The position numbers and the translations under genes were made by a program. Positions 1-64,000 of a DNA stretch of 64,000 nt are shown here, one piece after another. This DNA is from a virus. The stretch spans positions 1 through 64,000 of the IMG/VR virus record IMGVR_UViG_3300042562_001138, one strand, 5' to 3'. Within the stretch, counting starts at the first letter, position 1, and each line of letters opens with the position of its first letter. Under the pieces are notes generated by a model that was given only the letters and a program-made list of their open reading frames with translations, made no database searches and had not been told where the DNA came from.

Positions 1-27
1 ATTGAAGATAATTTTTACACTAAGAAA

Positions 28-381
28 ATGAAACTAACTAAAATCGAACAGGACAACATCACGCAATTAAGCGCGATTTGTTCCACTCAAACAAGTATGC
101 TAAGCGGTTGTAAGGCTACTATTATAGCTATGAACACGCATCAGTTAAAGCAAATGTATAAATACGATACTTTGTCTAAGCCAAATAAAAAAGTAGTGGA
201 TAAGAAGATAAACGAAGCGGTTAAAAATCTAAACCTTACTTTTGATTTGGTTATTAAGATTAACACCCGAATTGAAAACTCAATGCGTGATACTTTAGGC
301 GATGAGGTTGTGGATGCTTTGATTGATGAGATTTCGTTGGCTATGGATAAAGTTGAATTAGATAAATATTTGAAGAAATGA
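28..381 (+). CDS. Hypothetical protein, 117 aa
   Basis: Unrecognised soluble protein with no signal peptide or membrane segment. It is mostly helical in appearance, rich in Lys, Asp and Asn, with an acidic stretch near residues 90-110. The ATG follows an A-rich leader. Its last four bases (ATGA) contain the start of the next gene, so the first three genes of the window form a tightly coupled operon on the plus strand. Nothing in the sequence points to a function. The reading frame is long for such AT-rich DNA and is clearly coding. Confidence 0.75.
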   Translation: MKLTKIEQDNITQLSAICSTQTSMLSGCKATIIAMNTHQLKQMYKYDTLSKPNKKVVDKKINEAVKNLNLTFDLVIKINTRIENSMRDTLGDEVVDALIDEISLAMDKVELDKYLKK

Positions 382-572
382 AACCCCTAACTAAACAACA
401 CGCAACAGACAACAACTTTACGCCAATAGATTGCGTGAGGTATTTTAAGCCTAAATATACAGATGCGGAATGTTATACTATAATATGGAAATTCACTTCA
501 TATCCGTTTACTTACAGTAAGGATTTAGAAGATTTGATTAATCAGTTAAATAAATTATTTTTAAAACAATGA
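378..572 (+). CDS. Hypothetical small protein, 64 aa
   Basis: Small protein with several aromatic residues (RYFKPKYTD, YTIIWKF) and no recognised domain. Both ends overlap neighbours by four bases (ATGA), typical of translational coupling in a compact phage operon. Function unknown. Confidence 0.65.
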   Translation: MKPLTKQHATDNNFTPIDCVRYFKPKYTDAECYTIIWKFTSYPFTYSKDLEDLINQLNKLFLKQ

Positions 573-760
573 AAGAGCAATATTACAAAATCTTTGACCA
601 GCGCGGACGTTTAGCACTTGTTACCCCAACGCAAATAAGAGTTAACGAATGGTTGAAAGAACAAGGATTTATAACGGAAGATATAAATGTTTCAAAATTA
701 CTACTCAATTACTCTAGGTGGTTGGATAATGGTTGGCGAGTTACTAAAGTTAAAATTTAA
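569..760 (+). CDS. Hypothetical small protein, 63 aa
   Basis: Starts inside the stop region of the previous gene (ATGA overlap) and ends five bases before the next ATG. The protein contains the segment WLKEQGFITEDINVSKLLLNYSRWLDNGWR. No family recognised. A frame-shifted alternative reading over the same bases exists, but it would only be an N-terminal extension of the next gene. Confidence 0.65.
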   Translation: MKEQYYKIFDQRGRLALVTPTQIRVNEWLKEQGFITEDINVSKLLLNYSRWLDNGWRVTKVKI

Positions 761-764
761 AATT

Positions 765-1055
765 ATGATAATCAATATTGAAACCTACGAACAAGGCGCA
801 ACAACAGGAAGCGCAACAATTCAAGTGCTAGATAAGTACGATGAATTTATAATGGATTTAACTGTTAATTTTGAGTTCACTACGGATGAATACGAAACAG
901 GCGACGGATATATAACTCCCATTGAGGATTGGTTGGACGTTGAAATTACGCAAACGGAATACTTTAATGCCGATATGCAACGATTTAAACCGAAACGAGA
1001 AATACAGGATTATGTAGAAAGTGCTTTGGTTGAGAAAATAAAAGAAGGATTGTAG
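765..1055 (+). CDS. Hypothetical acidic protein, 96 aa
   Basis: Acidic protein beginning MIINIETYEQG. An in-frame start 78 bases upstream exists but lies inside the previous gene. The ATG at 765 follows an AT-rich leader and is preferred. The body looks like beta-strands (TGSATIQVLDKY, DLTVNFEFTTDE), and the C-terminus (REIQDYVESALVEKIKEGL) looks helical. Similar short acidic proteins are common in phages of Bacteroidota, but I cannot name a family. It closes the first small operon; a 131-bp gap follows. Confidence 0.65.
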   Translation: MIINIETYEQGATTGSATIQVLDKYDEFIMDLTVNFEFTTDEYETGDGYITPIEDWLDVEITQTEYFNADMQRFKPKREIQDYVESALVEKIKEGL

Positions 1056-1186
1056 TAAAATCCAGATTAATCTAAAAATGTTTATATATAAAATCTATAA
1101 GATTGCACAATTAATATAGAAAAATACAATCAAAAAATATTTTGAAATTAAAAAACATATAGTAATTTTACAAAAAATAATAGGAT

Positions 1187-1468
1187 ATGCAGGAGTTAGA
1201 AAAAATGCTAGATAATGTTTGCACAATTTTAAACGTGGACAAACAGGAAGTAAGGAGTAAAAACAGAAAGGAAGATTTAGTTAGAGCAAGAGCTATATTT
1301 AGTTACATAGCAAGAGAAAGAAAAATAACGTTTTATGCCATAGCTGATGTTTTACATAGAGATCATTCAAGTGTAATACATTTAGTTAAGTTAGCGAAAA
1401 ACATGGATAATTACATTAAGTTAAAAAACGATTTTGAAAAAGTAGTATATGGAAGAAGTATTTGTTAA
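1187..1468 (+). CDS. Stand-alone DnaA domain IV-like DNA-binding protein
   Basis: This 93-aa protein looks like only the C-terminal DNA-binding domain of the replication initiator DnaA. Residues 27-47 (RKEDLVRARAIFSYIARERK) match the basic helix of domain IV. Residues 58-63 (RDHSSV, followed by IH) match the DnaA signature motif RDHSTVxHA that contacts the DnaA box. There is no AAA+ ATPase domain, so it could bind DnaA-box-like DNA but not act as a full initiator. It may recruit or block host DnaA, or mark a phage origin (inference). A 131-bp AT-rich gap lies upstream. Its last 20 bases overlap the next gene, so the two are probably co-expressed. Confidence 0.75.
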   Translation: MQELEKMLDNVCTILNVDKQEVRSKNRKEDLVRARAIFSYIARERKITFYAIADVLHRDHSSVIHLVKLAKNMDNYIKLKNDFEKVVYGRSIC

Positions 1469-1637
1469 AGTTAGAGATTTCCTAGACCAACAAGGAATAA
1501 ACAAACGAGGATTTTTCTTGGAGATTGGAATGAAGCGAGAAGCATGGGATCAAGTTGTAAGAGGTAGGTTTAAATTTACGCCTAAAATGTATTCCCGGAT
1601 GTTACCACAATTATTAAAATACGGATATAAAGAATAA
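1449..1637 (+). CDS. Small helix-turn-helix-like protein, 62 aa
   Basis: Basic 62-aa protein. The middle (QQGINKRGFFLEIGMKREAWDQVVRGRFKF) resembles the helix-turn-helix of Cro/CI-type (XRE) proteins, where residues after the turn read R-E-A-W-D-Q-V. The family assignment is by pattern only. It overlaps the DnaA-like gene by 20 bases and ends one base before the recombinase gene, so it could be a regulator of that pair. Alternatively it is a generic small DNA-binding phage protein. Confidence 0.55.
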   Translation: MEEVFVKVRDFLDQQGINKRGFFLEIGMKREAWDQVVRGRFKFTPKMYSRMLPQLLKYGYKE

Positions 1638-1638
1638 A

Positions 1639-2289
1639 ATGGAAACATACATATACATAAGAGTATCAACTGATATACAAGATAATTCAGTAGAGATGCA
1701 AAAGGAACGTTGTGAAGCTTATTGCAAGTATAATAACTTTCCAGTAAAGGAAGTAATTATTGATGTTAATGTTTCGGCTAAGGTAAAGTTATTTGCTAGG
1801 GAAGGTGGTAGAATACTAAAGAAGGTAAAAAACGCTAGAGTAGTAACACTTAAATTAGATAGGATGTTTAGGAATACTATGGATTGTTTAGGTTCTTTGG
1901 ATGATTTTACCAATAGAAATTGTGCAATCTGCTTTGTGGATATGGGTGGGCAATCACTTGATACAGGTACCGCAATGGGTCGTTGGTTTGTTACCATGAT
2001 GAGTAGCTTTGCAGAATTAGAGCGTAACACTATTTCGGAGCGTACAATCGCTGTATTAAGAAGTAAAAAGGAAAGAGGGGAGAAATATAATGGAACTGCT
2101 TTATTTGGCTTTAAATGGGGCGAAAATGGTATGGAGGAAAGTGAGGAAATAGAAATTGTAAAAGCTGTAATAGGTATGCTTAAATCGGGATTAAGTAAAA
2201 CTGAAATAAAAAGGTTGCACAATTTTCCTAATTTTAAAAAAATATACCAAATAATTAAACGAGAGGAATACCAAGGTTATTGGAATTAA
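1639..2289 (+). CDS. Serine recombinase (resolvase/invertase type), 216 aa
   Basis: Small serine recombinase. The catalytic N-terminal domain is complete: YIRVST with Ser10 as the nucleophile and Arg8 beside it, the LDRMFR motif (Arg75, Arg78), and the long helix SFAELERNTISERTIAVLRSKKERG. The C-terminal part (about residues 160-216) is a short helix-turn-helix-like tail, so the protein is resolvase/invertase-sized. It lacks the roughly 300-residue extension of large phage integrases. Such enzymes invert or resolve DNA between short sites. No invertible segment is obvious here. Copy 1 of a 24-bp direct repeat overlaps its stop codon, and the cassette region lies immediately downstream. Confidence 0.88.
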   Translation: METYIYIRVSTDIQDNSVEMQKERCEAYCKYNNFPVKEVIIDVNVSAKVKLFAREGGRILKKVKNARVVTLKLDRMFRNTMDCLGSLDDFTNRNCAICFVDMGGQSLDTGTAMGRWFVTMMSSFAELERNTISERTIAVLRSKKERGEKYNGTALFGFKWGENGMEESEEIEIVKAVIGMLKSGLSKTEIKRLHNFPNFKKIYQIIKREEYQGYWN

Positions 2290-2297
2290 GGATACAC
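2274..2297. repeat. 24-bp direct repeat, copy 1
   Basis: A perfect 24-bp repeat (core GGTTATTGGAATTAAGG) spans the 3' end and stop codon of the recombinase gene. The second copy is at 2600-2623. With one mismatch the identity continues a few more bases. The two copies bracket one small gene. Confidence 0.9.
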
Positions 2298-2314
2298 CAT
2301 TAAAATTTAAAACA

Positions 2315-2572
2315 ATGACTGTAAAAGAATTAAAAGAAGCAATTGCAAATCTTCCAGATGAAATGGAAGTGGTTTTGCAGAAAGATAGAGAAGGTAATGG
2401 ATATAGTCCGCTTTCAGATATTGACCCTGATGCTGTTTATATACCTAATAATACTTGGTCGGGTGACGTATATTCAATGGATTGGACAGCGGACGATGCT
2501 TGTATGTCAGAAGAAGAATGGGAAGAAATAAAGTCAAAACCACGAACATTGATTTTAGCACCTGTCAATTAA
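2315..2572 (+). CDS. Conserved-type small acidic protein, 85 aa
   Basis: Begins MTVKELKEAIANLPDEMEVVLQ and continues with the segment GNGYSPLSDIDPDAVY. This pattern (a VKEL helix, then LPDEMEVV, then NGYSPLSDID) is familiar from small uncharacterised proteins of many phages and bacteria; no biochemical function is known to me. The gene sits exactly between the two copies of a 24-bp direct repeat, so it looks like a one-gene insertion behind the recombinase. Its stop (TAA) overlaps an in-frame ATG of the following reading frame. Confidence 0.75.
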   Translation: MTVKELKEAIANLPDEMEVVLQKDREGNGYSPLSDIDPDAVYIPNNTWSGDVYSMDWTADDACMSEEEWEEIKSKPRTLILAPVN

Positions 2573-2599
2573 TGGCTACTACCATCATTCGGATATACG

Positions 2600-2623
2600 A
2601 GGTTATTGGAATTAAGGATACAC
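2600..2623. repeat. 24-bp direct repeat, copy 2
   Basis: Identical to 2274-2297. Here it forms part of the leader of the next gene and runs directly into TACACAATTA, one instance of the genome-wide 9-mer. Deleting one repeat plus the intervening 302 bases would leave the recombinase stop codon and the downstream leader intact. Confidence 0.9.
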
Positions 2624-2640
2624 AATTAAAAAAGAAAAAT

Positions 2641-2880
2641 ATGATACCATTAGAAACAGCAAGAAAAATTTACAAAGAATATCTTGAAATCATTGGCAAA
2701 GATTTTTATCAAGATGGAACTTACTCCAAAAATGAAGGAGAAAGAGCGTTGGCTTGTGCTAAATATCAAGTGCAAGAAACGCTAAACTATTTTGAATACT
2801 TAAAATGGGATTTTAAAACAAATGGAAATGTCCATTTTTGGCAAGATGTTATGTCGGAGCTTAACGGTTTCACAGCATAA
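2641..2880 (+). CDS. Hypothetical protein, 79 aa, probable cassette-borne gene
   Basis: Reads MIPLETARKIYKEYLEIIGKDF..., a soluble helical protein of unknown function. The ATG at 2641 has a normal A-rich leader. An in-frame ATG at 2572 (102 aa, overlapping the previous stop as TAATG) is a possible alternative, but its extra residues are encoded by the direct repeat. The stop codon lies directly against the first attC-like palindrome, which is where integron cassette genes normally end. I therefore regard it as the gene of the first cassette; its 5' boundary is not resolved. Confidence 0.6.
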   Translation: MIPLETARKIYKEYLEIIGKDFYQDGTYSKNEGERALACAKYQVQETLNYFEYLKWDFKTNGNVHFWQDVMSELNGFTA

Positions 2881-2882
2881 CA

Positions 2883-2977
2883 TATAACGTTTTGCGTGTT
2901 TATGTCAGGCGGGCATAGCACGAACTTAAATATTAACAGCAAGCTGTCCGCCCGCTTGCATAAACACGCTGTTAGTA
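2883..2977. repeat. attC-like palindrome 1
   Basis: Imperfect inverted repeat. GCGTGTTTATG (2894-2904) pairs with CATAAACACGC (2959-2969), and GCGGGC (2909-2914) pairs with GCCCGC (2950-2955). ATAAC at 2884-2888 and GTTAGTA at 2971-2977 lie at the outer ends, as R boxes would. The site lies directly between two genes. Its size (about 95 bp) and layout fit integron attC sites, but the R boxes deviate from consensus. Confidence 0.65.
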
Positions 2978-2989
2978 GCAGTTAAAATT

Positions 2990-3190
2990 ATGATACCAAC
3001 AGAATTAAAAATTATTATTACAAGCATTGTTTTATGGCTTGTAGCACATTGTGCAGCATTCCCAAGTACCACATTTGCGGCTTGGGGCGAAAAGAAATTT
3101 GGCTCTTATGTAAATTTCATAGGAGCATTAATATTCATTTTTGCCATTCCAATTGTCATAACTGGCTTGTATTGGTTGTGGTCGCTTTAA
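2990..3190 (+). CDS. Small integral membrane protein, 66 aa (cassette gene)
   Basis: Two hydrophobic segments (about residues 6-24 and 41-64: IIITSIVLWLVAHCAAF and FIGALIFIFAIPIVITGLYWLW) indicate a two-pass inner-membrane protein. No family recognised. It fills one cassette almost exactly: it starts 19 bases after the G of GTTAGTA and stops just before GCTGCTAAC. This is the usual geometry of a promoterless integron cassette gene. A phage holin role is conceivable from topology alone, but the cassette context and distance from the lysis cluster argue against it. Confidence 0.7.
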   Translation: MIPTELKIIITSIVLWLVAHCAAFPSTTFAAWGEKKFGSYVNFIGALIFIFAIPIVITGLYWLWSL

Positions 3191-3195
3191 TTGCT

Positions 3196-3323
3196 GCTAA
3201 CGGTTACGGCTTTGTGCAGGTGGGGCATCAAGGCACAAATGTTCAACCCACCACTAAACTTTAATTGAAATACAAAAGATGAATATAGCAGAAACCCCCA
3301 CTTGCACAAAACCGATGTTAGGC
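3196..3323. repeat. attC-like palindrome 2
   Basis: Inverted repeat with outer boxes GCTAAC (3196-3201) and GTTAGGC (3317-3323). Inner arms TTTGTGCAGGTGGGG (3211-3224) and CCCCCACTTGCACAAA (3295-3310) pair almost completely around a loop of about 70 bases. The right R box matches the integron consensus GTTRRRY perfectly. Confidence 0.7.
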
Positions 3324-4229
3324 GTAGTGCTTTCGTTATTCGATGGTATGAGTTGCGGACAAATTGCACTCAACAAAACAGGCATTTCCTATGGCAAATA
3401 TTATGCTTCGGAGATTGATAAACACGCCATCAAAGTAACACAACACAACTACCCTAATACAATACAACTTGGGAGTGTTACGGAAATTAAAGGCACGGAC
3501 TTACCACAAATAGATTTATTGATAGGTGGAAGCCCCTGCCAAGGATTTAGTTTTAGCGGAAAGCAATTAAACTTTGACGACCCAAGAAGTAAATTGTTTT
3601 TTGAATTTGTAAGGCTAATTAAAGAATGTAAACCGAAATATTGGCTTTTGGAAAATGTGGTTATGAAAAAGGAATTTGAACAAGTAATAACCGAACATTT
3701 AGGAGTTGAGCCTGTGAAGATAAACAGTGCTTTGGTTTCCGCCCAAAATAGAGAACGATTATACTGGGCAAACTTTACGATTGAACAACCAAACGATAAA
3801 GGCATAAAGCTAATTGATATTTTAGAAGATACTGAAATGATTGAGCCAAGTGCAATAAGAGGGCGAAGATTGAACAAGGCTACTATTTTGGGCAGAAGAT
3901 TGAACGACAAAGGCAAACGAGAGGATTACAATAAAGAAATACCAATTACTCAATGCCTTGAAGTGAGAGCCACAAACAGAGATAAGAGCAACTGTTTAAC
4001 CACAGTAGCAAAAGACAATGTTTTAACAACAATGCCAATAGGACGACACCCTGACGCATTCAAAAACAATTTGCCTTTCCGCTATTACACAATAAAGGAA
4101 TATTGCAGATTACAAACCGTGCCTGAAACTTACTTTGATGGCCTGGCAAGTGAAAACCAAATTAGAAAAATGATAGGAAATGGCTGGAATGTTGATACAA
4201 TCGCTCATATTTTCGGAGGGCTGTCTTAG
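3315..4229 (+). CDS. DNA (cytosine-5) methyltransferase, cassette-borne
   Basis: C5-cytosine DNA methyltransferase of about 304 aa. Numbering from the ATG at 3315: motif I VLSLFDGMSCG (residues 5-15), catalytic loop SPCQGFSFSG with Cys75, motif VI ENV (113-115), motif VIII QNRERLYW (144-151), and a C-terminal motif X MIGNGWNVD. The ATG at 3315 straddles the cassette junction G^TTAGGC, so it is supplied partly by the upstream cassette. A GTG at 3327 gives a protein aligning exactly with the start of the second methyltransferase at 12321 and may be the native start. An ATG at 3279 would add 12 residues encoded by the palindrome. Likely role: self-methylation against host restriction (inference). 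Confidence 0.9.
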   Translation: MLGVVLSLFDGMSCGQIALNKTGISYGKYYASEIDKHAIKVTQHNYPNTIQLGSVTEIKGTDLPQIDLLIGGSPCQGFSFSGKQLNFDDPRSKLFFEFVRLIKECKPKYWLLENVVMKKEFEQVITEHLGVEPVKINSALVSAQNRERLYWANFTIEQPNDKGIKLIDILEDTEMIEPSAIRGRRLNKATILGRRLNDKGKREDYNKEIPITQCLEVRATNRDKSNCLTTVAKDNVLTTMPIGRHPDAFKNNLPFRYYTIKEYCRLQTVPETYFDGLASENQIRKMIGNGWNVDTIAHIFGGLS

Positions 4230-4245
4230 CATTACGCCTAACATC
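4228..4245. repeat. Truncated attC-like end of the third cassette
   Basis: AGCATTACGCCTAAC (4228-4242), ending in the perfect R'' box GCCTAAC, is complementary at 14 of 15 positions to the start of the same cassette at 3317-3331. The expected right half of the palindrome and a GTTRRRY box are not visible further on; AT-rich phage leader sequence follows. The site therefore seems cut off or degenerate. Confidence 0.6.
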
Positions 4246-4292
4246 TTTATTAACGCAATTCAAATTTTTGCACTTAACATAACTAATTAAAA

Positions 4293-4520
4293 ATGAGTGA
4301 AATTGAAGAGAAAGTAATAAGTAGGTTGCACAATTTGGTACAGGAAAACAAATTAACAAACAAATGTTTAGTGCAAATTATTGAACTAGCAGGAAATTAC
4401 CTAAATTTACAGACCATTTCGGATTATGCAAAAAGTAATAAGCTTAGTTACAATGGAGTTAAGAATTATAGAGAAGTAGTAGAGTTATTTAATAAGAAAT
4501 TTGTAATTGATAATGAATAA
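4293..4520 (+). CDS. Hypothetical helical protein, 75 aa, possibly DNA-binding
   Basis: All-helical, Asn/Lys-rich protein whose C-terminal half (NLQTISDYAKSNKLSYNGVKNYREV) looks like a helix-turn-helix: ISDYAK, turn, SYNGVKNYR. I recall related short proteins in phages of Bacteroidota but no defined function. It is the first phage-type gene after the cassette array, and the 9-mer TGCACAATT reappears inside it at 4327. The next gene overlaps its last eight bases. Confidence 0.65.
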   Translation: MSEIEEKVISRLHNLVQENKLTNKCLVQIIELAGNYLNLQTISDYAKSNKLSYNGVKNYREVVELFNKKFVIDNE

Positions 4521-4869
4521 GGAAAAAATTAACCTAGAAAAGTTAGATAATCAAGAATTATCAAAGTTAAAAACAATATCAAGATACGCCCAGAGGTACG
4601 AATTGTTAGCTAAAATAAGAACAGAAGAAGTAAGAAGAGGTATAACAATAACTTATGCCAAAAGGTATTCTGTATCTATTAATAATGAAATAAATAATAG
4701 GGTTATATTTGAAACAGATAACTATACTGAAATAATATCTTATTATAAAAAAGCTAACTTGATATTATCTAAATGGAGAGATTATTATCAAGGTAGGTTT
4801 TTTACAAATAAACATAGGAATATTCAATTAAATGAAATTAAAATACAAATTAACAAATTGATAGTGTAA
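4513..4869 (+). CDS. Hypothetical basic protein, 118 aa
   Basis: Basic protein rich in Lys, Arg, Tyr and Asn (LKTISRYAQRYELLAKIRTEE, ITITYAKRYSVSINNE), with no recognised domain. The ATG at 4513 is chosen over a TTG six bases earlier; it overlaps the stop of the preceding gene. The gene ends three bases before the ATG of the primase-helicase gene, so it belongs to the replication operon. Confidence 0.65.
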   Translation: MNKEKINLEKLDNQELSKLKTISRYAQRYELLAKIRTEEVRRGITITYAKRYSVSINNEINNRVIFETDNYTEIISYYKKANLILSKWRDYYQGRFFTNKHRNIQLNEIKIQINKLIV

Positions 4870-4872
4870 GTG

Positions 4873-6942
4873 ATGATTGAATACGTAAAAAAAATGCAAT
4901 CTTTAGGCTTTAGTGTTTTCCCACTAAATACTAAAAAGGAGCCTAACTTTAAGAAGGGAGGAGAGATTAATAGTTATTCATGGATGGACTTTAATGTTAA
5001 AACAAATAAATTCCCTATTACCGAAAACACAGAAAGTAATTTTATTTTCTTAGGTATTGGCTGTGGAGATATGAGTAATAACTTAGAGGTGATTGATGTT
5101 GATAGTAAGTATGAGTTAAATCAGGATTTATACGGTGAATTTAAAACTTTGTTGGAGGATAATTTAGAGTGTTTTTCCAAATTGTGCATCGTACAAACTG
5201 TTTCCAAAGGTTATCACTTAATGTATTACTGTGAAACTATACAGGGTAATCAAAAGTTAGCGCAAAGGCATTTATCTAGGGATGAAAAAAATGAGTTATA
5301 CGTTAAACTTACTACCGAAGATAAGATTGAGAAGGAAAAAGCTAAATCTTCCTGCCAAACAAAAAAACTTACCTTAATTGAAACTAGAGGACAAGGAGGT
5401 TATGTAGCTACTTACCCAAGTGAAGGTTACACAATTATCCAAGGCTCAATGGAAACAATACCCACAATTACACCCGAAGAAAGGGATATAATTATGTGTT
5501 GTGCCAAAGCAATGGATTTAATTGAGGAAGAAAAGGTAGAAGAAAAGAAAGTAGCTTTGCCTGTATGGGAAGAAGGTAAAAAACCATGGGATGCTTACAA
5601 TGAGCAAATGTCCTCGGATGATATAGCTAATTTATTTATTTCTAATGGATACACAATTACTAGAAGAATAAAAGATAAAATATTTATCAAACGTCCGGGA
5701 GGAACATCGCAATCAGGCAACATACGTTTAAGTGATAAGTTATTTGTGGGACACTCTAGTAATATACCTTTTGAACCACGTAAAGGATATAGTGCTTCTG
5801 CTGTGTTTACAATATTGGAATGTAATGGAGATTTTTCACTTGCAGGAAGAAAGTTACTTGAAATGGGATATGGCGATAAACCAAAAAAGAAATTGTCAAA
5901 CGACTTTGAAATTTTATCAGAAAAGTTTGAGCCGAATAACTATGTAGCTAAAGTAAATTCTAACAGAGATACCATTGAAAAATTCCTACGTGGTGAATTT
6001 GGTATGGGCTTGCCTACTGGATACCCTACGCTTGATGATTATTACAGATTTAAGTTAGGGAAGTTTGATGTATTTCTAGGGCACGAAAATATCGGTAAAT
6101 CAACTGTTTTATGGAACTTAATGGTTGTGGCGAATTTACTGCACAATTGGAGAGGTATAATTTATTCAACAGAAAACGATCCATGGGTAATACAAAAACA
6201 AATGATGGAATTTTTAGTAGGTAAACGTATGGGTTTATTTACAGAAAACGAAAAGGAAATTGCTTATAAATGGTTTGATGAAAACTTTGTGATTATAGAT
6301 AACGAAAAGTTATTAGCGTATAATCAAATATTACAAGTTGCAGAATCATTTTTACTTAAAAAGGAATACCATGTATTAATGATTGACCCATACAATACTT
6401 TATCGTACAATTGGGAAGGATTGGATAGGCGCATAGGTACACACGAATACCATCACCATGTGGCTACACAATTTAAACAATGGACAAAGAACATGAATTG
6501 CAGTATATGGTTAACTATGCACCCTATTTCGGAAGCAATGAGAATTGTGGAAGCATCAGGAGATTTTAAAGGATTAAGAAAAGCTCCTATTTCCTCTCAT
6601 GCAGAAGGTGGTGGTAAATGGGCAGCAAAAGCAGATAACTTTGTAGTGTTGCATAGATATACTAAACACGCTACTATGAATCACGTTACGTTCTTTGATG
6701 TTCAGAAGGTAAAGGAAACATTTACAGGAGGTAAACCAATGTCAGATGGCAACGCTTTTAAAATGTCTTTAACAAATTACGGAGGTTTTGTTGGGTTTTT
6801 TGATGAAAATAATTCGTGTCCATTGCAAGGAATTTTCAGAAAAAGATTTATCTTTGGGGAACAAATGGAAATTCAACAAGAAATAGAACAACCACGAAGC
6901 CGATTATCTAAATGGTCGGATGATATAAAAGCACCATTCTAA
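4873..6942 (+). CDS. Primase-polymerase / RecA-like helicase fusion, 689 aa
   Basis: Probable replicative primase-helicase. The N-terminal ~220 residues look like a bifunctional primase-polymerase domain: GFSVFPLN near the start, acidic metal-binding LEVIDVDS near residue 75, VSKGYHLMYY near 115, and ETRGQGGYVATYPS near 175. The C-terminal half is a RecA/DnaB-like ATPase: linker GMGLPTGYPTLDDYY, Walker A GHENIGKST near residue 405, and Walker B YHVLMIDPYNTL near 505. It sits directly upstream of an SSB gene. Family assignment by motifs is good; whether the N-terminus primes or polymerises is not visible. A GTG directly before the ATG is an alternative start. Confidence 0.85.
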   Translation: MIEYVKKMQSLGFSVFPLNTKKEPNFKKGGEINSYSWMDFNVKTNKFPITENTESNFIFLGIGCGDMSNNLEVIDVDSKYELNQDLYGEFKTLLEDNLECFSKLCIVQTVSKGYHLMYYCETIQGNQKLAQRHLSRDEKNELYVKLTTEDKIEKEKAKSSCQTKKLTLIETRGQGGYVATYPSEGYTIIQGSMETIPTITPEERDIIMCCAKAMDLIEEEKVEEKKVALPVWEEGKKPWDAYNEQMSSDDIANLFISNGYTITRRIKDKIFIKRPGGTSQSGNIRLSDKLFVGHSSNIPFEPRKGYSASAVFTILECNGDFSLAGRKLLEMGYGDKPKKKLSNDFEILSEKFEPNNYVAKVNSNRDTIEKFLRGEFGMGLPTGYPTLDDYYRFKLGKFDVFLGHENIGKSTVLWNLMVVANLLHNWRGIIYSTENDPWVIQKQMMEFLVGKRMGLFTENEKEIAYKWFDENFVIIDNEKLLAYNQILQVAESFLLKKEYHVLMIDPYNTLSYNWEGLDRRIGTHEYHHHVATQFKQWTKNMNCSIWLTMHPISEAMRIVEASGDFKGLRKAPISSHAEGGGKWAAKADNFVVLHRYTKHATMNHVTFFDVQKVKETFTGGKPMSDGNAFKMSLTNYGGFVGFFDENNSCPLQGIFRKRFIFGEQMEIQQEIEQPRSRLSKWSDDIKAPF

Positions 6943-6984
6943 TACGTACACAATTAATCTAAATATAATCTAAATTTAAACATC

Positions 6985-7653
6985 ATGGCTAGAGGAAATC
7001 AGCAAACAGACAATTACACTAACTTTTATGTAAAGTTGGTAGGCTTAAAAAAAGGAAGCAAGGAGTGTTTCTTTGAGTTTAAGAAAAAAGAAGGCGATAA
7101 ATACGTTATTGCTGAAAACAATTCATCATTCGATGGTAATGTAGAGAAAATCTCTTACAAAGAAATTGAAGTAGAAGGTAAGAAAAAACCTATCTTAGAA
7201 GTTATTTTACGTGATGACTATTCGCAAGAAAGGTATTACTTAAACTTAGGTATGACAAACATTGCTAGACAATTAATATCATGCTTAACTACTGCCGATA
7301 AGATTGAATCTTTATCGTTCTGGACAAAGATGGGTGATAATGGTTTTCCTGTATTTGTAACTAAAGCAAATGGGAACCAGGATAAGTTACAATGGGGATT
7401 AGATATGAAAGCATTAAGTGAGAAGTATGTAACTGAACACAAAATCGCAGGAGATATTATTCGTGATTATTCTGAATTGGATAAATACTTATTAGGAACT
7501 GTATTACCTACTGTTATTGAAAAAGTAGTTGGTTTACCTAAAGCAAGTATTATGACTGCTAAGGATCCGATTGAACAAGTAACTAAAGAAGATATTTATA
7601 AAGCTTCGGAAGAATCTACTTCGGAGGGAGAAGATGACGATTTACCATTTTAA
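6985..7653 (+). CDS. Single-stranded DNA-binding protein, 222 aa
   Basis: The C-terminus is an acidic tail ending EGEDDDLPF, the classic SSB tail (consensus DDDIPF) that recruits replication and repair partners. The first ~130 residues are rich in beta-strand patterns (NFYVKLVGLKKGSKECFFEFKK, YYLNLGM), consistent with an OB fold. The protein is longer than bacterial SSB and belongs to a phage-type variety. It follows the primase-helicase and ends just before a strong intrinsic terminator, so it closes that transcription unit. A TACACAATT motif lies 30 bases upstream of its ATG. Confidence 0.82.
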   Translation: MARGNQQTDNYTNFYVKLVGLKKGSKECFFEFKKKEGDKYVIAENNSSFDGNVEKISYKEIEVEGKKKPILEVILRDDYSQERYYLNLGMTNIARQLISCLTTADKIESLSFWTKMGDNGFPVFVTKANGNQDKLQWGLDMKALSEKYVTEHKIAGDIIRDYSELDKYLLGTVLPTVIEKVVGLPKASIMTAKDPIEQVTKEDIYKASEESTSEGEDDDLPF

Positions 7654-7655
7654 TA

Positions 7656-7682
7656 ATTGAGGGGTAACACCCTCTTTTTTAT
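7656..7682 (+). terminator. Intrinsic terminator after the SSB gene
   Basis: Stem GAGGG (7659-7663) and CCCTC (7670-7674) with loop GTAACA, followed by six T. It is placed three bases after the SSB stop codon. Confidence 0.8.
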
Positions 7683-7693
7683 ATCTAAAGAAA

Positions 7694-8095
7694 ATGACAA
7701 AAGAAAAGGCACTAGAGATTTATATGGGTAGCTTCAAGGATGCTAAACAATCTCATTTTGAATTTATTTGGGGAGTTGTACACTCAACAAATAAAGAACA
7801 AGATTACAGAATATTTGTAGATGATTTTAATTCGATATTAGACAGGAATTTTAAGTATGCAGATGTTAAGGCTCAAAGACAATTTAAGTTAATTAGAAAG
7901 GCAGGATATACGCCCGAAGATGATTTAAAAGTGTTTAAATCTTTGAGAGATGATTTATTCCATATTGAATCGGATTATAAATACTGTACACCTGAATATA
8001 TTTCTAGGATGAATATCTACGAAAAATATCGTAACCAGTACAAAGAAGAATTAAAGCTTAATTTTACAAAAACAATTGGAAACCCTTACAAATAA
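7694..8095 (+). CDS. Hypothetical protein, 133 aa
   Basis: Soluble protein with many aromatic and charged residues (HFEFIWGVVHSTNKEQDYRIFVDDF, FHIESDYKYCTPEYISRM). No motif I can assign. It lies between the SSB terminator and the MazG-like gene, six bases from the latter, and is probably co-transcribed with it in the replication region. Confidence 0.7.
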   Translation: MTKEKALEIYMGSFKDAKQSHFEFIWGVVHSTNKEQDYRIFVDDFNSILDRNFKYADVKAQRQFKLIRKAGYTPEDDLKVFKSLRDDLFHIESDYKYCTPEYISRMNIYEKYRNQYKEELKLNFTKTIGNPYK

Positions 8096-8100
8096 TTATT

Positions 8101-8682
8101 ATGAAGAAAACAGTAAAAGTTGATTTCTCTGGTGGAGAATTTATGGTTAAATTTAAAAAGATTGATGAACTACAAGAAAAGGTAGATTTATTAAGAAACA
8201 GTTTGTGTAGAGAAGCAAACTCAATCAAAGGAGTATTAAACGAGTATCACAATGCAGATGTTGAAGTAAACGGTAGAGAGATTACTTACAGCGAAGTATT
8301 ATCGGAAGGTGCCAAACGTTTAATTAATAACAATAGCCAAGTTACAATAAACCTAGAGTTAATGGAGGTTGAGGTAACACGACCTAAAGTTGATTACTTT
8401 GAGAAAATTGTGCAATGGGGTACAGATAAAGGTATCTTAGATAAAGGTACGGTTGTTACACAATTTGCAAAGTTAATCGAAGAAGTAACCGAACTAGGAG
8501 AAGGTATAGAGAGAGAATCGGAAGCAGAGATTAAAGATGCTATCGGGGATTGTGTTGTTGTATTAACGCTCTTAGCCAAATTGTGCAACATGGACATTGA
8601 AAATTGTATCAAAAGTGCTTATAATGAAATAAAAGAGCGCACAGGTAGAATGGAGAATGGTACATTTGTAAAAGATAGATAA
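8101..8682 (+). CDS. MazG-like nucleotide pyrophosphohydrolase, 193 aa
   Basis: The C-terminal ~80 residues carry the MazG helical metal-binding signature: KLIEEVTELGEGIERE (EExxE) followed by EIKDAIGDCVVVL (ExxxxxxD). This family hydrolyses nucleoside triphosphates; phage members are thought to adjust (p)ppGpp or nucleotide pools. The N-terminal ~100 residues are an additional domain I do not recognise. Two copies of the 9-mer (8406, 8457) and a third (8579) lie within the gene in different frames. A hairpin terminator follows. Confidence 0.82.
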   Translation: MKKTVKVDFSGGEFMVKFKKIDELQEKVDLLRNSLCREANSIKGVLNEYHNADVEVNGREITYSEVLSEGAKRLINNNSQVTINLELMEVEVTRPKVDYFEKIVQWGTDKGILDKGTVVTQFAKLIEEVTELGEGIERESEAEIKDAIGDCVVVLTLLAKLCNMDIENCIKSAYNEIKERTGRMENGTFVKDR

Positions 8683-8711
8683 AATCTATAAGCAAGAATT
8701 TTAATATAAAT

Positions 8712-8750
8712 AAATAAAATAGGTTTTCTTACGGAAGCCTATTTTTGTTT
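8712..8750 (+). terminator. Intrinsic terminator after the MazG-like gene
   Basis: AAAATAGG (8716-8723) pairs with CCTATTTT (8738-8745), with a partly paired 14-base loop. The right arm runs into a T-rich tail. It lies between the MazG-like gene and the exonuclease gene. Confidence 0.7.
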
Positions 8751-8768
8751 TATAAATTTGATAAAAAT

Positions 8769-9890
8769 ATGAATATGAAAGATTTTCCCAAGGAGCTTGC
8801 ACACTTAGAAAAATACGCTAAATACTGCAAAAAATTAAAAGAAGGAGTATATGGTTTCTTTATTAACCAATTTAATGAAGATGGAACAAAGAATATAGAT
8901 TGGTATGAGTTTAGACCTAATACATTAGGTGCTTCTGAAACTGCAACTGCTTGTGAAGGTGGTTATGATGAATACGGAGTACGTGCAAAGTTGTTTTGGA
9001 GTAAGTTAGGCAAAAAGTTTCCGGAAATTAAATCTAAATTTACCTTTTGGGGATTGGAGTTAGAAAGAAACGTGGCAAACGCATGGGAGTATTACGATGC
9101 TACACCCGAAGGATATATTGATAATAGATATGCAGGACAAAAGGTTAGGAATTATCAAGAACTTAATTGTTACGCTATTAATATTAAATACCCTTATTTA
9201 TCCGCTTCATTTGACTTTTTAGTACCCGAAGGGCAGGTTAACCCATTTACAGGAGAGATAGTTGATTATTCGTATCCTTTGGAGATTAAAACAATTTCAA
9301 CTGCTGCTGCCGAAAAATACGAATTAGGTTTACCAGTACGATATATTTTCCAAACGCACCAACAAATGATAATTTGGGAGGTTGATTATTGTGAGATAGC
9401 TGCACTTAAAGGAGGTACTGATTTTGAGGTTTATCCGATTTATATGAATGAAGGTATTAAGGAAATGGTATTGAGAGAAACTAAGGAGTTTTGGAATTTA
9501 GTTGAAACTGCACGACCTATATATACTGAATTAGATGTATGTTTTGATGAAAAGAAAAAAGAAGAGTACGTTGCACAATTAGATAACTTAGAACCTGCAC
9601 CCGAACAAAACAAAGGCTACGAAGATTTTTGGAAGGAGAAGTATAGAGAAACAAGCGAGAAGAAAGAGAAACAAGGTAACGAAGAGGACTGGGCAATTGC
9701 AGTAGGTTATAAAAAGATATTGGATCAAGAAAAGGAATTATCCGAGAAGAAACAATTGTATAAAAACAATTTGCTTTATACTATGAAGGATTGTGAGGAA
9801 TTAACCTTTGGTGAGAATGGTAGAGTAGTACACCGTAACCACGAACACAGTAGGACTTATTTTGGAGTGAATATTAAAAATTATAAGTAA
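8769..9890 (+). CDS. YqaJ-type recombination exonuclease, 373 aa
   Basis: PD-(D/E)XK exonuclease of the phage recombination type. Numbering from ATG 8769: LGASE (53-57), the typical GxSE substrate loop; GLELE (95-99); SASFDFLV with Asp149; LEIKT with Glu172 and Lys174; and the QTHQQM helix. Such enzymes resect double-strand ends and pair with a single-strand annealing protein, which is the next gene. A TTG codon 24 bases upstream lies in the terminator and is not used here; an ATG six bases downstream is also possible. The C-terminal ~100 residues are charged and coiled-coil-like. Confidence 0.85.
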   Translation: MNMKDFPKELAHLEKYAKYCKKLKEGVYGFFINQFNEDGTKNIDWYEFRPNTLGASETATACEGGYDEYGVRAKLFWSKLGKKFPEIKSKFTFWGLELERNVANAWEYYDATPEGYIDNRYAGQKVRNYQELNCYAINIKYPYLSASFDFLVPEGQVNPFTGEIVDYSYPLEIKTISTAAAEKYELGLPVRYIFQTHQQMIIWEVDYCEIAALKGGTDFEVYPIYMNEGIKEMVLRETKEFWNLVETARPIYTELDVCFDEKKKEEYVAQLDNLEPAPEQNKGYEDFWKEKYRETSEKKEKQGNEEDWAIAVGYKKILDQEKELSEKKQLYKNNLLYTMKDCEELTFGENGRVVHRNHEHSRTYFGVNIKNYK

Positions 9891-9960
9891 TGAAATTTAA
9901 AATAATAGATACGGTACAGCTTTACTTTCATGGCTTAATGAAGAACAATTAGAATTAATA
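9891..9960 (+). pseudogene. Possible frameshifted small-gene remnant
   Basis: Between exonuclease and annealing protein, ATGAAATTTAAA is followed in the neighbouring frame by codons reading NNRYGTALLSWLNEEQLELI and then TAA. A single-base loss or gain would join them into one 24-aa peptide. This may be a decayed tail of an earlier gene or chance; there is no independent evidence. Confidence 0.2.
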
Positions 9961-9982
9961 TAAACTATATAAATCATAAACA

Positions 9983-10696
9983 ATGGCAGACAAGGATTTT
10001 AACAACAATTACATTAAAGTAAAACAAAGGATTTTACAATTAAAAAAAGATGGTTTATGGAACGATGTTTCTGTTCAAACCGAAGTAGTGAAGATTGATA
10101 CACAATTAGATGTAACAGGCAAACAAAAGTTATTCGCAATAGTAAAAGCGAACGTACAGATTGGTACACAATTCTTTACTGCCCACGCAATGGAAACGCA
10201 AGGAATAGGCGAGGTAAATTACTTACACTTTCTAGAAAACGCAGAAACATCCGCAGTAGGTAGAGCATTATCATTTGCAGGTATAGCAGAAGAAGGAGTT
10301 GCAGAAGAAGATTCAAATGTAGCTACTAAAGAAGATATAGAAACAGCTAAGGAGCAAGTAAAGGATATTAACGCAGAGAAACGTAAGGAAGTTGCTAAGA
10401 AGTTAATTGAAGAGGGTTTAAACAAGAAGCAATTAAAATTAGATGTAACGCCTGAACCAAAAAAGGAAGTTGCACAATTAGTAATACCTGTATTTAAAGA
10501 AGTAACCGGAACAATAAGAGAAAAGAAAGATAGAGAAGAAGTAATTGCATGGTTACGTAAGGTAGGAAAGTTTGATGAAAACTTATTGATTGGCGCAATG
10601 ATTAAAGCTGAAATTTCAAGTAAGTTTAAATCATTTAATGAATTATTACATAAAGGTACTTACAACGATTTAGTAACTGTATTTAATTACTTATAA
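9983..10696 (+). CDS. Single-strand annealing protein (Erf/Sak-like), 237 aa
   Basis: The motif HFLENAETSAVGRALSFAGIAEEG (residues 77-101) matches the strongly conserved AETSAVGRAL signature of Erf/Rad52-like phage annealing proteins. The N-terminal half also has the expected beta-strands (KLFAIVKANVQIGTQFFTAHAMETQ). These proteins coat resected single strands and anneal complementary DNA, working with the exonuclease encoded just upstream. The C-terminal half is basic and helical and may bind SSB or DNA. Three copies of the 9-mer fall inside this gene (10099, 10165, 10471). Confidence 0.8.
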   Translation: MADKDFNNNYIKVKQRILQLKKDGLWNDVSVQTEVVKIDTQLDVTGKQKLFAIVKANVQIGTQFFTAHAMETQGIGEVNYLHFLENAETSAVGRALSFAGIAEEGVAEEDSNVATKEDIETAKEQVKDINAEKRKEVAKKLIEEGLNKKQLKLDVTPEPKKEVAQLVIPVFKEVTGTIREKKDREEVIAWLRKVGKFDENLLIGAMIKAEISSKFKSFNELLHKGTYNDLVTVFNYL

Positions 10697-10701
10697 AAAC
10701 C

Positions 10702-11061
10702 ATGAATAAGAAAATATTTTGTGAAATTATTGATAGGCTTGAAACAAACTATCGTAAATACTACAACAAGACTAAATCTATTTCGGATGCACTAGGTAGC
10801 TCCGTTGATTTTATAGGCGGAGAGTTCGTTGAAGATACCTTACGTGTATTACAACAGATATATCCACCTTATATTGATGCTGATGGAAATGTTCATTGCA
10901 CAATTGCCTACTATGTGTACGAATTAGATTTTGGTAAAAAAAACCAAAAGAAAAAACACTTAGGTATTACTCATAAAACACCTAATGGGGATAAAGAGTT
11001 TTACATTAAGAACTCTAGTGAGTTGTATGATTATCTTATGTTTTATTATGGATTAGCCTAA
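10702..11061 (+). CDS. Hypothetical protein, 119 aa
   Basis: Begins MNKKIFCEIIDRLETNYRKYYNKTKSISDALG. The central segment GEFVEDTLRVLQQIYPPYIDADGNVHCTIAYYVYELDFG is followed by a Lys-rich turn and a short strand-helix end. Not recognised. It starts five bases after the annealing-protein stop and probably belongs to the recombination operon. The 9-mer occurs in it at 10897 and directly at its stop codon (11060). Confidence 0.68.
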   Translation: MNKKIFCEIIDRLETNYRKYYNKTKSISDALGSSVDFIGGEFVEDTLRVLQQIYPPYIDADGNVHCTIAYYVYELDFGKKNQKKKHLGITHKTPNGDKEFYIKNSSELYDYLMFYYGLA

Positions 11062-11099
11062 TTGTGCATTAATCTTAGAAAAAATTAAATAGTTATTCA

Positions 11100-11107
11100 T
11101 ACTTTTG
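11100..11107 (+). promoter_or_regulatory. Candidate -7 promoter element
   Basis: TACTTTTG matches the Bacteroidota -7 consensus TAnnTTTG and lies 26 bases before the ATG at 11134 in a 72-bp gap. No clear -33 TTG is visible 19-21 bases upstream, so the call is weak. Confidence 0.4.
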
Positions 11108-11133
11108 TATAAAATAATTAAAAACAGACTGTT

Positions 11134-11364
11134 ATGCAATTTACTCGTAAACAATTACTTGATTTAGGATTCCAACCAATAGCACATTGCTTATACCTAG
11201 ATTTAGATTTATCAGGAAACAATTACATTTACTTTGAAAAAGGTGAATTAAGTTTATGCCTTAGAGATAATCAGGATATGGAAACACAATTCCCTATTAA
11301 AAACTACAACTCTATTGAGGATTTGCAAAAGCTAATCAATATGATCAAACAAGATGGAATATAA
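11134..11364 (+). CDS. Hypothetical small protein, 76 aa
   Basis: MQFTRKQLLDLGFQPIAHCLYLDLDLSGNNYIYFEKGELSLCLRDN... looks like an alpha-beta protein with a helical end (SIEDLQKLINMIKQDG). No family recognised; similar short proteins with a terminal LxxLIxxI helix are common in phages of this host group. It overlaps the nuclease gene by 11 bases. Confidence 0.65.
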   Translation: MQFTRKQLLDLGFQPIAHCLYLDLDLSGNNYIYFEKGELSLCLRDNQDMETQFPIKNYNSIEDLQKLINMIKQDGI

Positions 11365-11869
11365 ATCTAACGAAGAATACTTCTTTTCTCTTTGGTTAGA
11401 TGAATTAAAATCTAATGGGTATATCAAAAGTTATGAATACGAGCCAGATGCTATACCATTATCAAGTAAAGTAAGTAGGATTTTGCAAAAAAAAGAACAG
11501 TTTGTATTGCACCCACACGAATACACGTATGATTTTTTAATTAAATGGGATAAAAGTGCAATAGGGATATTCGCTACTATTTTTGAAAGCGATGTTAAAT
11601 CATTAACGCCTTTGTACTGTGATGTTAATCTAGTAAGTGCAATAGAAATTAAGCCTGAATTTGATTATAAAAACATGACAAGGGAAGTAATGATAAACAT
11701 TAAATGGGTATGGGAGAAGTACAACATTTATGTTAACCTAGTTAAAACACCTAGTTTTTTTAAAAAAAGCTTTACGCCTACACAATTCCTATTAACAAAA
11801 ACCAAAAAACCAAGAACAATTAAATATAAACCAGTATTAACATTACAAGAGTATGTACAACAGAAGTAG
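11354..11869 (+). CDS. PD-(D/E)XK nuclease-like protein, 171 aa
   Basis: Motif order fits a small PD-(D/E)XK nuclease: an N-terminal helix with Glu7/Glu8 (SNEEYFFSLWLDEL), then YTYDFLIKWD with Asp60, then AIEIKP with Glu98 and Lys100, then DYKNMTR. The pattern is that of phage endonucleases or Holliday-junction resolvases (DUF1064-like). It lies inside the recombination block beside exonuclease and annealing protein, which suits a branch-resolving role. The catalytic assignment is from motif spacing only. Confidence 0.6.
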   Translation: MEYKSNEEYFFSLWLDELKSNGYIKSYEYEPDAIPLSSKVSRILQKKEQFVLHPHEYTYDFLIKWDKSAIGIFATIFESDVKSLTPLYCDVNLVSAIEIKPEFDYKNMTREVMINIKWVWEKYNIYVNLVKTPSFFKKSFTPTQFLLTKTKKPRTIKYKPVLTLQEYVQQK

Positions 11870-12083
11870 ATTAAGAAAACTAGAGTGGCAAGTTACAGAA
11901 ATAATTGATTCACCTTTTAGTGAAAAGGATATTAAAATCACTTTGGAAAGGGGGATTGAGGATTTAACAGTTAAATACAATAAAAAAGAAGCGAGGATAA
12001 CAACAGAGTTGCCTTCGGGCATTATTGAAGAGGAAGTAAAAGAAGCGATAATAAAAGGATTTTTGGAATTTAAAATTTATTAA
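11853..12083 (+). CDS. Hypothetical small protein, 76 aa
   Basis: Starts 17 bases inside the end of the nuclease gene. Short alpha-beta protein with alternating charged residues (EKDIKITLERGIEDLTVKYNKKEARITTELPSG) and a helical end. No known family seen. It ends one base before the next ATG. Confidence 0.6.
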   Translation: MYNRSRLRKLEWQVTEIIDSPFSEKDIKITLERGIEDLTVKYNKKEARITTELPSGIIEEEVKEAIIKGFLEFKIY

Positions 12084-12084
12084 G

Positions 12085-12324
12085 ATGGCAACAATAACCA
12101 AGCAAGAAATCTACACAATTAATGTTCCTAAAGAACAGTATCATTTAATTAAGACACAAAAGGTTCGTAGTGTACCCATAGAAACTAATTTTAAGCTGTT
12201 ACAGATAGTTTCTCACATAAAAGGTAATACACCAACCGAAGCTATAATATGTAAGGTTACACATAAAGCTACGTACAATACACACTTTAGAAAAGTATTA
12301 ACCTTAAATTACGTTATTAAATGA
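12085..12324 (+). CDS. Hypothetical small basic protein, 79 aa
   Basis: Basic, beta-rich protein (IYTINVPKEQYHLIKTQKVRSVPIE, IICKVTHKATYNTHFRKVLTLNYVIK). It overlaps the methyltransferase start by four bases (ATGA). The 9-mer at 12112-12120 encodes its Tyr-Thr-Ile. Function unknown. Confidence 0.62.
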   Translation: MATITKQEIYTINVPKEQYHLIKTQKVRSVPIETNFKLLQIVSHIKGNTPTEAIICKVTHKATYNTHFRKVLTLNYVIK

Positions 12325-13574
12325 ATGTACTAAGCTTATTTAACGGAATGAATTGTGGATACTTATCCTTGCACAATTTAGGAATAAAAATAAATAAATA
12401 CTATTCATCCGAAATTGATACACACGCTATTAAAGTAGCACAAACTTTATTTCCTGATACAATCCAACTGGGTGATGTAACTAAATGGAGGGAATGGGAT
12501 ATTGAATGGGATAAGATTGATATTTTGATAGGTGGTTCTCCTTGTCAAGGATTTAGTTTTGCAGGTAAACAATTAGCGTTTGATGACCCTAGAAGTGCTT
12601 TGTTTTTTGTTTTTGTAAAAATATGGGAACACATTAAAAAAGTAAATCCAAAGGCTTATTTTTTATTGGAAAATGTACGCATGAAAGAGGAACACGAAAA
12701 TGTAATTAGTAATTACATGGAAGTAAAACCTATACTTATTAATTCCGCTTTATTGTCTGCACAAAATAGAAATAGATTGTATTGGACAAATTTATCCAAT
12801 GAGCCATACGGTTTATTTGGTTATAATCATTGCACTATACCGCAACCAAAAGATAAAGGAATATTATTAAAGGATGTGTTGGAAAAAGAAGTAGATGAAA
12901 AGTATTTTTTGAGTGATAAGATGATTAATTCATTATTAAACAACCAAACTTTTAACAAATTTAATCCTAAAGAAATTAATTTTGAGGGTAAATCATCTTG
13001 TTTAACCGCAAGAACTCATAAGATGGGTAATGCAGATAATTATATTAAAATAGACAAAAAAGGAAACGTAAAAAACAATCAAAATAAAGCCAGTTGTTTT
13101 ACAGCCGGAGGTAATAGTGGAGGCAATCATAGTGATATGGATTTGATTGTTATTACCCATTCAACACAACCACGAACAGGAAAGGGAAAAGGAGGTAAAG
13201 GGCGTTTATTTAAAACGGATCAAAAAAGTTATTGCTTAGATACTACCAATAGTCAGGCGGTGGAATTTACCAAAAACTACCTACAATTTGATGTATCAGG
13301 TAAAGGGCATAAATCACAACAAGATAGAGCGTTTTATTTAGATGGTAAACATGGATGTTTAGCTACTGCTAGGGCAGATACAAAAACAGGAGTATTATTA
13401 GAAAATAGAATAAGAAGATTAACACCTAAAGAATGTATGCGCTTACAAACTATTCCAGAATGGGCAATTGAAAAAATGCTTACTTGTGGAGTAAGCGATA
13501 CACAATTATACAGAATGCTAGGCAACGGATGGACTGTTGATGTAATTAGTTATATTTTAAGTTATATGAAATGA
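12321..13574 (+). CDS. DNA (cytosine-5) methyltransferase, 417 aa
   Basis: Complete C5-cytosine methyltransferase: motif I VLSLFNGMNCG (3-13), catalytic SPCQGFSFAG (Cys75), ENV (117-119), SAQNRNRLYW, and C-terminal RMLGNGWTVD. It is clearly related to the cassette-borne enzyme at 3315, sharing most N-terminal residues. A long variable region (about residues 190-360) with Lys/Gly-rich segments holds the target-recognition part and is some 110 residues longer. Two different recognition domains suggest two DNA specificities. It overlaps both neighbours (ATGA at the start and ATGAAATG at the end), so it is a native part of this operon. Probable role: protection from host restriction. Confidence 0.92.
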   Translation: MNVLSLFNGMNCGYLSLHNLGIKINKYYSSEIDTHAIKVAQTLFPDTIQLGDVTKWREWDIEWDKIDILIGGSPCQGFSFAGKQLAFDDPRSALFFVFVKIWEHIKKVNPKAYFLLENVRMKEEHENVISNYMEVKPILINSALLSAQNRNRLYWTNLSNEPYGLFGYNHCTIPQPKDKGILLKDVLEKEVDEKYFLSDKMINSLLNNQTFNKFNPKEINFEGKSSCLTARTHKMGNADNYIKIDKKGNVKNNQNKASCFTAGGNSGGNHSDMDLIVITHSTQPRTGKGKGGKGRLFKTDQKSYCLDTTNSQAVEFTKNYLQFDVSGKGHKSQQDRAFYLDGKHGCLATARADTKTGVLLENRIRRLTPKECMRLQTIPEWAIEKMLTCGVSDTQLYRMLGNGWTVDVISYILSYMK

Positions 13575-13888
13575 AAGGAGAATTAGCCTTATTTATTGAA
13601 ATATGGAAAGAAAGACCACACTATTCCGAAATATCAGGAGAGCCACTAGGTAGTTTTAATGTAGCTTATTTTTCGCATATACTTAGTAAGGGTGCATATC
13701 CCGAAATGAGAATGGATAAGCGTAACATAATCCTTAAAACAATTAAGGAACACATGGAATGGGAAACAGGTAATAGGGAAAAACTAATGAGTAATCCTAA
13801 ATGGAAAAAGATATTTGATTTACAGGAGGAATTAAAGCTTTATGCCAATACCAACCATAGGGGTACGATTAAAAAAATTAAATCCTAA
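13571..13888 (+). CDS. HNH-like phage protein, 105 aa
   Basis: Contains SEISGEPLG, VAYFSHILSKGAYPEMRMDKRNIILKTIKEHMEWE. His36, Asn52 and His61 are spaced as in an HNH nuclease core, and the layout resembles NinG-like recombination proteins, although the usual zinc cysteines are absent. It is the last plus-strand gene of the first block and overlaps the converging minus-strand gene by 57 bases at the 3' ends. Nuclease activity is unproven. Confidence 0.6.
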   Translation: MKGELALFIEIWKERPHYSEISGEPLGSFNVAYFSHILSKGAYPEMRMDKRNIILKTIKEHMEWETGNREKLMSNPKWKKIFDLQEELKLYANTNHRGTIKKIKS

Positions 13889-14347
13889 ATCAAACTTGTA
13901 AGATTTATGTAAGTATGAAGCGTATGGAGTTATGTTACGGTACCCAAATTGTGTACCGATATACAATCCATTTTTATCTATACGCTCGGTTATTTTTAAT
14001 GTATCTACTCTAGTAACAGAAGGCTGTTTAAAAGTATATTGAATATCAGATTTAAGCAATACACCATCTATATCTTGCACAATTTGTAAGCTTAACAAAC
14101 TATCATTATAATCCGTAGTAAAGCGATTAAATTCATAAACTAAAGTATCATGTATTGTATCACGAATAACTGTAACAGAAGAAGGGAGAATATCTTTTTT
14201 AACTACTGTATGGGTAATATAAACTGTATCTGATTTACCAGGTAAATATTCCACTTCTGTTTCAATGATTCTATCGTTGGATTTTATACAACACTTTAAT
14301 AGTATTACGCTTAATACAATTATAACAATATTTTTAATCTGCTCCAT
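13832..14347 (-). CDS. Membrane-anchored spanin-like protein, 171 aa
   Basis: N-terminal hydrophobic segment (IVIIVLSVILLKCC, residues 7-20) ends in two cysteines, giving either a signal anchor or a degenerate lipobox. The body is polar and beta-rich, and the C-terminus (YIGTQFGYRNITPYASYLHKSYKFDLGFNFF) looks like outer-membrane-type strands. As the last gene of the lysis cluster, after holin and amidase, it is placed where Rz-like or unimolecular spanins occur. Spanin function is inferred from position and topology. It converges with and overlaps the HNH-like gene. Confidence 0.5.
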   Translation of the reverse strand: MEQIKNIVIIVLSVILLKCCIKSNDRIIETEVEYLPGKSDTVYITHTVVKKDILPSSVTVIRDTIHDTLVYEFNRFTTDYNDSLLSLQIVQDIDGVLLKSDIQYTFKQPSVTRVDTLKITERIDKNGLYIGTQFGYRNITPYASYLHKSYKFDLGFNFFNRTPMVGIGIKL

Positions 14348-14747
14348 TTCTATTTTTTAAATTAATAATCTTGGTGTTTATCATATCTAACAAACCTTTA
14401 AGTAAATACTTACCGGTTAAATTAAAGTGATGTTCATCTAAACTACGTGCTTCTGCAACAATCATTAATGCTGCTGTAATACCTACGATTATCTGATAGT
14501 CATATACCATCTCAACGCCTCTGGCAGCCAATAGTATAACAAAGTAAATACCTGTCTTTGTAATCGTAATCCTAAATTTTTTACTGCTGAACGGTTCATT
14601 GAATTTTATTTTGTTTACTTTATAGGCGATAAATAAATCCGCCATTACTAACGATCCAATTAAGATTAATAAAGGAACAATGGGTGTTAAAAATACTCCT
14701 ACTGTTGTAATCAAGGCAAATAACCTATCGTTTAAATAATCTTTCAT
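14334..14747 (-). CDS. Phage holin, 137 aa
   Basis: Three to four hydrophobic segments (about residues 9-40, 64-80 and 88-104) and a polar C-terminus, typical of the toxin-secretion/phage-lysis holin family found in phages of Bacteroidota. It starts directly downstream of the amidase gene (one base apart) and overlaps the spanin-like gene by 14 bases. Holins form the inner-membrane lesions that time lysis. Confidence 0.72.
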   Translation of the reverse strand: MKDYLNDRLFALITTVGVFLTPIVPLLILIGSLVMADLFIAYKVNKIKFNEPFSSKKFRITITKTGIYFVILLAARGVEMVYDYQIIVGITAALMIVAEARSLDEHHFNLTGKYLLKGLLDMINTKIINLKNRNGAD

Positions 14748-14748
14748 G

Positions 14749-15204
14749 TTATATAAATAAGTATTTATCTAATCTTTTTACCCAATCAGGAACAAAAAAG
14801 TTAGGGCACGTTTTACCTTTATCAAATTCATTGTGTCCATGTATGTTCTGTAAGCTAATTGTGTATTCATCTGTTAAGTGTATTAACAATGAAGCTAGTG
14901 TTTTTTCTTGTGCAGGTGTATAATCATATTTAGCATCCCAACCACCTTCTAAACAGATACCGATACTACCTGTGTTTTTACCTTTACAATGCGCTCCTAC
15001 CTTGTTTAAATCCCTTCCTAAATGTAATGAGCCATCAAACTTAATGTAATAATGATAACCAATTTCATTAAACCCTCTTGCTTTGTGCCATTGTTCAATA
15101 TCATACACACTTGTATTCATTGTAGGTCTTGTCATTGCGCAATGAATAATAATGCTATTCAAAGGTCTTTTTGCTTTTGGTAGGATTAGATTAGTAATTT
15201 CCAT
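14749..15204 (-). CDS. N-acetylmuramoyl-L-alanine amidase (endolysin), 151 aa
   Basis: Amidase_2/T7-lysozyme-like enzyme. Likely zinc ligands are His21 (IIIHCAM), His122 or His124 (NIHGHNEF) and Cys133 (KTCPNF). The catalytic Tyr is in IGYHYYI (about residue 50) and Lys131 lies two before the Cys, the same spacing as in T7 lysozyme. It cleaves the amide bond between MurNAc and L-Ala in peptidoglycan. There is no signal peptide, so it needs the holin encoded next to it. It overlaps the upstream gene by 19 bases. Confidence 0.92.
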   Translation of the reverse strand: MEITNLILPKAKRPLNSIIIHCAMTRPTMNTSVYDIEQWHKARGFNEIGYHYYIKFDGSLHLGRDLNKVGAHCKGKNTGSIGICLEGGWDAKYDYTPAQEKTLASLLIHLTDEYTISLQNIHGHNEFDKGKTCPNFFVPDWVKRLDKYLFI

Positions 15205-15692
15205 GATTTGATTTTATATTCCTTTTTAAGTTTAACAATTGTTTCATCGTATAAATCAGTTAACCATTTAGGTTCTGGTACTCTTTGCCCTTTAATGTAA
15301 TCTCTCAATATGAATAATTGTGCAGCAACCCTAACAACATAATATTGAGTAAACGCCCAAAGAGGACTAGCTCCTGATTTAAGCTCCAAATATAAGAAAA
15401 TAATATCATTCTTTTTCCCACCAAAACCACAACGTGAAGGATAATCATGGAAGAAGCTAGAGATATTACCGTAATAATTATCTTTTACAAATGTTTTACC
15501 ATCAAATCCTTTTGTTTCCCAAAACCTACTTCTAAATATTAAGTCTAAACAATTGTAGTAGTTTATGCCTAATTTAAAATCAATTACTTGTTTTAAAAAG
15601 TTTACATATACAGATTTTTCTGTAAAAAATGTATATGGCTTACCAAATAATTGGTTTTTATAAGGAGCGGTATATGGTTCAAAGTTTATCAT
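15186..15692 (-). CDS. DUF1353-like hypothetical protein, 168 aa
   Basis: The order FVKDN...ISSFFHDYPSRCGFGGKKNDIIFLYLELKSGAS...YYVVRVAAQ resembles the DUF1353 layout (a FxxDxxS turn, an HDxxY/P segment, an Asp a few residues later, then a VR helix) found near phage lysis or tail genes. The match is loose. It overlaps both neighbours by a few bases and is co-transcribed with the amidase. Function unknown. Confidence 0.55.
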   Translation of the reverse strand: MINFEPYTAPYKNQLFGKPYTFFTEKSVYVNFLKQVIDFKLGINYYNCLDLIFRSRFWETKGFDGKTFVKDNYYGNISSFFHDYPSRCGFGGKKNDIIFLYLELKSGASPLWAFTQYYVVRVAAQLFILRDYIKGQRVPEPKWLTDLYDETIVKLKKEYKIKSWKLLI

Positions 15693-15907
15693 TGTTCATT
15701 TGTTTTAGAACTGGTTTGACTATCACCGAAATAATAATTAACAATTGTAGCAACTAAAGTACCTATTAAAAAACCTAATATAGTATCAACTACTCTATGA
15801 TTATCTTTTGGTATATTTATAAATGTTACACAAAATAAGTAAACCACCGAAACAAAACTGTAAAATATAGCTAATTTGTTTCTCATGTTGTTAAAGTTTA
15901 TTTTCAT
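15689..15907 (-). CDS. Small two-pass membrane protein, holin-like, 72 aa
   Basis: Two hydrophobic segments (about residues 11-31 and 40-60). The C-terminal pattern ILGFLIGTLVATIVNYYFGDSQ resembles a common phage protein ending GTVIGTIINYYFGSS, often annotated as holin-like. It lies in the lysis cluster, so it may be a second holin or an antiholin. Confidence 0.6.
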   Translation of the reverse strand: MKINFNNMRNKLAIFYSFVSVVYLFCVTFINIPKDNHRVVDTILGFLIGTLVATIVNYYFGDSQTSSKTNEQ

Positions 15908-15909
15908 AG

Positions 15910-16044
15910 TTATTCAATTATATAAGGGTAGTGAGGATTCTTTTTATAATCTATCTTTTTATTGCTAGTACAACTACTAAAAAACAAATAGAAAATTATC
16001 CCAAATAAGATAATATAAGCTAGTGTTTCGCCTTTATTCCGCAT
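15910..16044 (-). CDS. Tiny lipoprotein, 44 aa
   Basis: Short minus-strand gene: MRNKGETLAY, a hydrophobic stretch IILFGIIFYLFF, then lipobox SSC and a short charged tail to ...YIIE. Cys25 would be the lipid anchor after signal peptidase II cleavage. The start overlaps the end of the preceding gene by 11 bases, and the stop lies two bases before the next ATG, so it fits the operon exactly. In a lysis cluster, a tiny lipoprotein next to membrane proteins suggests an outer spanin subunit (inference). Confidence 0.6.
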   Translation of the reverse strand: MRNKGETLAYIILFGIIFYLFFSSCTSNKKIDYKKNPHYPYIIE

Positions 16045-16486
16045 CTTCAACAATCGGTTTAGGATGGTTTCCTAAGTAGTTCATAATAGTTAAATCAATA
16101 CTAGGATTTAACAAGGGTAAAAACGCATTTTCATTGCGTGAATACTCCTGTAACCTTTGTAATGGATTACCCTCTTCATCAGTTAAAACCTCCGTTCTTT
16201 CAGCGTTAAATTGATAAACTTCTTCTCCATTAATATTACGTAATGGCACACCATCTCTTTGAATGATATCAAATTCAAAACCTGTGTTATTTGGTATAGC
16301 AATAAATTCAGTATCATTAATTTTACGTAAAAAATACACCTTATTAATGATGCTTCCTGTTCGTTCATCAACGGACAAAGCTAATTTATAGCTGTAAATT
16401 TCGCCCTCATTTCCTTTGAATAAGGTATCAGCGTAGGCTATCCTTGTTAGCCTATTCGCTTTTAATTGGTTAATGTTTAGTATCAT
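16034..16486 (-). CDS. Hypothetical virion-associated protein, 150 aa
   Basis: Beta-rich acidic protein lying directly after the tail-fibre gene. The ATG at 16486 (MILNINQLKANRL) starts five bases after the fibre stop and is preferred over an ATG at 16519 that would overlap the fibre gene. It contains KVYFLRKINDTEFIAIPNNTGFEFD. Position suggests a fibre-associated protein or chaperone; no domain recognised. Confidence 0.65.
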   Translation of the reverse strand: MILNINQLKANRLTRIAYADTLFKGNEGEIYSYKLALSVDERTGSIINKVYFLRKINDTEFIAIPNNTGFEFDIIQRDGVPLRNINGEEVYQFNAERTEVLTDEEGNPLQRLQEYSRNENAFLPLLNPSIDLTIMNYLGNHPKPIVEDAE

Positions 16487-16491
16487 ATCTT

Positions 16492-19191
16492 TTATGTTAA
16501 ATCTAGTAAATCTTTCCATGTACTACCGTTGTACACCTGTAAAAAATTGGTTGTTGTATTTCTTATTTGAAAACCTGCGCTAACATTAGTTAACGCATCT
16601 CTTTCGGCAGTAGTCATTGGTACATACATAAACCAATTTCCATTGCCTGTATTGTTTAAAAATCCTAAAGGGTCTGTTAATCTCGCAGGATTGTTATTAA
16701 TAGCATCGGCAACCGTACCACTACTTACGCTAATGTGTGAATTACCTTTTGAAAATCGGCAATTTTTCCACTCTACATTATTTGCAGGTATTGTACGAAT
16801 ATCACTCCTACCATTAGGATTTATAAATGTTACATTGTTTATTTTAACATTCGTTGATGCTACATTTGTAAACACTAAAACATCCGTAGTTGCACTAGCA
16901 TTAGTTGCTTCAATTGTACAATCTCTAATTTCAACTAAACCAGCATAATTATTAGCGGCAAAATTTGTTTGATTAGCAAAAGCCATATAACCACCTTTGA
17001 TTATATTCCAACCTGCTGAACCGCCAAAACTGGCGCACAAATAACCAGTCGTAATAAATGTACAGTTGATTAAGATAATGTTTGGTATATTGTAAAACGT
17101 ATGAGTTGCCAAACTTGGAGTGTGTATTATGTTACAATGCCTAGCTGTAAATTGCTGAAAGTTAGCTGTACCATTGTTATTTCTAGTACTTCTTATTTCA
17201 CAAAAATCAAATATTCTACCGTTACCAATTGCTATATCCCCAAAGTCGCAATACGAACTTCTAAAATTAGTTGCACATGGGTAATTTGTGTAACCCTTAA
17301 TAAAATTTGTGATAGCTCCTAATTGAAACCCTCTTGTTGTAACATTGAAACAAGTTCCTGTTCCTGCTAAACCATTTGGATATAAATTTGCAGAGTCTGT
17401 TACGCCATCAGGTATTACTGTACCATTAAACATTAAACCAGTCACTGCTACACAAGTGCTTGACGACCTCGCTAATTGTATAAATATTCTAAAAATACAA
17501 TTATCATCGTTATATAAAGTTCCTACTACGCTCAAAGTAGTGGTGATATTAATACCCTCTGAATTTAAATTTACACCTAAAAAATAAGCAGTTTTACCAC
17601 TTGCTATATTAAAAGCGTTTCCACTATTAATATTTATACTATTAACAGTTGTTTTAAATCCATTTCCAATCCAAACTATACTTGGTATGGCAAACATAAT
17701 ACCACTACCATTATTAACGTAAGTGATACTAGTTTCATCCGCAAATTGATGTAAAACATCGCCATCAACCCAATTTAATCTAACTTGTGATAATGTAGTG
17801 TAATACTCCTGCGTACCGTTAGATTTTATTAACGTATATCTAGTTCCCCCATACACCTTAGATTTATCAACTTTAGCAAATAAATCACTAACAACACCCA
17901 TATTATTTTTATACTTCCAAAATAAATCTAGGGAAGTATTATCTAATAAAGGCGCAATGCTATTATTAACCATTTCGGCATCATCCACCGATGTGTTAAA
18001 AATCTGCGCAAACTGTGTTAACGATTGGTTTCCTGTTGTTTTAAGTCTTAAACTATTGACAAAAGACAAATCGCTATCACTTGGTATCGTTAACGTTCTG
18101 TTTGTTGCGCTTGGAATTGATAGGTTTGTATTTGCTAAGTTAGTATCGGGTTTAGTATCAACATAATTTTTAGTTGCAACATCTTGATTACTTGTTGGGT
18201 CTGTTACGTTAACAATCTTATTGTTATTCATATCTAAAACACCGCCCTCTATATCAACCGCATCTCCTGTTCCACTTATTTTTCTAAACCTTGCAGTTTG
18301 TCCGTTACCTGTTTTATTAACTGTTAATGTAGGATTACCTCCGTCAGTATGGAATATTATTTTTTCAACCGTTCCCGCCAACCATCTTAACACTCTATTA
18401 CCAGTACCCATGTTGTAATCTCTAGTGCTATCACTTTGGGTAAGGTTATTCGTTGCTAAGTTTTCGGAAATAATAGTTATATTTCCTGAACCTAATAAAC
18501 TATCCCCGTTTAAGGTTTTTATATTTGTGCCTGATACTAAAGTGTTTTGTTTACCATCTAAACCTATTTTTAATAAGTTAACCGTTGGGTATTTAGTTGT
18601 ACTTGTATCAATTACGCTATTCTCTTTATTTGCAAGTAATTCTCTATTGCTTAAATCAGTTACTAATCCCGTTATTTTACTTTGTGGTAATTCGGGAATA
18701 TCATTTACGTTAATTGTGTAACTAACTGCATTTGTTATTCTACCTTTTGCATCAATAGTTAACGAAGCTAAATTGTAAGTACCTGCTGTTACACCTGTTG
18801 AAGCTAAGATTAAAGCACCTGTATTCTGTAATGTAGCATCACCACTTAATGCTCTCGCAGTAGCGTTACCCAAAGTATCACCAATAAAAATAAATCCACT
18901 AGGTAAAGTAAATGAACCATCTTTCGCTAATTGTATAATATCGTTAACTGTTCGCCCTTGTAAAAAGTTTGCATCCAATCCACTACCATCTCCATCTACC
19001 TTACGCAATTCGTTAAGTAGCTCTAATGGAAATTGTGTAACCATACGCCATTGCTGACTATTACTATCATACGATTTTATCCTTTCGTAAAAAGGTAAAT
19101 TCATATTGGAAGTATCCTCCCATAAAACTTCTCGGTTATCAGGAGCGTTTACACCCCTAGCTAACGCTATTGCAGGTACATTTATTGCCAT
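16492..19191 (-). CDS. Tail fibre / receptor-binding protein, 899 aa
   Basis: Typical fibre architecture. The N-terminal region is followed by the familiar fibre repeat GDATLQNTGALILASTGVTAGTYNLASLTIDAKGRI near residues 115-155, then a trimer-like linker (VATKNYVDTKPDTNL). A long Asn/Thr/Ile-rich beta-helix-like part follows (about 480-830), and the C-terminal cap PMTTAERDALTNVSAGFQIRNTTTNFLQVYNGSTWKDL is common in phage fibres. It probably recognises the host surface. No 9-mer copy is seen between about 15.3 and 18.7 kb, which covers most of this gene. It overlaps the upstream gene by one base. Confidence 0.85.
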   Translation of the reverse strand: MAINVPAIALARGVNAPDNREVLWEDTSNMNLPFYERIKSYDSNSQQWRMVTQFPLELLNELRKVDGDGSGLDANFLQGRTVNDIIQLAKDGSFTLPSGFIFIGDTLGNATARALSGDATLQNTGALILASTGVTAGTYNLASLTIDAKGRITNAVSYTINVNDIPELPQSKITGLVTDLSNRELLANKENSVIDTSTTKYPTVNLLKIGLDGKQNTLVSGTNIKTLNGDSLLGSGNITIISENLATNNLTQSDSTRDYNMGTGNRVLRWLAGTVEKIIFHTDGGNPTLTVNKTGNGQTARFRKISGTGDAVDIEGGVLDMNNNKIVNVTDPTSNQDVATKNYVDTKPDTNLANTNLSIPSATNRTLTIPSDSDLSFVNSLRLKTTGNQSLTQFAQIFNTSVDDAEMVNNSIAPLLDNTSLDLFWKYKNNMGVVSDLFAKVDKSKVYGGTRYTLIKSNGTQEYYTTLSQVRLNWVDGDVLHQFADETSITYVNNGSGIMFAIPSIVWIGNGFKTTVNSININSGNAFNIASGKTAYFLGVNLNSEGINITTTLSVVGTLYNDDNCIFRIFIQLARSSSTCVAVTGLMFNGTVIPDGVTDSANLYPNGLAGTGTCFNVTTRGFQLGAITNFIKGYTNYPCATNFRSSYCDFGDIAIGNGRIFDFCEIRSTRNNNGTANFQQFTARHCNIIHTPSLATHTFYNIPNIILINCTFITTGYLCASFGGSAGWNIIKGGYMAFANQTNFAANNYAGLVEIRDCTIEATNASATTDVLVFTNVASTNVKINNVTFINPNGRSDIRTIPANNVEWKNCRFSKGNSHISVSSGTVADAINNNPARLTDPLGFLNNTGNGNWFMYVPMTTAERDALTNVSAGFQIRNTTTNFLQVYNGSTWKDLLDLT

Positions 19192-19832
19192 TACGAATAA
19201 GTATATGTTGCTCTATCATCCCAAACTTTATCAAAATTACTATTACCACTTGCAAAAGTAGTAGTAGTTAATGCACCGGCTACAACTACTCGTTTTATCT
19301 TCCATGCAGGAGTACCGTTTAATGTTCCTGGTAAAGCAAAACCTTCATACGTTGTTCCGGCTACTGGTACATCTACTCTTAATTTCTCTACTTGACTAGC
19401 GTCTACTGTTAATACAGCAGGTAGGATTTGTATAGATTGGCTTTGGTATAATTGTGCATTGAACTTTTGTACAGTAGAATTAATAACTGTAAAAGCACTT
19501 GCGCTTAAATTAACATTTTCCTTACCTACAATAGTTAATTTATAAACGAATTTAACACCATTTTTATCTAAATCAACAACACCTTTAATTGTACTTGCTA
19601 CTTCATCAACAGCAGTAATTTGCGCTTCTAATGCAGTTATAGTAGTTGCGAAGTTTGTTGTAAATGCCTGTGAGATGGATACACCATTTAGCGTAAAAGC
19701 TAAAGTATCTCCCGAAACTAATTCGGAAGTAAATAAAATATCCCATTTACTTACACCTAATCTAATTCCACTATCTACAACAGTTCCATTTAAGTCCTGT
19801 CCTATTCTCCAAAATTGCTCTGAATTTATCAT
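19191..19832 (-). CDS. Hypothetical virion protein, 213 aa
   Basis: Beta-rich Thr/Val/Ala protein beginning MINSEQFWRIGQDLNGTVVDSG. The composition and smooth strand pattern (LAFTLNGVSISQAFTTNFATTITALEAQI) resemble tail or appendage proteins. It lies between the 2725-aa protein and the tail fibre, with which it overlaps by one base. Likely a fibre-anchoring or appendage component; no family recognised. Confidence 0.65.
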   Translation of the reverse strand: MINSEQFWRIGQDLNGTVVDSGIRLGVSKWDILFTSELVSGDTLAFTLNGVSISQAFTTNFATTITALEAQITAVDEVASTIKGVVDLDKNGVKFVYKLTIVGKENVNLSASAFTVINSTVQKFNAQLYQSQSIQILPAVLTVDASQVEKLRVDVPVAGTTYEGFALPGTLNGTPAWKIKRVVVAGALTTTTFASGNSNFDKVWDDRATYTYS

Positions 19833-19879
19833 AATTTATTTTTTATAAATTTCGGTTATAAAGTTACTAATTTTTTTTG

Positions 19880-22800
19880 TTATTTATCTTCTTTTGCTTT
19901 TTGCATTGGATTTAATCTTTCAAAATTACCATCTTTAACTTTGTAATTATTTTTAATTACTTTTTTAATAGTACCTAGAAATTCAGAAGGAACACCTTTA
20001 CCATATCTAATACTTAAAAAATAAAGTATATCAGCAGTTGTTTCTAAAGGTCTATTATACCCTGCTTCAAACATAGATTTAGCAATAGCGTAATCAGTAG
20101 ATACTTTTCTTTTCTCTTCTGCATCATAAACGTATGGACTAACTATATCAGTAGAAGCTTCTGCTACATCAAGTAATGTTTTAAATCCACCACCTAATTC
20201 TTTCCAGTTACCAAAGAAAACATTTTCACCTGAATATTCTCTATTAAATGCAGTCTTATATAGTGTTTTTCCTGCTGGATCTAATACGGTTGTACCCATA
20301 AAATCGGATACACCTGATGGAGATACACCACCTGCTAAAACATCAACAGCAGATCTTAACATAATTCTATAAGCATATTCTGATAAATAAGTAGTGTTAT
20401 TCCAATTATCTACAAAGCTTTTTCTTTTATCTTCTGGATTTTCTAATTTTCTACCCGTAAGTTTTTTCGCTCCTTCTTTTAAATTATCATCCCATAAATC
20501 TTTAAGTAATTCTTTTGAAGCTTGGAAAGCTACAACAGAACCTACATAACCCATTAAATTTAATATAGCTATTTCCTTATCCTTCCTTGTTGCAGTTGGG
20601 TCAGTTAAATCTAAAATAGCATTTTGCGCTCCAACAGCTGCATTTACAGCCATTGATTTAAATTGATAGAATAATTGTGCAACCATACCTTGGTCGGTAA
20701 ACATACCACCTTGTTTGGCTACATCAGATTCGTTGTTAATAAATCCTGCAATTCTATCAGCTTTATAAGTATTTTCTAAATCCTTATTTTCTTTTAAGGT
20801 ATAAATATCAGGAAACATACCTAATTTAAGTTTACTAGTATCACCTTTTTTAATTTGTTTTTTCTGTTCTTTAATCATTGCACCAATGTATGTAACAGTA
20901 TTAGAAAATAAATCGGGGTGAGTTAGTATTAAGCTACCTATATTTAAACCTTGATTTATTGGGTTTAATAACCATTTTTGTATTCCTTGGTAAAATCTAT
21001 TATCAGTTAAATCATAAGTGCTTAATTTACTAACCATTTGCGAAAACTGTTCGTCACCTAAATTAGCTCTATTTGATGTATCAGAACCTGATAATAATTC
21101 TGTTAAATTTTCTCTGCCCTCAACTGTACCTACATTACCTAAAAACACACCTAATCCATTAAAGAAATCTATACCTAATCTAGATGCAGAATGAACTAAA
21201 ATAGCAAGTTGTTTTAAAACTTGTCCTGTTCTTGCTAAATACGCTAATTTCACATTGCTTATTAAATCCCTTACAAAACGAATATGTCTTTTATTAATAT
21301 TTAAACTAGTACGTTGATTAGCTAAAATAGAATTTGCGTATCGAGATACTCTTTCTTTAAAGATGTTATACAAATCATCATTATTTGCAAATACTTCCTG
21401 GAACTGTTTAGAATTTATAAAACTAGATAACTCTAACCTCGCTCCTCTTGTTTGTACATCAATGTAACTTTCAAACACTCTTCGTTTACTTACGTTATAA
21501 AAGTCAAAATCTAAAACTTCTTTTACATTTAATGGATTTTGAACTCTTGCTAATACTGTTCCTGATTGTGCATCAATTATACCTGATGTATTATTGAAGT
21601 TAGGATCTAAAATATTTTTTTCAGATTTACCAGTATCCATTCTTAAATAAGAAATAGAAGTGTAATTGTTTTCTTCTAAAAACTCTTTATCACCATAAGC
21701 TACGTTAGAATCAATAAGTAAAGGTTTTATTTTTTCATATTCACCCCTTGTTAAATCGTAAACAGCTTTTTGTTCTTTATTTAATAAATCACCATTATCA
21801 TAAGCATCTAACAATTCTTGATACGTATCATACTTACTAATATCATTTAAAGCTTCTTGGTATAATTCAGCTCTTTGTTTAGCTGCTTTTTGCGTAGAGT
21901 ATGTTACACCAGAAGTTACTTGTGATTTCTGTATTAATCTATCTATATCTAATTTAATCTTTTCCTTTTTTCTTTCAAATAATACTTGCGCTTCTATATC
22001 ACTTATATCTTTAGGAGAAGATAATAAATATGCTTTTACACCTAGATTGTAGTTATCTATGTTTCTTAATTCAAATTGTGCAAGCTTCTTTAATTTCTTA
22101 GCGTATTTAGTAAATTCTGTTTTAGCTTCATTTACGCCATTAAACAAACTTTTAAACATAATAGCACCTATTGTATCAGCTTCTTGCCCTACAAACATTC
22201 TTTCGATTAATCTATGGAAACCAACTAGTTCGTTGCCTTTACCAAATATAGGGTCGCCATCAGGAGAAAACAAAGCGTTTTTTAACCTACCGCTAAAAGT
22301 CCTTAGCTTTGACATCATCTTAGGTTGATTTTCAATAGCTTTTTTTATCCCGGTTAACTCTGCTGTTAAATTACCTAATTGACTTGAACTATTAAATATT
22401 TCCAATTCATTAGCAACCTTTATAATTTCTTTTAATTGTCTATCCTCTAAATCTTTTAAGTGATTGTTATCTACTAAAAACTTTAATGTGTCTTTTAACT
22501 TAGATATATTCTGAATATTTAAAGGAGATAAACTTGTGTTTAACTGAAAATCTAATATTGATTGAATGTTGAAAACAGTTAAAGTTTCTAGTTTTTTTCT
22601 TTTCTCTTCCTTTCTTTTCTCTCTAGCTTCTTCATCTAATTCTTTTTTCGCTTCTTTTTCTTCTAACAACTGTTTTTCAGTAGGGTATATAAATTGTTTA
22701 TATTCATCTAAAGTAATAGTAGTGTTAGGATTATCCCTTTTAAATAACTCAAACATCTTTTCTATTAACGCTTCTTCTTTAGCTATATTATAATCCTCAA

Positions 22801-25800
22801 TAGATTTGTTAAATTCATCTAATTTAGCTTGATTATAGTTTAAATTATCTTTACCTGACAAGTATTCTTTTACATCTTCTAAAAGGCTTATTAAATCATT
22901 TTTTAAACCTTGCTCTGTTATCTGACTTCCGTTTAAATTAATTAATTCCCTAATGTATTCTTTTTGTTTTATTTGCTTTAAGTTTTTACTAGAACGTTTT
23001 AACATTCTTTGCATTTCACTTATTTTGCTATTTAAAGTAATATCAACAGCTTTGTTTACTATTTGATCTATTTTAATTGTCAAATCATAAATACCACTAA
23101 TGTTACTTAAATTAGCCTTTTCAAATACACTTGTTATTTGTTGTAATTGTTGTTGGCTAAATTTCAATCCTTTAGTGTTAGCTTTTACTAATGCGTTTAA
23201 TATAGTATTCTTTAATGTTACAGCCTGTTGCTTATCTTTTAAAATTAAATCAGATAACTGGTTAAATAAAGATTTTATATTTCCTCCTCCTTTTGTAATA
23301 AAATCACTTACAGAACCTTCAAATTTTTCCATTCTCTTCTCCCTAGAAGCTTCTGTTTTTTGTAATCTTTTATAAACATTTTCAGCAAACGTTTTAGCAT
23401 CTATAATACCAGACTTTTCCGCTAATTTCTCAATAGATTTTTGAGTAGGTAAACTAGTCATACTGTTTTTATATAAATATTTTATCCTAGCTTCAATAGA
23501 TTGTTTTATTTTACTTTGTTGTAATTTAGTTAAAGGATTTTTTAAATCTGCTTTTTGTTTTAAATCAGTAACAGCGTTAGTTAAGTTTTGAATAATATCG
23601 TTTACTTCTTGCGCTGTTTTACCTTTTAATATATCACTATTTTTAAATTTTACAATAGCCTTATTAAACCCATCAATAAAGGTAGCACTTGATTTTAATG
23701 TAGCACTTAATGCTTTTAAAAATGCTTTAGCAATTAATGGCTCTACACCAAATATAGTAGCGTAACTGTTTTTACCTATATTATCTACTGCCTTATCTAT
23801 CTTACTAGCAATATCTCTTAGTATTTCGGAAGAGTTTTTTTTGTTTGAGGTTAAAGCCGATTCTAATTGTGCAACATCCTTTTTAGTTGCATTCATATTC
23901 AACTCCTCTTTTATCTTACCTATATTTTCCTTTATCTCTGTATTTAACCTATTAGTTGCATCCTTTACAGAATACAATCCATTTGATACACCTTTAGCGT
24001 ATCTTTCTGTTAACGCCTTTACAGTAGGTGAAGTAGATAGTATTCTATCGTATAAAGTTTCAGGTTCCAATCCTAATTGTGCAGCATCCTCACTTAATGA
24101 ATCAATATTCGATTGTCCTGTTTTGGTTAATGCAGTTTTTAATTCTACTTTAGCTTTTAATTGTACATCTGCTTCTTTTGTTTTTTTATTATCTTGATAA
24201 CTTTTATCATCTGTAAAAATAGATTCAACTGCTTCTACTAATGCAGGATTAGTACCATCTTTTTTTACTTTGTGGTATTCTTGAGCTACTGATTTTGTAC
24301 TAGGAAAAGAAGAAGGTAAGTTGTTTATGTCTTTTTGATTTTCTGAAATTTCTTTTATAATTGATCCATCAATAACTATAAGCTCATTTCTTTGGCGACT
24401 TACCACATCCTCTTTGAGTAAGATACCTTTAATACCAAGGTCTAATAATGGTTTTATCTCTTCAAAACTTAGCCCTTTATTAGAGTTTATACCGTTTTCT
24501 TCTAAAAACGCTTCAAATTCTTCCGCTGTGTCAAAATAAACTAAACCTTCGTTTTCTATATCAACAAACAAAGCATTTTGTTGCTCTCTTCCAAATCTAC
24601 CTACTGTACTCCAATCTTCACTACTAAAGTAAGCACCTGGTACGTTAGAATCATTATCTAATTTATTAAAATTAAAACCTTCTTTTAATATGCTTTTTTT
24701 ATCTTTAGAATTTCTTACTAAATGTTTTAAGGTTATTTTTTTTGGTAAAAATTTTAATGAAGAAGGTTTTTTAACATTCCCCATTTTATTACCTTTTCTA
24801 GCTAACTTTTGTAACCCCTCTATTGCTGCACCTGAATCAAAAGTATAACCTTTGTCTAAATTAAATAATTTTTGTAAATCTATAAACTCTGGTTCGTTTT
24901 CTTGCTCGTATTTATCTAAAGCTTTTGTTGTTTCTTCAATAGATGATAAGGCTTTTTGCTTATTATCTACAAAAGTTTTAGTGGCATTTTTTACCTCTGG
25001 CATTTTAACGAGAACAGATGTTTGTTCAGCTGTAAGTCCAATTCTTTTTACTACTTCATAAACACTGTCTTGATTTTGAATAGGCACACTATTACCTATA
25101 ATAGATAACACGCCCACTTGATTAGGATTGCTTTTTAGCTCCTCTGTTAAACTTTCGTTTAAACTAGATAATCCAAACAACTCTAACTCTTTTGGTTTGC
25201 TTAAATCTAAGTTATCTTTTAACGTAGGATTAGCTTTTACCAATTCAACAGCATCAATTGTTTTATCGGTATCCTCTAACTTGTTTTTTAATTCTCCTAT
25301 CTTGTAAGCTTCTTGTAAACTATTTGCTTTTACAAAGTTTACATCAACACTTGAAGTACCATCTTCCAATGCAGTTGCTACACGTTTGGTACCGTTTATA
25401 ACAAATAACTCATTTGTTTCAGCATCTTGCCAAACATCAATTACTCCTGCTTTTGCTCTATCAAATGTTTCCGAAATTGGTTTAGCTTCTTCTACTACTA
25501 ATTGTTCTACTGGTACTCTTAATTGTGTACCCTCCTCAACTTTTTCAGTTACAGTAGTTACTATTCCTTCATCTGTCTTTACGCTTTCTCCTACGTAGGT
25601 TTCAGGTACACTTCCTTCGTCCTCTCCTTTTAACAACTTTAAATCATCATCCATTTCCTTTTTGGTAACGTATGGCGAATCACTAGGTGCTAACTCTTCC
25701 GTTTCCTGTACAGTACGTTTAAGCGTTAATTCATCTTCTGTTAATGGTTTGTAATTTAATTTCTCACGTAAAACTATTTCTTGTTCTACTGTCATATTAC

Positions 25801-28057
25801 TTGCTCTTAATTGCCCTCCTTTACCATCAGGATATACTCTATCAGATTTTGTTTCTGCTTCTGCTTTTAAACTAGCTATAACATCGTCTGGATCAATACC
25901 CATTTCTGACATTACAGATTCCATTTGTTTTACGGTTTCTGAATTAGGATTTATAGCTTTAGCTGTTTCATAAGAACCTACCATTAAAACCTTTGCGTGT
26001 TTACCCATAGACATCATACCCATTGTAAACGTTAACGACCACTTCTCTAATCCCTCTTCTTTCGTTTTCCCAAATGTATTATCAAATGTTTCTTGGCTTA
26101 TACCTGTTTTAGTAAACTCATGAAACAAATCCCCTGCGTATTCCTCTACGGTAACACCAGTAGCACCAATTAAAGATTTCGTGAAGAAATTAACGATTGG
26201 ATTTAACGGTTTTAATTTACCAAATACTTTATTAAATGCTAATTGTGCTGCCTCCTCTGCACTACCCATAGCAAAACTTGTTTGGTCGCTTGCTAATTCA
26301 AAATTAACACCTGAAATTATTACATCAGCAATAGCTTTAAATTTCTTGCTTTTATCATACAATTCAAATACTTTAGGTAAAACGCCTGCACCTTTTACTA
26401 TTGTGCCTATTCCACCTGTTAAAAAAGTTGTTGCTGCTATATTTGCTCCCAATACAGTTGAAGTACCTAATACACCACCAAATTTTTCTGGGTAAGTATA
26501 AGCCAATTCTTTATCTGCATCTTTTAAATTAATCCCTACTGATTTTAGTTTTTCATTTAATATTCTAGCTTGATTTTTTTCAGATGTTGAAGTCATATTA
26601 AATTCGCCTAATATAGTTTCGTTAAAACCTTGTTTCACATCACTAAGCACCTCTAATAATCGTTCTGTTTTTTTAAAAGGCATCTGATAATAAGAATCGT
26701 TTTTATCGTACCTAGCCACCTTCTTTGTAATATCTTCATTTAAAAACAAAGCATTGCTTAATGCTAATACTTCTGCTTTAGCTAAATTACGTTCTCTATC
26801 TAAGTTACTTAATGCTTCGTTTTGTTTAGCTGTTAAAGATATACCTTTTTCGCGTGAAGTATCTCTAATACCTCTCGCTTCTTTCTCTAAGTAGTTTAAC
26901 TTATATGTAGCATCCTCCAATGCGCCTTTTAACTTCATATAATCATTGTTATACTTTGAAGTAAAGCTTTCTTGTGTTACTTGCTTATCGGTATCTTTAT
27001 TTATTACGTTTGATAATTCATCAAACAATCTATTGTTGTTTCCTCTTATCTTATCTACTTCTTTAGATAGTCTTTGGGATTCTTTTAAGTCTTTCTCAAA
27101 TTGTGCAACCTCCTTTGGATTAATTACCATTGAACCATCCTCGCCTTGCTTTTGTACAAATGATTTTTCTTTATAGGAATTTAACCTATCCATTACACTT
27201 GAATATTCATCAACAACCTTTCTTTGGTTATCATCTAAATCCATTAAGCTAAATGAAAGATTTTTATTCTTCTCAAAGCTCATTTCTTTAGCCTTATTCA
27301 ATAATTCTATATTCTGTGTATATGCAGTTATATCTTTAAAATCCTTTGGTGCAGGAGCGTATTTAGTGATTAAATCTAACGAGGATTCTAAATCCTTACG
27401 CTTAAATTCTGTAACCTTATCGTTTAAATATTTCTTTTGCGCTTTTTCTAGTTCCTCTTCCGTTAAGTTATATTTTTCAGCTAACCTTTGTCCGCCATCA
27501 AACATAGTTAACTCATTATCGCCCTCAAATATTGCTTTTAAATCCTCTTGTGGAATAGCTTTTAACTTGCGTTGTGTATCTAACTCTGGCTTAATTTCTT
27601 TTGCTTGGGATTGTATTTCCTTTGCTTTTGATTTTTCCTCAATATTAGGCATGAACGTTTCACCCACAGAAATAGCTTCTTGCTTTGCCTGTGCCTTTTT
27701 TTCTTCCTTTGTAGCTACACCTTTAAAGGCTTGCTCGGTTTCCTTATCAACATCCCAGTTAATGTTTGATGATTTTTGTTTCCTAGCTAAAGCCTTTTTT
27801 TCTTCTAAACTAAGTGGTTTTGTAGTACCCGAAGATTGTTCTTTCTTCGTTTCGCTTGTACCCGAAGAAGATTCTTCCGTACTCGAACCCGATTGAGATT
27901 GGCTTTTTTTTTTATCCTCCTCTTGGGATAATTTTAAAGCTCTCGCTATTCGTTCCTCTTTTGTTAACGTTTTAGGGGTTTCATCTTGTAAGATTTCCTC
28001 CGATTGGGATAACTCTAAAGCTTTTGCAATTCGCTCTTCTCTTGTTAATTCAGGCAT
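19880..28057 (-). CDS. Giant polyvalent virion/ejection protein, 2725 aa
   Basis: Very large protein with several patches of different type. Residues 3-48 hold two near-identical motifs (LTREERIAKALELSQSEE and LTKEERIARALKLSQEED), with a degenerate third near 83. Around 525-650 are hydrophobic/Ala-Gly stretches (FLTGGIGTIVKGAGVL) that could interact with membranes. Residues about 840-960 resemble a ParB-like domain (LRVPVEQL, FVINGTKRVATAL). Residues about 1095-1240 resemble an ADP-ribosyltransferase-like module (ILKEGFNF, PGAYFSSED, IKGILLKED). Long coiled coils follow. This mosaic is typical of polyvalent proteins delivered with phage DNA. It sits among the tail and ejection genes. Domain names are tentative; the coding call is certain. 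Confidence 0.75.
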   Translation of the reverse strand: MPELTREERIAKALELSQSEEILQDETPKTLTKEERIARALKLSQEEDKKKSQSQSGSSTEESSSGTSETKKEQSSGTTKPLSLEEKKALARKQKSSNINWDVDKETEQAFKGVATKEEKKAQAKQEAISVGETFMPNIEEKSKAKEIQSQAKEIKPELDTQRKLKAIPQEDLKAIFEGDNELTMFDGGQRLAEKYNLTEEELEKAQKKYLNDKVTEFKRKDLESSLDLITKYAPAPKDFKDITAYTQNIELLNKAKEMSFEKNKNLSFSLMDLDDNQRKVVDEYSSVMDRLNSYKEKSFVQKQGEDGSMVINPKEVAQFEKDLKESQRLSKEVDKIRGNNNRLFDELSNVINKDTDKQVTQESFTSKYNNDYMKLKGALEDATYKLNYLEKEARGIRDTSREKGISLTAKQNEALSNLDRERNLAKAEVLALSNALFLNEDITKKVARYDKNDSYYQMPFKKTERLLEVLSDVKQGFNETILGEFNMTSTSEKNQARILNEKLKSVGINLKDADKELAYTYPEKFGGVLGTSTVLGANIAATTFLTGGIGTIVKGAGVLPKVFELYDKSKKFKAIADVIISGVNFELASDQTSFAMGSAEEAAQLAFNKVFGKLKPLNPIVNFFTKSLIGATGVTVEEYAGDLFHEFTKTGISQETFDNTFGKTKEEGLEKWSLTFTMGMMSMGKHAKVLMVGSYETAKAINPNSETVKQMESVMSEMGIDPDDVIASLKAEAETKSDRVYPDGKGGQLRASNMTVEQEIVLREKLNYKPLTEDELTLKRTVQETEELAPSDSPYVTKKEMDDDLKLLKGEDEGSVPETYVGESVKTDEGIVTTVTEKVEEGTQLRVPVEQLVVEEAKPISETFDRAKAGVIDVWQDAETNELFVINGTKRVATALEDGTSSVDVNFVKANSLQEAYKIGELKNKLEDTDKTIDAVELVKANPTLKDNLDLSKPKELELFGLSSLNESLTEELKSNPNQVGVLSIIGNSVPIQNQDSVYEVVKRIGLTAEQTSVLVKMPEVKNATKTFVDNKQKALSSIEETTKALDKYEQENEPEFIDLQKLFNLDKGYTFDSGAAIEGLQKLARKGNKMGNVKKPSSLKFLPKKITLKHLVRNSKDKKSILKEGFNFNKLDNDSNVPGAYFSSEDWSTVGRFGREQQNALFVDIENEGLVYFDTAEEFEAFLEENGINSNKGLSFEEIKPLLDLGIKGILLKEDVVSRQRNELIVIDGSIIKEISENQKDINNLPSSFPSTKSVAQEYHKVKKDGTNPALVEAVESIFTDDKSYQDNKKTKEADVQLKAKVELKTALTKTGQSNIDSLSEDAAQLGLEPETLYDRILSTSPTVKALTERYAKGVSNGLYSVKDATNRLNTEIKENIGKIKEELNMNATKKDVAQLESALTSNKKNSSEILRDIASKIDKAVDNIGKNSYATIFGVEPLIAKAFLKALSATLKSSATFIDGFNKAIVKFKNSDILKGKTAQEVNDIIQNLTNAVTDLKQKADLKNPLTKLQQSKIKQSIEARIKYLYKNSMTSLPTQKSIEKLAEKSGIIDAKTFAENVYKRLQKTEASREKRMEKFEGSVSDFITKGGGNIKSLFNQLSDLILKDKQQAVTLKNTILNALVKANTKGLKFSQQQLQQITSVFEKANLSNISGIYDLTIKIDQIVNKAVDITLNSKISEMQRMLKRSSKNLKQIKQKEYIRELINLNGSQITEQGLKNDLISLLEDVKEYLSGKDNLNYNQAKLDEFNKSIEDYNIAKEEALIEKMFELFKRDNPNTTITLDEYKQFIYPTEKQLLEEKEAKKELDEEAREKRKEEKRKKLETLTVFNIQSILDFQLNTSLSPLNIQNISKLKDTLKFLVDNNHLKDLEDRQLKEIIKVANELEIFNSSSQLGNLTAELTGIKKAIENQPKMMSKLRTFSGRLKNALFSPDGDPIFGKGNELVGFHRLIERMFVGQEADTIGAIMFKSLFNGVNEAKTEFTKYAKKLKKLAQFELRNIDNYNLGVKAYLLSSPKDISDIEAQVLFERKKEKIKLDIDRLIQKSQVTSGVTYSTQKAAKQRAELYQEALNDISKYDTYQELLDAYDNGDLLNKEQKAVYDLTRGEYEKIKPLLIDSNVAYGDKEFLEENNYTSISYLRMDTGKSEKNILDPNFNNTSGIIDAQSGTVLARVQNPLNVKEVLDFDFYNVSKRRVFESYIDVQTRGARLELSSFINSKQFQEVFANNDDLYNIFKERVSRYANSILANQRTSLNINKRHIRFVRDLISNVKLAYLARTGQVLKQLAILVHSASRLGIDFFNGLGVFLGNVGTVEGRENLTELLSGSDTSNRANLGDEQFSQMVSKLSTYDLTDNRFYQGIQKWLLNPINQGLNIGSLILTHPDLFSNTVTYIGAMIKEQKKQIKKGDTSKLKLGMFPDIYTLKENKDLENTYKADRIAGFINNESDVAKQGGMFTDQGMVAQLFYQFKSMAVNAAVGAQNAILDLTDPTATRKDKEIAILNLMGYVGSVVAFQASKELLKDLWDDNLKEGAKKLTGRKLENPEDKRKSFVDNWNNTTYLSEYAYRIMLRSAVDVLAGGVSPSGVSDFMGTTVLDPAGKTLYKTAFNREYSGENVFFGNWKELGGGFKTLLDVAEASTDIVSPYVYDAEEKRKVSTDYAIAKSMFEAGYNRPLETTADILYFLSIRYGKGVPSEFLGTIKKVIKNNYKVKDGNFERLNPMQKAKEDK

Positions 28058-28061
28058 AGTA

Positions 28062-29768
28062 TTATAACTTTATAAATTCTTTAAAAGTAATTGTTTTTTT
28101 AGGATTAGAACCTAATTGTTTTAAATACTTATCATAAGCATCCATATCTTCTGTATCGTAATTTTCTAAAATAGATTTATCTCTTTTTAATCTTAATGTT
28201 CCATCTTTAAGTTTTTCTAAAAAAATACTATCATTATCCTTACCAGTTGATTTAATACCTGCTATTTCTGAACCTCTAGAAAATGTTTTCTCTTTTAAAA
28301 CTTCTGGATCCTTTTCATTTATTACAGCTTCAAAGTTTTTGATGTCATTACCTCCTTTAGGATTAGCTCCTACAAAACCTTTATATTCGTAATAAGGTAT
28401 AGCAACATCAAAACTAGATTGCTTATCCCCTAATTCTTTTTTAAAGTTACCTACTATATATGGCTCCCATGATGAATTTTCATCATTTAATGTAATACCT
28501 CTAAACTTACCTTTTTTAACATCGTTAGCACTTATTGATATATTCTCAATAGGTATCCATCTTTTTTCACCTCCTGTTGTTTCAGCGTTCATTTCTATTT
28601 CTCCAAAAGCGTTCTTTCTGAAATTTGCCTTATCAATAGGATTACCCTTTGAATCTAGTTTAGGTCTTAATACAGCCATTGATTTAACTTTCTTTGGCTC
28701 AAAATCTTTATTACCTTGGTCGCCTTGTTCCCAAAATTCTCCTTCAAAATAATCATCCGCTATCTTTCCTTCTGTACCTTGCCATTTACCAAATACAGTT
28801 AAAGGTATAGCTCTCATTTTCTTTAATTCACCTGAACTTAAAGGTATGTTTTCGGTAAAATTACCTGCTGTTTCTTGTACTGCAATTGACCTACTTTTTT
28901 GAAATATTTTTTCTTTACCACCTTGTTTACCAAAAGGTACTGATACATCATCCTCGACAACATTATTAATTTTTAAATCAAACTTTTGTTGAGTTTTTTG
29001 GTTTGGATCTATGTAAGGAGTTTTAACGTTTTTCTTTAATTCAAGATTTCCGTAATCGTAAACAGCTTCCCTAAATTTATCTAAAGTTTTATAAGATTCT
29101 TTCAGTTGGTCATTACCATCATTCCACATTCTTTCCGCCCAATTATCCATAGATTGTTTAGAAGTTTTCTCTACTTGGTCGTAATTGTAGTTACCAAATT
29201 TATCTTTACTAGAGCTTTGAGTAATCGTGCTAATTAATTTATTAACCTCTGGTTGCATAAATTTCTTCTCGTAAGAAGCCATACTGAAACTTGGTATAAG
29301 TTGTAATTGGCTAATATCAAAATCACCTGGTTTATCTATAAACGCTTGGATTGATTCATCTGATTTTTCTATATCGTATTTATTTTTGTTTTGATTTAAT
29401 TCAAACAATAACCTAGTGGTTTCTTTTTCAGCTAATTTAGCGTTAGCAACAATAGTTTTAATATCGTTTATTTTTTTCTTGTATTCTATCGCTTCGGTAG
29501 TATTCCCTTTTAATATGTTTCTGTTGTTATCTTGAACATATTGGTATAAGTTACCTAATTCAGTTTTTACCAAATCAGCATCTCTAAACCATACGGAACC
29601 ATCAATTGATTCTAATTGTTTATTAATCTCCTTTTTTCCTTCTTTCTGTTCAGCCAATAGTCTATTACCCTCTTCTTTAAAAACAGGATTATATGTGCTA
29701 TCAAAAACTTGGGCAAAACCTCTGCCTTGCCCTTGCGATACTCCTAGTGAATCTACTTCTTCAAACAT
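28062..29768 (-). CDS. Probable internal virion/ejection protein, 568 aa
   Basis: Charged Lys/Asn/Asp-rich protein with helical N-terminal ~200 residues (NRLLAEQKEGKKEINKQLESIDGSVWF) and a more beta-rich middle. No signal or membrane segment. It is encoded between a 251-aa candidate ejection protein and the giant polyvalent protein (gaps of 6 and 4 bases). This is the position where podovirus-type phages encode internal or cargo proteins. The functional call is by position. Confidence 0.55.
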   Translation of the reverse strand: MFEEVDSLGVSQGQGRGFAQVFDSTYNPVFKEEGNRLLAEQKEGKKEINKQLESIDGSVWFRDADLVKTELGNLYQYVQDNNRNILKGNTTEAIEYKKKINDIKTIVANAKLAEKETTRLLFELNQNKNKYDIEKSDESIQAFIDKPGDFDISQLQLIPSFSMASYEKKFMQPEVNKLISTITQSSSKDKFGNYNYDQVEKTSKQSMDNWAERMWNDGNDQLKESYKTLDKFREAVYDYGNLELKKNVKTPYIDPNQKTQQKFDLKINNVVEDDVSVPFGKQGGKEKIFQKSRSIAVQETAGNFTENIPLSSGELKKMRAIPLTVFGKWQGTEGKIADDYFEGEFWEQGDQGNKDFEPKKVKSMAVLRPKLDSKGNPIDKANFRKNAFGEIEMNAETTGGEKRWIPIENISISANDVKKGKFRGITLNDENSSWEPYIVGNFKKELGDKQSSFDVAIPYYEYKGFVGANPKGGNDIKNFEAVINEKDPEVLKEKTFSRGSEIAGIKSTGKDNDSIFLEKLKDGTLRLKRDKSILENYDTEDMDAYDKYLKQLGSNPKKTITFKEFIKL

Positions 29769-29774
29769 AGCTTA

Positions 29775-30530
29775 TTAATAATTTAAAGCCCACAACGGAA
29801 CGTTATTACTTTGAACAGGAGGTAAAATATTACCCAAGTTAGAATAATCTTCTTGTGCATCTAACATACTAGACCCTCTTGTAAAATCTACACTATTACT
29901 TGTTCCACCTGCTGTTGGATTATTATTAATAGGAGTTTTACTTTTCTTAGTAAAATTGAAAATACCATCACCTCCTGCTATTCTATCGGTCATTTCATAA
30001 TCAACTAACATACGTGAAAAATCTGTTAATCCTCCCATAGTGTTTTGCATACCCGAACCAATTAATCCTTCTGCCATACGCATTTTGTTTAGGAATGGCT
30101 CGTATTCGTTTAATTGAAATTGCATATCCCTCTGCCTACCCATTTCCGCTCTTTGTGCTGTTAATAAATTTTGATTTTGCAACCTCATTGCTGAATCCTG
30201 CATAGCTAATCTATTCAATGAATCTAACTCTCCTTGGTACAATTGTGGAATACCTGCAATACCTGCTCTTCTATCAGATAAACCTCTTACAGCTTGTTGC
30301 TGTCCTCTCTGCATATCTTGGATAAACAAGTTTCTTTGTTCCTCTGGCATACCCTCTAAAGCTTGTACTTGCGCTTGGGTTAAATTAGCGATAACCTCTC
30401 TTGGTATTTCCCTCATAGGTCGCTTAGTATTCCTTAACGCATTTCTTCCTGCTAAAAATTGTGCAATACCTGTACCTGTTTTAACCGCTGCTGGTATCCC
30501 GATTGCTAAACCCATTGTAACTGGTCCCAT
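29775..30530 (-). CDS. Probable internal virion/ejection protein, 251 aa
   Basis: N-terminus is small-residue-rich and hydrophobic (MGPVTMGLAIGIPAAVKTGTGIAQFLAG). A long Gln/Met/Arg-rich helical part follows (LTQAQVQALEGMPEEQRNLFIQDMQRGQQQA), then an acidic tail. This composition is familiar from phage ejection proteins such as T7 gp14-like and crAss-like cargo proteins, which insert into or cross the host envelope. Sequence family not proven. It is adjacent to other tail and ejection genes. Confidence 0.55.
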   Translation of the reverse strand: MGPVTMGLAIGIPAAVKTGTGIAQFLAGRNALRNTKRPMREIPREVIANLTQAQVQALEGMPEEQRNLFIQDMQRGQQQAVRGLSDRRAGIAGIPQLYQGELDSLNRLAMQDSAMRLQNQNLLTAQRAEMGRQRDMQFQLNEYEPFLNKMRMAEGLIGSGMQNTMGGLTDFSRMLVDYEMTDRIAGGDGIFNFTKKSKTPINNNPTAGGTSNSVDFTRGSSMLDAQEDYSNLGNILPPVQSNNVPLWALNY

Positions 30531-30531
30531 G

Positions 30532-30789
30532 TTATATCATTTTATTAATTGTGTAACCTACTCCACTTACCGCTAATCCGTAAAATAAACAGTATTTTAT
30601 ACCCACTCCATAAAACAAAGATAGCAAAACTCCACAATATAAACCAACACATTGAGGACAACTTATAAAAATACCTGCTTTCATTGAATAGCTTGTTATT
30701 CGCTCCCTCAATGTTTTAAATATGTTTCCCTTTGTAATTACCATTGTTAATCCATAACCTGATAATAAAATTAAAAACAATGTTTTCAT
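30532..30789 (-). CDS. DUF1360-like two-pass membrane protein, 85 aa
   Basis: Hydrophobic protein with the motif ISCPQCVGLYCGVLLSLFYG (residues about 43-62), resembling the CxxC...W/YxG pattern of DUF1360-type membrane proteins. It overlaps the neighbouring 1584-aa gene by one base and lies within the virion operon. Role unknown; perhaps membrane-related during assembly or infection. Confidence 0.55.
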   Translation of the reverse strand: MKTLFLILLSGYGLTMVITKGNIFKTLRERITSYSMKAGIFISCPQCVGLYCGVLLSLFYGVGIKYCLFYGLAVSGVGYTINKMI

Positions 30790-33700
30790 TATTTATTTGT
30801 TCTTTGTGATATAGCGTAATTCAATCCTAATTGATACACAATTTCCTTACGTTGTGAATTAGTAGTTAATTTAACTAAGAAACTTCTATCCCTCATTGCA
30901 TCGCCATTAATCTTAGGGAACTCCTCATTAACGCTATTTATATCTCTCCAAACCTGTGAGTAAAAAGCATTTTCTTTACCGTTAAACACTAACCCTTCCA
31001 AATCTTCATCTATAAAATCATCTAAAGTGTTATTCGTTTCTTGCCCATTTAATGTTTCTATAATTACATCAAAAGGACTTGTAGTGTAAAGCACAATAGA
31101 TTTTAATATCTTACTTGATTCAGGCATTACATTAAACGGTACCCACAATTCACTTTGGTAAGCCACTCCATAGAATACAGAATGATTTGCGTTTTGGTCG
31201 TGTAGGAATAATTGTCCATTTTTAAATGTTACAATGTTTAATCCAACTGAACACATATATTCCGGTTCAAATGAATAAAACGTTGTCCAATGCTTTGTTG
31301 TTTCACTAAACGCTAAAGTAATTGGTTTTATATCTACATCCACCTTTCTTTCGTATGCAGGTAATATTGGTGTTGCTCCTATTATGTATGTTCCTTTAAC
31401 TAAATCTCTAGTTACTGTTATATCAGCTTCGTATCCTGTTTTGTTGTCCTCTAATTGTGCATCAAACACAATAGTTGAACTACCTTCCAATAACCTAGTT
31501 TCATACACAATTGAGCCAAAGTTTATATTACCAACAACAGGAGGTATAAATAATTGTCTATTCAAACCACCAAATGCAACTACCAATTCATCATAACCTA
31601 CATCGTAAGTTGTAAAGATAGTAGGCACCTTTTCTTGTGATAAATATTCTTTAAATTTATCCTCAAAAAATTCCTCCATTTTAATATCGGAAATAGGCGT
31701 AATACCATCGTTGCTTAATCTACAAACAACACCTCTTCTGTAATCCACAAAGTATCTTCTGTTTCCGTAGTAACAAAAACTTTCAGGGTGCAATCCTATA
31801 CCAAATTCTCCTGCGTAGTATATGATTTTACTCAATACCTTTTCGCTTGATGCTACTTGTCCTTGTGCAAATTGGTCGAATATTACATTTTCCTCAACTA
31901 ATATCTGCCCTACCTTTAATTCTTGGTAACACTCTAATCGCTTATCAAATGAAGCTAATCTTTGAATACTTCCGTATTTACGATCGTATTGCTCAAAGTT
32001 TTCATCAAAGAAACTATTTAAACCGTTTATACCTGATTCTGGAATAAACCTTTGTGAATAGTATATAGTCGTTGGTCGTCTTAATTGTTTAATATCCATA
32101 TTAACAATGTTAGGTCGCCCAACATCCGAAGTGATAAAATTCCTGTTTACAAAATCATTAACAAAATTACTTTCTACAAATTCGTTTTTAAATGAAGTTG
32201 TTGTAACTGGCATATTTCTTTTAAACAAATATGTATCCCCCGAAGTAAACTTAACTATTGCAGGTTCCGTATCAGTTTGGTTTTGTTCATTACCTAAATG
32301 TAAACCATTGTTAATTTCGTAAAACTCTCCAATCTCAAAGAAGAAATTGTTTTCTAAATCTTTAACAGGAGTATATATCTCAAATAAATCACCACCACCA
32401 CTTGTTAATGTAGGTAAGTTAAATTCATTACGCAACGTTATTATTGCTGTACCTATATCATAATTCAATATTTCTAAATCAAATCTCTGTGTAAAAGGAA
32501 AACCATTAGCAGATTTAATAAACCTCATTCTATCTCCTTTGGTAAATGTATATACCAACTCACTTCCTTTGTTTATTTCATTGTATCCGTTTACTATGTT
32601 ATCTATATTTATCTCAATTGTGTATCCATCGTTACTTGATGTTACATCATCTGAAATAGTTTTATATGTAGTTGATTTTGAAATAAATTGAATATAGTTT
32701 CTAAACGTTAACTTCTTAGTACGTACCCATGCGTAATGAGTCGCCCAACTTGGAGCTTTATGGTAAATGTAACCACTTACTACTGGTACAGATGAAAACG
32801 CATATTCAGTAGGGTCGCCTACAACACTCTGTAATCCTCGTTTTACCTTATCGGAAAAGAATGGTAAATCTAAGCGTAAATCCTCTATACTGTTTACTGC
32901 TCCACTTCTATTCGCTCTGTCGTAATAAACTATACCAAACTCATAAGAAGCACCACGTTTTAAGAAACTAGCTCCTAATCCAAAAGTTGTTGTAGCGGTT
33001 ATACTACCTAAGTCTAACCCTATGTTTATATTATAAATTTTAACTAACGGATCATTATTAGCACCGAAATACATTAATACAGATGGATTAGTTAAAACAT
33101 TGTTTATTACAGTATAAATGATTTGAGAATCACTTTGGTATGCGTATAATGGTGAATTAAATAAATTTGTAGGTACATTAAATACAGTTGAAAAAAACGA
33201 ATTAGCGTAAACAATTATATCAAAATACCCATTGCCATCAGTCGTTTGCGTATCACCATTTGATGTAACAATGGTCATATTCACAACTGGATTACCGTTT
33301 GCATCAACTATTCTGCCTGTAATATTTGATTTAGATGTAGCTAAAGCCCCCTTGTTTTTTACCTGCGCTAATAATCTTAAACCATTATTATCGGTTGAAA
33401 ATATTTGATTAACCTCCTCTAAATTAGTCAATTCTGATTTGTAAAAAACAACAGGGGTAATAAAAGAACCTTGCCTTATATTTAAAAATGATTCTACTCT
33501 TGTAGGAATGTAAAAAAATCCATTATGGTCTGTAAAAAACCAACACTCTTGTCTTAAACCCCCAATAGGAGAAGGTCGCCTAACCCCAAAATAACCTTTT
33601 AAATAATTTCTAGAGGTGGTGTAATTCCCTGAATGTCCAAAAAAATCACCTACATAATCAATCCTGCTATAAGGTATTCTTTGTTGACTTCTAACATCAT

Positions 33701-35543
33701 TTGTTGTATTATATATATTATCCTCGTTATCATGTAGATAACCAAATGAAATAGTGTTTTCTATATTCATTTCTTTTGTACCAATAGCTGTAAGTCTTAT
33801 ATCAGGATAAGTAATATCAGCAATTTCAGTTATACCTATTTCTATTTCTCCTCCTGATACTTTTACCTTACACTCACCGCCATCAACACCTCCTGTTCTT
33901 ATAGAAAATGTAGAAGTCCTTTCATATGGTTTACTAATATCATCGTATTCTGATTTGGTAGTTAAATGGCTAGCTATCCTTAATACATACTCCCCATCAG
34001 GAACACCTTTTAATTCAAACTCACTATATATAGACTGACTCTCCATTAACTTCACTATCCTTTCAGTATTTATTCTATTAACAAAGTAAACGTTATTTGA
34101 ATCCATCATATCTTCACCAATCCTTCTTTGCTTACTTATGGTCTTAAAGCTGGTACCTGCTAAATAAACAACAAAACCTCCTAATGGTATAGGATTATAA
34201 TATAATCCATTATCTAAATATTCTTTTTCAGTATCACCATCTGTACGATTGTCGCGAGCTATTAAAGCATGAGCTGTACTTACACTTCCAAAATAAGCAT
34301 TTCCACTATTATCACCATTTAATCGTCTTATCGGTTGACAATTTTCAAATACAGAAGAATTAAAAGACTCTTTACCCAATGCGTTTAAACCAAAAGTACC
34401 TAAAGTACCACTAGGCATACTATTTATGTTTCTTATAAATATCTTACCTTTAATCGTGTTTAATTTTTCATCAGGTAATTGTGCATCCTCAAAAGCTTCG
34501 TATTGAACATCTAAGTCAGCATCTACTTCTACGTTATCATAGTCCTCTATAATATCTCCATACACAATTCGGTTTCCCTCAATCAATGATTGTGTTCCGG
34601 CTAGTATAGGTAATCTATCAAAAGGCTTAATTGAATCCCTTAAATCAACAGTAGAATAATTACCATCGTTATAAAAGTTATAGATATAATCACCTGTATT
34701 AGATTGCTCAAAAAAACTTACTGGTTTATCAATAATGGTTATAAAGTCTTTTGCTTCCGTATCTCTTGCTACTATCTCTATTCGCTTTACTAATTTACCT
34801 CCCGAAGGTATAATTACTTGTATAGCGTTATTAAATTGATTAGTAGTTTGTATATAAGCAGTATTACTTATTGTTTGTTTTGATATAGGACTAAACGCAC
34901 TCTTCTCGTTATCGTCATATACGTATCTTGCTTTAAATTGCCATAATTCGTTTCGGAAGTAGTTTACATCAAATTGTGCATCCGTAAAATATTTACTTAC
35001 TGGAGGAAATAATGGTGGGTATTTAATGGCATCTATAACATCTAATGTAATAGGTAAATCATACTTATCACCTACTAATCCTGTGTTGAATGTTCTAATC
35101 GCTTTACCGATATTAAACTTCCTTGGCGGATTCAACCTATCAACAAAATAAATTAATTGATTATCGTTATCTAAATCAACTATATCAACGTGAGTAATTA
35201 AATAATCCTCGCTAAAGTTTAACAACTCGCTTTTCATTACAATTACACTACGCTCTTGTAAAAAGTTATACTGTACAATATTATGATTACCTAAGCTATT
35301 GTGATTAAAATAATACACAACACTATCCCTCTTGTATTCATAGGCTCCAATAGTCGTGTTCTCTCCCTCTGGTAAATCTATTCTTCTTATCTCATTACCT
35401 TTAACTAACTCAACTGAATTTCTATTCTCTCCATCACTAGATCCAATTCTCATATTTACAGCCTTGCGACAGTAACCATTTTGTACATCACGTTCATCGG
35501 TATCTGTATCCATACCGAGTATAACTCTTCGATTCTCTATCAT
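30789..35543 (-). CDS. Large tail/stabilisation protein, 1584 aa
   Basis: The N-terminus MIENRRVILGMDTDTDERDVQNGYCRKAVNMRIGSSDGENRNSVELVKGN is the pattern of podovirus-type tail-hub or stabilisation proteins of crAss-like phages (NxDxxxxxxxxYxxAxNxRxxSSDG...ExxxGN). Propeller-like beta sheets follow. Around residues 740-790 a carboxypeptidase-regulatory-like beta-sandwich is visible (ITGRIVDANGNPVVNMTIVTSNG, TTDGNGYFDI). It probably forms the tail nozzle/tube region below the connector rings. The gene is placed directly after three connector-type proteins. Family naming is from memory of the pattern; virion function is very likely. Confidence 0.7.
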   Translation of the reverse strand: MIENRRVILGMDTDTDERDVQNGYCRKAVNMRIGSSDGENRNSVELVKGNEIRRIDLPEGENTTIGAYEYKRDSVVYYFNHNSLGNHNIVQYNFLQERSVIVMKSELLNFSEDYLITHVDIVDLDNDNQLIYFVDRLNPPRKFNIGKAIRTFNTGLVGDKYDLPITLDVIDAIKYPPLFPPVSKYFTDAQFDVNYFRNELWQFKARYVYDDNEKSAFSPISKQTISNTAYIQTTNQFNNAIQVIIPSGGKLVKRIEIVARDTEAKDFITIIDKPVSFFEQSNTGDYIYNFYNDGNYSTVDLRDSIKPFDRLPILAGTQSLIEGNRIVYGDIIEDYDNVEVDADLDVQYEAFEDAQLPDEKLNTIKGKIFIRNINSMPSGTLGTFGLNALGKESFNSSVFENCQPIRRLNGDNSGNAYFGSVSTAHALIARDNRTDGDTEKEYLDNGLYYNPIPLGGFVVYLAGTSFKTISKQRRIGEDMMDSNNVYFVNRINTERIVKLMESQSIYSEFELKGVPDGEYVLRIASHLTTKSEYDDISKPYERTSTFSIRTGGVDGGECKVKVSGGEIEIGITEIADITYPDIRLTAIGTKEMNIENTISFGYLHDNEDNIYNTTNDVRSQQRIPYSRIDYVGDFFGHSGNYTTSRNYLKGYFGVRRPSPIGGLRQECWFFTDHNGFFYIPTRVESFLNIRQGSFITPVVFYKSELTNLEEVNQIFSTDNNGLRLLAQVKNKGALATSKSNITGRIVDANGNPVVNMTIVTSNGDTQTTDGNGYFDIIVYANSFFSTVFNVPTNLFNSPLYAYQSDSQIIYTVINNVLTNPSVLMYFGANNDPLVKIYNINIGLDLGSITATTTFGLGASFLKRGASYEFGIVYYDRANRSGAVNSIEDLRLDLPFFSDKVKRGLQSVVGDPTEYAFSSVPVVSGYIYHKAPSWATHYAWVRTKKLTFRNYIQFISKSTTYKTISDDVTSSNDGYTIEINIDNIVNGYNEINKGSELVYTFTKGDRMRFIKSANGFPFTQRFDLEILNYDIGTAIITLRNEFNLPTLTSGGGDLFEIYTPVKDLENNFFFEIGEFYEINNGLHLGNEQNQTDTEPAIVKFTSGDTYLFKRNMPVTTTSFKNEFVESNFVNDFVNRNFITSDVGRPNIVNMDIKQLRRPTTIYYSQRFIPESGINGLNSFFDENFEQYDRKYGSIQRLASFDKRLECYQELKVGQILVEENVIFDQFAQGQVASSEKVLSKIIYYAGEFGIGLHPESFCYYGNRRYFVDYRRGVVCRLSNDGITPISDIKMEEFFEDKFKEYLSQEKVPTIFTTYDVGYDELVVAFGGLNRQLFIPPVVGNINFGSIVYETRLLEGSSTIVFDAQLEDNKTGYEADITVTRDLVKGTYIIGATPILPAYERKVDVDIKPITLAFSETTKHWTTFYSFEPEYMCSVGLNIVTFKNGQLFLHDQNANHSVFYGVAYQSELWVPFNVMPESSKILKSIVLYTTSPFDVIIETLNGQETNNTLDDFIDEDLEGLVFNGKENAFYSQVWRDINSVNEEFPKINGDAMRDRSFLVKLTTNSQRKEIVYQLGLNYAISQRTNK

Positions 35544-35546
35544 AGA

Positions 35547-36302
35547 TTAAAATTTAGGCGACATTTTATTACCTTTTCTAAATGTTTGTAGCATTTCATC
35601 CTTAGTGAATGATTTAAATCTAGAAACACTTTTTTTCTTTTCCAAAATGTAATTTCTTCTCAAAACTTCCTTTTGGTTTAAAGCAACATTAAAGTTGTTC
35701 TCTGTCATCTTCCAACTAATGTAACTCTTAATAGTATCTATGATATATGGGTGTACTGAAAACCCTCCATCTGTCTTTTGTAAATCAGCTAGGTATTCTA
35801 TATAAATTGTGCTGCCACCTTGGTAGCCATCCAATGCTATATAACCTCTCTCTAAGTTAATTGTGTAATAACCGTTTGAGTTTTGCCCTCCACCTAATCC
35901 AAACACACCTCCTGTTACTTCTCCAAAATTAAAGAAGGAATGATTGTTTGTTTGCCAATAAATTACTTGTGTCATGTTATCACCTCCTTTTGGCGATAGT
36001 ATATTTCCACATTCATCAATAACCACATCCTTACCTTTTGTGAAAGAAGGGTACAGAGGCTTTATATTTCCTTTGGAATCGTATATACCTAAAGTAACCA
36101 ATGAAATAAAATCATTTGGTAAGTTAACTGTATCGTTAACATTAACTTGTAATAACTTTGCTACTGGCGAACCACTTACATCTAAGTTTAATGTACGCAT
36201 ACAACCTAAAGCTAAAGATAAAGCTCTAGCGTATTTATGTTCCGTATTACCGCTCTCAAATAACCATTCCCTAACTATACTATCTAAACTTGTCTGATTC
36301 AT
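35547..36302 (-). CDS. Head-tail connector / ring protein, 251 aa
   Basis: Helical N-terminus (SLDSIVREWLFESGNTEHKYARALSLALGCMRTL), then VNLPNDFISLVTLGIYDSKGNIKPLY and GYIALDGYQGGSTIYIEYLADLQ. The helix bundle plus LPxDFxxxxxLGI strand pattern occurs in head-completion and ring proteins of podoviruses and crAss-like phages. The next upstream genes share this architecture, suggesting stacked rings between portal and tail. Specific ring identity cannot be assigned. Confidence 0.6.
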   Translation of the reverse strand: MNQTSLDSIVREWLFESGNTEHKYARALSLALGCMRTLNLDVSGSPVAKLLQVNVNDTVNLPNDFISLVTLGIYDSKGNIKPLYPSFTKGKDVVIDECGNILSPKGGDNMTQVIYWQTNNHSFFNFGEVTGGVFGLGGGQNSNGYYTINLERGYIALDGYQGGSTIYIEYLADLQKTDGGFSVHPYIIDTIKSYISWKMTENNFNVALNQKEVLRRNYILEKKKSVSRFKSFTKDEMLQTFRKGNKMSPKF

Positions 36303-36304
36303 AA

Positions 36305-36931
36305 TTATTTCACATTATCGTTTATAATATCTTGTGGTACTTGGCGCATTGTCATATACATCTGTACTACTAACTTTACTATATCATCTTGGAAGTTTAA
36401 TGATATATCTACACTATCCTCTTGCTTTGCATTTTGAATACCTCCTACTAATTTGATTAATAGTTTTTCTGGTATTGATGCCTTATCCAAATTGTGCAAG
36501 TATATCCTTGTATTCTCAACTGTATAGCCTTTATTTCCCTCTAATTGTGCAACCATCGTACCTCTTGTCAAAGATAAAAAATCTGTGCGTAATGGCACAA
36601 ATGTATTAAATTCATCTTGTATAGGAGAAACGCTGTAAATACCCATGCCATTAGGTAAATTAACATACGTACTGTTAATAAGCGAATAGTATCTATTTCT
36701 CTCTGTATCACATTTTACAGGCTCTACAAATGAATAAACAAAACTACCATTTACACTACTCTCACCTTCTGTATTTTTATTCTCGAAAAAGTTATTGTAA
36801 ATAAATTTACCAAAAGCTTGGTCAACATAAACTTCTAACTCCTCTTTAGTTACTTGAACATCAGAGTTTACATCACCTCCTTGGATTATCCTTTGCGCTT
36901 GTTCCGCAATTAAAGTTCTTGTATCTCTCAT
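36305..36931 (-). CDS. Head-tail connector-type protein, 208 aa
   Basis: Begins MRDTRTLIAEQAQRIIQGGDVNSDVQVTKEELEVYVDQAFGKFIYNNFFENK. The helical start is followed by strands (VYSFVEPVKCDTERNRYYSLINSTYVNLPNGMGIYSVSPIQDEF). Overall layout and position match the neighbouring connector-type proteins. It overlaps the next gene by one base. Confidence 0.55.
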   Translation of the reverse strand: MRDTRTLIAEQAQRIIQGGDVNSDVQVTKEELEVYVDQAFGKFIYNNFFENKNTEGESSVNGSFVYSFVEPVKCDTERNRYYSLINSTYVNLPNGMGIYSVSPIQDEFNTFVPLRTDFLSLTRGTMVAQLEGNKGYTVENTRIYLHNLDKASIPEKLLIKLVGGIQNAKQEDSVDISLNFQDDIVKLVVQMYMTMRQVPQDIINDNVK

Positions 36932-37641
36932 TACGCTCCTTGTTGTTTAAGTGTTTCTGAATATTGTATCAATTCCGCTTCTCTCAAATTCATTCCTAAG
37001 TACGATGCACAATTAAAAACCAACTCATTCATACAATCATCAGGCAACTCAATATCAACTGATTTATCTACGGAATATACTGGCTTACCATTCACCACAT
37101 TAAAACCCCATACAGGAGTTTTAGGCTTTCTTAAATACACTAACTTTACAGTAAATATATCTTTAGGAAATATCTCTATGGAATCACCCACAAATCTAGC
37201 TACACCCATTTTTCCTGATTTGATTTTTTTATTGAAGATTACAGATGATAATTGTATAGCCAACTCCGAATCTCTTAGTATTCTAAAATTAATTAAATCA
37301 CTCTGTAATTCATCTTCTTTATCTAAACCGTTTCTTACATAAGATAGTGTTGATAAATGTAAATAATCGCTCGGTAAAACAACCAATCCACCTTTTACAG
37401 GATAAGCTTCCCTCCTAACAATTAAGTATCTTAAATCATCTGTAATTTTTTGATTTTGTTCAAATCCAATTAACGATGAACCATCAGGTTTTTGCGCTTT
37501 TACATTATGATAACGCTTTGTTATCAATTCGTATAAAGCTCTTGATATACTCTTGTTAAAATCTTTAGGAGTTAAAAAACCACTTTGGCTTTTATTTGCT
37601 ATAAACTGCAAAAACTCATATACCTTATTTACATTTATCAT
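36931..37641 (-). CDS. Head-tail connector-type protein, 236 aa
   Basis: N-terminal helices (VYEFLQFIANKSQSGFLTPKDFNKSISRALYELITKRYHNV) followed by LVVLPSDYLHLSTLSYVRNG and strands with IEIFPKDIFTVKLVYLRKPKTPVWGF. The same helix bundle plus LPxDYLHL arrangement as the 251-aa protein marks it as a ring or adaptor protein. A small Cys-containing helix (ELVFNCASYLGMNLREAE) ends the protein. Confidence 0.6.
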   Translation of the reverse strand: MINVNKVYEFLQFIANKSQSGFLTPKDFNKSISRALYELITKRYHNVKAQKPDGSSLIGFEQNQKITDDLRYLIVRREAYPVKGGLVVLPSDYLHLSTLSYVRNGLDKEDELQSDLINFRILRDSELAIQLSSVIFNKKIKSGKMGVARFVGDSIEIFPKDIFTVKLVYLRKPKTPVWGFNVVNGKPVYSVDKSVDIELPDDCMNELVFNCASYLGMNLREAELIQYSETLKQQGA

Positions 37642-37649
37642 ATCTCAAT

Positions 37650-39794
37650 TTATATTGAATCAAATGCAGCAATTATATCATTTCTGCTAACAGATGAACT
37701 GATAGGGTAAGAAATGTTTAAGTTAAAAATATAACCTCCCCATTTACTTGCATCCATTCCGTTAATTGCAGCAGGATATGTTTTTGTTGAATCCGTTACA
37801 GCAAATCCACCTATTTGTTGTTTGTATGTAGAATACGAAGGTACATTAGCACCACTATCTGCAACAGTTATAAATTGTTGTGCAGGGAAGTTTACTATTG
37901 CTGTACCTATTGAATCATTTAAATCAAATTGACTTACAATAAACAATTTACCGTTAGTTAAAAATTGAACTTGACTAAATATTGTATTTAAAACAATAAC
38001 GTGAGTGTTTCCTGTATCAAGTATGTTTCTTTGCGCAAATACATTTCTACCTGCTAAAACAGTTTGTGTAGGCATTAATGCAGTTGGAATTAAAGCTGTT
38101 TGAGATGTTATAGCTCCATTAGGGTCAACAGAATATCCGCCTGTTGATGCAACATACGTTTCTGTGTCAACATTAAATGGATTTTGATAACTACTCCATG
38201 GTGTTCTTAATAATGTTCCAGAAGATGCACTTGTAGATAAAGGAATTAATACTTGCCCTGTAATAAACACTACTCGATTAATTACTCTAATACTAGGGTT
38301 AGTCCAACCAACTACTGCTGCAAATCCAAATGTACCATTGTGAGCGTTCATCACCTTCCAACCGCTATCATAACTGTCTTGGTCAAATGGCACCCATGTT
38401 CTTACTCCTAATGTATCACTAGATAATACCATTCCGTTTAATGATGGATTACCTAATGAATTTTCCTTAGTTGCTAATTGTGTAGTGTCCACTAAATCTC
38501 TTCCTCTACTATTAGCAATTAAAGTACCTCTCCATGTTACTACGTATTCCCCTATCACTACACACTTATTACCACTTGCTTGGGTAGATGAAGCTTGTAA
38601 TGAAGTTAATGGAATACCGAAGATTGTTACGTTGTTTCCGTTTAATGTAATTTGTTGGTCAACATAAACAATAAAGGTATCACCCTCTTTTGGAGTTCCT
38701 GTACCTTGAATTGTCCATGATGAACTTAATGTTACTGGTGAACCAGTAATACGGATATATTTTTCATCAACGCCTGGTTCTAAATTAATAGTACCACCTC
38801 CTGCTGTTAATGCAATATCTTTACTTCCTAAAACTTCTTGTGGGAAGTTAGCGCTTCTAAATGCTGCTACTGTTAATGGAATACCTGGTGAGCGTGTAAC
38901 CTCCCAAAAATCTCCATTTATGTATTGCAACACAATTACGCTTTCATTTCCTCCTGTTACGAAGTTTGCAGAGTTCGCTAAGTTAATGTTACCACTTGTG
39001 TTAATTGTAGTTAATCTAGCGTTATTTACACCTCTTATAATTAACGTATCGCCATTGGAAAAACCTACTGCAATAATATCTGTTAATGTATCAGTTGATA
39101 ATGCTCCTTCTGTATCAATTTGTATTTCGGTTGTAGAGCCTTTTCTATCAATATTGACACTTCCTCCTCCAATTGTGTATGAACGTATATCAGCAGGTGA
39201 ATTAAAAGGTTTTCTTACTACAAATGAAGAAATGTCTGTTGCGCCTACTATCGTTCCAAATTGTGCAGCAACATCGTCGTTAATCCAAACCTTAATACCT
39301 GTTTGAGCATCTACAATATCTTGTGATGAAGTACCTCCATCTAAGTTAGTTTTTGTAAATTCTAATGTTCCGGTTACTGTTGCAGCTAAAGTTGAATTAT
39401 TTAAACTTGATCCAAATCCAGAAGCAATAAAAATATAAACAGCATTACCTAACACTTGTGCTGTGTAGTTAGGAGTTGAAGTGTAGCTATTAATAGCTAC
39501 TGCTGTGTTAACCGCTAAAGCACTTAAACTACCTCCCGATATTGGTGTACTTGTATCAAATATTGAAGTACCTCCAATAGTTAAATCCGTTACAGTTCCC
39601 GAACCTACCGTATAGGTAATTGTAGCTAACGCTAAGGTTTCTCCAATTACAGGACTAGAAGCCAATATCACTTGGTTAGCTAATTCTTTTCCTTTTTTAT
39701 CATTATCGTATGAAGCGATAATACTATTGTTGAACGTTGTTAAGTATATCTTACCTAATCCTGTTCCGTATTTTGTAGCCTTTGTGAAACTCAT
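37650..39794 (-). CDS. Appendage/fibre-like protein, 714 aa
   Basis: Beta-rich, Ser/Thr/Gly-rich protein. Residues about 60-160 hold a module (GSGTVTDLTIGGTSIFDTSTP...LAVNTAVAINSYTSTPNYTA) that recurs in the 284-aa protein encoded at 50589-51443. Later parts (LVDTTQLATKENSLGNPSLNGMVLSSDTLGVRTWV, about 445-480) resemble fibre linkers, and the C-terminus looks like a head-binding or receptor domain. It is probably an appendage of the collar or tail. Confidence 0.68.
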   Translation of the reverse strand: MSFTKATKYGTGLGKIYLTTFNNSIIASYDNDKKGKELANQVILASSPVIGETLALATITYTVGSGTVTDLTIGGTSIFDTSTPISGGSLSALAVNTAVAINSYTSTPNYTAQVLGNAVYIFIASGFGSSLNNSTLAATVTGTLEFTKTNLDGGTSSQDIVDAQTGIKVWINDDVAAQFGTIVGATDISSFVVRKPFNSPADIRSYTIGGGSVNIDRKGSTTEIQIDTEGALSTDTLTDIIAVGFSNGDTLIIRGVNNARLTTINTSGNINLANSANFVTGGNESVIVLQYINGDFWEVTRSPGIPLTVAAFRSANFPQEVLGSKDIALTAGGGTINLEPGVDEKYIRITGSPVTLSSSWTIQGTGTPKEGDTFIVYVDQQITLNGNNVTIFGIPLTSLQASSTQASGNKCVVIGEYVVTWRGTLIANSRGRDLVDTTQLATKENSLGNPSLNGMVLSSDTLGVRTWVPFDQDSYDSGWKVMNAHNGTFGFAAVVGWTNPSIRVINRVVFITGQVLIPLSTSASSGTLLRTPWSSYQNPFNVDTETYVASTGGYSVDPNGAITSQTALIPTALMPTQTVLAGRNVFAQRNILDTGNTHVIVLNTIFSQVQFLTNGKLFIVSQFDLNDSIGTAIVNFPAQQFITVADSGANVPSYSTYKQQIGGFAVTDSTKTYPAAINGMDASKWGGYIFNLNISYPISSSVSRNDIIAAFDSI

Positions 39795-41617
39795 TATTTT
39801 GTAATTATAAAGTTAACTAAAACTGATTGGTAATTGCTTGATATATAGCTTTGTGTTGGCATTGGAATATCATCGCTTAAACTAAACACTATATCATTTG
39901 CACTAGCTTTTACAATCTTTAAATCTAAAAGTTTTGTTGCATCAAATATTGAACTATCGCTTAGGGTGTTATCTTGTGAATTATACCCTACTGTTTTTAC
40001 TACCTCTGCAAATACCTTTACATTATCCGAAGAAGATTGGAAAGCTCTTAATGCTAAAAGATTCATTGAGTTAGGGTAATTAGGTAAACTAACTAATGCT
40101 CTATCTTCTGGTGTTGGTTGTACGAAGTCTAATTGTGCATCAACCTCAAAGTTACTTATAGTAAAGTTTACAGATGGTCTTGCATTGTAAGGAGCTGTTG
40201 AAAATCTATACTGAATTAACAAGCTAAAACTCATTTTCTCAATTACATCAGGAATAACATTTGTTGCTATACTTGGGGTATAAGTTTTATTTCCGTTACC
40301 ATCAATAACCTCGTTTACATCAATTGTAGGTGAATCAACTAAAGTTACGCTTTTTATGTTCGCTAATGCTGTTGCAATTGATGGGTCTAAACTTAATGTA
40401 AATGTTGAGGTGTTTCCGCTTACTGTTTTAGCCACTCTTAATTGATTACTACTAGAAACAACTTCTACATTGTTACTAGAACTAATACCTTGGATTAAAA
40501 CATTTTCACTATCCTCGCAATTACATTCAGTAGTACATCCTGTTACACTTCTTATTTCAGCAACTACTTTATCTAAGTTAGTTGTGTTACCACAAAAAAT
40601 TTGAGTTTGTAAGCTAGTTAAATAACTACAAGCTAAAACATAAGCGTTTTTGTAGTTGTTTGCCAACACATCATTTACGCCCTTATATTGTAAATAATTA
40701 TTTAATGTTTTACTTATGCAGCAATAAATATCACACAATCTAATATCACAAGTAATATTTTTACTTTCTGTTTTTAACAAGTAAAATGTTACGCTAAAAT
40801 CCGAAGCGTAAACATAGTTGAAATACCCCTCGTTTTTAAACTCTTGGTTTCCTGTGTAAAATACAGAAGTAGTTATCGTACTTGTAAATCCTACTAATGG
40901 ATTTAATCCTAATACTCCCGGATAATAGATATTGTTTACTCTCGTGTATAATAAACCATCTCCTACGTTGCTATCTACACTTGTACTAAAAACTATCTCT
41001 GTAATATTGGATGTTTTGTTGTAGATTACATTACTAATTGTGTATTCACCATCATTTGATGTTGAACCTTGAATATTTACTTTGGAGCCAATGATAAATG
41101 CCCCTACATTGTTTCCTGATATACCAACAGAAGAACTGCCTGTACTTGCTGCTATAACTGGAAAACTTGTTGCAGGATTTATACCTCTTACATTGTAAAC
41201 TGTTTTATCCTCACTTTTTAACTGTGGAGATATACAATCTACTGTTACATCTATTACGGGTACCGGCTTATCTAAATTGTATTCAAAAACTTTTGTTCTT
41301 GTAAATTCAGTTACACCAGAATCTTCTGTGCTTGTTAAACTAATTGTGTAAGTACCTTTTAACGGATTATTAGTGCCCACGTATGTAGGAACTATAATTG
41401 CTCTGTTAATTCTACTTGTTACCAACTCTAAATCAGGGTCGCTAAAATCAGTATTATCATACACAATTCCACTTGGAGAAACTACTTTTAGTAAACCTTC
41501 TACATCATTTGTAGTTACACCTTGTCCTGCGTAATCAGTAGTGTCTGTTATCACGAAGTAACTTTGTGTTTTGTCTATCACAAATGCTACTGAAAAATCA
41601 ACATTGCTTATTGCCAT
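39794..41617 (-). CDS. Appendage protein with cysteine-rich centre, 607 aa
   Basis: Starts MAISNVDFSVAFVIDKTQSYFVITDTTDYAGQG. The first ~270 residues are Ig-like or fibre-like beta structure. A central helical segment contains many Cys (DIRLCDIYCCISKTL, VLACSYLTSLQTQIFCGN, CTTECNCEDSENV), unusual in a cytosol-assembled virion protein. The C-terminal third is beta-rich. It has its own -7 promoter candidate and a 16-bp palindrome directly upstream and overlaps the next gene by one base. A similar domain layout is known to me from hypothetical proteins of phages infecting Bacteroidota. Confidence 0.62.
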   Translation of the reverse strand: MAISNVDFSVAFVIDKTQSYFVITDTTDYAGQGVTTNDVEGLLKVVSPSGIVYDNTDFSDPDLELVTSRINRAIIVPTYVGTNNPLKGTYTISLTSTEDSGVTEFTRTKVFEYNLDKPVPVIDVTVDCISPQLKSEDKTVYNVRGINPATSFPVIAASTGSSSVGISGNNVGAFIIGSKVNIQGSTSNDGEYTISNVIYNKTSNITEIVFSTSVDSNVGDGLLYTRVNNIYYPGVLGLNPLVGFTSTITTSVFYTGNQEFKNEGYFNYVYASDFSVTFYLLKTESKNITCDIRLCDIYCCISKTLNNYLQYKGVNDVLANNYKNAYVLACSYLTSLQTQIFCGNTTNLDKVVAEIRSVTGCTTECNCEDSENVLIQGISSSNNVEVVSSSNQLRVAKTVSGNTSTFTLSLDPSIATALANIKSVTLVDSPTIDVNEVIDGNGNKTYTPSIATNVIPDVIEKMSFSLLIQYRFSTAPYNARPSVNFTISNFEVDAQLDFVQPTPEDRALVSLPNYPNSMNLLALRAFQSSSDNVKVFAEVVKTVGYNSQDNTLSDSSIFDATKLLDLKIVKASANDIVFSLSDDIPMPTQSYISSNYQSVLVNFIITK

Positions 41618-41618
41618 T

Positions 41619-41634
41619 GTATAAAATTTTATAC
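41619..41634. repeat. 16-bp perfect palindrome GTATAAAATTTTATAC
   Basis: Lies between the -7 element at 41637-41644 and the start codon at 41617, i.e. around the expected transcription start. Position suggests an operator or a 5'-end RNA hairpin. Confidence 0.6.
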
Positions 41635-41636
41635 GA

Positions 41637-41644
41637 CAAATATA
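41637..41644 (-). promoter_or_regulatory. Candidate -7 promoter element of the appendage operon
   Basis: TATATTTG on the minus strand matches TAnnTTTG and lies 20 bases before the start codon at 41617, just after the terminator of the preceding gene. No convincing -33 TTG is seen, as the terminator hairpin occupies that place. Confidence 0.5.
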
Positions 41645-41647
41645 TAA

Positions 41648-41680
41648 AAAAAAACCGATAACATTTAGATATCGGTTTCT
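41648..41680 (-). terminator. Intrinsic terminator of the 373-aa gene
   Basis: AAACCGATA (41652-41660) pairs perfectly with TATCGGTTT (41670-41678) around a nine-base loop. On the minus strand it is followed by a run of T. Confidence 0.8.
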
Positions 41681-41705
41681 TATAATATAGTTATTAAGGT
41701 TTTAA

Positions 41706-42827
41706 CTAATTTCCACGAACTTCTTTAGCTTCGGCAACCATCATAGTTATCTTACCATACAACTCGTGATTATCTCTTAACATAACCTCAAAATCTGCCA
41801 TTGATTTTCCTAAATTAATATCAGACATTGTTTTATCTGTGAATTTAGTCCATGCCCCAGCCTTGTAAATAACCTTAGTTTCTAAAGCTGATTTGTACAA
41901 AGCTTGATACTCGTTATCATTGTTTGGTGATGCTAAAGCTGTTGTGTTAGCTTTAATAATCGGTTGTTTTAAAATCTTAATAGTTTTTTCTATTAATTCA
42001 TTTACCTCAACGCTCTTAAATGATAACTCTGTTAAATACTCAATGTGGTTTGTATTAATACTTGGTACATCGCATATTGTTCTAATTCCTCCAATTGTGT
42101 ATTGAATTTCAGATTTGTTTGCGCTTACTTGGAATACTTTTTCCTCAAACGCTTTCATAATCCAATATTTACGCTTACGTTCATCGGAGTTCATTTCCTT
42201 TTCAAATTTTAATGGATCAAAAGCTACCATGTCCAATAAGATTGTACGCTTCTCATTTACATTCATATTGTTATAATTCCTAACTTCAAAAGTTAAACAA
42301 TACGCATCTAATTCAGCTTCCGTACTCTCAAATACTTTTCCTTGTAATTCAAAGATTTTTTTCTTTAAATCAATACCTTGGATACCTTTAGATTCTCTAT
42401 CCTCTTTGTAAAACAATTCAGTTTTACCATCCATTCTAAATTCTGCATTGGCTCTGTTCCAATTGCATAAATCTAAAAATTGTCTTTGTAATTTATCTTT
42501 ACCATCAACAACTAAAAAGCCATCAATAAACCTAATTCTTTTAACTTTCTTTGGATTAGGATTTACTTCTGATTGTTCATCTGCAAAGATACTTGTTTGT
42601 CCTTGAACCAATCTAATGATTCTGTTTCCTGTATGATGTTGTCCATCCTTATCTGTCCAACTCATATAAACTTCATCCTCTGCTTTTATGCCATAACTTT
42701 TTGGGTAGTGACAACTCTCTAGTGTAGGATTAGAGTTTTTTCTTGATAAAATGTACAAGTGTGATTTAAAATCTTCTTGTGTAGCAACGCCTTTTGGCTG
42801 TGGCTTTAATTGTGTGTAATCTGCCAT
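41706..42827 (-). CDS. Hypothetical virion-region protein, 373 aa
   Basis: Soluble mixed alpha-beta protein (MADYTQLKPQPKGVATQEDFKSHLYILSRKNSNPTLESC). It has its own upstream and downstream terminators and so forms a one-gene transcription unit between capsid and appendage genes. It contains KRIRFIDGFLVVDGKDKLQRQFLDLCNWNRANAEFR and a C-terminal helix (ELYGKITMMVAEAKEVRGN). The separate unit suggests it is made in a different amount from its neighbours, as for an abundant head-associated protein. No family recognised. Confidence 0.62.
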   Translation of the reverse strand: MADYTQLKPQPKGVATQEDFKSHLYILSRKNSNPTLESCHYPKSYGIKAEDEVYMSWTDKDGQHHTGNRIIRLVQGQTSIFADEQSEVNPNPKKVKRIRFIDGFLVVDGKDKLQRQFLDLCNWNRANAEFRMDGKTELFYKEDRESKGIQGIDLKKKIFELQGKVFESTEAELDAYCLTFEVRNYNNMNVNEKRTILLDMVAFDPLKFEKEMNSDERKRKYWIMKAFEEKVFQVSANKSEIQYTIGGIRTICDVPSINTNHIEYLTELSFKSVEVNELIEKTIKILKQPIIKANTTALASPNNDNEYQALYKSALETKVIYKAGAWTKFTDKTMSDINLGKSMADFEVMLRDNHELYGKITMMVAEAKEVRGN

Positions 42828-42863
42828 GTTTAGTTTAATTTAGATAAATAATAATTGTGTATT

Positions 42864-42892
42864 AAAAAAAGGGAGGTGTTACCCTCCCCTTT
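42864..42892 (-). terminator. Intrinsic terminator after the capsid gene
   Basis: GGGAGG (42871-42876) pairs with CCTCCC (42883-42888); on the minus strand seven T follow. It lies just downstream of the capsid stop codon and would isolate the abundant capsid mRNA. Confidence 0.82.
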
Positions 42893-42913
42893 AATTTTTA
42901 TGATATTGTATGA

Positions 42914-44332
42914 TTACACTCTTTCAATGTAAAAGAATCTGTTACCACCAATACCTTCGAAACCTACTGAATCAGAGTATCTCATTGATACGACATCTCT
43001 ACCGTTTTCAAATTGAGAGAAACCTTCAACATAAGCTCTCTTGTTTAATCTAGTTCCATTCTCGTCCACTAAGTAACGAACTCTTAAAGATGACATTTTC
43101 TCACCTGTTTTAGAATCCATTTTAGCATCCATTGGGATAATCATACCCTCATAAGGATAACCATAACCTTGTGCACCTAAAGACTGTAAATCATTGAATG
43201 AATCCATTGTCTTTTTCTTGAATACATAGTTACCGATTTTGTAAGAATCAAATTGGTAGTTGATTGAAGCATCTGTACCGAAACTGTACGCTCCAAATGT
43301 AACTGCACCATTTTGTCTTGAATCAGCTAATACCTCATCAATTGCTAAAGACAACTGAATACCACACATGAACAAGTTTTCTTTAGCTCCTTTTTGAGAA
43401 TCTAAAGTAACTACGATTTCATCCATATCCGCTTTACTGAAACCAGTTAAAGCTGAATAACCCAAAGTGTTACCTTGTGATTGAATGAAAGGAATTAAAC
43501 CCTCTGTTGTTAATGTAGGTACTCCTGCTGTTGCTTGTGCATTAGCTAAAGTAACGTTAGTTGTTTTCTTGTTAGTTAACAAACCTAACTCTCTAGTGTT
43601 TAAGAAACGTACATACGCATCCTCTTCACCTTTTAAAACGTAGTATTTTCCTTTTTGTCCGTTAGTGCCTGTAAACTCTACCCAAGTTTGTAATCCTTTT
43701 GCAGTACCAGGTAATTCAAAAGTGTCTTTGAAAAACTGTACGTTGTTAGAATACTTAGATACTTTACTTGCTCTTGATTCTGGTTGAACATCGCCCTCAC
43801 CGAAAGCGTTACCTACAATTGCAATTTCACTTGCAGAAGCGATAGCCGGGATAGATACACCTGTTTCTAAAGGAATAGCAGTAAAAGTTCCTGCACCTTT
43901 GTTAACTGATTGTACACGAGCTAAAATCATACTAGAACTATTAACTACACCTGATGCAGGTTTAATAGAAATAATATCACCAACTCTTGCTACTACGATG
44001 TCTTTATCAACACTACCTACGAAAGGAGCTTGACCTAAAGAATAAGTATCAGTTGCGTTAGCAGCTAAAGTGAAAGTTGCCGAAGCACCTGCACCTGCAC
44101 CTGCTGTTGTAGCGTTCAATTTAGGGTAAATACGACCTTCCTCAAAGTGGAAATATTCGTAACCCATAACTGGTTTCGCATAGTTAATGTTCATTAAGAA
44201 CTCGGATAAATACTGATTTCCGTATCTTCTTCCTAATTCATTGTCAAATTGTGGTTTGTGCAAATCCATTGCTGATACGAAGCCATAATCTGCTTGCGTT
44301 CCAAAACCACCTGGTTCAAAAGGTAATGCCAT
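42914..44332 (-). CDS. Major capsid protein, 472 aa
   Basis: Placed after portal and scaffold and followed by a terminator, as expected for the most abundant virion protein. It begins MALPFEPGGFGTQADYGFVSAMDLHKPQFDNELGRRYGNQYLSEFL. Long Ala/Thr/Gly strands, KSYSNNVQFFKDTFELPG-type motifs and the ending YSDSVGFEGIGGNRFFYIERV are consistent with an HK97-fold capsid of the crAss-like/podovirus type. Size (about 51 kDa) is also typical. Codon choice is somewhat less AT-biased than in neighbours, consistent with high expression. No protease is evident nearby. Confidence 0.8.
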   Translation of the reverse strand: MALPFEPGGFGTQADYGFVSAMDLHKPQFDNELGRRYGNQYLSEFLMNINYAKPVMGYEYFHFEEGRIYPKLNATTAGAGAGASATFTLAANATDTYSLGQAPFVGSVDKDIVVARVGDIISIKPASGVVNSSSMILARVQSVNKGAGTFTAIPLETGVSIPAIASASEIAIVGNAFGEGDVQPESRASKVSKYSNNVQFFKDTFELPGTAKGLQTWVEFTGTNGQKGKYYVLKGEEDAYVRFLNTRELGLLTNKKTTNVTLANAQATAGVPTLTTEGLIPFIQSQGNTLGYSALTGFSKADMDEIVVTLDSQKGAKENLFMCGIQLSLAIDEVLADSRQNGAVTFGAYSFGTDASINYQFDSYKIGNYVFKKKTMDSFNDLQSLGAQGYGYPYEGMIIPMDAKMDSKTGEKMSSLRVRYLVDENGTRLNKRAYVEGFSQFENGRDVVSMRYSDSVGFEGIGGNRFFYIERV

Positions 44333-44355
44333 AATGTAAAAAATAATTTAAAAAT

Positions 44356-45537
44356 TTATAAACCCAATAATTTGTTAATGCCTAAATCAATAGGCGATTT
44401 TACTTTCTCTCCTCCACCTTTTTGACTTCCATCAAAATTGATATTGGAAATATCCTTAATAACCTCTTCTGCTTTATTATTTGCGTTTTGTTGGATTAAG
44501 GTTTTAACAACTGTTTTCCAATTCTTCATCATGAACAAGTCTTGTCGCATTGATTTAAAATCAAAAGTGTTGTTTTCTTTATCCTGATAACGTTTATACA
44601 ATTCAGCCGAATCAGTAATTGATTTTTCCAAGAAATCTATATCCTCGTCTGCTACCTTAAAGTTGTACTTCTTGTCTTTGTCTAAGCTAAAAACTACTTC
44701 TTTAAAATCACTTACATTGGACTTTACTACGTTATTCCATTTAGCAACCATCTCCTTTTGCTTTTCTAATTCCTCCTCGTTCGATTTGGTATCAGGCTTT
44801 AAGTTGATTTTTGGTAAGTCAAATTGTGTATCGTCCTTTAACTTCGATATATTATCTCGGTAATCTTTTAATTTTCTTTTCAAAGAACTCTTTAATCTTT
44901 TATTCTCTAATATTTCTCTGCTATCAGCTAACTCTTCATCAAAGCCAAACGTAGCATCAAATATTTCTAATTCATCTGCAATATCCTCTTCACTATAACC
45001 CTCCTGCTTCAATCCATTTACAAAAACCGTTCTGTCATCAAGCTTACTAACATCCATTGTTTTAATGTCTGCTATCTGCTTTATCTTATTCCAATCTATC
45101 TCACCATCTACCAACAACCCTGCTACTTTCTCTAAATCGTTATCCGATAGTATTGGTTTTCTTTCTTTTAATTCCTTGTATTCCGTTACTAATTGTGTAA
45201 CATCCTCAATCCCTAAATCAGGATACAATTCCTTAAATTTCTCATTTATGTCAAAACTAACTACCTCTTCTTTTTTTTCTTCTTTTACCTCTACTCCTTT
45301 ATCGCTAAAATCAAAAGTATCAACCCCATCAACACTGCTGTCTTTATTAATAACATCCTCTTCTTTTTTATCAGTTAATACTTCTTCTTTTATATCTTCT
45401 TTTACTTCCAATTCTTTTGTTTCTACAATATTATCTAAAAACTCTGGTCTTGATTCTCCATCGTTAACCTCGTCCTTAACCTCTACTGTAACGCCCTCTT
45501 GCTTTTCCAATTGAGCTTTAATTATATTCTCTAACAT
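44356..45537 (-). CDS. Scaffold-like protein, 393 aa
   Basis: Acidic, Lys/Glu-rich, coiled-coil protein (MLENIIKAQLEKQEGVTVEVKDEV..., VETKELEVKEDIKEEVLTDKKEED), ending in a Gly/Lys patch (GSQKGGGEKVKSPIDLGINKLLGL). Such composition directly upstream of the capsid gene is classical for capsid scaffolds. The ATG at 45537 is chosen over a non-ATG start 39 bases upstream, because that codon lies inside the promoter's TATATTTG box. It therefore heads a scaffold-capsid transcript. Confidence 0.72.
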   Translation of the reverse strand: MLENIIKAQLEKQEGVTVEVKDEVNDGESRPEFLDNIVETKELEVKEDIKEEVLTDKKEEDVINKDSSVDGVDTFDFSDKGVEVKEEKKEEVVSFDINEKFKELYPDLGIEDVTQLVTEYKELKERKPILSDNDLEKVAGLLVDGEIDWNKIKQIADIKTMDVSKLDDRTVFVNGLKQEGYSEEDIADELEIFDATFGFDEELADSREILENKRLKSSLKRKLKDYRDNISKLKDDTQFDLPKINLKPDTKSNEEELEKQKEMVAKWNNVVKSNVSDFKEVVFSLDKDKKYNFKVADEDIDFLEKSITDSAELYKRYQDKENNTFDFKSMRQDLFMMKNWKTVVKTLIQQNANNKAEEVIKDISNINFDGSQKGGGEKVKSPIDLGINKLLGL

Positions 45538-45573
45538 AATACTTGATTTAGATAAATTTAGTTTATAATAATG

Positions 45574-45602
45574 CAAATATAATAAATTTTATCAATAACC
45601 AA
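45574..45602 (-). promoter_or_regulatory. Promoter for scaffold and capsid genes
   Basis: Minus strand: -33 TTG (45600-45602), 18-base spacer, -7 TATATTTG (45574-45581); consensus of Bacteroidota housekeeping sigma (TTG-N19-TAnnTTTG). It is 37 bases before ATG 45537 in the gap after the portal gene. Confidence 0.65.
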
Positions 45603-45603
45603 A

Positions 45604-47937
45604 TTAATCAAAAGTTTCTAATCGCTTTTCTTCTTTACGTTCCGGTTCAAAATCTAAAGCTTTCTCAAATTTAATTTGCTTAATCTTTTCTTCCCCTCTT
45701 GTTTCTTCTTTCAATATTTCGCCCTCTACGGTTATTCCTGCTAACTGCAATTTAAAGCCATACTCTAATTGTATTTCAGCCATTTTCGCTTGGTTCTTAG
45801 CTTGGATTACTTGTAATTCAGCTTGTGCTGCAACCATAGCTGCTTGTCCTTGTGCTTCTGCGTTAGCTTGTTGTAGCATTAAAGATTTTTGTTCATCAGC
45901 TTCCATTTTCTTTCTTCTCTTCTCCTTCAACAAATCAATAGCAACCTTAGTATTAGTTTTCAACACATCTCTAATTTCAAAAGCATCTTCTAAATCTATA
46001 TTACCATTTGCAATAGCTCTTTCAACTTCCATGTACATTTGCTGTATCTCTTCAATATCAGGCATTAAACCAATCTTGATTCCCAATGTAGCATTTGAAA
46101 TTTCTTTGTTAATTTCTAATATATCAACAGTTTCTTTACCTAATGCAGGTATCAATCCTTTTAATCCATTCGGATACCACTTAGCTTTTAACTGTAACAT
46201 TAAACTTGCGTAATTCACAGTTCTTTCCATAATGGATAAAAATGCTTCGTTTAATGGTCTTGTTGAGTTTCTTGAAGTACCTATTGCCATTTTCTGTACG
46301 CCTACTAATGTTCTATTATCAGGTGTACTTCCATCCCTAAACTCATTGATACCACTTACAGTACGTAACATTTCTAATTCGTAGTTATACAAACTAATAA
46401 AGCCTTGTATCTCGCCAATATTTAAACCATTTGGTGCAGGATTTATTGGACTTCTTTGCATTGTCTGTCCATCTGAATTGGTACCTCTGTAATAGAAGTT
46501 ACCTGTTTGATCGTATATCTCTGTTAACTCTAATGGACTAATTGAACCATTACCCTTACCCATCATCACATCCTCTAATCCAGAAACATCAATCGTTAAA
46601 CCACTTGGCTTTGCCTTGGCTACAAATTGCTGTATCTTTAAATGGATTAATTGTATCTGGTCTGCGTGAGGTATCATACGCTCTACAATGGATTTATTAT
46701 CCATATCGTAAATATCCTGTGCGTAAATTGTGAATCGACTACAAGTTTTATACGAATAAGCTTCATTCATTTTTGGTCTTGGCATATTTTTACGTAAGCC
46801 ATAGTTCATAATGAATTTACTTCCTACAATCCATAAACCATCATAATACACTTCTAAATCTTTACTTAGTACCTCAACTCTTTTTTTAGAATCTTTATTC
46901 GGTACGTATCCCTTACTTTTTTTATTTAAGTAAAAACCATCTTCCTGATAATACTTCTTTTCGTAAGTAATATCAAAATTGCTGCTTCTAAACTCAAAAT
47001 CTAAAACATCAATATAGAAGTCATCAAAATTCTCTAAGCTTCTTGAATCGTTATAGTAATACGCTCCTTTTTCTGATAAAGCATCTACGGAATAACCAAA
47101 GCTATTTCTACCGTAAGTTTTTACAATCTCCAATAATTCATCATCGCTCAATGTTTGATTCCTTAATCTTAAATCATGGAAACTCATTTTAACAACTTCA
47201 CCTGCATATTCAATATCCGAACAATCAGGTCTTGTTGTATATGGTATAACTAAATTTCTTGGGTCAACATAAGCAATTCTTATATCGTAATTAGAATCAA
47301 AGTAAGTTTTAGAAGCTCCCCATTTTAAGGTTACTAAATCTCTTACTATTCGCTTTTTTAATTCCTTGATTTCGTTATTTTGTAAAACATAAGTTAATGC
47401 TAATTCAATAGCTTTTTCACTTGCTTGTTTATACGTGTTCTTTAGGTATGATTTTATTTGCTCTTCATTCTCCATTGTAGGTACTGACTTATCTACAACT
47501 GGCATTCCTGTCGCTTTTTCTATTTCCTTGTTTACATCCTTTAAAATAAAGTTAGCGTATAACTTGGATTTCATTTCATCAAATTGTGTAAGGCTACGGT
47601 CATCAACTGCTTCGGCTGTAATCCTAAACTCTTGATTCATCATTTCCCCCACCAACAAATCCACAAACTTAGGTATAATAGGTACTGGCGTAAAATCTAA
47701 ATTCAAATATGATTGGTCGCCATTTAAACCTAACAAATCCTTAAATTTATCTATACTATGCGTACCCTCTGCATATTTCCTGTTTCTTACAAATTTCTCT
47801 TTCTTATTGAATAAAGAAGATGAATCCTTAGTGTAAACATTATATATTGCACTAGCATATTGTAATCCATAAGACTTGTCTGACTTCTCTTCTCTACTCG
47901 CGTAGCGTGATGGAAAATTTAAAGTTATATCGTTCAT
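45604..47937 (-). CDS. Portal protein, 777 aa
   Basis: Large protein between TerL and scaffold, the standard portal position. N-terminal part has NLDFTPVPIIPKFVDLLVGEMMNQEF (about residues 79-105), a pattern seen in crAss-like/podovirus portals. The central region includes WGASKTYFDSNYDIRIAYVDPRNLVIPY. The long C-terminal helix with Gln/Ala repeats (LMLQQANAEAQGQAAMVAAQAELQVIQAKNQAKMAEIQLEY) would form the barrel or crown inside the capsid. It forms the dodecameric DNA entry and exit ring. Confidence 0.85.
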   Translation of the reverse strand: MNDITLNFPSRYASREEKSDKSYGLQYASAIYNVYTKDSSSLFNKKEKFVRNRKYAEGTHSIDKFKDLLGLNGDQSYLNLDFTPVPIIPKFVDLLVGEMMNQEFRITAEAVDDRSLTQFDEMKSKLYANFILKDVNKEIEKATGMPVVDKSVPTMENEEQIKSYLKNTYKQASEKAIELALTYVLQNNEIKELKKRIVRDLVTLKWGASKTYFDSNYDIRIAYVDPRNLVIPYTTRPDCSDIEYAGEVVKMSFHDLRLRNQTLSDDELLEIVKTYGRNSFGYSVDALSEKGAYYYNDSRSLENFDDFYIDVLDFEFRSSNFDITYEKKYYQEDGFYLNKKSKGYVPNKDSKKRVEVLSKDLEVYYDGLWIVGSKFIMNYGLRKNMPRPKMNEAYSYKTCSRFTIYAQDIYDMDNKSIVERMIPHADQIQLIHLKIQQFVAKAKPSGLTIDVSGLEDVMMGKGNGSISPLELTEIYDQTGNFYYRGTNSDGQTMQRSPINPAPNGLNIGEIQGFISLYNYELEMLRTVSGINEFRDGSTPDNRTLVGVQKMAIGTSRNSTRPLNEAFLSIMERTVNYASLMLQLKAKWYPNGLKGLIPALGKETVDILEINKEISNATLGIKIGLMPDIEEIQQMYMEVERAIANGNIDLEDAFEIRDVLKTNTKVAIDLLKEKRRKKMEADEQKSLMLQQANAEAQGQAAMVAAQAELQVIQAKNQAKMAEIQLEYGFKLQLAGITVEGEILKEETRGEEKIKQIKFEKALDFEPERKEEKRLETFD

Positions 47938-47965
47938 TCCTTATACGTAAAATTTATTTCTTTTA

Positions 47966-47973
47966 CAAATGTA
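47966..47973 (-). promoter_or_regulatory. Candidate -7 promoter element for the portal gene
   Basis: TACATTTG on the minus strand matches TAnnTTTG, 29 bases before the portal ATG in the 43-bp gap after TerL. No clear -33 element. Confidence 0.4.
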
Positions 47974-47980
47974 ATAAATA

Positions 47981-50053
47981 TTATCTATATTGTTTTATCT
48001 TATAGGTTTTTACTAAATTAGATATTCTAGGTAATTGTGTATCAACCTTGCTCATTCTATCGTATCTTGTTGAACCAATTAACGCTAATACCGCCCCTAC
48101 AAATTCATCGTAATCAGTCCATTTGTCAACTTTAAATTGTATAAGGCACTTGCACAATTTATTGAAATACAACTTACCATAACCTTCCTCACTTTCGTTA
48201 TACCCTACATTTTCCAAAATATACATCTCCATTGCTTCAACCAAGGATTGTCTTACCTCCGCACTATTCATTGGTAAACCTTTTTCCTTTTGTTTTTTTG
48301 AACTTGCAGTATGCGTTACCGAAGGTCTATCCATTAAGTAGTTGTAATAACCCTTTGTCCTAAAGTAATTCGTTAAACCTATCTTATTGGTTTCAGCTAA
48401 TACCTCACAGCCATAAAATACACAAGCCTTTAAAATATCATCATAAAAATCTTCCGGATTGCTTGGTCTGTTTACATATTCGCAAATAAACATTTTACTA
48501 AAATCCATATCCATTATATCAAACTTCTTAAAGATATAAAAAGCTCCATTTGATTTTCTGTAATCAGTTGTGTATTTATGGTCATAGGGGTCAACTCCTG
48601 CACTTAATGTTAAAAAATTACCAGGCTTTATAACTCCATGTACGGTGGATACACAATTTCTCTGTTCATGATTCGGCAACCAAACTACACTAAACCTACC
48701 ATTATCACTTTGGATAAAATCAACCTTTGTCCTTGCTTCATCTTTCCATACAAAATTACCCTTAGTTACAAAATTATCATGTAAGGTATTGTTATACTCA
48801 ATCTGCTCATTTAAACGTATTACATCAAATACACTATCCTTACCATCCATGTAAAAAGCTTCATCTATATCCAATGGGTATTTACGCTTATGCGATGCCA
48901 TTGCTTGTGGACTTAAACCTATCCTAGCCTTTTTAATATAACTTAACGCTCCCTCTGTTATCATTTCACCATCCATTCCCATTACAGGTTGTTTTGGATC
49001 TTCTATAACACTTCTACCGTATTCATCTATAAAACCAACTAATCCATGTGTAGCCGGTTTAAAATATCTTAGCAATCCTGAATACGTACTATCCCTACCT
49101 TTATCTAAAGCTTCCCTCAAATCACTATCTATCCATAATCTATAACAATTCTCTCCACCTTTTTTTTCCATTTCCTCCACAGTCGAAGTGTGCAACGATT
49201 TCCCGATTATTCGCTTACCTATCTTCAAACACTCTTTCACAATTAACCAACGATTATAAACATCCACCTCAACCGTTTTACCAATTTCATCATGATAATA
49301 AAACCTCATTTTGGTACCATCATACGCTTCCTCCGAACTAGGTTTAAAATCAATAGCGGAATTAATTACATCCTTATACACCTTTACACCACTCTTCGTA
49401 CTCCTTGTACCCGGCTCCTCAAATCTTAATTCCTTTTGTGGATTAGTATCACCACTATCCACAGGCTTCATGTAATGCTCCATTTTCTTCCAAGAACCAA
49501 TTATCTTTTTGAAAATTATCTTTGCATCACCGCCTGTTTTACTTTGGATACCACAATAGCTTTCTTTGTTTAAAGTAGATATGTTATAAATAATTGCAGA
49601 TGATCTAGCTGTCTTACCATCACGCCTGTTTGTTAATTGTAATAATCCTAAGCACGTTGGTAGTTTTTCTGTATAATCAAACAGCCAAAAGAAATCTCTA
49701 TCCGATTCTTTATAATCTGCAAAACCTTCTGGTAATCTCCAATACGTTAAAAAGAAATAATGGTGCCCGGTTAAATAAGTTATTTCCCCACAGTTGTAAA
49801 ACCAAAATCCCTCTCTCCTACGCTTAAACTCTCTCATTAAATAAGACAACTTCTTTTCATCGTCTAACGCATCAAAAGCTTTCTCTCCTAATACATCCTT
49901 TGGTCTATGCCACTTCTGTTCAGGTACTCTTAAATCCCATCCCATTATGTCCTTCTTATCCTTTGGACATTCTGGTAATTCAAATGTATATTCTCCTACC
50001 TTTACTTCTCTTTGGAAGTCTTTAGGTAATTGTGCAGCAACCTTATTTTCCAT
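47981..50053 (-). CDS. terL: Terminase large subunit, 690 aa
   Basis: DNA-packaging motor. ATPase domain: Walker A-like LTNRRDGKTARSS near residues 139-151, Walker B MRFYYHDEIGKT near 246-257 with catalytic Glu. The nuclease domain in the C-terminal half has AGVDPYDHKYT (first metal Asp) and CEVLAETNKIGL. Length (690 aa) is at the large end and fits crAss-like/podovirus terminases. The N-terminal ~110 residues precede the ATPase and include a Cys/His-rich WFYNCGEITYLTGHHYFF segment. It overlaps the upstream 114-aa gene by 11 bases. No classical terS with a helix-turn-helix is obvious. Confidence 0.92.
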   Translation of the reverse strand: MENKVAAQLPKDFQREVKVGEYTFELPECPKDKKDIMGWDLRVPEQKWHRPKDVLGEKAFDALDDEKKLSYLMREFKRRREGFWFYNCGEITYLTGHHYFFLTYWRLPEGFADYKESDRDFFWLFDYTEKLPTCLGLLQLTNRRDGKTARSSAIIYNISTLNKESYCGIQSKTGGDAKIIFKKIIGSWKKMEHYMKPVDSGDTNPQKELRFEEPGTRSTKSGVKVYKDVINSAIDFKPSSEEAYDGTKMRFYYHDEIGKTVEVDVYNRWLIVKECLKIGKRIIGKSLHTSTVEEMEKKGGENCYRLWIDSDLREALDKGRDSTYSGLLRYFKPATHGLVGFIDEYGRSVIEDPKQPVMGMDGEMITEGALSYIKKARIGLSPQAMASHKRKYPLDIDEAFYMDGKDSVFDVIRLNEQIEYNNTLHDNFVTKGNFVWKDEARTKVDFIQSDNGRFSVVWLPNHEQRNCVSTVHGVIKPGNFLTLSAGVDPYDHKYTTDYRKSNGAFYIFKKFDIMDMDFSKMFICEYVNRPSNPEDFYDDILKACVFYGCEVLAETNKIGLTNYFRTKGYYNYLMDRPSVTHTASSKKQKEKGLPMNSAEVRQSLVEAMEMYILENVGYNESEEGYGKLYFNKLCKCLIQFKVDKWTDYDEFVGAVLALIGSTRYDRMSKVDTQLPRISNLVKTYKIKQYR

Positions 50054-50387
50054 TTATCGCTTTCTCATATACACTCGCTTCTTCTCTATCCACCTCCTCT
50101 ACGTATGTTTCTCCTAAACTATCATATATCTTATCGGCAGTTTCTAAGTATTTCCATATACTATCCGCATACTTAAACGCTCTCTCCATCAACTTATCGT
50201 CCTTATTACTCGCATCCTCCTCTGTAATGTTCGTGTTTTTTAGTATCGAATTATTATTCTTGATGAAATTTCGCAAACTTAAATATGTTTCAGCTTTTAA
50301 GCTTTGGGTATTTATCGCTTTTATTTTGCTCTCTAAATGCTCTACGTATCTACGTATTTCAACATCTTTTATAATCGGTTTCTTCAT
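50043..50387 (-). CDS. Hypothetical helical protein, possible small terminase, 114 aa
   Basis: All-helical, charged protein (VEIRRYVEHLESKIKAINTQSLKAETYLSLRNFIKNNNSIL..., LMERAFKYADSIWKYLETADKIYDSL). Size and placement directly before terL, with overlap, suit a small terminase subunit, but no DNA-binding motif is visible. Alternatively an assembly factor. Confidence 0.45.
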   Translation of the reverse strand: MKKPIIKDVEIRRYVEHLESKIKAINTQSLKAETYLSLRNFIKNNNSILKNTNITEEDASNKDDKLMERAFKYADSIWKYLETADKIYDSLGETYVEEVDREEASVYEKAINGK

Positions 50388-50409
50388 ATTAAATTAAATT
50401 TAGTTACTA

Positions 50410-50417
50410 CAAATATA
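50410..50417 (-). promoter_or_regulatory. Candidate -7 promoter element for the packaging operon
   Basis: TATATTTG on the minus strand, 23 bases before the ATG at 50387 and directly downstream of two terminator hairpins. A -33 TTG is not clear. Confidence 0.5.
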
Positions 50418-50421
50418 CAAT

Positions 50422-50458
50422 AAAAAAAACCCACCGTAATTAAACGATGGGTTTTCCC
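50422..50458 (-). terminator. Hairpin/terminator upstream of the packaging operon
   Basis: AAAACCCACCGT (50426-50437) pairs with ACGATGGGTTTT (50444-50455) with one mismatch and a six-base loop; T-rich on the minus strand side. It is the second of two hairpins in this gap. Confidence 0.7.
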
Positions 50459-50532
50459 ATGCAAAAATCTAAAGAAAGATTGAACAAAAAAGTAAAGTGG
50501 CGATACAAATCTAACAAACTTTTTTATTTAAA

Positions 50533-50583
50533 CAAAAAAAAAGTAGCAGAAAATTCTACTACTTTTTTATTTTTTTTTATTTT
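50533..50583 (-). terminator. Strong bidirectional terminator
   Basis: A 10-bp stem (AGTAGCAGAA at 50542-50551 with TTCTACTACT at 50554-50563, one mismatch) with a two-base loop is flanked by long A and T runs on both sides. It lies a few bases after the stop of the 284-aa gene. Confidence 0.85.
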
Positions 50584-50588
50584 AACAA

Positions 50589-51443
50589 CTATGCGTAAGT
50601 AGTTAATTCAACTAAAGATTTATTAATGTTTAGTTTTTCTAAAAACGATCCGCCATTGTCATAAACAACAGTACAATCATTTACACCTCCTGCTAAAGCA
50701 GTTGTAGTAGTAGCTAATGTACTTGTTAGTGTTGTAGTGATAGCTTCACCATTTAAAGCTTCCGAAGGAGTAGTAGCGGTTACTGTTACAACAGCTCCAT
50801 TTGCAACAGCAGTAAAACCACCAGTTGAAGTGTAAGCGTTAATAGCTGCTGCTGTATTTGTAGCTAACAAAGCTAAACTCGCTCCTGTAATAGCTGTACC
50901 TGTATCAAAGATAGAGTTACCATCAATCTCAATATCGGTTACTGTACCTGCACCTGATGCAAAAGTAATTGTACCGCTAGGATTTACTTGTAAGTAATTT
51001 TCCGCTCCTTTTACTTTCATTCTGTTAATAGCAATTGCAGTTGAAGAATTTAATTCAGTTGCAGCTAATAATTGACTAGATGCAGAAACAATAGTAGCTA
51101 CTGAATCATCAACATCAATTGTTTTAGGTACACTAGAACTTAAATCGTTGTAAGTAACTCTTGAAGTTGAACTACCTAAATCAACTACCAATACAACATC
51201 TGCTTCGTTAATAGCAACAGAAGTACCTAATGACAATTCGCTTAAAGCTAATAATTGTGTACCGGCAGAAACAATGTTTGCAACAGTTTCATCAATATCA
51301 ATGCTTTTAGGAATAGTAGAATTTGTATCTCTGTAAATGATATTGGAAGTTGAACTACCCAAATCTCTTACGAAATTAATGTCGGTTTCATTGATTACAA
51401 CTTGGTTGCCATCTAAATCCGTTAATAATAATAATTTTGACAT
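50589..51443 (-). CDS. FlbD-like repeat protein with shared beta module, 284 aa
   Basis: Residues about 5-65 and 66-128 are two tandem repeats (GNQVVINETDINFVRDLGSSTSN and GTSVAINEADVVLVVDLGSSTSR; each ends in a VANIVSAGTQ/VATIVSASSQ-type helix), with a third partial copy to about 150. The unit resembles the small LTxxNGxxxxINxxxIxxV fold of FlbD-like/phage proteins. Residues about 160-215 are a module (GAGTVTDIEIDGNSIFDTG...AAINAYTSTGGFTA) shared with the 714-aa appendage protein. A strong terminator follows, implying high expression. It may be a capsid-decoration or structural protein (inference). Confidence 0.7.
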   Translation of the reverse strand: MSKLLLLTDLDGNQVVINETDINFVRDLGSSTSNIIYRDTNSTIPKSIDIDETVANIVSAGTQLLALSELSLGTSVAINEADVVLVVDLGSSTSRVTYNDLSSSVPKTIDVDDSVATIVSASSQLLAATELNSSTAIAINRMKVKGAENYLQVNPSGTITFASGAGTVTDIEIDGNSIFDTGTAITGASLALLATNTAAAINAYTSTGGFTAVANGAVVTVTATTPSEALNGEAITTTLTSTLATTTTALAGGVNDCTVVYDNGGSFLEKLNINKSLVELTTYA

Positions 51444-51461
51444 ATATACACAATTTAATGA

Positions 51462-51734
51462 TTAAACAATATCATAAGTAACCTCAACATCAACACCCTC
51501 AAAACATTTCCAAATAATCTTTTCGCCACTATCCACAAATTGTACCTCTATCAAATATCGCCTTACTCCGTACAACTGCAAATAATTCTTATCCCTGTAA
51601 ATATCACTAACAGTAACTTCCTTTCCCTTTACAATAAATCCTTGTCCTTTACGTATAGTAAAAGCTTCTGCCTGGCGTTTGTATATCTTTAATTCGTAAA
51701 TGTATTCTACATCTAAGTCTATCAATGTGTCCAT
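51462..51734 (-). CDS. Hypothetical small protein, 90 aa
   Basis: Beta-rich protein (VEYIYELKIYKRQAEAFTIRKGQGFIVKGKEVTVSDIYRDKNYLQLYGVRRYLIEVQFV) that looks like a small barrel (SH3-like or OB-like). No family recognised. It has a good promoter directly upstream, so it and the 284-aa gene probably form one transcript. Confidence 0.65.
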   Translation of the reverse strand: MDTLIDLDVEYIYELKIYKRQAEAFTIRKGQGFIVKGKEVTVSDIYRDKNYLQLYGVRRYLIEVQFVDSGEKIIWKCFEGVDVEVTYDIV

Positions 51735-51747
51735 GTGAGATTTTTTA

Positions 51748-51777
51748 CAAATATATAACTAATTGTGCAACTATCAA
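51748..51777 (-). promoter_or_regulatory. Promoter with the 9-mer motif in its spacer
   Basis: Minus strand: -33 TTG (51775-51777), 19-base spacer, -7 TATATTTG (51748-51755). The spacer contains TTGCACAATTA, a copy of the genome-wide motif (51761-51769), so a protein binding it would sit between the two promoter boxes. Confidence 0.7.
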
Positions 51778-52010
51778 AAAATAGGTTCTTGCACAATTCC
51801 ATTCCGCCTAAACACCTCCTCAATCTTATTTACATGAACACCATCAAAACGTATTGGACTCATTAACACTTCCTGCTTATGATTCATACATTCACTTAAT
51901 AGCGAAGAACAAAACAACTTGTTTACCTCCACTATCTTTTTATGTGCTTCTATTACATCTATCTTACCTTGTTCCAAAGCTGATAGTATATCCCATGTTT
52001 CTCTTTTCAT
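51774..52010 (-). CDS. Hypothetical small protein, 78 aa
   Basis: Helical protein starting MKRETWDILSALEQGKIDVIEAHKKIVEVNKLFCSSLLSE. Similar openings (LxxLxxGKIxxxEAxxxI) are frequent in small phage proteins of unknown function. Two 9-mers flank the gene (51790 inside its 3' end and 52012 just upstream of its start). Confidence 0.62.
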   Translation of the reverse strand: MKRETWDILSALEQGKIDVIEAHKKIVEVNKLFCSSLLSECMNHKQEVLMSPIRFDGVHVNKIEEVFRRNGIVQEPIF

Positions 52011-52024
52011 AAATTGTGTATTGA

Positions 52025-52429
52025 TTATATACTATAACCATTTAAGTAATCACAATACATTTGAGCCTGCTTCTCACTATCATGTGGCATTATTATAACT
52101 TCTCTTCCTATTGAATCTAATACAGCTCTTTTCTGTTTTTTACCTAATCTAAATGGAGGTTTAAATAAGTCTGGATCATAACGACTTGTAATAAGGGATT
52201 CGCAAAAAAAAAGTTTCGGCATTATAATATTCTTATTAAATATTATATCCTTAAACAAACTTTTACCTATTTCCTCCGTTACCACAAGATAAGCATTCCT
52301 ACTTGTAAATGGTGAAACAAATGTAGTCTTAGCCTTTTTAGTAGGCTTTACTGCAAATGGAGTAATATTCCTTACCCATTCTATTGCTTGTTGTTCGTTT
52401 TCTAATTGTGTATCCATCTTACAATTCAA
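52025..52429 (-). CDS. Hypothetical protein, 134 aa
   Basis: Mixed protein containing KPTKKAKTTFVSPFTSRNAYLVVTEEIGKSLF and RLGKKQKRAVLDSIGREVIIMPHDSEKQAQMYCDYLNGYSI. The end resembles helices of small uncharacterised phage proteins. An ATG four codons in (MDTQLEN, 52417) is an alternative start, close to the end of the DUF3310 gene that it overlaps. Confidence 0.6.
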   Translation of the reverse strand: MNCKMDTQLENEQQAIEWVRNITPFAVKPTKKAKTTFVSPFTSRNAYLVVTEEIGKSLFKDIIFNKNIIMPKLFFCESLITSRYDPDLFKPPFRLGKKQKRAVLDSIGREVIIMPHDSEKQAQMYCDYLNGYSI

Positions 52430-52847
52430 TTATTTTTTGAGCATATATACCATTCGAGTATAAGCATAAATTATAATTAGTGCTATCGTACATAACAAAA
52501 TCATCGCTTTTTGCATATATAGTAAACAAACCACTAAATACATATTCGTTTTTATCCTTTAGCGAAATAATCTTATCGCCTTTTTTATACAACTTTGTTA
52601 TATCAGCACTTGTTATGGTTTCAGGCTCAATGGTTACACAATTTTCCGCTTTGCTAAGCTCAAACTCAATATACGCCTTAGCCTTTCTTAAATCCTCTAA
52701 ATAGTTATCGCTCTTCTTTCCTGCCCTAGAAATGTACTTAACTACATTGCCTAAATTAAAACCTAAATCCCATGCTTCAATTACTTTAATCGCTTCGTAA
52801 GGATTGTCCTTGCCCCCATAGTGTAGAGGATGATTTACTTTTTCCAT
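52419..52847 (-). CDS. DUF3310 protein, 142 aa
   Basis: The first ~68 residues are a clear DUF3310 domain: NHPLHYGGKDNPYEAIKVIEAW, then GFNLGNVVKYISRAGKKSDNYLEDLRKAKAYIEFEL. This small phage domain is sometimes annotated as a nucleotide kinase-like protein; its real function is unsettled. The C-terminal ~70 residues look like a small beta domain (KLYKKGDKIISLKDKNEYVFSGLFTIYAKSDDFVMYDSTNY). Confidence 0.85.
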   Translation of the reverse strand: MEKVNHPLHYGGKDNPYEAIKVIEAWDLGFNLGNVVKYISRAGKKSDNYLEDLRKAKAYIEFELSKAENCVTIEPETITSADITKLYKKGDKIISLKDKNEYVFSGLFTIYAKSDDFVMYDSTNYNLCLYSNGIYAQKIIEL

Positions 52848-52876
52848 TTTTCTAATTGTGTAAGGTTTATAAATTA

Positions 52877-53557
52877 TTATTGTAAAAACTTAATTAAATC
52901 TTGATCGTTCTTAATCCAACCATTATCAATAGCAACAGTTATAGTTTTTTCTATTTCAGTTATTTGTTTTAATTGTGAAGATGAAGCTAAATCCCTAATT
53001 CCTTTTTGATGAATACCAAAAACTTTTTTATTGATTAATACCGCATATTTATAATATTCTGGGTTATCAATTATTTTACCTATACTTTGATTCATAGGTA
53101 AATATTCAGTACCAGCTTCTAATCTGTTAAATATTAAAGAATCTGTTAACCAAATAACAACATTAGCGTATATCTTAGGATTTAATTCCATAGCTATTAA
53201 AGTCCAAATATAAGGGTTACAATAAACAGTCTTTGTATTTCTAGCTCCTGTTGTTTTCCAATAACCAACTTCTTTTAATACTTTTGTAATACCCTTATTA
53301 TCAACATCTTGCATAAAACCCTTAAATAAAGGTTTTATAACTTCTTGTTTTTCAAGTATATAGAAACACCTTTCTTTGAACTCTTCTGTTTGAGTAACAT
53401 GGTCAATACGCTTTTCATTCCACCCATACTCAAACCTAGCCTTATCATAAGCTAATTGTAAATCAGATACGTTTAACATTTGAGTTTTTGTTTCTTGCCT
53501 TATTTGAACACCGAAAAGACTCCTGTCGTCTGATTTTAAAATTGAGTTTGTTTTCAT
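52877..53557 (-). CDS. KilA-N domain protein, 226 aa
   Basis: The central part VGYWKTTGARNTKTVYCNPYIWTLIAMELNPKIYANVVIWLTDSLIFNRLEAG fits the KilA-N DNA-binding domain (G-x-W near the start and the LAMELNPxxYxxVxxWL helix). The N-terminal ~90 residues (MLNVSDLQLAYDKARFEYGW) often precede it. Such proteins act as phage regulators or antirepressors. It has its own well-formed promoter and lies near the start of the minus-strand virion block, so it may regulate late expression (inference). Confidence 0.75.
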   Translation of the reverse strand: MKTNSILKSDDRSLFGVQIRQETKTQMLNVSDLQLAYDKARFEYGWNEKRIDHVTQTEEFKERCFYILEKQEVIKPLFKGFMQDVDNKGITKVLKEVGYWKTTGARNTKTVYCNPYIWTLIAMELNPKIYANVVIWLTDSLIFNRLEAGTEYLPMNQSIGKIIDNPEYYKYAVLINKKVFGIHQKGIRDLASSSQLKQITEIEKTITVAIDNGWIKNDQDLIKFLQ

Positions 53558-53575
53558 AACATATTTTTAACTTTA

Positions 53576-53605
53576 CAAAGTTATAGATAATAAATTATAA
53601 AACAA
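53576..53605 (-). promoter_or_regulatory. Promoter of the KilA-N gene
   Basis: Minus strand: -33 TTG (53603-53605), exactly 19 bases, -7 TAACTTTG (53576-53583), 18 bases before the ATG. Full match to the Bacteroidota sigma consensus. Confidence 0.75.
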
Positions 53606-53782
53606 ATAAAATCCGAAAAATAATTTTATGAAAAGTATCAATTCAAGATAATTAATACAATTGTAGTAAACATGGAAAGCTTAATTTTACTAGGATTTTT
53701 TACGCTAAAACTTAATATTAAGGATTATTAATATTAAATATCCAAGATTTTTTATGCTTAAATCATAATATTATCTACTAAG

Positions 53783-54463
53783 CTACACAATTCGCTTACC
53801 ATAAACGTGCTCCATATAAACCATATGCTCAACACTACCATTAACGCTTAGCTTCTTTACACAATTAGGCTTGGTAATTATAACCTCCCCAACCTGTACA
53901 TCCTCATTAGGCTTTACCAACTTAACTCGGTAATACTTATCGCTCTTCTTCTTTGTATCCAATAACACTATACTAGAACTCTTCAAATACTCCTCCTCTA
54001 TCGGCTCTACCAACACCCACCTATCTATCGCTTCCAAACGGTCGTTGCACAATTTGAGGTAGAAATTAGTAACACTAAACAAATTATAATCCACCTTATA
54101 AGGTAACATATAGTAATATTCACCATTAATCTCTATTCGGTTATCAGGATCGCACATACTATGATGAACATAACAAATATCGCCTACCGATATATCCATA
54201 CTTATCGCTGTCTTTCCCGGACTTAATGAACGAGGTACTTGCACAATTTGACACTTGAAACAAATATTCCTAATCTCATCAGGTATATAATCAGCACGCA
54301 TAACACTATACAACATATCCTTCATCAACTTTATCTCTTTCCCATCCTTATCCCTTATAACCCAACTATCACTCTCATCACTTATCGCTCTCACCAATAC
54401 CATATCCCTAGGCACCACTATTCCTGCAATATCCACTATTCCCTGTAATACACTTAAATCCAT
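53783..54463 (-). CDS. GroES-like candidate protein, 226 aa
   Basis: First gene of the minus-strand block. Two segments have a GroES-like feel: residues about 15-115 (IVVPRDMVLVRAISDESDSWVI ... SVGDICYVHHSM) and about 145-226 (DRWVLVEPIEEEYLKSSSIVLLDTKKKSDKYYRVKLVKPNEDVQVGEVIITKP, ending with MEHVYGKRIV). The order VLVxPIEEE, mid loop, V..GEVII, then a C-terminal strand ending with a basic residue is that of co-chaperonins such as T4 gp31. A doubled GroES fold would be unusual. The assignment is tentative. Two copies of the 9-mer lie in it (54046, 54240), plus two near its 3' end. Confidence 0.45.
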   Translation of the reverse strand: MDLSVLQGIVDIAGIVVPRDMVLVRAISDESDSWVIRDKDGKEIKLMKDMLYSVMRADYIPDEIRNICFKCQIVQVPRSLSPGKTAISMDISVGDICYVHHSMCDPDNRIEINGEYYYMLPYKVDYNLFSVTNFYLKLCNDRLEAIDRWVLVEPIEEEYLKSSSIVLLDTKKKSDKYYRVKLVKPNEDVQVGEVIITKPNCVKKLSVNGSVEHMVYMEHVYGKRIV

Positions 54464-54492
54464 ATTCTCTTACTTTTAGTTTAACATACTCA

Positions 54493-54523
54493 CAAAACTA
54501 ATCATTATATCCATAACTAACAA
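54493..54523 (-). promoter_or_regulatory. Promoter heading the minus-strand block
   Basis: Minus strand: -33 TTG (54521-54523), 20-base spacer, -7 TAGTTTTG (54493-54500). It is 29 bases before the ATG at 54463. Copy 1 of the 29-bp repeat starts eight bases upstream of the -33 box, where an activator would bind. Confidence 0.72.
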
Positions 54524-54530
54524 AAAAAAC

Positions 54531-54559
54531 TTGTATCCGTACGGTGGAGAAAGTAGACT
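54531..54559. repeat. 29-bp direct repeat, copy 1
   Basis: Perfect repeat of 54669-54697, period 138 bp. It contains the 8-bp palindrome CCGTACGG at its centre-left (TATCCGTACGGTGGAG). Directly upstream of the virion-block promoter. Confidence 0.92.
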
Positions 54560-54668
54560 AACTTGTTGTAAATCAATATTATAAAAATTGTGCGTGTTGC
54601 GTTTTTTTAATACCTTTTACCGTACCTTTACTACATCCCAGTAAATACGTTTATACTCACCCGAAATG

Positions 54669-54697
54669 TTGTATCCGTACGGTGGAGAAAGTAGACT
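54669..54697. repeat. 29-bp direct repeat, copy 2
   Basis: Identical to 54531-54559. No promoter boxes are seen next to this copy, so it may be a second activator site, a looping partner or an origin iteron. Confidence 0.92.
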
Positions 54698-55078
54698 TTT
54701 CCATTGATTATCAGTTACTTAAAAAAATTGCAAAAAATTTATTTTCGCTTACTCTTGCATATAACAGCCTTTCATAATACCTTTATACCCGACAATTAAA
54801 TAAATTATTAATCAAAACTTAAACGCTCTTTAACTTATTTATTTACTCGTGTTAACTGAAATGTACCGCGGATGTTCGTGGTGGGGGTTATGTGGTGGAG
54901 TGGAGGGGGTGGAATCCGAATGGGGAAACGCAAATCTGCGACTGGGTAGGGGTCAAAACGAATTTCAAACTGTTTTAACTAACTGATTTTTAATCGTTTA
55001 CGTTTTGAACAACTACTTTTTTATTGCGCTTTTTTTTACTACCCACGAACGGTGGTGGGGAATTTTTCCCTATATTAT

Positions 55079-55132
55079 ACCGCGCGAAATATATAAACGC
55101 GCATACGTGCGATATAACGCGCGATTTATAAT
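55079..55132. repeat. CGCGCG palindromic cluster
   Basis: CGCGCG at 55081-55086 and 55118-55123, with AAACGCGC and GTGCGATATAACGCG between them. The outer parts form an imperfect palindrome (CGCGCGAAATATAT against ATATAACGCGCG). Very GC-alternating in an AT-rich genome. Confidence 0.6.
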
Positions 55133-55228
55133 CGTTTGATAGTTAGGTATAGGCGGAATACTAATAGTTTAACATGTGCCAAATAAATGGGCTTAATTCC
55201 TTTTAAGTTTATCTATCTTTATTAACTT

Positions 55229-55582
55229 ATGGGCTTTGATAAGGATGAAACGGGTAAATTTGCAATTAAATACAGTAAATCACATTGCATACAGTTACAT
55301 AAGCTTTTAACTAAAAAACGCATAAGTAAAACGCATCTTTGTTTTATTCTCTCAGTTTCTGCACCAACTACGGCAACACGTTTAATCAATCAACCTTATT
55401 TACTCTCTTTACAACAATTAATTAATCTATCTTTTGCGCTTAATGTTTCTTTATATGATTTAGTTAGGATTATATGTGAGGATTTTAAAAATTGTGCAAC
55501 GTCCTTTGATTCTGATTTACTTTTATTCGTACCTCCGCATATTAGAGAGTTAACTAAATCTAGTGAGTGGTTTGAGCGTTAA
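55229..55582 (+). CDS. XRE-like helix-turn-helix protein, 117 aa
   Basis: KLLTKKRISKTHLCFILSVSAPTTATRLINQPYLLSLQQLINLSFALNVSLYDLVRIICEDF (about residues 28-90) follows the Cro/CI helix-turn-helix pattern: an ISKTHLxxxLxVS helix-turn, a recognition helix with TTATRL, then LSLxQLxxLSxALNVS. It is the first gene of the plus-strand early block and adjoins the control region, a good place for a phage repressor or early regulator. No clear TAnnTTTG box was found directly upstream. Confidence 0.72.
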   Translation: MGFDKDETGKFAIKYSKSHCIQLHKLLTKKRISKTHLCFILSVSAPTTATRLINQPYLLSLQQLINLSFALNVSLYDLVRIICEDFKNCATSFDSDLLLFVPPHIRELTKSSEWFER

Positions 55583-55762
55583 ACAAATTGTGCATCAATC
55601 TATTTTTTTAGTTCCTATTTTTTTTTGTGATCCTTTACCTGTTTTGCGCTAATTTTTACGCTTTATTCTATCCTTTTAATTTTTTCTTTAAAATAAATGT
55701 AAAATTATTTGCTTGATTTACAACACTTTAAACTTTTTATCAAAAAAAACATTTAAAATAAT

Positions 55763-55794
55763 TTGCATTTACAAAACATTTATTCTTATCTTTG
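55763..55794 (+). promoter_or_regulatory. Promoter of the early small-gene cluster
   Basis: -33 TTG (55763-55765), 21-base spacer, -7 TATCTTTG (55787-55794), 39 bases before ATG 55834. Matches the Bacteroidota consensus. The 250-bp gap from 55583 otherwise holds AT-rich sequence and one 9-mer copy at 55586. Confidence 0.75.
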
Positions 55795-55833
55795 TTTCAT
55801 CAATCAATCAGTAATCAATTAAACGCAAATGTT

Positions 55834-56124
55834 ATGAGCCACGAAAAATTTATAAAACAGTTAAACAAAAGGTTTCCTAATTTAATCGTTTTACCTTCAA
55901 ATGTATTCAATAAAGATAGCGTTGGCGGTTTATGGTTAAAAAACGCTTCTTGTATTACGTACACTAAAAAGGATTTAAATACTATTTGCGCCATTGATAA
56001 CGGTTTATTTGTAAACTATAAACTTTACGATATAGACGTTTATAATAAATTTAGTAAATGGTGTAAAAAGCGTGGATACTATTGTAGTACTTCGGAATAC
56101 ACATTAATGGTTTATCCTTTATAA
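55834..56124 (+). CDS. Hypothetical small protein, 96 aa
   Basis: Starts MSHEKFIKQLNKRFPNLIVLPSNVFNKDSVGGLWLKNASC. The ATG at 55834 is right; an apparent earlier start falls in the promoter's TTTG box. Alpha-beta protein with several Cys and Tyr near the end (KRGYYCSTSEYTLMVYPL). No family recognised. First gene behind the strong promoter, so probably early. Confidence 0.68.
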   Translation: MSHEKFIKQLNKRFPNLIVLPSNVFNKDSVGGLWLKNASCITYTKKDLNTICAIDNGLFVNYKLYDIDVYNKFSKWCKKRGYYCSTSEYTLMVYPL

Positions 56125-56176
56125 AAATTGTGTATCAATCTAAAAAAAAAATATTAACAACTTAAAAATTAAAGCC

Positions 56177-56620
56177 ATGAAAAATCAAGAAAAATTAACC
56201 CAGTCAATTTTAAACAACAAATCTTTATTGAAAAACATTAATAGCCATGTTTATGGAGGTACGGAAGCCGAAAAAATAAACTATTTTATTGACAATGCAA
56301 AAAGGTATATTAAAGCCATTAAAGAAGAGAGAATGATTTGTAAAATAGTAAGTGTTTCACAAAGTGGCATGAGCAGAAGGATTTATTTTAGTGAATTTTG
56401 TTTTGATAACAAGCAAAAAAGGGGTTTTATATATCAATTCCATGTTTTTTTTCAAACATTAGGGTATAAATCAAATAATAATGGATTTTTAATTAATGGA
56501 TGTGGAATGGATATGATATTCCATACTAACTACACTATTATTCATGAGCTTTGTAGTTTAGGATTTATAACTAAAGATGAGTGTAGAGTTTTAGCACAAA
56601 AAACGCCTAAAAATATTTAA
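56177..56620 (+). CDS. Conserved phage protein with SGMSR motif, 147 aa
   Basis: Contains IVSVSQSGMSRRIYF (about residues 57-71) and INGCGMDMIFHTNYTII (about 108-124). The pair SGMSR...GCGMDM is found in a widespread but uncharacterised phage protein family. The N-terminal ~55 residues are helical. The leader contains the 9-mer AATTGTGTA at 56126, about 50 bases upstream. Confidence 0.72.
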   Translation: MKNQEKLTQSILNNKSLLKNINSHVYGGTEAEKINYFIDNAKRYIKAIKEERMICKIVSVSQSGMSRRIYFSEFCFDNKQKRGFIYQFHVFFQTLGYKSNNNGFLINGCGMDMIFHTNYTIIHELCSLGFITKDECRVLAQKTPKNI

Positions 56621-56677
56621 GTAAATTGTGTGATCAACTTGACTAAGCAAGTATAAACAGGCTTTTAGGCTTAGAGC

Positions 56678-56707
56678 GTTTAAAGGGGTATTTTAGCCCC
56701 TTTAAGG
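56678..56707 (+). terminator. Hairpin between early genes
   Basis: TTAAAGGGG (56680-56688) pairs with CCCCTTTAA (56697-56705), loop TATTTTAG. No long T-run follows on the plus strand, so it may attenuate or protect mRNA ends rather than terminate strongly. Confidence 0.5.
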
Positions 56708-56748
56708 TAGCAAAATACAAATTGTGTAACAATCTAAAAATTAAAACT

Positions 56749-56931
56749 ATGGTACGTTATTTTAACATTAAAGGCAATTACGGAGTTGAAACCGTTGACG
56801 AAATAAACAGCGCGGAATTTAAAACATTTAAAGAGTTTAAAACTGAATTAAACAGGCTTTTTAAAGAGTATCAAATTTCAGGTTTTAGCGTTTATATTTC
56901 GCAAAAAGCGGATAAAAGTTGGAAAAAATAA
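56749..56931 (+). CDS. Hypothetical small protein, 60 aa
   Basis: MVRYFNIKGNYGVETVDEINSAEFKTFKEFKTELNRLFKEYQISGFSVYISQKADKSWKK. Small alpha-beta protein of unknown function. Start at ATG 56749; an in-frame TTG 27 bases upstream belongs to the AATTGTGTA motif and is not a likely start. The leader is nearly repeated before the next gene. Confidence 0.62.
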   Translation: MVRYFNIKGNYGVETVDEINSAEFKTFKEFKTELNRLFKEYQISGFSVYISQKADKSWKK

Positions 56932-56960
56932 ATAAAGTAACAATCTAAAAATTTAAAACT

Positions 56961-57251
56961 ATGGAATTAATTAATGTAACTATAGGTGACGTAAATCACA
57001 AAATTATCAAAGATAAAATTCGTGATAATTATCAAGTTGTATCTCAATTTAAAGATGATATGTGTGTAGAGATTTTTAATTTTGAAACACTTGCAGAGGC
57101 TAAAAACCACTTAGATAATGAGGTAAATACTCATATTGAAATGCTTGCAAATTTAGAGGAATATTTAATTTTAGCCTTAGAAAAGGCAGAAATTTTAAAC
57201 CTAGATATAAGCGAAAATATAAACGAAATTTTAAATAAATTAAAAATTTAG
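56961..57251 (+). CDS. Hypothetical small protein, 96 aa
   Basis: MELINVTIGDVNHKIIKDKIRDNYQVVSQFKDDMCVEIF, followed by a helical acidic part (LAEAKNHLDNEVNTHIEMLANLEEYLILALEKAEIL). Unknown function. Its leader (GTAACAATCTAAAAAT...ACTATGG) is almost identical to that of the preceding gene. Confidence 0.62.
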   Translation: MELINVTIGDVNHKIIKDKIRDNYQVVSQFKDDMCVEIFNFETLAEAKNHLDNEVNTHIEMLANLEEYLILALEKAEILNLDISENINEILNKLKI

Positions 57252-57255
57252 AAAC

Positions 57256-57417
57256 ATGAAAAAATATAAATTTACAAAAGGCGTTTTAAATAAGATCACA
57301 AACGAATATTATAATTTAACGCTTTTTTCGGGTGAAAATGTAATATACAAAGCAACCATAACAAGTAATGAAGCCTGTAAATTAGTTAATAAACACAATA
57401 ATATTGTGATTGAATAA
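57256..57417 (+). CDS. Hypothetical small protein, 53 aa
   Basis: MKKYKFTKGVLNKITNEYYNLTLFSGENVIYKATITSNEACKLVNKHNNIVIE. Short beta-strand pattern, no known family. It starts four bases after the preceding stop and ends three before the next ATG. Confidence 0.5.
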   Translation: MKKYKFTKGVLNKITNEYYNLTLFSGENVIYKATITSNEACKLVNKHNNIVIE

Positions 57418-57420
57418 ACA

Positions 57421-57591
57421 ATGGCAAAACTACTAATGTTACTATTTTTAAACTCAAATAGTTTAAAGATAAAAGGCGAAAAAATCGAAATATTCAAAGA
57501 TATGGAGCGTGGATATAGTGCAATTTACAAAGGCGAATATTACGAAGGATACACAAAAAAGGATCTAAAAAAACAAATTAAAAATCAATAA
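57421..57591 (+). CDS. Hypothetical small protein, 56 aa
   Basis: MAKLLMLLFLNSNSLKIKGEKIEIFKDMERGYSAIYKGEYYEGYTKKDLKKQIKNQ. Basic, short, alpha-beta; the last part (YYEGYTKKDLKKQIKNQ) is a typical small-protein ending. Tight spacing to neighbours supports it as a gene. Confidence 0.5.
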   Translation: MAKLLMLLFLNSNSLKIKGEKIEIFKDMERGYSAIYKGEYYEGYTKKDLKKQIKNQ

Positions 57592-57602
57592 AAACAAACA
57601 AC

Positions 57603-57821
57603 ATGAAATTTAACATTAAACAAATACGTAATGGGATTGAATCAGCATACGGATACGAAAATTTATCTATTGAGGATGCAATTTATGAATTAAGAAAAAA
57701 TGAAATTGTATCTGATATTTACACTAAAGAAGAGATAATTAGTTTAGTTAATAACATGAAACCAAAACAAATTAAATATTTTGGTACACAATGGATTGAA
57801 ATAAAATTGCAATGTATATAA
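57603..57821 (+). CDS. Hypothetical small protein, 72 aa
   Basis: MKFNIKQIRNGIESAYGYENLSIEDAIYELRKNEIVSDIYTKEEIISLVNNMKPKQIKYFGTQWIEIKLQCI. Helical protein of unknown function. The leader AAAAACAAACAACATGAAA is shared with the next two genes. Confidence 0.58.
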   Translation: MKFNIKQIRNGIESAYGYENLSIEDAIYELRKNEIVSDIYTKEEIISLVNNMKPKQIKYFGTQWIEIKLQCI

Positions 57822-57853
57822 TAAACTTATGCAAGTGTAAAAAAAAAAGTAGT

Positions 57854-57883
57854 AACATTTAAAAAACAAACAACATGAAAAAT
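57854..57883 (+). repeat. 30-bp leader repeat, copy 1
   Basis: The leader and first codons (AACATTTAAAAAACAAACAA then CATGAAAAAT) are identical to 58122-58151. A shorter version occurs at about 57592-57608. The A-rich sequence serves as the translation-initiation region. Confidence 0.88.
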
Positions 57884-58123
57884 TATAGTTTACAATCATG
57901 CGAAAATGCAATAGATAAATATGTTAATGAATTAGGTGGTTATTGTACGCAAATATATGAAGGTACTTTGGGATTAGGATTTTTGATCCTACATGATGCG
58001 CCCGGATACAAAAATATATTAATCAAGGAATATTTTATAAATAGTTGGTTAAGTGGGCACAAAGTAACAAAGTATAAAGTTTTACCAAAAAAATATAGGG
58101 ATTTAATAAACTCAATAGATTAA
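57875..58123 (+). CDS. Hypothetical small protein, 82 aa
   Basis: MKNYSLQSCENAIDKYVNELGGYCTQIYEGTLGLGFLILHDAPGYKNILIKEYFINSWLSGHKVTKYKVLPKKYRDLINSID. The pattern GxCTQIxEGxLGLGxxILHDAPGxKxxxIKExYxNxWxSxHxVxxY matches a small uncharacterised protein seen in phages of Bacteroidota. It is flanked by the two copies of a 30-bp leader repeat. Confidence 0.65.
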   Translation: MKNYSLQSCENAIDKYVNELGGYCTQIYEGTLGLGFLILHDAPGYKNILIKEYFINSWLSGHKVTKYKVLPKKYRDLINSID

Positions 58124-58151
58124 CATTTAAAAAACAAACAACATGAAAAAT
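58122..58151 (+). repeat. 30-bp leader repeat, copy 2
   Basis: Perfect copy of 57854-57883. It overlaps the stop codon of the preceding gene and the first codons (MKN) of the clamp-like gene. Confidence 0.88.
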
Positions 58152-59444
58152 ATAGAAAAATATATAACTAAAAAAACACAAGTTTTTACGGAAAAAGATA
58201 AAACAGTTATTTTTATTCCAGAAGGCAGAATTGTATTAAATAAACCTTACAAAAATATAAATAGCAAGTTAGTTTTATCCTCTCAAGGTGAAAATGTTTT
58301 TAATGAGGATTTAAAAACCGATATTGAAACCGCTAAAGACATTACAAGTAACATTTTACCGGAACTAGAAAAAATTAAATTAGCCTCTAAATTTTGTGGT
58401 AAGGACGATTTACGCCCTATTATGAATAATGTATTTATCAGTAATGGTGATGTAGTGGCTACTGATGCTCATATATTAGTTAAGTATTCAAATTGTGCAA
58501 GCTTAATGGATTTTGACAGGCTTTTATTTAATTCAAATATAGTTGGTTTATTAGAGGGCGCAAAAGTGATTAAACAAGCCGATAAATTTATATACATTGA
58601 ACATAATGATTTTTATGTTATAAGTTTTACTGATAGTGGCAAATATCCTAATTACAATGCTGTAATTGTAAGGAATGATTTAATTAACAAAGCTGTTAAC
58701 ATACAAATTAATGAGGATTTTAAACAAGCTTTAAATTTAACTAATACAGTAACAAATTGCATAAATATTTATGATGATAAAGTAAAATATTACATTGAAC
58801 AGGAAGCGCAAATAAATGAGTTTGATATTAAACAAATTGATGTTAAATTAAACGACAATTTAACTGTTTTAATGATGCCAATTATGGGCGATACAAAAAC
58901 GCCAAACAATCAAGATATATCCCTAAATTGTAAAACGCTTAAAAAAATAGTAGATGCTTTTAAATTGAATAGTGTTAATATTAATATTGCTGATGCAAAT
59001 AAGCCTATGCTTATAACATTTGAACAAGAAAAAACAACAATTAAAAAACCAAAACCAAAAACCATGGAAAAACAAGAAACAAAAAGCGTAGATACTGATA
59101 TTTTATCAGCTTTAATGCAACAAATTAACGCCTTAACACAACAAGTAGCGGAATTAAAAAACCAACAAATTAGTGCCCCAAAAATAGATAGTGAACCTAT
59201 TAAAGAGAGTGCAAAAATTGAAGCTAAACAGCCTATTAATACTGAAAAGCCAATTATTAAAGTACAAAAGTATTCGGAAAAAAGCTTAATCGTATATGGT
59301 GATACTAAACTTATCAAAGCTGAACTAATGGAATTACACGCGCGTTTTAATCCATTCCTAAAATTAGATGAGGTTAAAACACCTGGCTGGATCGTATCGG
59401 TAAAGCATGAGGGAAAAATAAACCAAATTGTGCAAGCATTATAA
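58143..59444 (+). CDS. DnaN-like sliding clamp with extra C-terminal domain, 433 aa
   Basis: Residues about 80-300 resemble the beta sliding clamp: KFCGKDDLRPIMNNVFISNGDVVATDAHILVKYS matches the DnaN motif LRPxLxxVxxxxxxxVATDxHxL. Also visible are SGKYPNYNAVI (GxYPxYxxVIP) and a closing ITFEQEK strand. A Lys/Pro/Gln-rich linker (about 315-385) leads to a C-terminal domain (SEKSLIVYGDTKLIKAELMELHARFNPFLKLDEVKTPGWIVSV). Its GDTK...FNPxLK...GWI pattern recurs in phage and large-virus proteins. A phage clamp would help host or phage polymerase processivity. No polymerase is encoded in the window. Confidence 0.62.
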   Translation: MKNIEKYITKKTQVFTEKDKTVIFIPEGRIVLNKPYKNINSKLVLSSQGENVFNEDLKTDIETAKDITSNILPELEKIKLASKFCGKDDLRPIMNNVFISNGDVVATDAHILVKYSNCASLMDFDRLLFNSNIVGLLEGAKVIKQADKFIYIEHNDFYVISFTDSGKYPNYNAVIVRNDLINKAVNIQINEDFKQALNLTNTVTNCINIYDDKVKYYIEQEAQINEFDIKQIDVKLNDNLTVLMMPIMGDTKTPNNQDISLNCKTLKKIVDAFKLNSVNINIADANKPMLITFEQEKTTIKKPKPKTMEKQETKSVDTDILSALMQQINALTQQVAELKNQQISAPKIDSEPIKESAKIEAKQPINTEKPIIKVQKYSEKSLIVYGDTKLIKAELMELHARFNPFLKLDEVKTPGWIVSVKHEGKINQIVQAL

Positions 59445-59479
59445 TTTAAACAAGTATTAATATTTAAAAACAAATAGCC

Positions 59480-60016
59480 ATGCAAAAAGTAAACAGATTT
59501 AAGAAAAATATAGCTTTACAAGTTATACAAGAAAAGCAACGAATAAACAAACAAATGTTAAGTATTATTGAAGCAGTTAAAAGTGTTGAATACTCAAAAT
59601 ACATTACTCTAGTTGGTAAACAAATAGAGGTTAGAAACTCAATATTTATTTACAGTCAAAATGCTTATAAATATAATAGTGCATACGGTATAACGCATAA
59701 CCACACGCCTATTGACAATGAGGAAAGACCAATTACAAATTGTATTGAAGTTGACTACTACAATTACTGTATTTTAAACAACAACTTTAAAATTAATATT
59801 GGTAGTATTGAAGAGTATCACAAAAAAGGCGTACAGCATTTACTTATACCAAAGTTTAATTCAGGTGCCAATAAGGATTTATATACTAAATTGTGTATTG
59901 ATATTTTTAACGATGCTGCAAAAGATTTGCAAGCCTTTAGAGTTGAAAAACAAACTTTAGTTGACGATGCTTATATGATCCATTTTGGATTTTATGTTAA
60001 TCGAGCTTTTTATTAA
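59480..60016 (+). CDS. Hypothetical protein, 178 aa
   Basis: Basic N-terminus (MQKVNRFKKNIALQVIQEKQRINKQMLSIIEAVKSV), then Tyr/Asn-rich region. No family recognised. It lies 35 bases after the clamp-like gene and may be a replication accessory. One 9-mer is inside (59889) and one directly after the stop (60020). Confidence 0.62.
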   Translation: MQKVNRFKKNIALQVIQEKQRINKQMLSIIEAVKSVEYSKYITLVGKQIEVRNSIFIYSQNAYKYNSAYGITHNHTPIDNEERPITNCIEVDYYNYCILNNNFKINIGSIEEYHKKGVQHLLIPKFNSGANKDLYTKLCIDIFNDAAKDLQAFRVEKQTLVDDAYMIHFGFYVNRAFY

Positions 60017-60048
60017 ACAAATTGTGTAACATTTAAAATTTAAAAATC

Positions 60049-60498
60049 ATGAAAAAAATTATTGAAATAAGGGAGCAAGCTATGGAATTAATCGAATACG
60101 GTGATTCAAAAGAAAAGGCAGAAGGACGCGGAATGTTAAGAGTATTAAAGGAATGGCAGTCAATTTTAAAACCTGAATATACTAATCATAGCGTTTTTGA
60201 AACAAGTGGTGAATATATTGAAGAGGTTTCAGAATTTTCGCTTAAACTAAAAATAATCTTTAAATACTTACCATTTAGTACGGTTAAAGGGTATTACATT
60301 ACTACTTTTGGTGTAGATTTAAATTTTGAAGATATGTTTTATATTTCGGGTAAATTTAAAGGTGAGGATTGTTCTGCTTTTTTAAAACTGGGTAAATACT
60401 TATTAAACATAAATATGCACCCATACAATGAAATGGGAGGTTTTGATAGTGTAGCTTTTGAGGATCAATTTAAAAGATTAGTTAATCAAATTGTGTAA
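60049..60498 (+). CDS. Hypothetical protein, 149 aa
   Basis: Begins MKKIIEIREQAMELIEYGDSKEKAEGRGMLRVLKEWQSIL; the rest is beta-rich (FETSGEYIEEVSEFSLKLKIIFKYLPFSTVKGYYITTFGVDLNFEDMFYISGKFKG). Unknown. The AATTGTGTA motif lies about 20 bases before its ATG and again directly at its 3' end (60489). Confidence 0.62.
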   Translation: MKKIIEIREQAMELIEYGDSKEKAEGRGMLRVLKEWQSILKPEYTNHSVFETSGEYIEEVSEFSLKLKIIFKYLPFSTVKGYYITTFGVDLNFEDMFYISGKFKGEDCSAFLKLGKYLLNINMHPYNEMGGFDSVAFEDQFKRLVNQIV

Positions 60499-60514
60499 CT
60501 TTAATAAAAAAACT

Positions 60515-60685
60515 ATGGCAAATTTTGATACAAAACTACAAATAGCTTCCGTTTTAGCATCAGAGGACTACTTAAATGCTATTATTGAAGAAATGGAAAA
60601 TGTAAAAACAATAGGCGCAAAGCGACAATTTATTTACGAAATTACCTTATACGAATTAATTAAAAACTTTGTAAATCTTAACTAA
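60515..60685 (+). CDS. Hypothetical small protein, 56 aa
   Basis: MANFDTKLQIASVLASEDYLNAIIEEMENVKTIGAKRQFIYEITLYELIKNFVNLN, all-helical. Starts at ATG 60515; the in-frame TTG 24 bases upstream is part of AATTGTGTA. Unknown function. Confidence 0.55.
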   Translation: MANFDTKLQIASVLASEDYLNAIIEEMENVKTIGAKRQFIYEITLYELIKNFVNLN

Positions 60686-60687
60686 AC

Positions 60688-60870
60688 ATGATAACTGAAA
60701 ATAGATTATTTAATACAAAATTAATTTCAATCCAAAAGGATTATATTAAAGTAGTAAACTGTATTGTATCCTGTAAAACACGCATCCAGGAGCAAAATGC
60801 GGAAAAGCTAAAGGAATTTTTTAAGCGTAAACACATTGACAATCCTTTTTACTCACAATTTAAGTTTTAA
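60688..60870 (+). CDS. Hypothetical small protein, 60 aa
   Basis: MITENRLFNTKLISIQKDYIKVVNCIVSCKTRIQEQNAEKLKEFFKRKHIDNPFYSQFKF. Basic and helical. Two bases after the preceding stop, three before the next ATG. Confidence 0.55.
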   Translation: MITENRLFNTKLISIQKDYIKVVNCIVSCKTRIQEQNAEKLKEFFKRKHIDNPFYSQFKF

Positions 60871-60873
60871 GCT

Positions 60874-61047
60874 ATGGTTATATATGCAAGTATGGTAAAC
60901 ATACCACTAGAGGAATTAAAGCGCGTATATACGCCTTTAAATGCGGAATTAACAATAAAGGAAGTGCAGGTGCTTGCACAATTAGTAAAAATCAAAACAA
61001 ACAAACTATGGGAGCTAATAGAATCAAAAAAAATATCCTTTCAGTAA
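60874..61047 (+). CDS. Hypothetical small protein, 57 aa
   Basis: MVIYASMVNIPLEELKRVYTPLNAELTIKEVQVLAQLVKIKTNKLWELIESKKISFQ. Helical with a possible helix-turn-helix (LTIKEVQVLAQLVKIKTNKLWEL). The codons for Ala-Gln-Leu are the 9-mer TGCACAATT (60975). Confidence 0.5.
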   Translation: MVIYASMVNIPLEELKRVYTPLNAELTIKEVQVLAQLVKIKTNKLWELIESKKISFQ

Positions 61048-61103
61048 TTAAAACTATATACCTTTATGCTGTATTGGTTATAGTGTGGGTAAAGTGTAAA
61101 TAG
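61008..61103 (+). CDS. Tiny single-pass membrane peptide, 31 aa
   Basis: MGANRIKKNILSVIKTIYLYAVLVIVWVKCK, overlapping the previous gene by 40 bases in another frame. Basic N-terminus and one hydrophobic helix. The stop lies two bases before an AATTGTGTA motif. Plausible but weak. Confidence 0.35.
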   Translation: MGANRIKKNILSVIKTIYLYAVLVIVWVKCK

Positions 61104-61131
61104 CAAATTGTGTAACCTTAAAAAAATACTT

Positions 61132-61431
61132 GTGGAAACTTATCAGGAATACAAACAAAAGAAAAGCGAAATTGATGCTACGCTTCAAAAAATAGAAACA
61201 ATCCTACAATCTTTTCCTAAAACAGAATGGGGGCTGGTCCCGGATGAAGTTAGAAAATCAGATTTTTACATAAAAACTAAAAATGATTGGAATATATACT
61301 TTTCGCTTTTGCAATCTATTCATACAATCGGAATGAAAAAGTTTAAAAAGGAAATTCAAAAAGAAATACAGGACAAAAGAGATGTGGCAACAAAAAAATA
61401 TATGCTTGATAAATTAACGCCACACAATTAA
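61132..61431 (+). CDS. Hypothetical helical protein, 99 aa, GTG start
   Basis: Coiled-coil protein (VETYQEYKQKKSEIDATLQKIETILQSFPKTEWGLVPDEVRKS..., ending KKYMLDKLTPHN). There is no in-frame ATG in the leader. GTG at 61132 follows an A-rich leader with AATTGTGTA 18 bases before it and is preferred to the TTG within that motif. Its 3' end coincides with copy 1 of a 20-bp direct repeat. Confidence 0.58.
   Translation: METYQEYKQKKSEIDATLQKIETILQSFPKTEWGLVPDEVRKSDFYIKTKNDWNIYFSLLQSIHTIGMKKFKKEIQKEIQDKRDVATKKYMLDKLTPHN
61411..61430. repeat. 20-bp direct repeat, copy 1
   Basis: AAATTAACGCCACACAATTA, identical to 61784-61803. It covers the last codons of the preceding gene. The 3' part resembles the genome-wide 9-mer (CACACAATT instead of TRCACAATT). 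Confidence 0.9.
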
Positions 61432-61442
61432 AATTAAACAAA

Positions 61443-61784
61443 ATGAAAAATCACGAAGGTTTTATTAGAGGATACCATAGAAACAGTAAGGCTTGGTATG
61501 CAAAATACGTAAAGAAAAATAATATAGAAGTGGGATTCGGGATGTATAATTCTGATGGTGGAACTTCTGGAGAAATGGTTATGGAGTGGGTGGAATTAAA
61601 TGGGAGATTATGCGCAAGGCTTAAATGTTTTCAGGATGGGTGGTCTTCTTTATCATCTTTTACCGACTTAATTCAGAAAATGGGAGAAGTTGATAGCGAA
61701 TTAATACAAGAAGAAGATTTTTGTAAAATACTTAACGAATGTGGTTTTACTGACTTAACTGCATATACAAATATACGCTTTTAA
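61443..61784 (+). CDS. Hypothetical protein, 113 aa, in a repeat-bracketed module
   Basis: MKNHEGFIRGYHRNSKAWYAKYVKKNNIEVGFGMYNSDGGTSGEMVMEWVELNGRLCARLKCFQDGWSSL. Beta-rich, Gly/Trp-rich, less AT-biased than neighbours. No family recognised. It is bracketed by two perfect 20-bp repeats. Removing one repeat and the gene would leave both neighbours intact (the upstream stop would change from TAA to TAG), so it looks like a recent one-gene insertion. Confidence 0.65.
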   Translation: MKNHEGFIRGYHRNSKAWYAKYVKKNNIEVGFGMYNSDGGTSGEMVMEWVELNGRLCARLKCFQDGWSSLSSFTDLIQKMGEVDSELIQEEDFCKILNECGFTDLTAYTNIRF

Positions 61785-61803
61785 AATTAACGCCACACAA
61801 TTA
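61784..61803. repeat. 20-bp direct repeat, copy 2
   Basis: Identical to 61411-61430. It begins at the last base of the preceding stop codon and forms the leader of the next gene. Confidence 0.9.
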
Positions 61804-61807
61804 GAAA

Positions 61808-62029
61808 ATGGAAACTTACTTAGACTATCTATTGCAAAAAGAAAAACAAGAAAAAATATTAAGTAGGTTGAGAATAGAAAAAGAACAATACATTAACGCT
61901 CCTAAATACGTTCGTAATTCAAACGATTATCTTGCGTTTATGATAGAATACCAAAAGGTTTTTTTTAAGCTTGCACAATTAAAAAAAATAGCAAAGAAAA
62001 AGTTTAAGGAATACAATGAAGAAGATTAG
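61808..62029 (+). CDS. Hypothetical helical protein, 73 aa
   Basis: METYLDYLLQKEKQEKILSRLRIEKEQYINAPKYVRNSNDYLAFMIEYQKVFFKLAQLKKIAKKKFKEYNEED. Charged coiled coil. The 9-mer at 61972 encodes Leu-Ala-Gln-Leu. A terminator follows directly. Confidence 0.62.
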   Translation: METYLDYLLQKEKQEKILSRLRIEKEQYINAPKYVRNSNDYLAFMIEYQKVFFKLAQLKKIAKKKFKEYNEED

Positions 62030-62032
62030 AAA

Positions 62033-62063
62033 TGCGCCAGGGTAATACTTGGCGTTTTTTTTT
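62033..62063 (+). terminator. Intrinsic terminator
   Basis: CGCCA (62035-62039) pairs with TGGCG (62050-62054), loop of ten bases, then nine T. It closes the early small-gene cluster. Confidence 0.75.
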
Positions 62064-62138
62064 GTATTTATTTTCAAGTATGATTTGTTTATACGTTTTA
62101 TATGTTTATTTTTACTTAAACTTTTAAAATAATACGTT

Positions 62139-62270
62139 ATGAACAAAATTAAAAACACAACAATTTACCTTGATCCTGAAATCAAGAAAAAAGCAAAACA
62201 AAAAGCCAAAGAAATGTTGGGTAAAGAAAACCTAAGTGCATTTATTACTTACCTTATAAATAAAATATAA
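62139..62270 (+). CDS. Ribbon-helix-helix protein, 43 aa
   Basis: MNKIKNTTIYLDPEIKKKAKQKAKEMLGKENLSAFITYLINKI. The strand TTIYLDPE, helix KKKAKQKAKEM and second helix LSAFITYLINKI are a canonical ribbon-helix-helix (Arc/MetJ-type) DNA-binding fold. The stop overlaps the ATG of the next gene (TAATG), so the two genes are coupled, as in toxin-antitoxin or repressor pairs. Confidence 0.72.
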   Translation: MNKIKNTTIYLDPEIKKKAKQKAKEMLGKENLSAFITYLINKI

Positions 62271-62839
62271 TGGAAAAGAAACAATTTGAACAAATAGTAA
62301 AAGGTATTATAGAAGAATCTTTTATAACCTTAGTAAAATCAAAAAGATTAAAATTAAATAAAGTATTAACAATTATAAATTTACAGGAAATATACCTTAT
62401 AAATCATGATTACTTAGATATTGTCTGTAAACTTTACATAGACGATGCCGATTTTGAATCAGATAATGATTATAAAGAGGTGGTTGAAAAAAGAAATGAA
62501 TTGTTACAGAAAATATCTGAAAAAATAAAAATACCGAAAAGATTTAACCAATTAAGCGATAATGAAAAACAGGTAAAAGATGATTTAAATGAATCTTGTG
62601 AAAAAATAGTGAATTTATCTGACTTTTTAAAAGAAATTATAGATGACGCAAATAAATCGGATGCAAATAATTTTGTGTTTCATAAGTTTCTTGATAGATT
62701 AAATTTAGAAATTAAACTTGTTTTAACTATGAACTATGCTTACAATGATAATTTTTCTGAAAATTCATTATCGCATTTTAAAAATATAGCTCATAAAATC
62801 TTAGATTTACAAGAAGAAATAAACAAATTAACAGAATAA
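62270..62839 (+). CDS. Hypothetical protein coupled to RHH gene, 189 aa
   Basis: Lys/Asn/Glu-rich helical protein (KQFEQIVKGIIEESFITLVKSKRLKLNKVLTIINLQEIYLIN ... FLDRLNLEIKLVLTMNYAYND). No toxin or enzyme motif seen. It starts in the stop codon of the ribbon-helix-helix gene and ends before a strong terminator, so the pair forms a two-gene unit. Confidence 0.65.
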   Translation: MEKKQFEQIVKGIIEESFITLVKSKRLKLNKVLTIINLQEIYLINHDYLDIVCKLYIDDADFESDNDYKEVVEKRNELLQKISEKIKIPKRFNQLSDNEKQVKDDLNESCEKIVNLSDFLKEIIDDANKSDANNFVFHKFLDRLNLEIKLVLTMNYAYNDNFSENSLSHFKNIAHKILDLQEEINKLTE

Positions 62840-62849
62840 TATATCACAC

Positions 62850-62884
62850 AAAAAAAAAGGGAGGTTTTATCCTCCCTTTTAGCT
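62850..62884 (+). terminator. Intrinsic terminator
   Basis: AAAAGGGAGG (62855-62864) pairs perfectly with CCTCCCTTTT (62871-62880), loop TTTTAT. Confidence 0.85.
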
Positions 62885-62943
62885 TTTAAACAAACAAAAA
62901 AACAACCTCAAAATATATGGAAAAACACTATGAGCTTAAAAGA

Positions 62944-62979
62944 ATTGGGGGTAAATAACTTTAGTTAAACACCCCCAAT
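62944..62979. repeat. Hairpin ATTGGGGGT / ACCCCCAAT
   Basis: Perfect 9-bp inverted repeat (62944-62952 and 62971-62979) with an 18-base loop and no T-run. It lies upstream of the replication-initiator-like gene. Possible operator, attenuator or origin structure. The rest of the 274-bp gap 62840-63113 holds a terminator and a -7 box. Confidence 0.6.
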
Positions 62980-63078
62980 AATTAATCTACTTTGCGAATA
63001 GAGATTACAAATTTATAGCTTTTTTTTAAACCTACAAATTATTTAGGATAAAAATTTCATTAAAAGCAAATTATTTTT

Positions 63079-63086
63079 TATATTTG
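63079..63086 (+). promoter_or_regulatory. Candidate -7 promoter element
   Basis: TATATTTG matches TAnnTTTG, 28 bases before ATG 63114. No clear -33 TTG at 19-21 bases. Confidence 0.5.
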
Positions 63087-63113
63087 TAATCTAAAATTAA
63101 TCACTTTGCTTCA

Positions 63114-64000
63114 ATGAACAACACAAAACTAAAAATAAAAGTTTTCCCTGCACTGTACGAAGTCTTACTACAAAAAGACTTGGATACTGCATATCTTTTT
63201 TTTGGTGTTTGGAAAAAAGTTCATTCAACAATGTTTGATTATAAATCAGAACTGGGAGTAGCTAAAATGACTGCAATAATGGGTTGTAGTAATTCAACTA
63301 CTCGTAGGATGATTAAACAACTTTTCGCTTTAGGCTGGGTTACAGAAGAGTTAGGAAATGCAAATCACCTTAGATTTGTATCTAACAAAACGCTTCTTGC
63401 ACAATTTGGACTAAGCGAAAAACAAAGCGCATTTAATGTTCCTTATGTTGGAAAACAAACAAGGGATATTATGAGCCTATCCGTTTTAATCCTAAACCTT
63501 GCAAGGCAGGATTTCACAATTACCGAAAAACTAAATCGTAATATCGGCAAATTTCTAGCGAAAATTTATGCAGCAAACAAATCCGCTTGTGCGGATGCTG
63601 TACAAAATGAGCGTGGTATGAAACAGTTTTTCCTTAATTTTGACATCACTATCACAAGGGCAGGTATCGCCAAAGCTATTAACCGTTTATCTATAAGTTC
63701 AGGTCTAAACCTGTTGAATAGATTATCGAAAATGGGACTTGTTGAGTCCGATGTAAATAGAATTGCAAAGTTATCTGATAAGGCAAACGGACACTACAAA
63801 AACACCTATGATAAATCAGCTTACGTAAACAGTAAAGGCGAACTTTGGATGCAGTTACCTAATAAGGTTAAATTCAATGATATTCGCTCTGTTGATAGTT
63901 TACTAAGGGAATTATCTTCCGGCTTAAAAAAACAAGCTAATGTGTGTTTTAAATATAACGCTTCTTATCAAGAGAATATGTTAGAATTATTTGCTAACGT
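63114..64000 (+). CDS. Winged-helix replication-initiator-like protein, truncated by window end
   Basis: Reads MNNTKLKIKVFPALYEVLLQ and stays open for 295 codons to the window edge. Two segments look like winged helices: VAKMTAIMGCSNSTTRRMIKQLFALGWVTEEL (about residues 49-80) and ITRAGIAKAINRLSISSGLNLLNRLSKMGLVE (about 178-209). Repeated winged helices are typical of replication initiators and of phage replication regulators. Codon use is more even than in neighbouring early genes. It has its own -7 element. The 3' end is not in the window. Confidence 0.55.
   Translation, partial: MNNTKLKIKVFPALYEVLLQKDLDTAYLFFGVWKKVHSTMFDYKSELGVAKMTAIMGCSNSTTRRMIKQLFALGWVTEELGNANHLRFVSNKTLLAQFGLSEKQSAFNVPYVGKQTRDIMSLSVLILNLARQDFTITEKLNRNIGKFLAKIYAANKSACADAVQNERGMKQFFLNFDITITRAGIAKAINRLSISSGLNLLNRLSKMGLVESDVNRIAKLSDKANGHYKNTYDKSAYVNSKGELWMQLPNKVKFNDIRSVDSLLRELSSGLKKQANVCFKYNASYQENMLELFAN

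Follow-up and report, generated by a model that had tools for sequence, protein, structure and literature searches.

A conserved direct repeat in the early/late control region of an uncultured phage is a probable regulatory binding site

The repeat described here lies in the control region of an uncultured phage (W), represented by IMG/VR record IMGVR_UViG_3300042562_001138 (64,896 bases in full, also G000). The window, i.e., the whole stretch of DNA analysed, comprises the first 64,000 nucleotides of this record. A long non-coding region is flanked by a leftward gene of 226 aa (53783-54463, - strand), which opens the leftward block and has a weak GroES-like match, and by a rightward gene for an XRE-like protein (55229-55582, + strand; HTH_26, weak match), the first early gene. 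This region contains two perfect copies of the 29-mer TTGTATCCGTACGGTGGAGAAAGTAGACT on the + strand, a proximal one (54531-54559, core TATCCGTACGGTGGAGAAAGTAGAC at 54534-54558) and a distal one (54669-54697, core at 54672-54696). Their starts are 138 bp apart, as the initial annotation had reported, with 109 bp between the copies, and the pair is beyond chance (0 in 100 shuffles). The two copies are the only matches in the complete record, and a third copy at up to three mismatches is absent from the 64-kb window (0 in 100 shuffles).

No start codon opens a reading frame across either copy, so the repeat region is non-coding, as had been proposed. Its surroundings had also been described as AT-rich, which does not hold throughout, as a G-rich tract occupies about 54870-54960. 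Six frames were inspected for a coding peptide. A frame reading CIRTVEKVD recurs in two unrelated contigs (L011 and L014), where it stops shortly before the next gene; its third codon positions are conserved like the others, a comparison biased by the selection of these matches by DNA pattern. In W, however, this frame has no start codon, and the peptide reading was rejected. An RNA hairpin was likewise dismissed: both strands fold no better than shuffles, and no Rfam family is matched. Further left, the gene for a 284-aa protein (50589-51443) holds an internal 167-bp tandem duplication (51052-51401, 71% identical).

A promoter-like sequence heads the virion block, in agreement with the initial annotation. 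This putative late promoter (54493-54524, - strand) is of the Bacteroidota housekeeping type, TTTG-N20-TAGTTTTG, and consists of TTTG at 54521-54524, 20 bp, and TAGTTTTG at 54493-54500, upstream of the gene at 54463. The proximal copy adjoins it at 6 bp from TTTG, or 7 bp from TTG, rather than at the eight bases from the -33 box first given. Promoters were scanned for with the pattern TTG-N18-22-TAnnTTTG, and a putative early promoter directed rightward, CTTG-N20-TACCTTTA (54754-54785, + strand), is newly found. In the near relatives L003 and L004, the late promoter reads TTTG-N20-TAGCTTTG, and a perfect TTTG-N20-TACCTTTG occupies the place of the early one. The TAnnTTTG promoter type carries the flavobacterial sigma A -7 box consensus (PMC9723704). 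The terminase, the portal and one structural protein of W match PHROG head-and-packaging families, and the best of the GenBank terminase matches listed are Flavobacterium and Cellulophaga phages (~32% identical). Given this terminase kinship and the TTTG...TAnnTTTG promoters, the host of W probably belongs to the Bacteroidota. The Flavobacterium elemo phages have a gene order unlike that of W in the region examined.

The early leader contains CGCTCTTTAAC (54824-54834, + strand), a stretch read from the sequence that we take to be boxA-like, followed by a conserved G-rich block (54866-54960, + strand) that starts at its left with GTACCGCGGATGT in W and GTACTGTGGATGT in relatives. Together they may represent an antitermination leader. 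At 54866-54878, on the - strand, ACATCCACAGTAC of the relatives is replaced by ACATCCGCGGTAC in W. The change from TCCA to TCCG is the same as in both repeat copies, and the binder of the repeat may have a third site here.

Four near relatives in IMG/VR, by terminase identity, are L003 (92%), L004 (91%; G002), and L005 and L006 (both 78%; G003 and the fragment G004). Loss of the repeat from relatives that keep the promoter had been set beforehand as refutation; the check found the element kept. L003 and L004 retain both copies at a spacing of exactly 138 bp, as part of a longer repeat of 66 bp, while L005 and L006 have a single copy of the distal type. The distal copy of W shares 93-97% identity with that of L003/L004 and forms the best-conserved stretch of the intergenic region. 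The proximal copy (TATCCATACGGTGGAACAATGAGAC in both relatives) is 83% identical, compared to 79-86% for the right flank of the distal copy, 70-71% for the 109-bp spacer, whose length is unchanged, and 56-81% for most other intergenic blocks. The conserved core is the asymmetric TATCCRTACGGTGGANNNNNNAGAC. Perfection over 29 bp, stressed at the outset, is true of W but overstates the constraint: relatives keep TATCCATACGGTGGA...GAC within the 29-mer, and copies within a single genome may diverge mid-sequence (L003 and L004). The distal copy of L003 has TTGAC instead of TAGAC. The palindrome CCGTACGG, on which emphasis had been placed, is not kept: all four relatives have CCATACGG, which reads CCGTATGG on the opposite strand, and the two-copy genomes have it at both sites. 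In L005, and apparently also in L006, an inserted methyltransferase-like gene (5348-6037 in L005) separates the repeat copy from the GroES-like gene.

The arrangement of copies and promoters is also constant. From the late -7 box there are 30 bp to the proximal copy, 109 bp from there to the distal copy and a further 81 bp to the early -7 box, identically in W, L003 and L004; further right, the leader shows length differences exceeding 100 bp. L003 and L004 are themselves closely related, and the fixed spacing therefore amounts to at best two independent observations.

The A/G site that distinguishes CCATACGG from CCGTACGG agrees between the copies of each genome (G/G in W, A/A in L003 and in L004). 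Gene conversion is a good explanation for the perfect identity in W, because the proximal copy of W equals the distal one where the copies of L003/L004 differ from each other. Hence, the exact 29-bp identity may stem from conversion instead of selection. A functionless duplication held identical by gene conversion would likewise account for copies that are identical in W, different in L003/L004 and in the same A/G state inside each genome. Yet the core is conserved above its surroundings, is kept in single-copy genomes and recurs in unrelated phages, which makes a functionless duplication very unlikely. Rather, the copies are probably a real regulatory binding site kept in relatives. The proposed protein-binding type of control element is borne out insofar as the repeat is conserved in four relatives between the putative early and late promoters, is non-coding and has no RNA fold.

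Each copy is accompanied, 12 bp beyond its core, by the word WATCARNNNNTTR or a one-mismatch version of it. The word is perfect at the distal site (TATCAGTTACTTA, 54709-54721, + strand), at the same place in all five genomes, and has one mismatch at the proximal site (AATCAATATTATA, 54571-54583, + strand) with the same spacing. Perfect WATCARNNNNTTR words occur in the window at about 0.15 per strand-kb. We take the word to carry the letters of the IHF consensus, a likeness in letters only.

Outside the clade, pattern scans of IMG/VR located the core in two unrelated contigs. In L011 it reads TATCCATACGGTGGACGTAGTAGAC and lies past the terL stop, ahead of the gene that follows; in L014 it reads TATCCGTACGGTGGAGCAAGTAGAC, with 24 of 25 letters as in W, ~580 bp upstream of terS. 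With any base allowed at three of the core positions and the pattern shortened by its two leading bases, only three matches were obtained outside the clade. Two of these are L011 and L014, in which all free positions agree, with a chance that we estimate at ~1 in 100,000 for a test framed after the first matches. The L011 record holds a second core copy with one mismatch 4.5 kb away, and a second copy at up to two mismatches was seen in none of 10 control records with chance matches. The core was not found in the relatives with 33% identical terminases (L020-L025). In L011, a 287-bp insertion right after terL (3698-3984) comprises the core motif and a 70-aa gene and is absent from the near relative L036.

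Other sources of the core were considered and rejected. For a host element, the bacterial genome scan gave two matches, both in ordinary coding genes and at chance level; plasmids gave weak matches only, in coding genes, and GenBank phages weak matches only, including one within a glutathione synthetase gene of bacterial type. The wider distribution of the core is suggestive. It is conceivable, if rather doubtful, that TATCCRTACGGTGGANNNNNNAGAC is an undescribed regulatory or packaging signal of unrelated phages, able to travel with inserted gene cassettes. If so, the shared signal would imply a common factor reading the core, and a recognition system common to phage groups would have been missed. 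A blastp comparison found no DNA-binding protein common to W and L011.

The surroundings of the core in these contigs bear on a packaging function (pac or cosB-like), in which the copies would be sites for the terminase small subunit combined with an IHF/HU bend site. Like the R sites and IHF site of lambda cosB, the copies are direct asymmetric repeats with a conserved WATCARNNNNTTR at fixed spacing near the virion operon. The element precedes the operon containing terminase, the core of the unrelated contigs lies upstream of terS or just after terL, and the L014 contig starts 13 bp ahead of it. Unlike lambda cosB, however, the terminase gene of W is 4.5 kb from the element, and no cut site is known. 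Moreover, the G003 contig continues through the element, which is mid-contig, and the L011 record has its second copy 4.5 kb off and one copy on an insertion that L036 lacks. An exact terminal repeat of 11-200 bp was not found in G000. A packaging site is thus distinctly improbable in our estimation.

The position of the L011 core at the start of the insertion would also suit a recombination site (e.g., res-like) of the small serine recombinase encoded by W (1639-2289, + strand), an enzyme strongly conserved in the relatives G001, G002 and G003, which keep the element (87, 88 and 62% identical). No crossover site of this enzyme was recognised. A crossover site was expected to show an imperfect dyad of about 26-30 bp, for which the 29-mer was judged by inspection; the core has no such symmetry, with only 4-bp arms TCCA/TGGA in relatives that are partly lost in W. 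Furthermore, the copies are direct repeats, between which recombination would remove the intervening 138 bp; the recombinase gene is more than 10 kb away, and L005 has a single copy. We hold such a role to be extremely improbable.

An origin of replication would place the copies, as initiator sites (iterons or DnaA-like boxes), beside an AT-rich stretch and the G-rich leader. W encodes a 93-aa protein consisting of the DnaA domain-IV helix-turn-helix only (1187-1468, + strand; Pfam Bac_DnaA_C, 5e-14), which is conserved in the three longest relatives searched (G001, G002, G003) and could bind these sites, as could host DnaA. Two words of the core in the relatives, GTATCCATA and TTCTCCACC, which are inverted with respect to each other, match TTATCCACA in 7/9 letters, and the sign of the GC skew switches at 54-56 kb. 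A resemblance to iteron/DnaA-box origins lies in the short direct repeats beside AT-rich DNA and in the encoded DnaA-domain protein. In W, however, a 7/9 match is left in one half-site only, and DnaA-box-like words are not enriched in the region (5.2 vs. 5.0 per kb in the genome); the corresponding values for L003-L005 are 7.5-8.5 vs. 4.6-5.7 per kb. Two copies are also few for iterons, and the skew change falls where gene direction changes. We therefore regard an origin as unlikely.

Among the proteins initially suggested as binders of the repeat, the XRE-like protein is possible. Its gene adjoins the element in L003, L004 and L005, and the protein is present in G001, G002 and G003 (G004 being a fragment), i.e., together with the element. 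Conservation beside the element is the reason for retaining this candidate, which nothing ties specifically to the repeat. KilA-N is an unlikely binder because relatives with the element lack it: no match to the KilA-N-like protein (52877-53557) was found in L004, L005 and the fragment L006, and only a weak one in G001. The ribbon-helix-helix candidate was not identified among the proteins scanned. The range of candidate binders is hence narrowed to proteins conserved alongside the element.

A second sequence family stands out in this genome. Of all 9-mer families, AATTGTGYA is by far the most strongly over-represented, with 92 copies in 64 kb vs. about 4 expected; it has a wider consensus of about CWAATTGTGYAnCnnnC and occurs on both strands (e.g., at 54585, 55489, 55585, 56125, 56719 and 60019). 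It is found at 1.3-1.7 per kb in L003-L006 and is nearly lacking from the relatives with 33% terminase identity. Across the left and virion blocks, 59 copies run against transcription and 20 along it, whereas in the right arm 10 run along and 3 against, often just upstream of start codons. The family resembles stoperators or uptake sequences. Stoperators of cluster A mycobacteriophages are many asymmetric dispersed copies, mostly in one orientation relative to transcription (PMC6550527, PMC9283540). AATTGTGYA shares these features and differs in its 92 core copies, sequence, host and putative repressor type.

We interpret the repeat as part of an early/late switch, in which it would serve as operator or activator site; its sequence is conserved, non-coding and constant in position with respect to the promoters. 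More specifically, we see about an even chance that the copies are sites of one sequence-specific DNA-binding protein controlling the divergent early/late pair, chiefly the late promoter. This protein would recognise the asymmetric core TATCCRTACGGTGGANNNNNNAGAC, the centre of which is ~56 bp upstream of the predicted late start point, and would probably bind both copies, which are 13 helical turns apart. It could activate from upstream or repress by means of a DNA loop. Action on the late promoter is best supported by L005 and L006, where 41 bp separate the single copy from a perfect -7 box (TATCTTTG) heading the leftward genes, 11 bp or one helical turn farther than in W, L003 and L004, in a promoter with a poor -33 box. 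The regulatory reading is weakened by that same single copy at a promoter lacking a good -33 box, and by the late promoter core, which is not overlapped by the copies, in contrast to a simple repressor site. In addition, the core of L011 and L014 points towards the downstream genes, opposite to its orientation relative to the late genes of W. An activator would not be strictly needed either, because both promoters match the host consensus well. The regulatory reading nevertheless offers a testable early/late control module for a clade of uncultured, probably Bacteroidota-infecting phages.

Such a module would be of a known kind, namely a binding site in the control region of a phage, whereas its sequence is new and well conserved in the clade. 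From general knowledge, the lambda immunity region and the P2/P4 late activator sites likewise have repeated sites of the protein-binding type between divergent early and late promoters, and in switch operators of the lambda/P2/P4 type a Cro/CI-type gene adjoins a long non-coding region, as the XRE-like gene does here. Unlike these operators, the core of W is ~25 bp long and asymmetric, and one site lies just upstream of the putative late promoter rather than across it.
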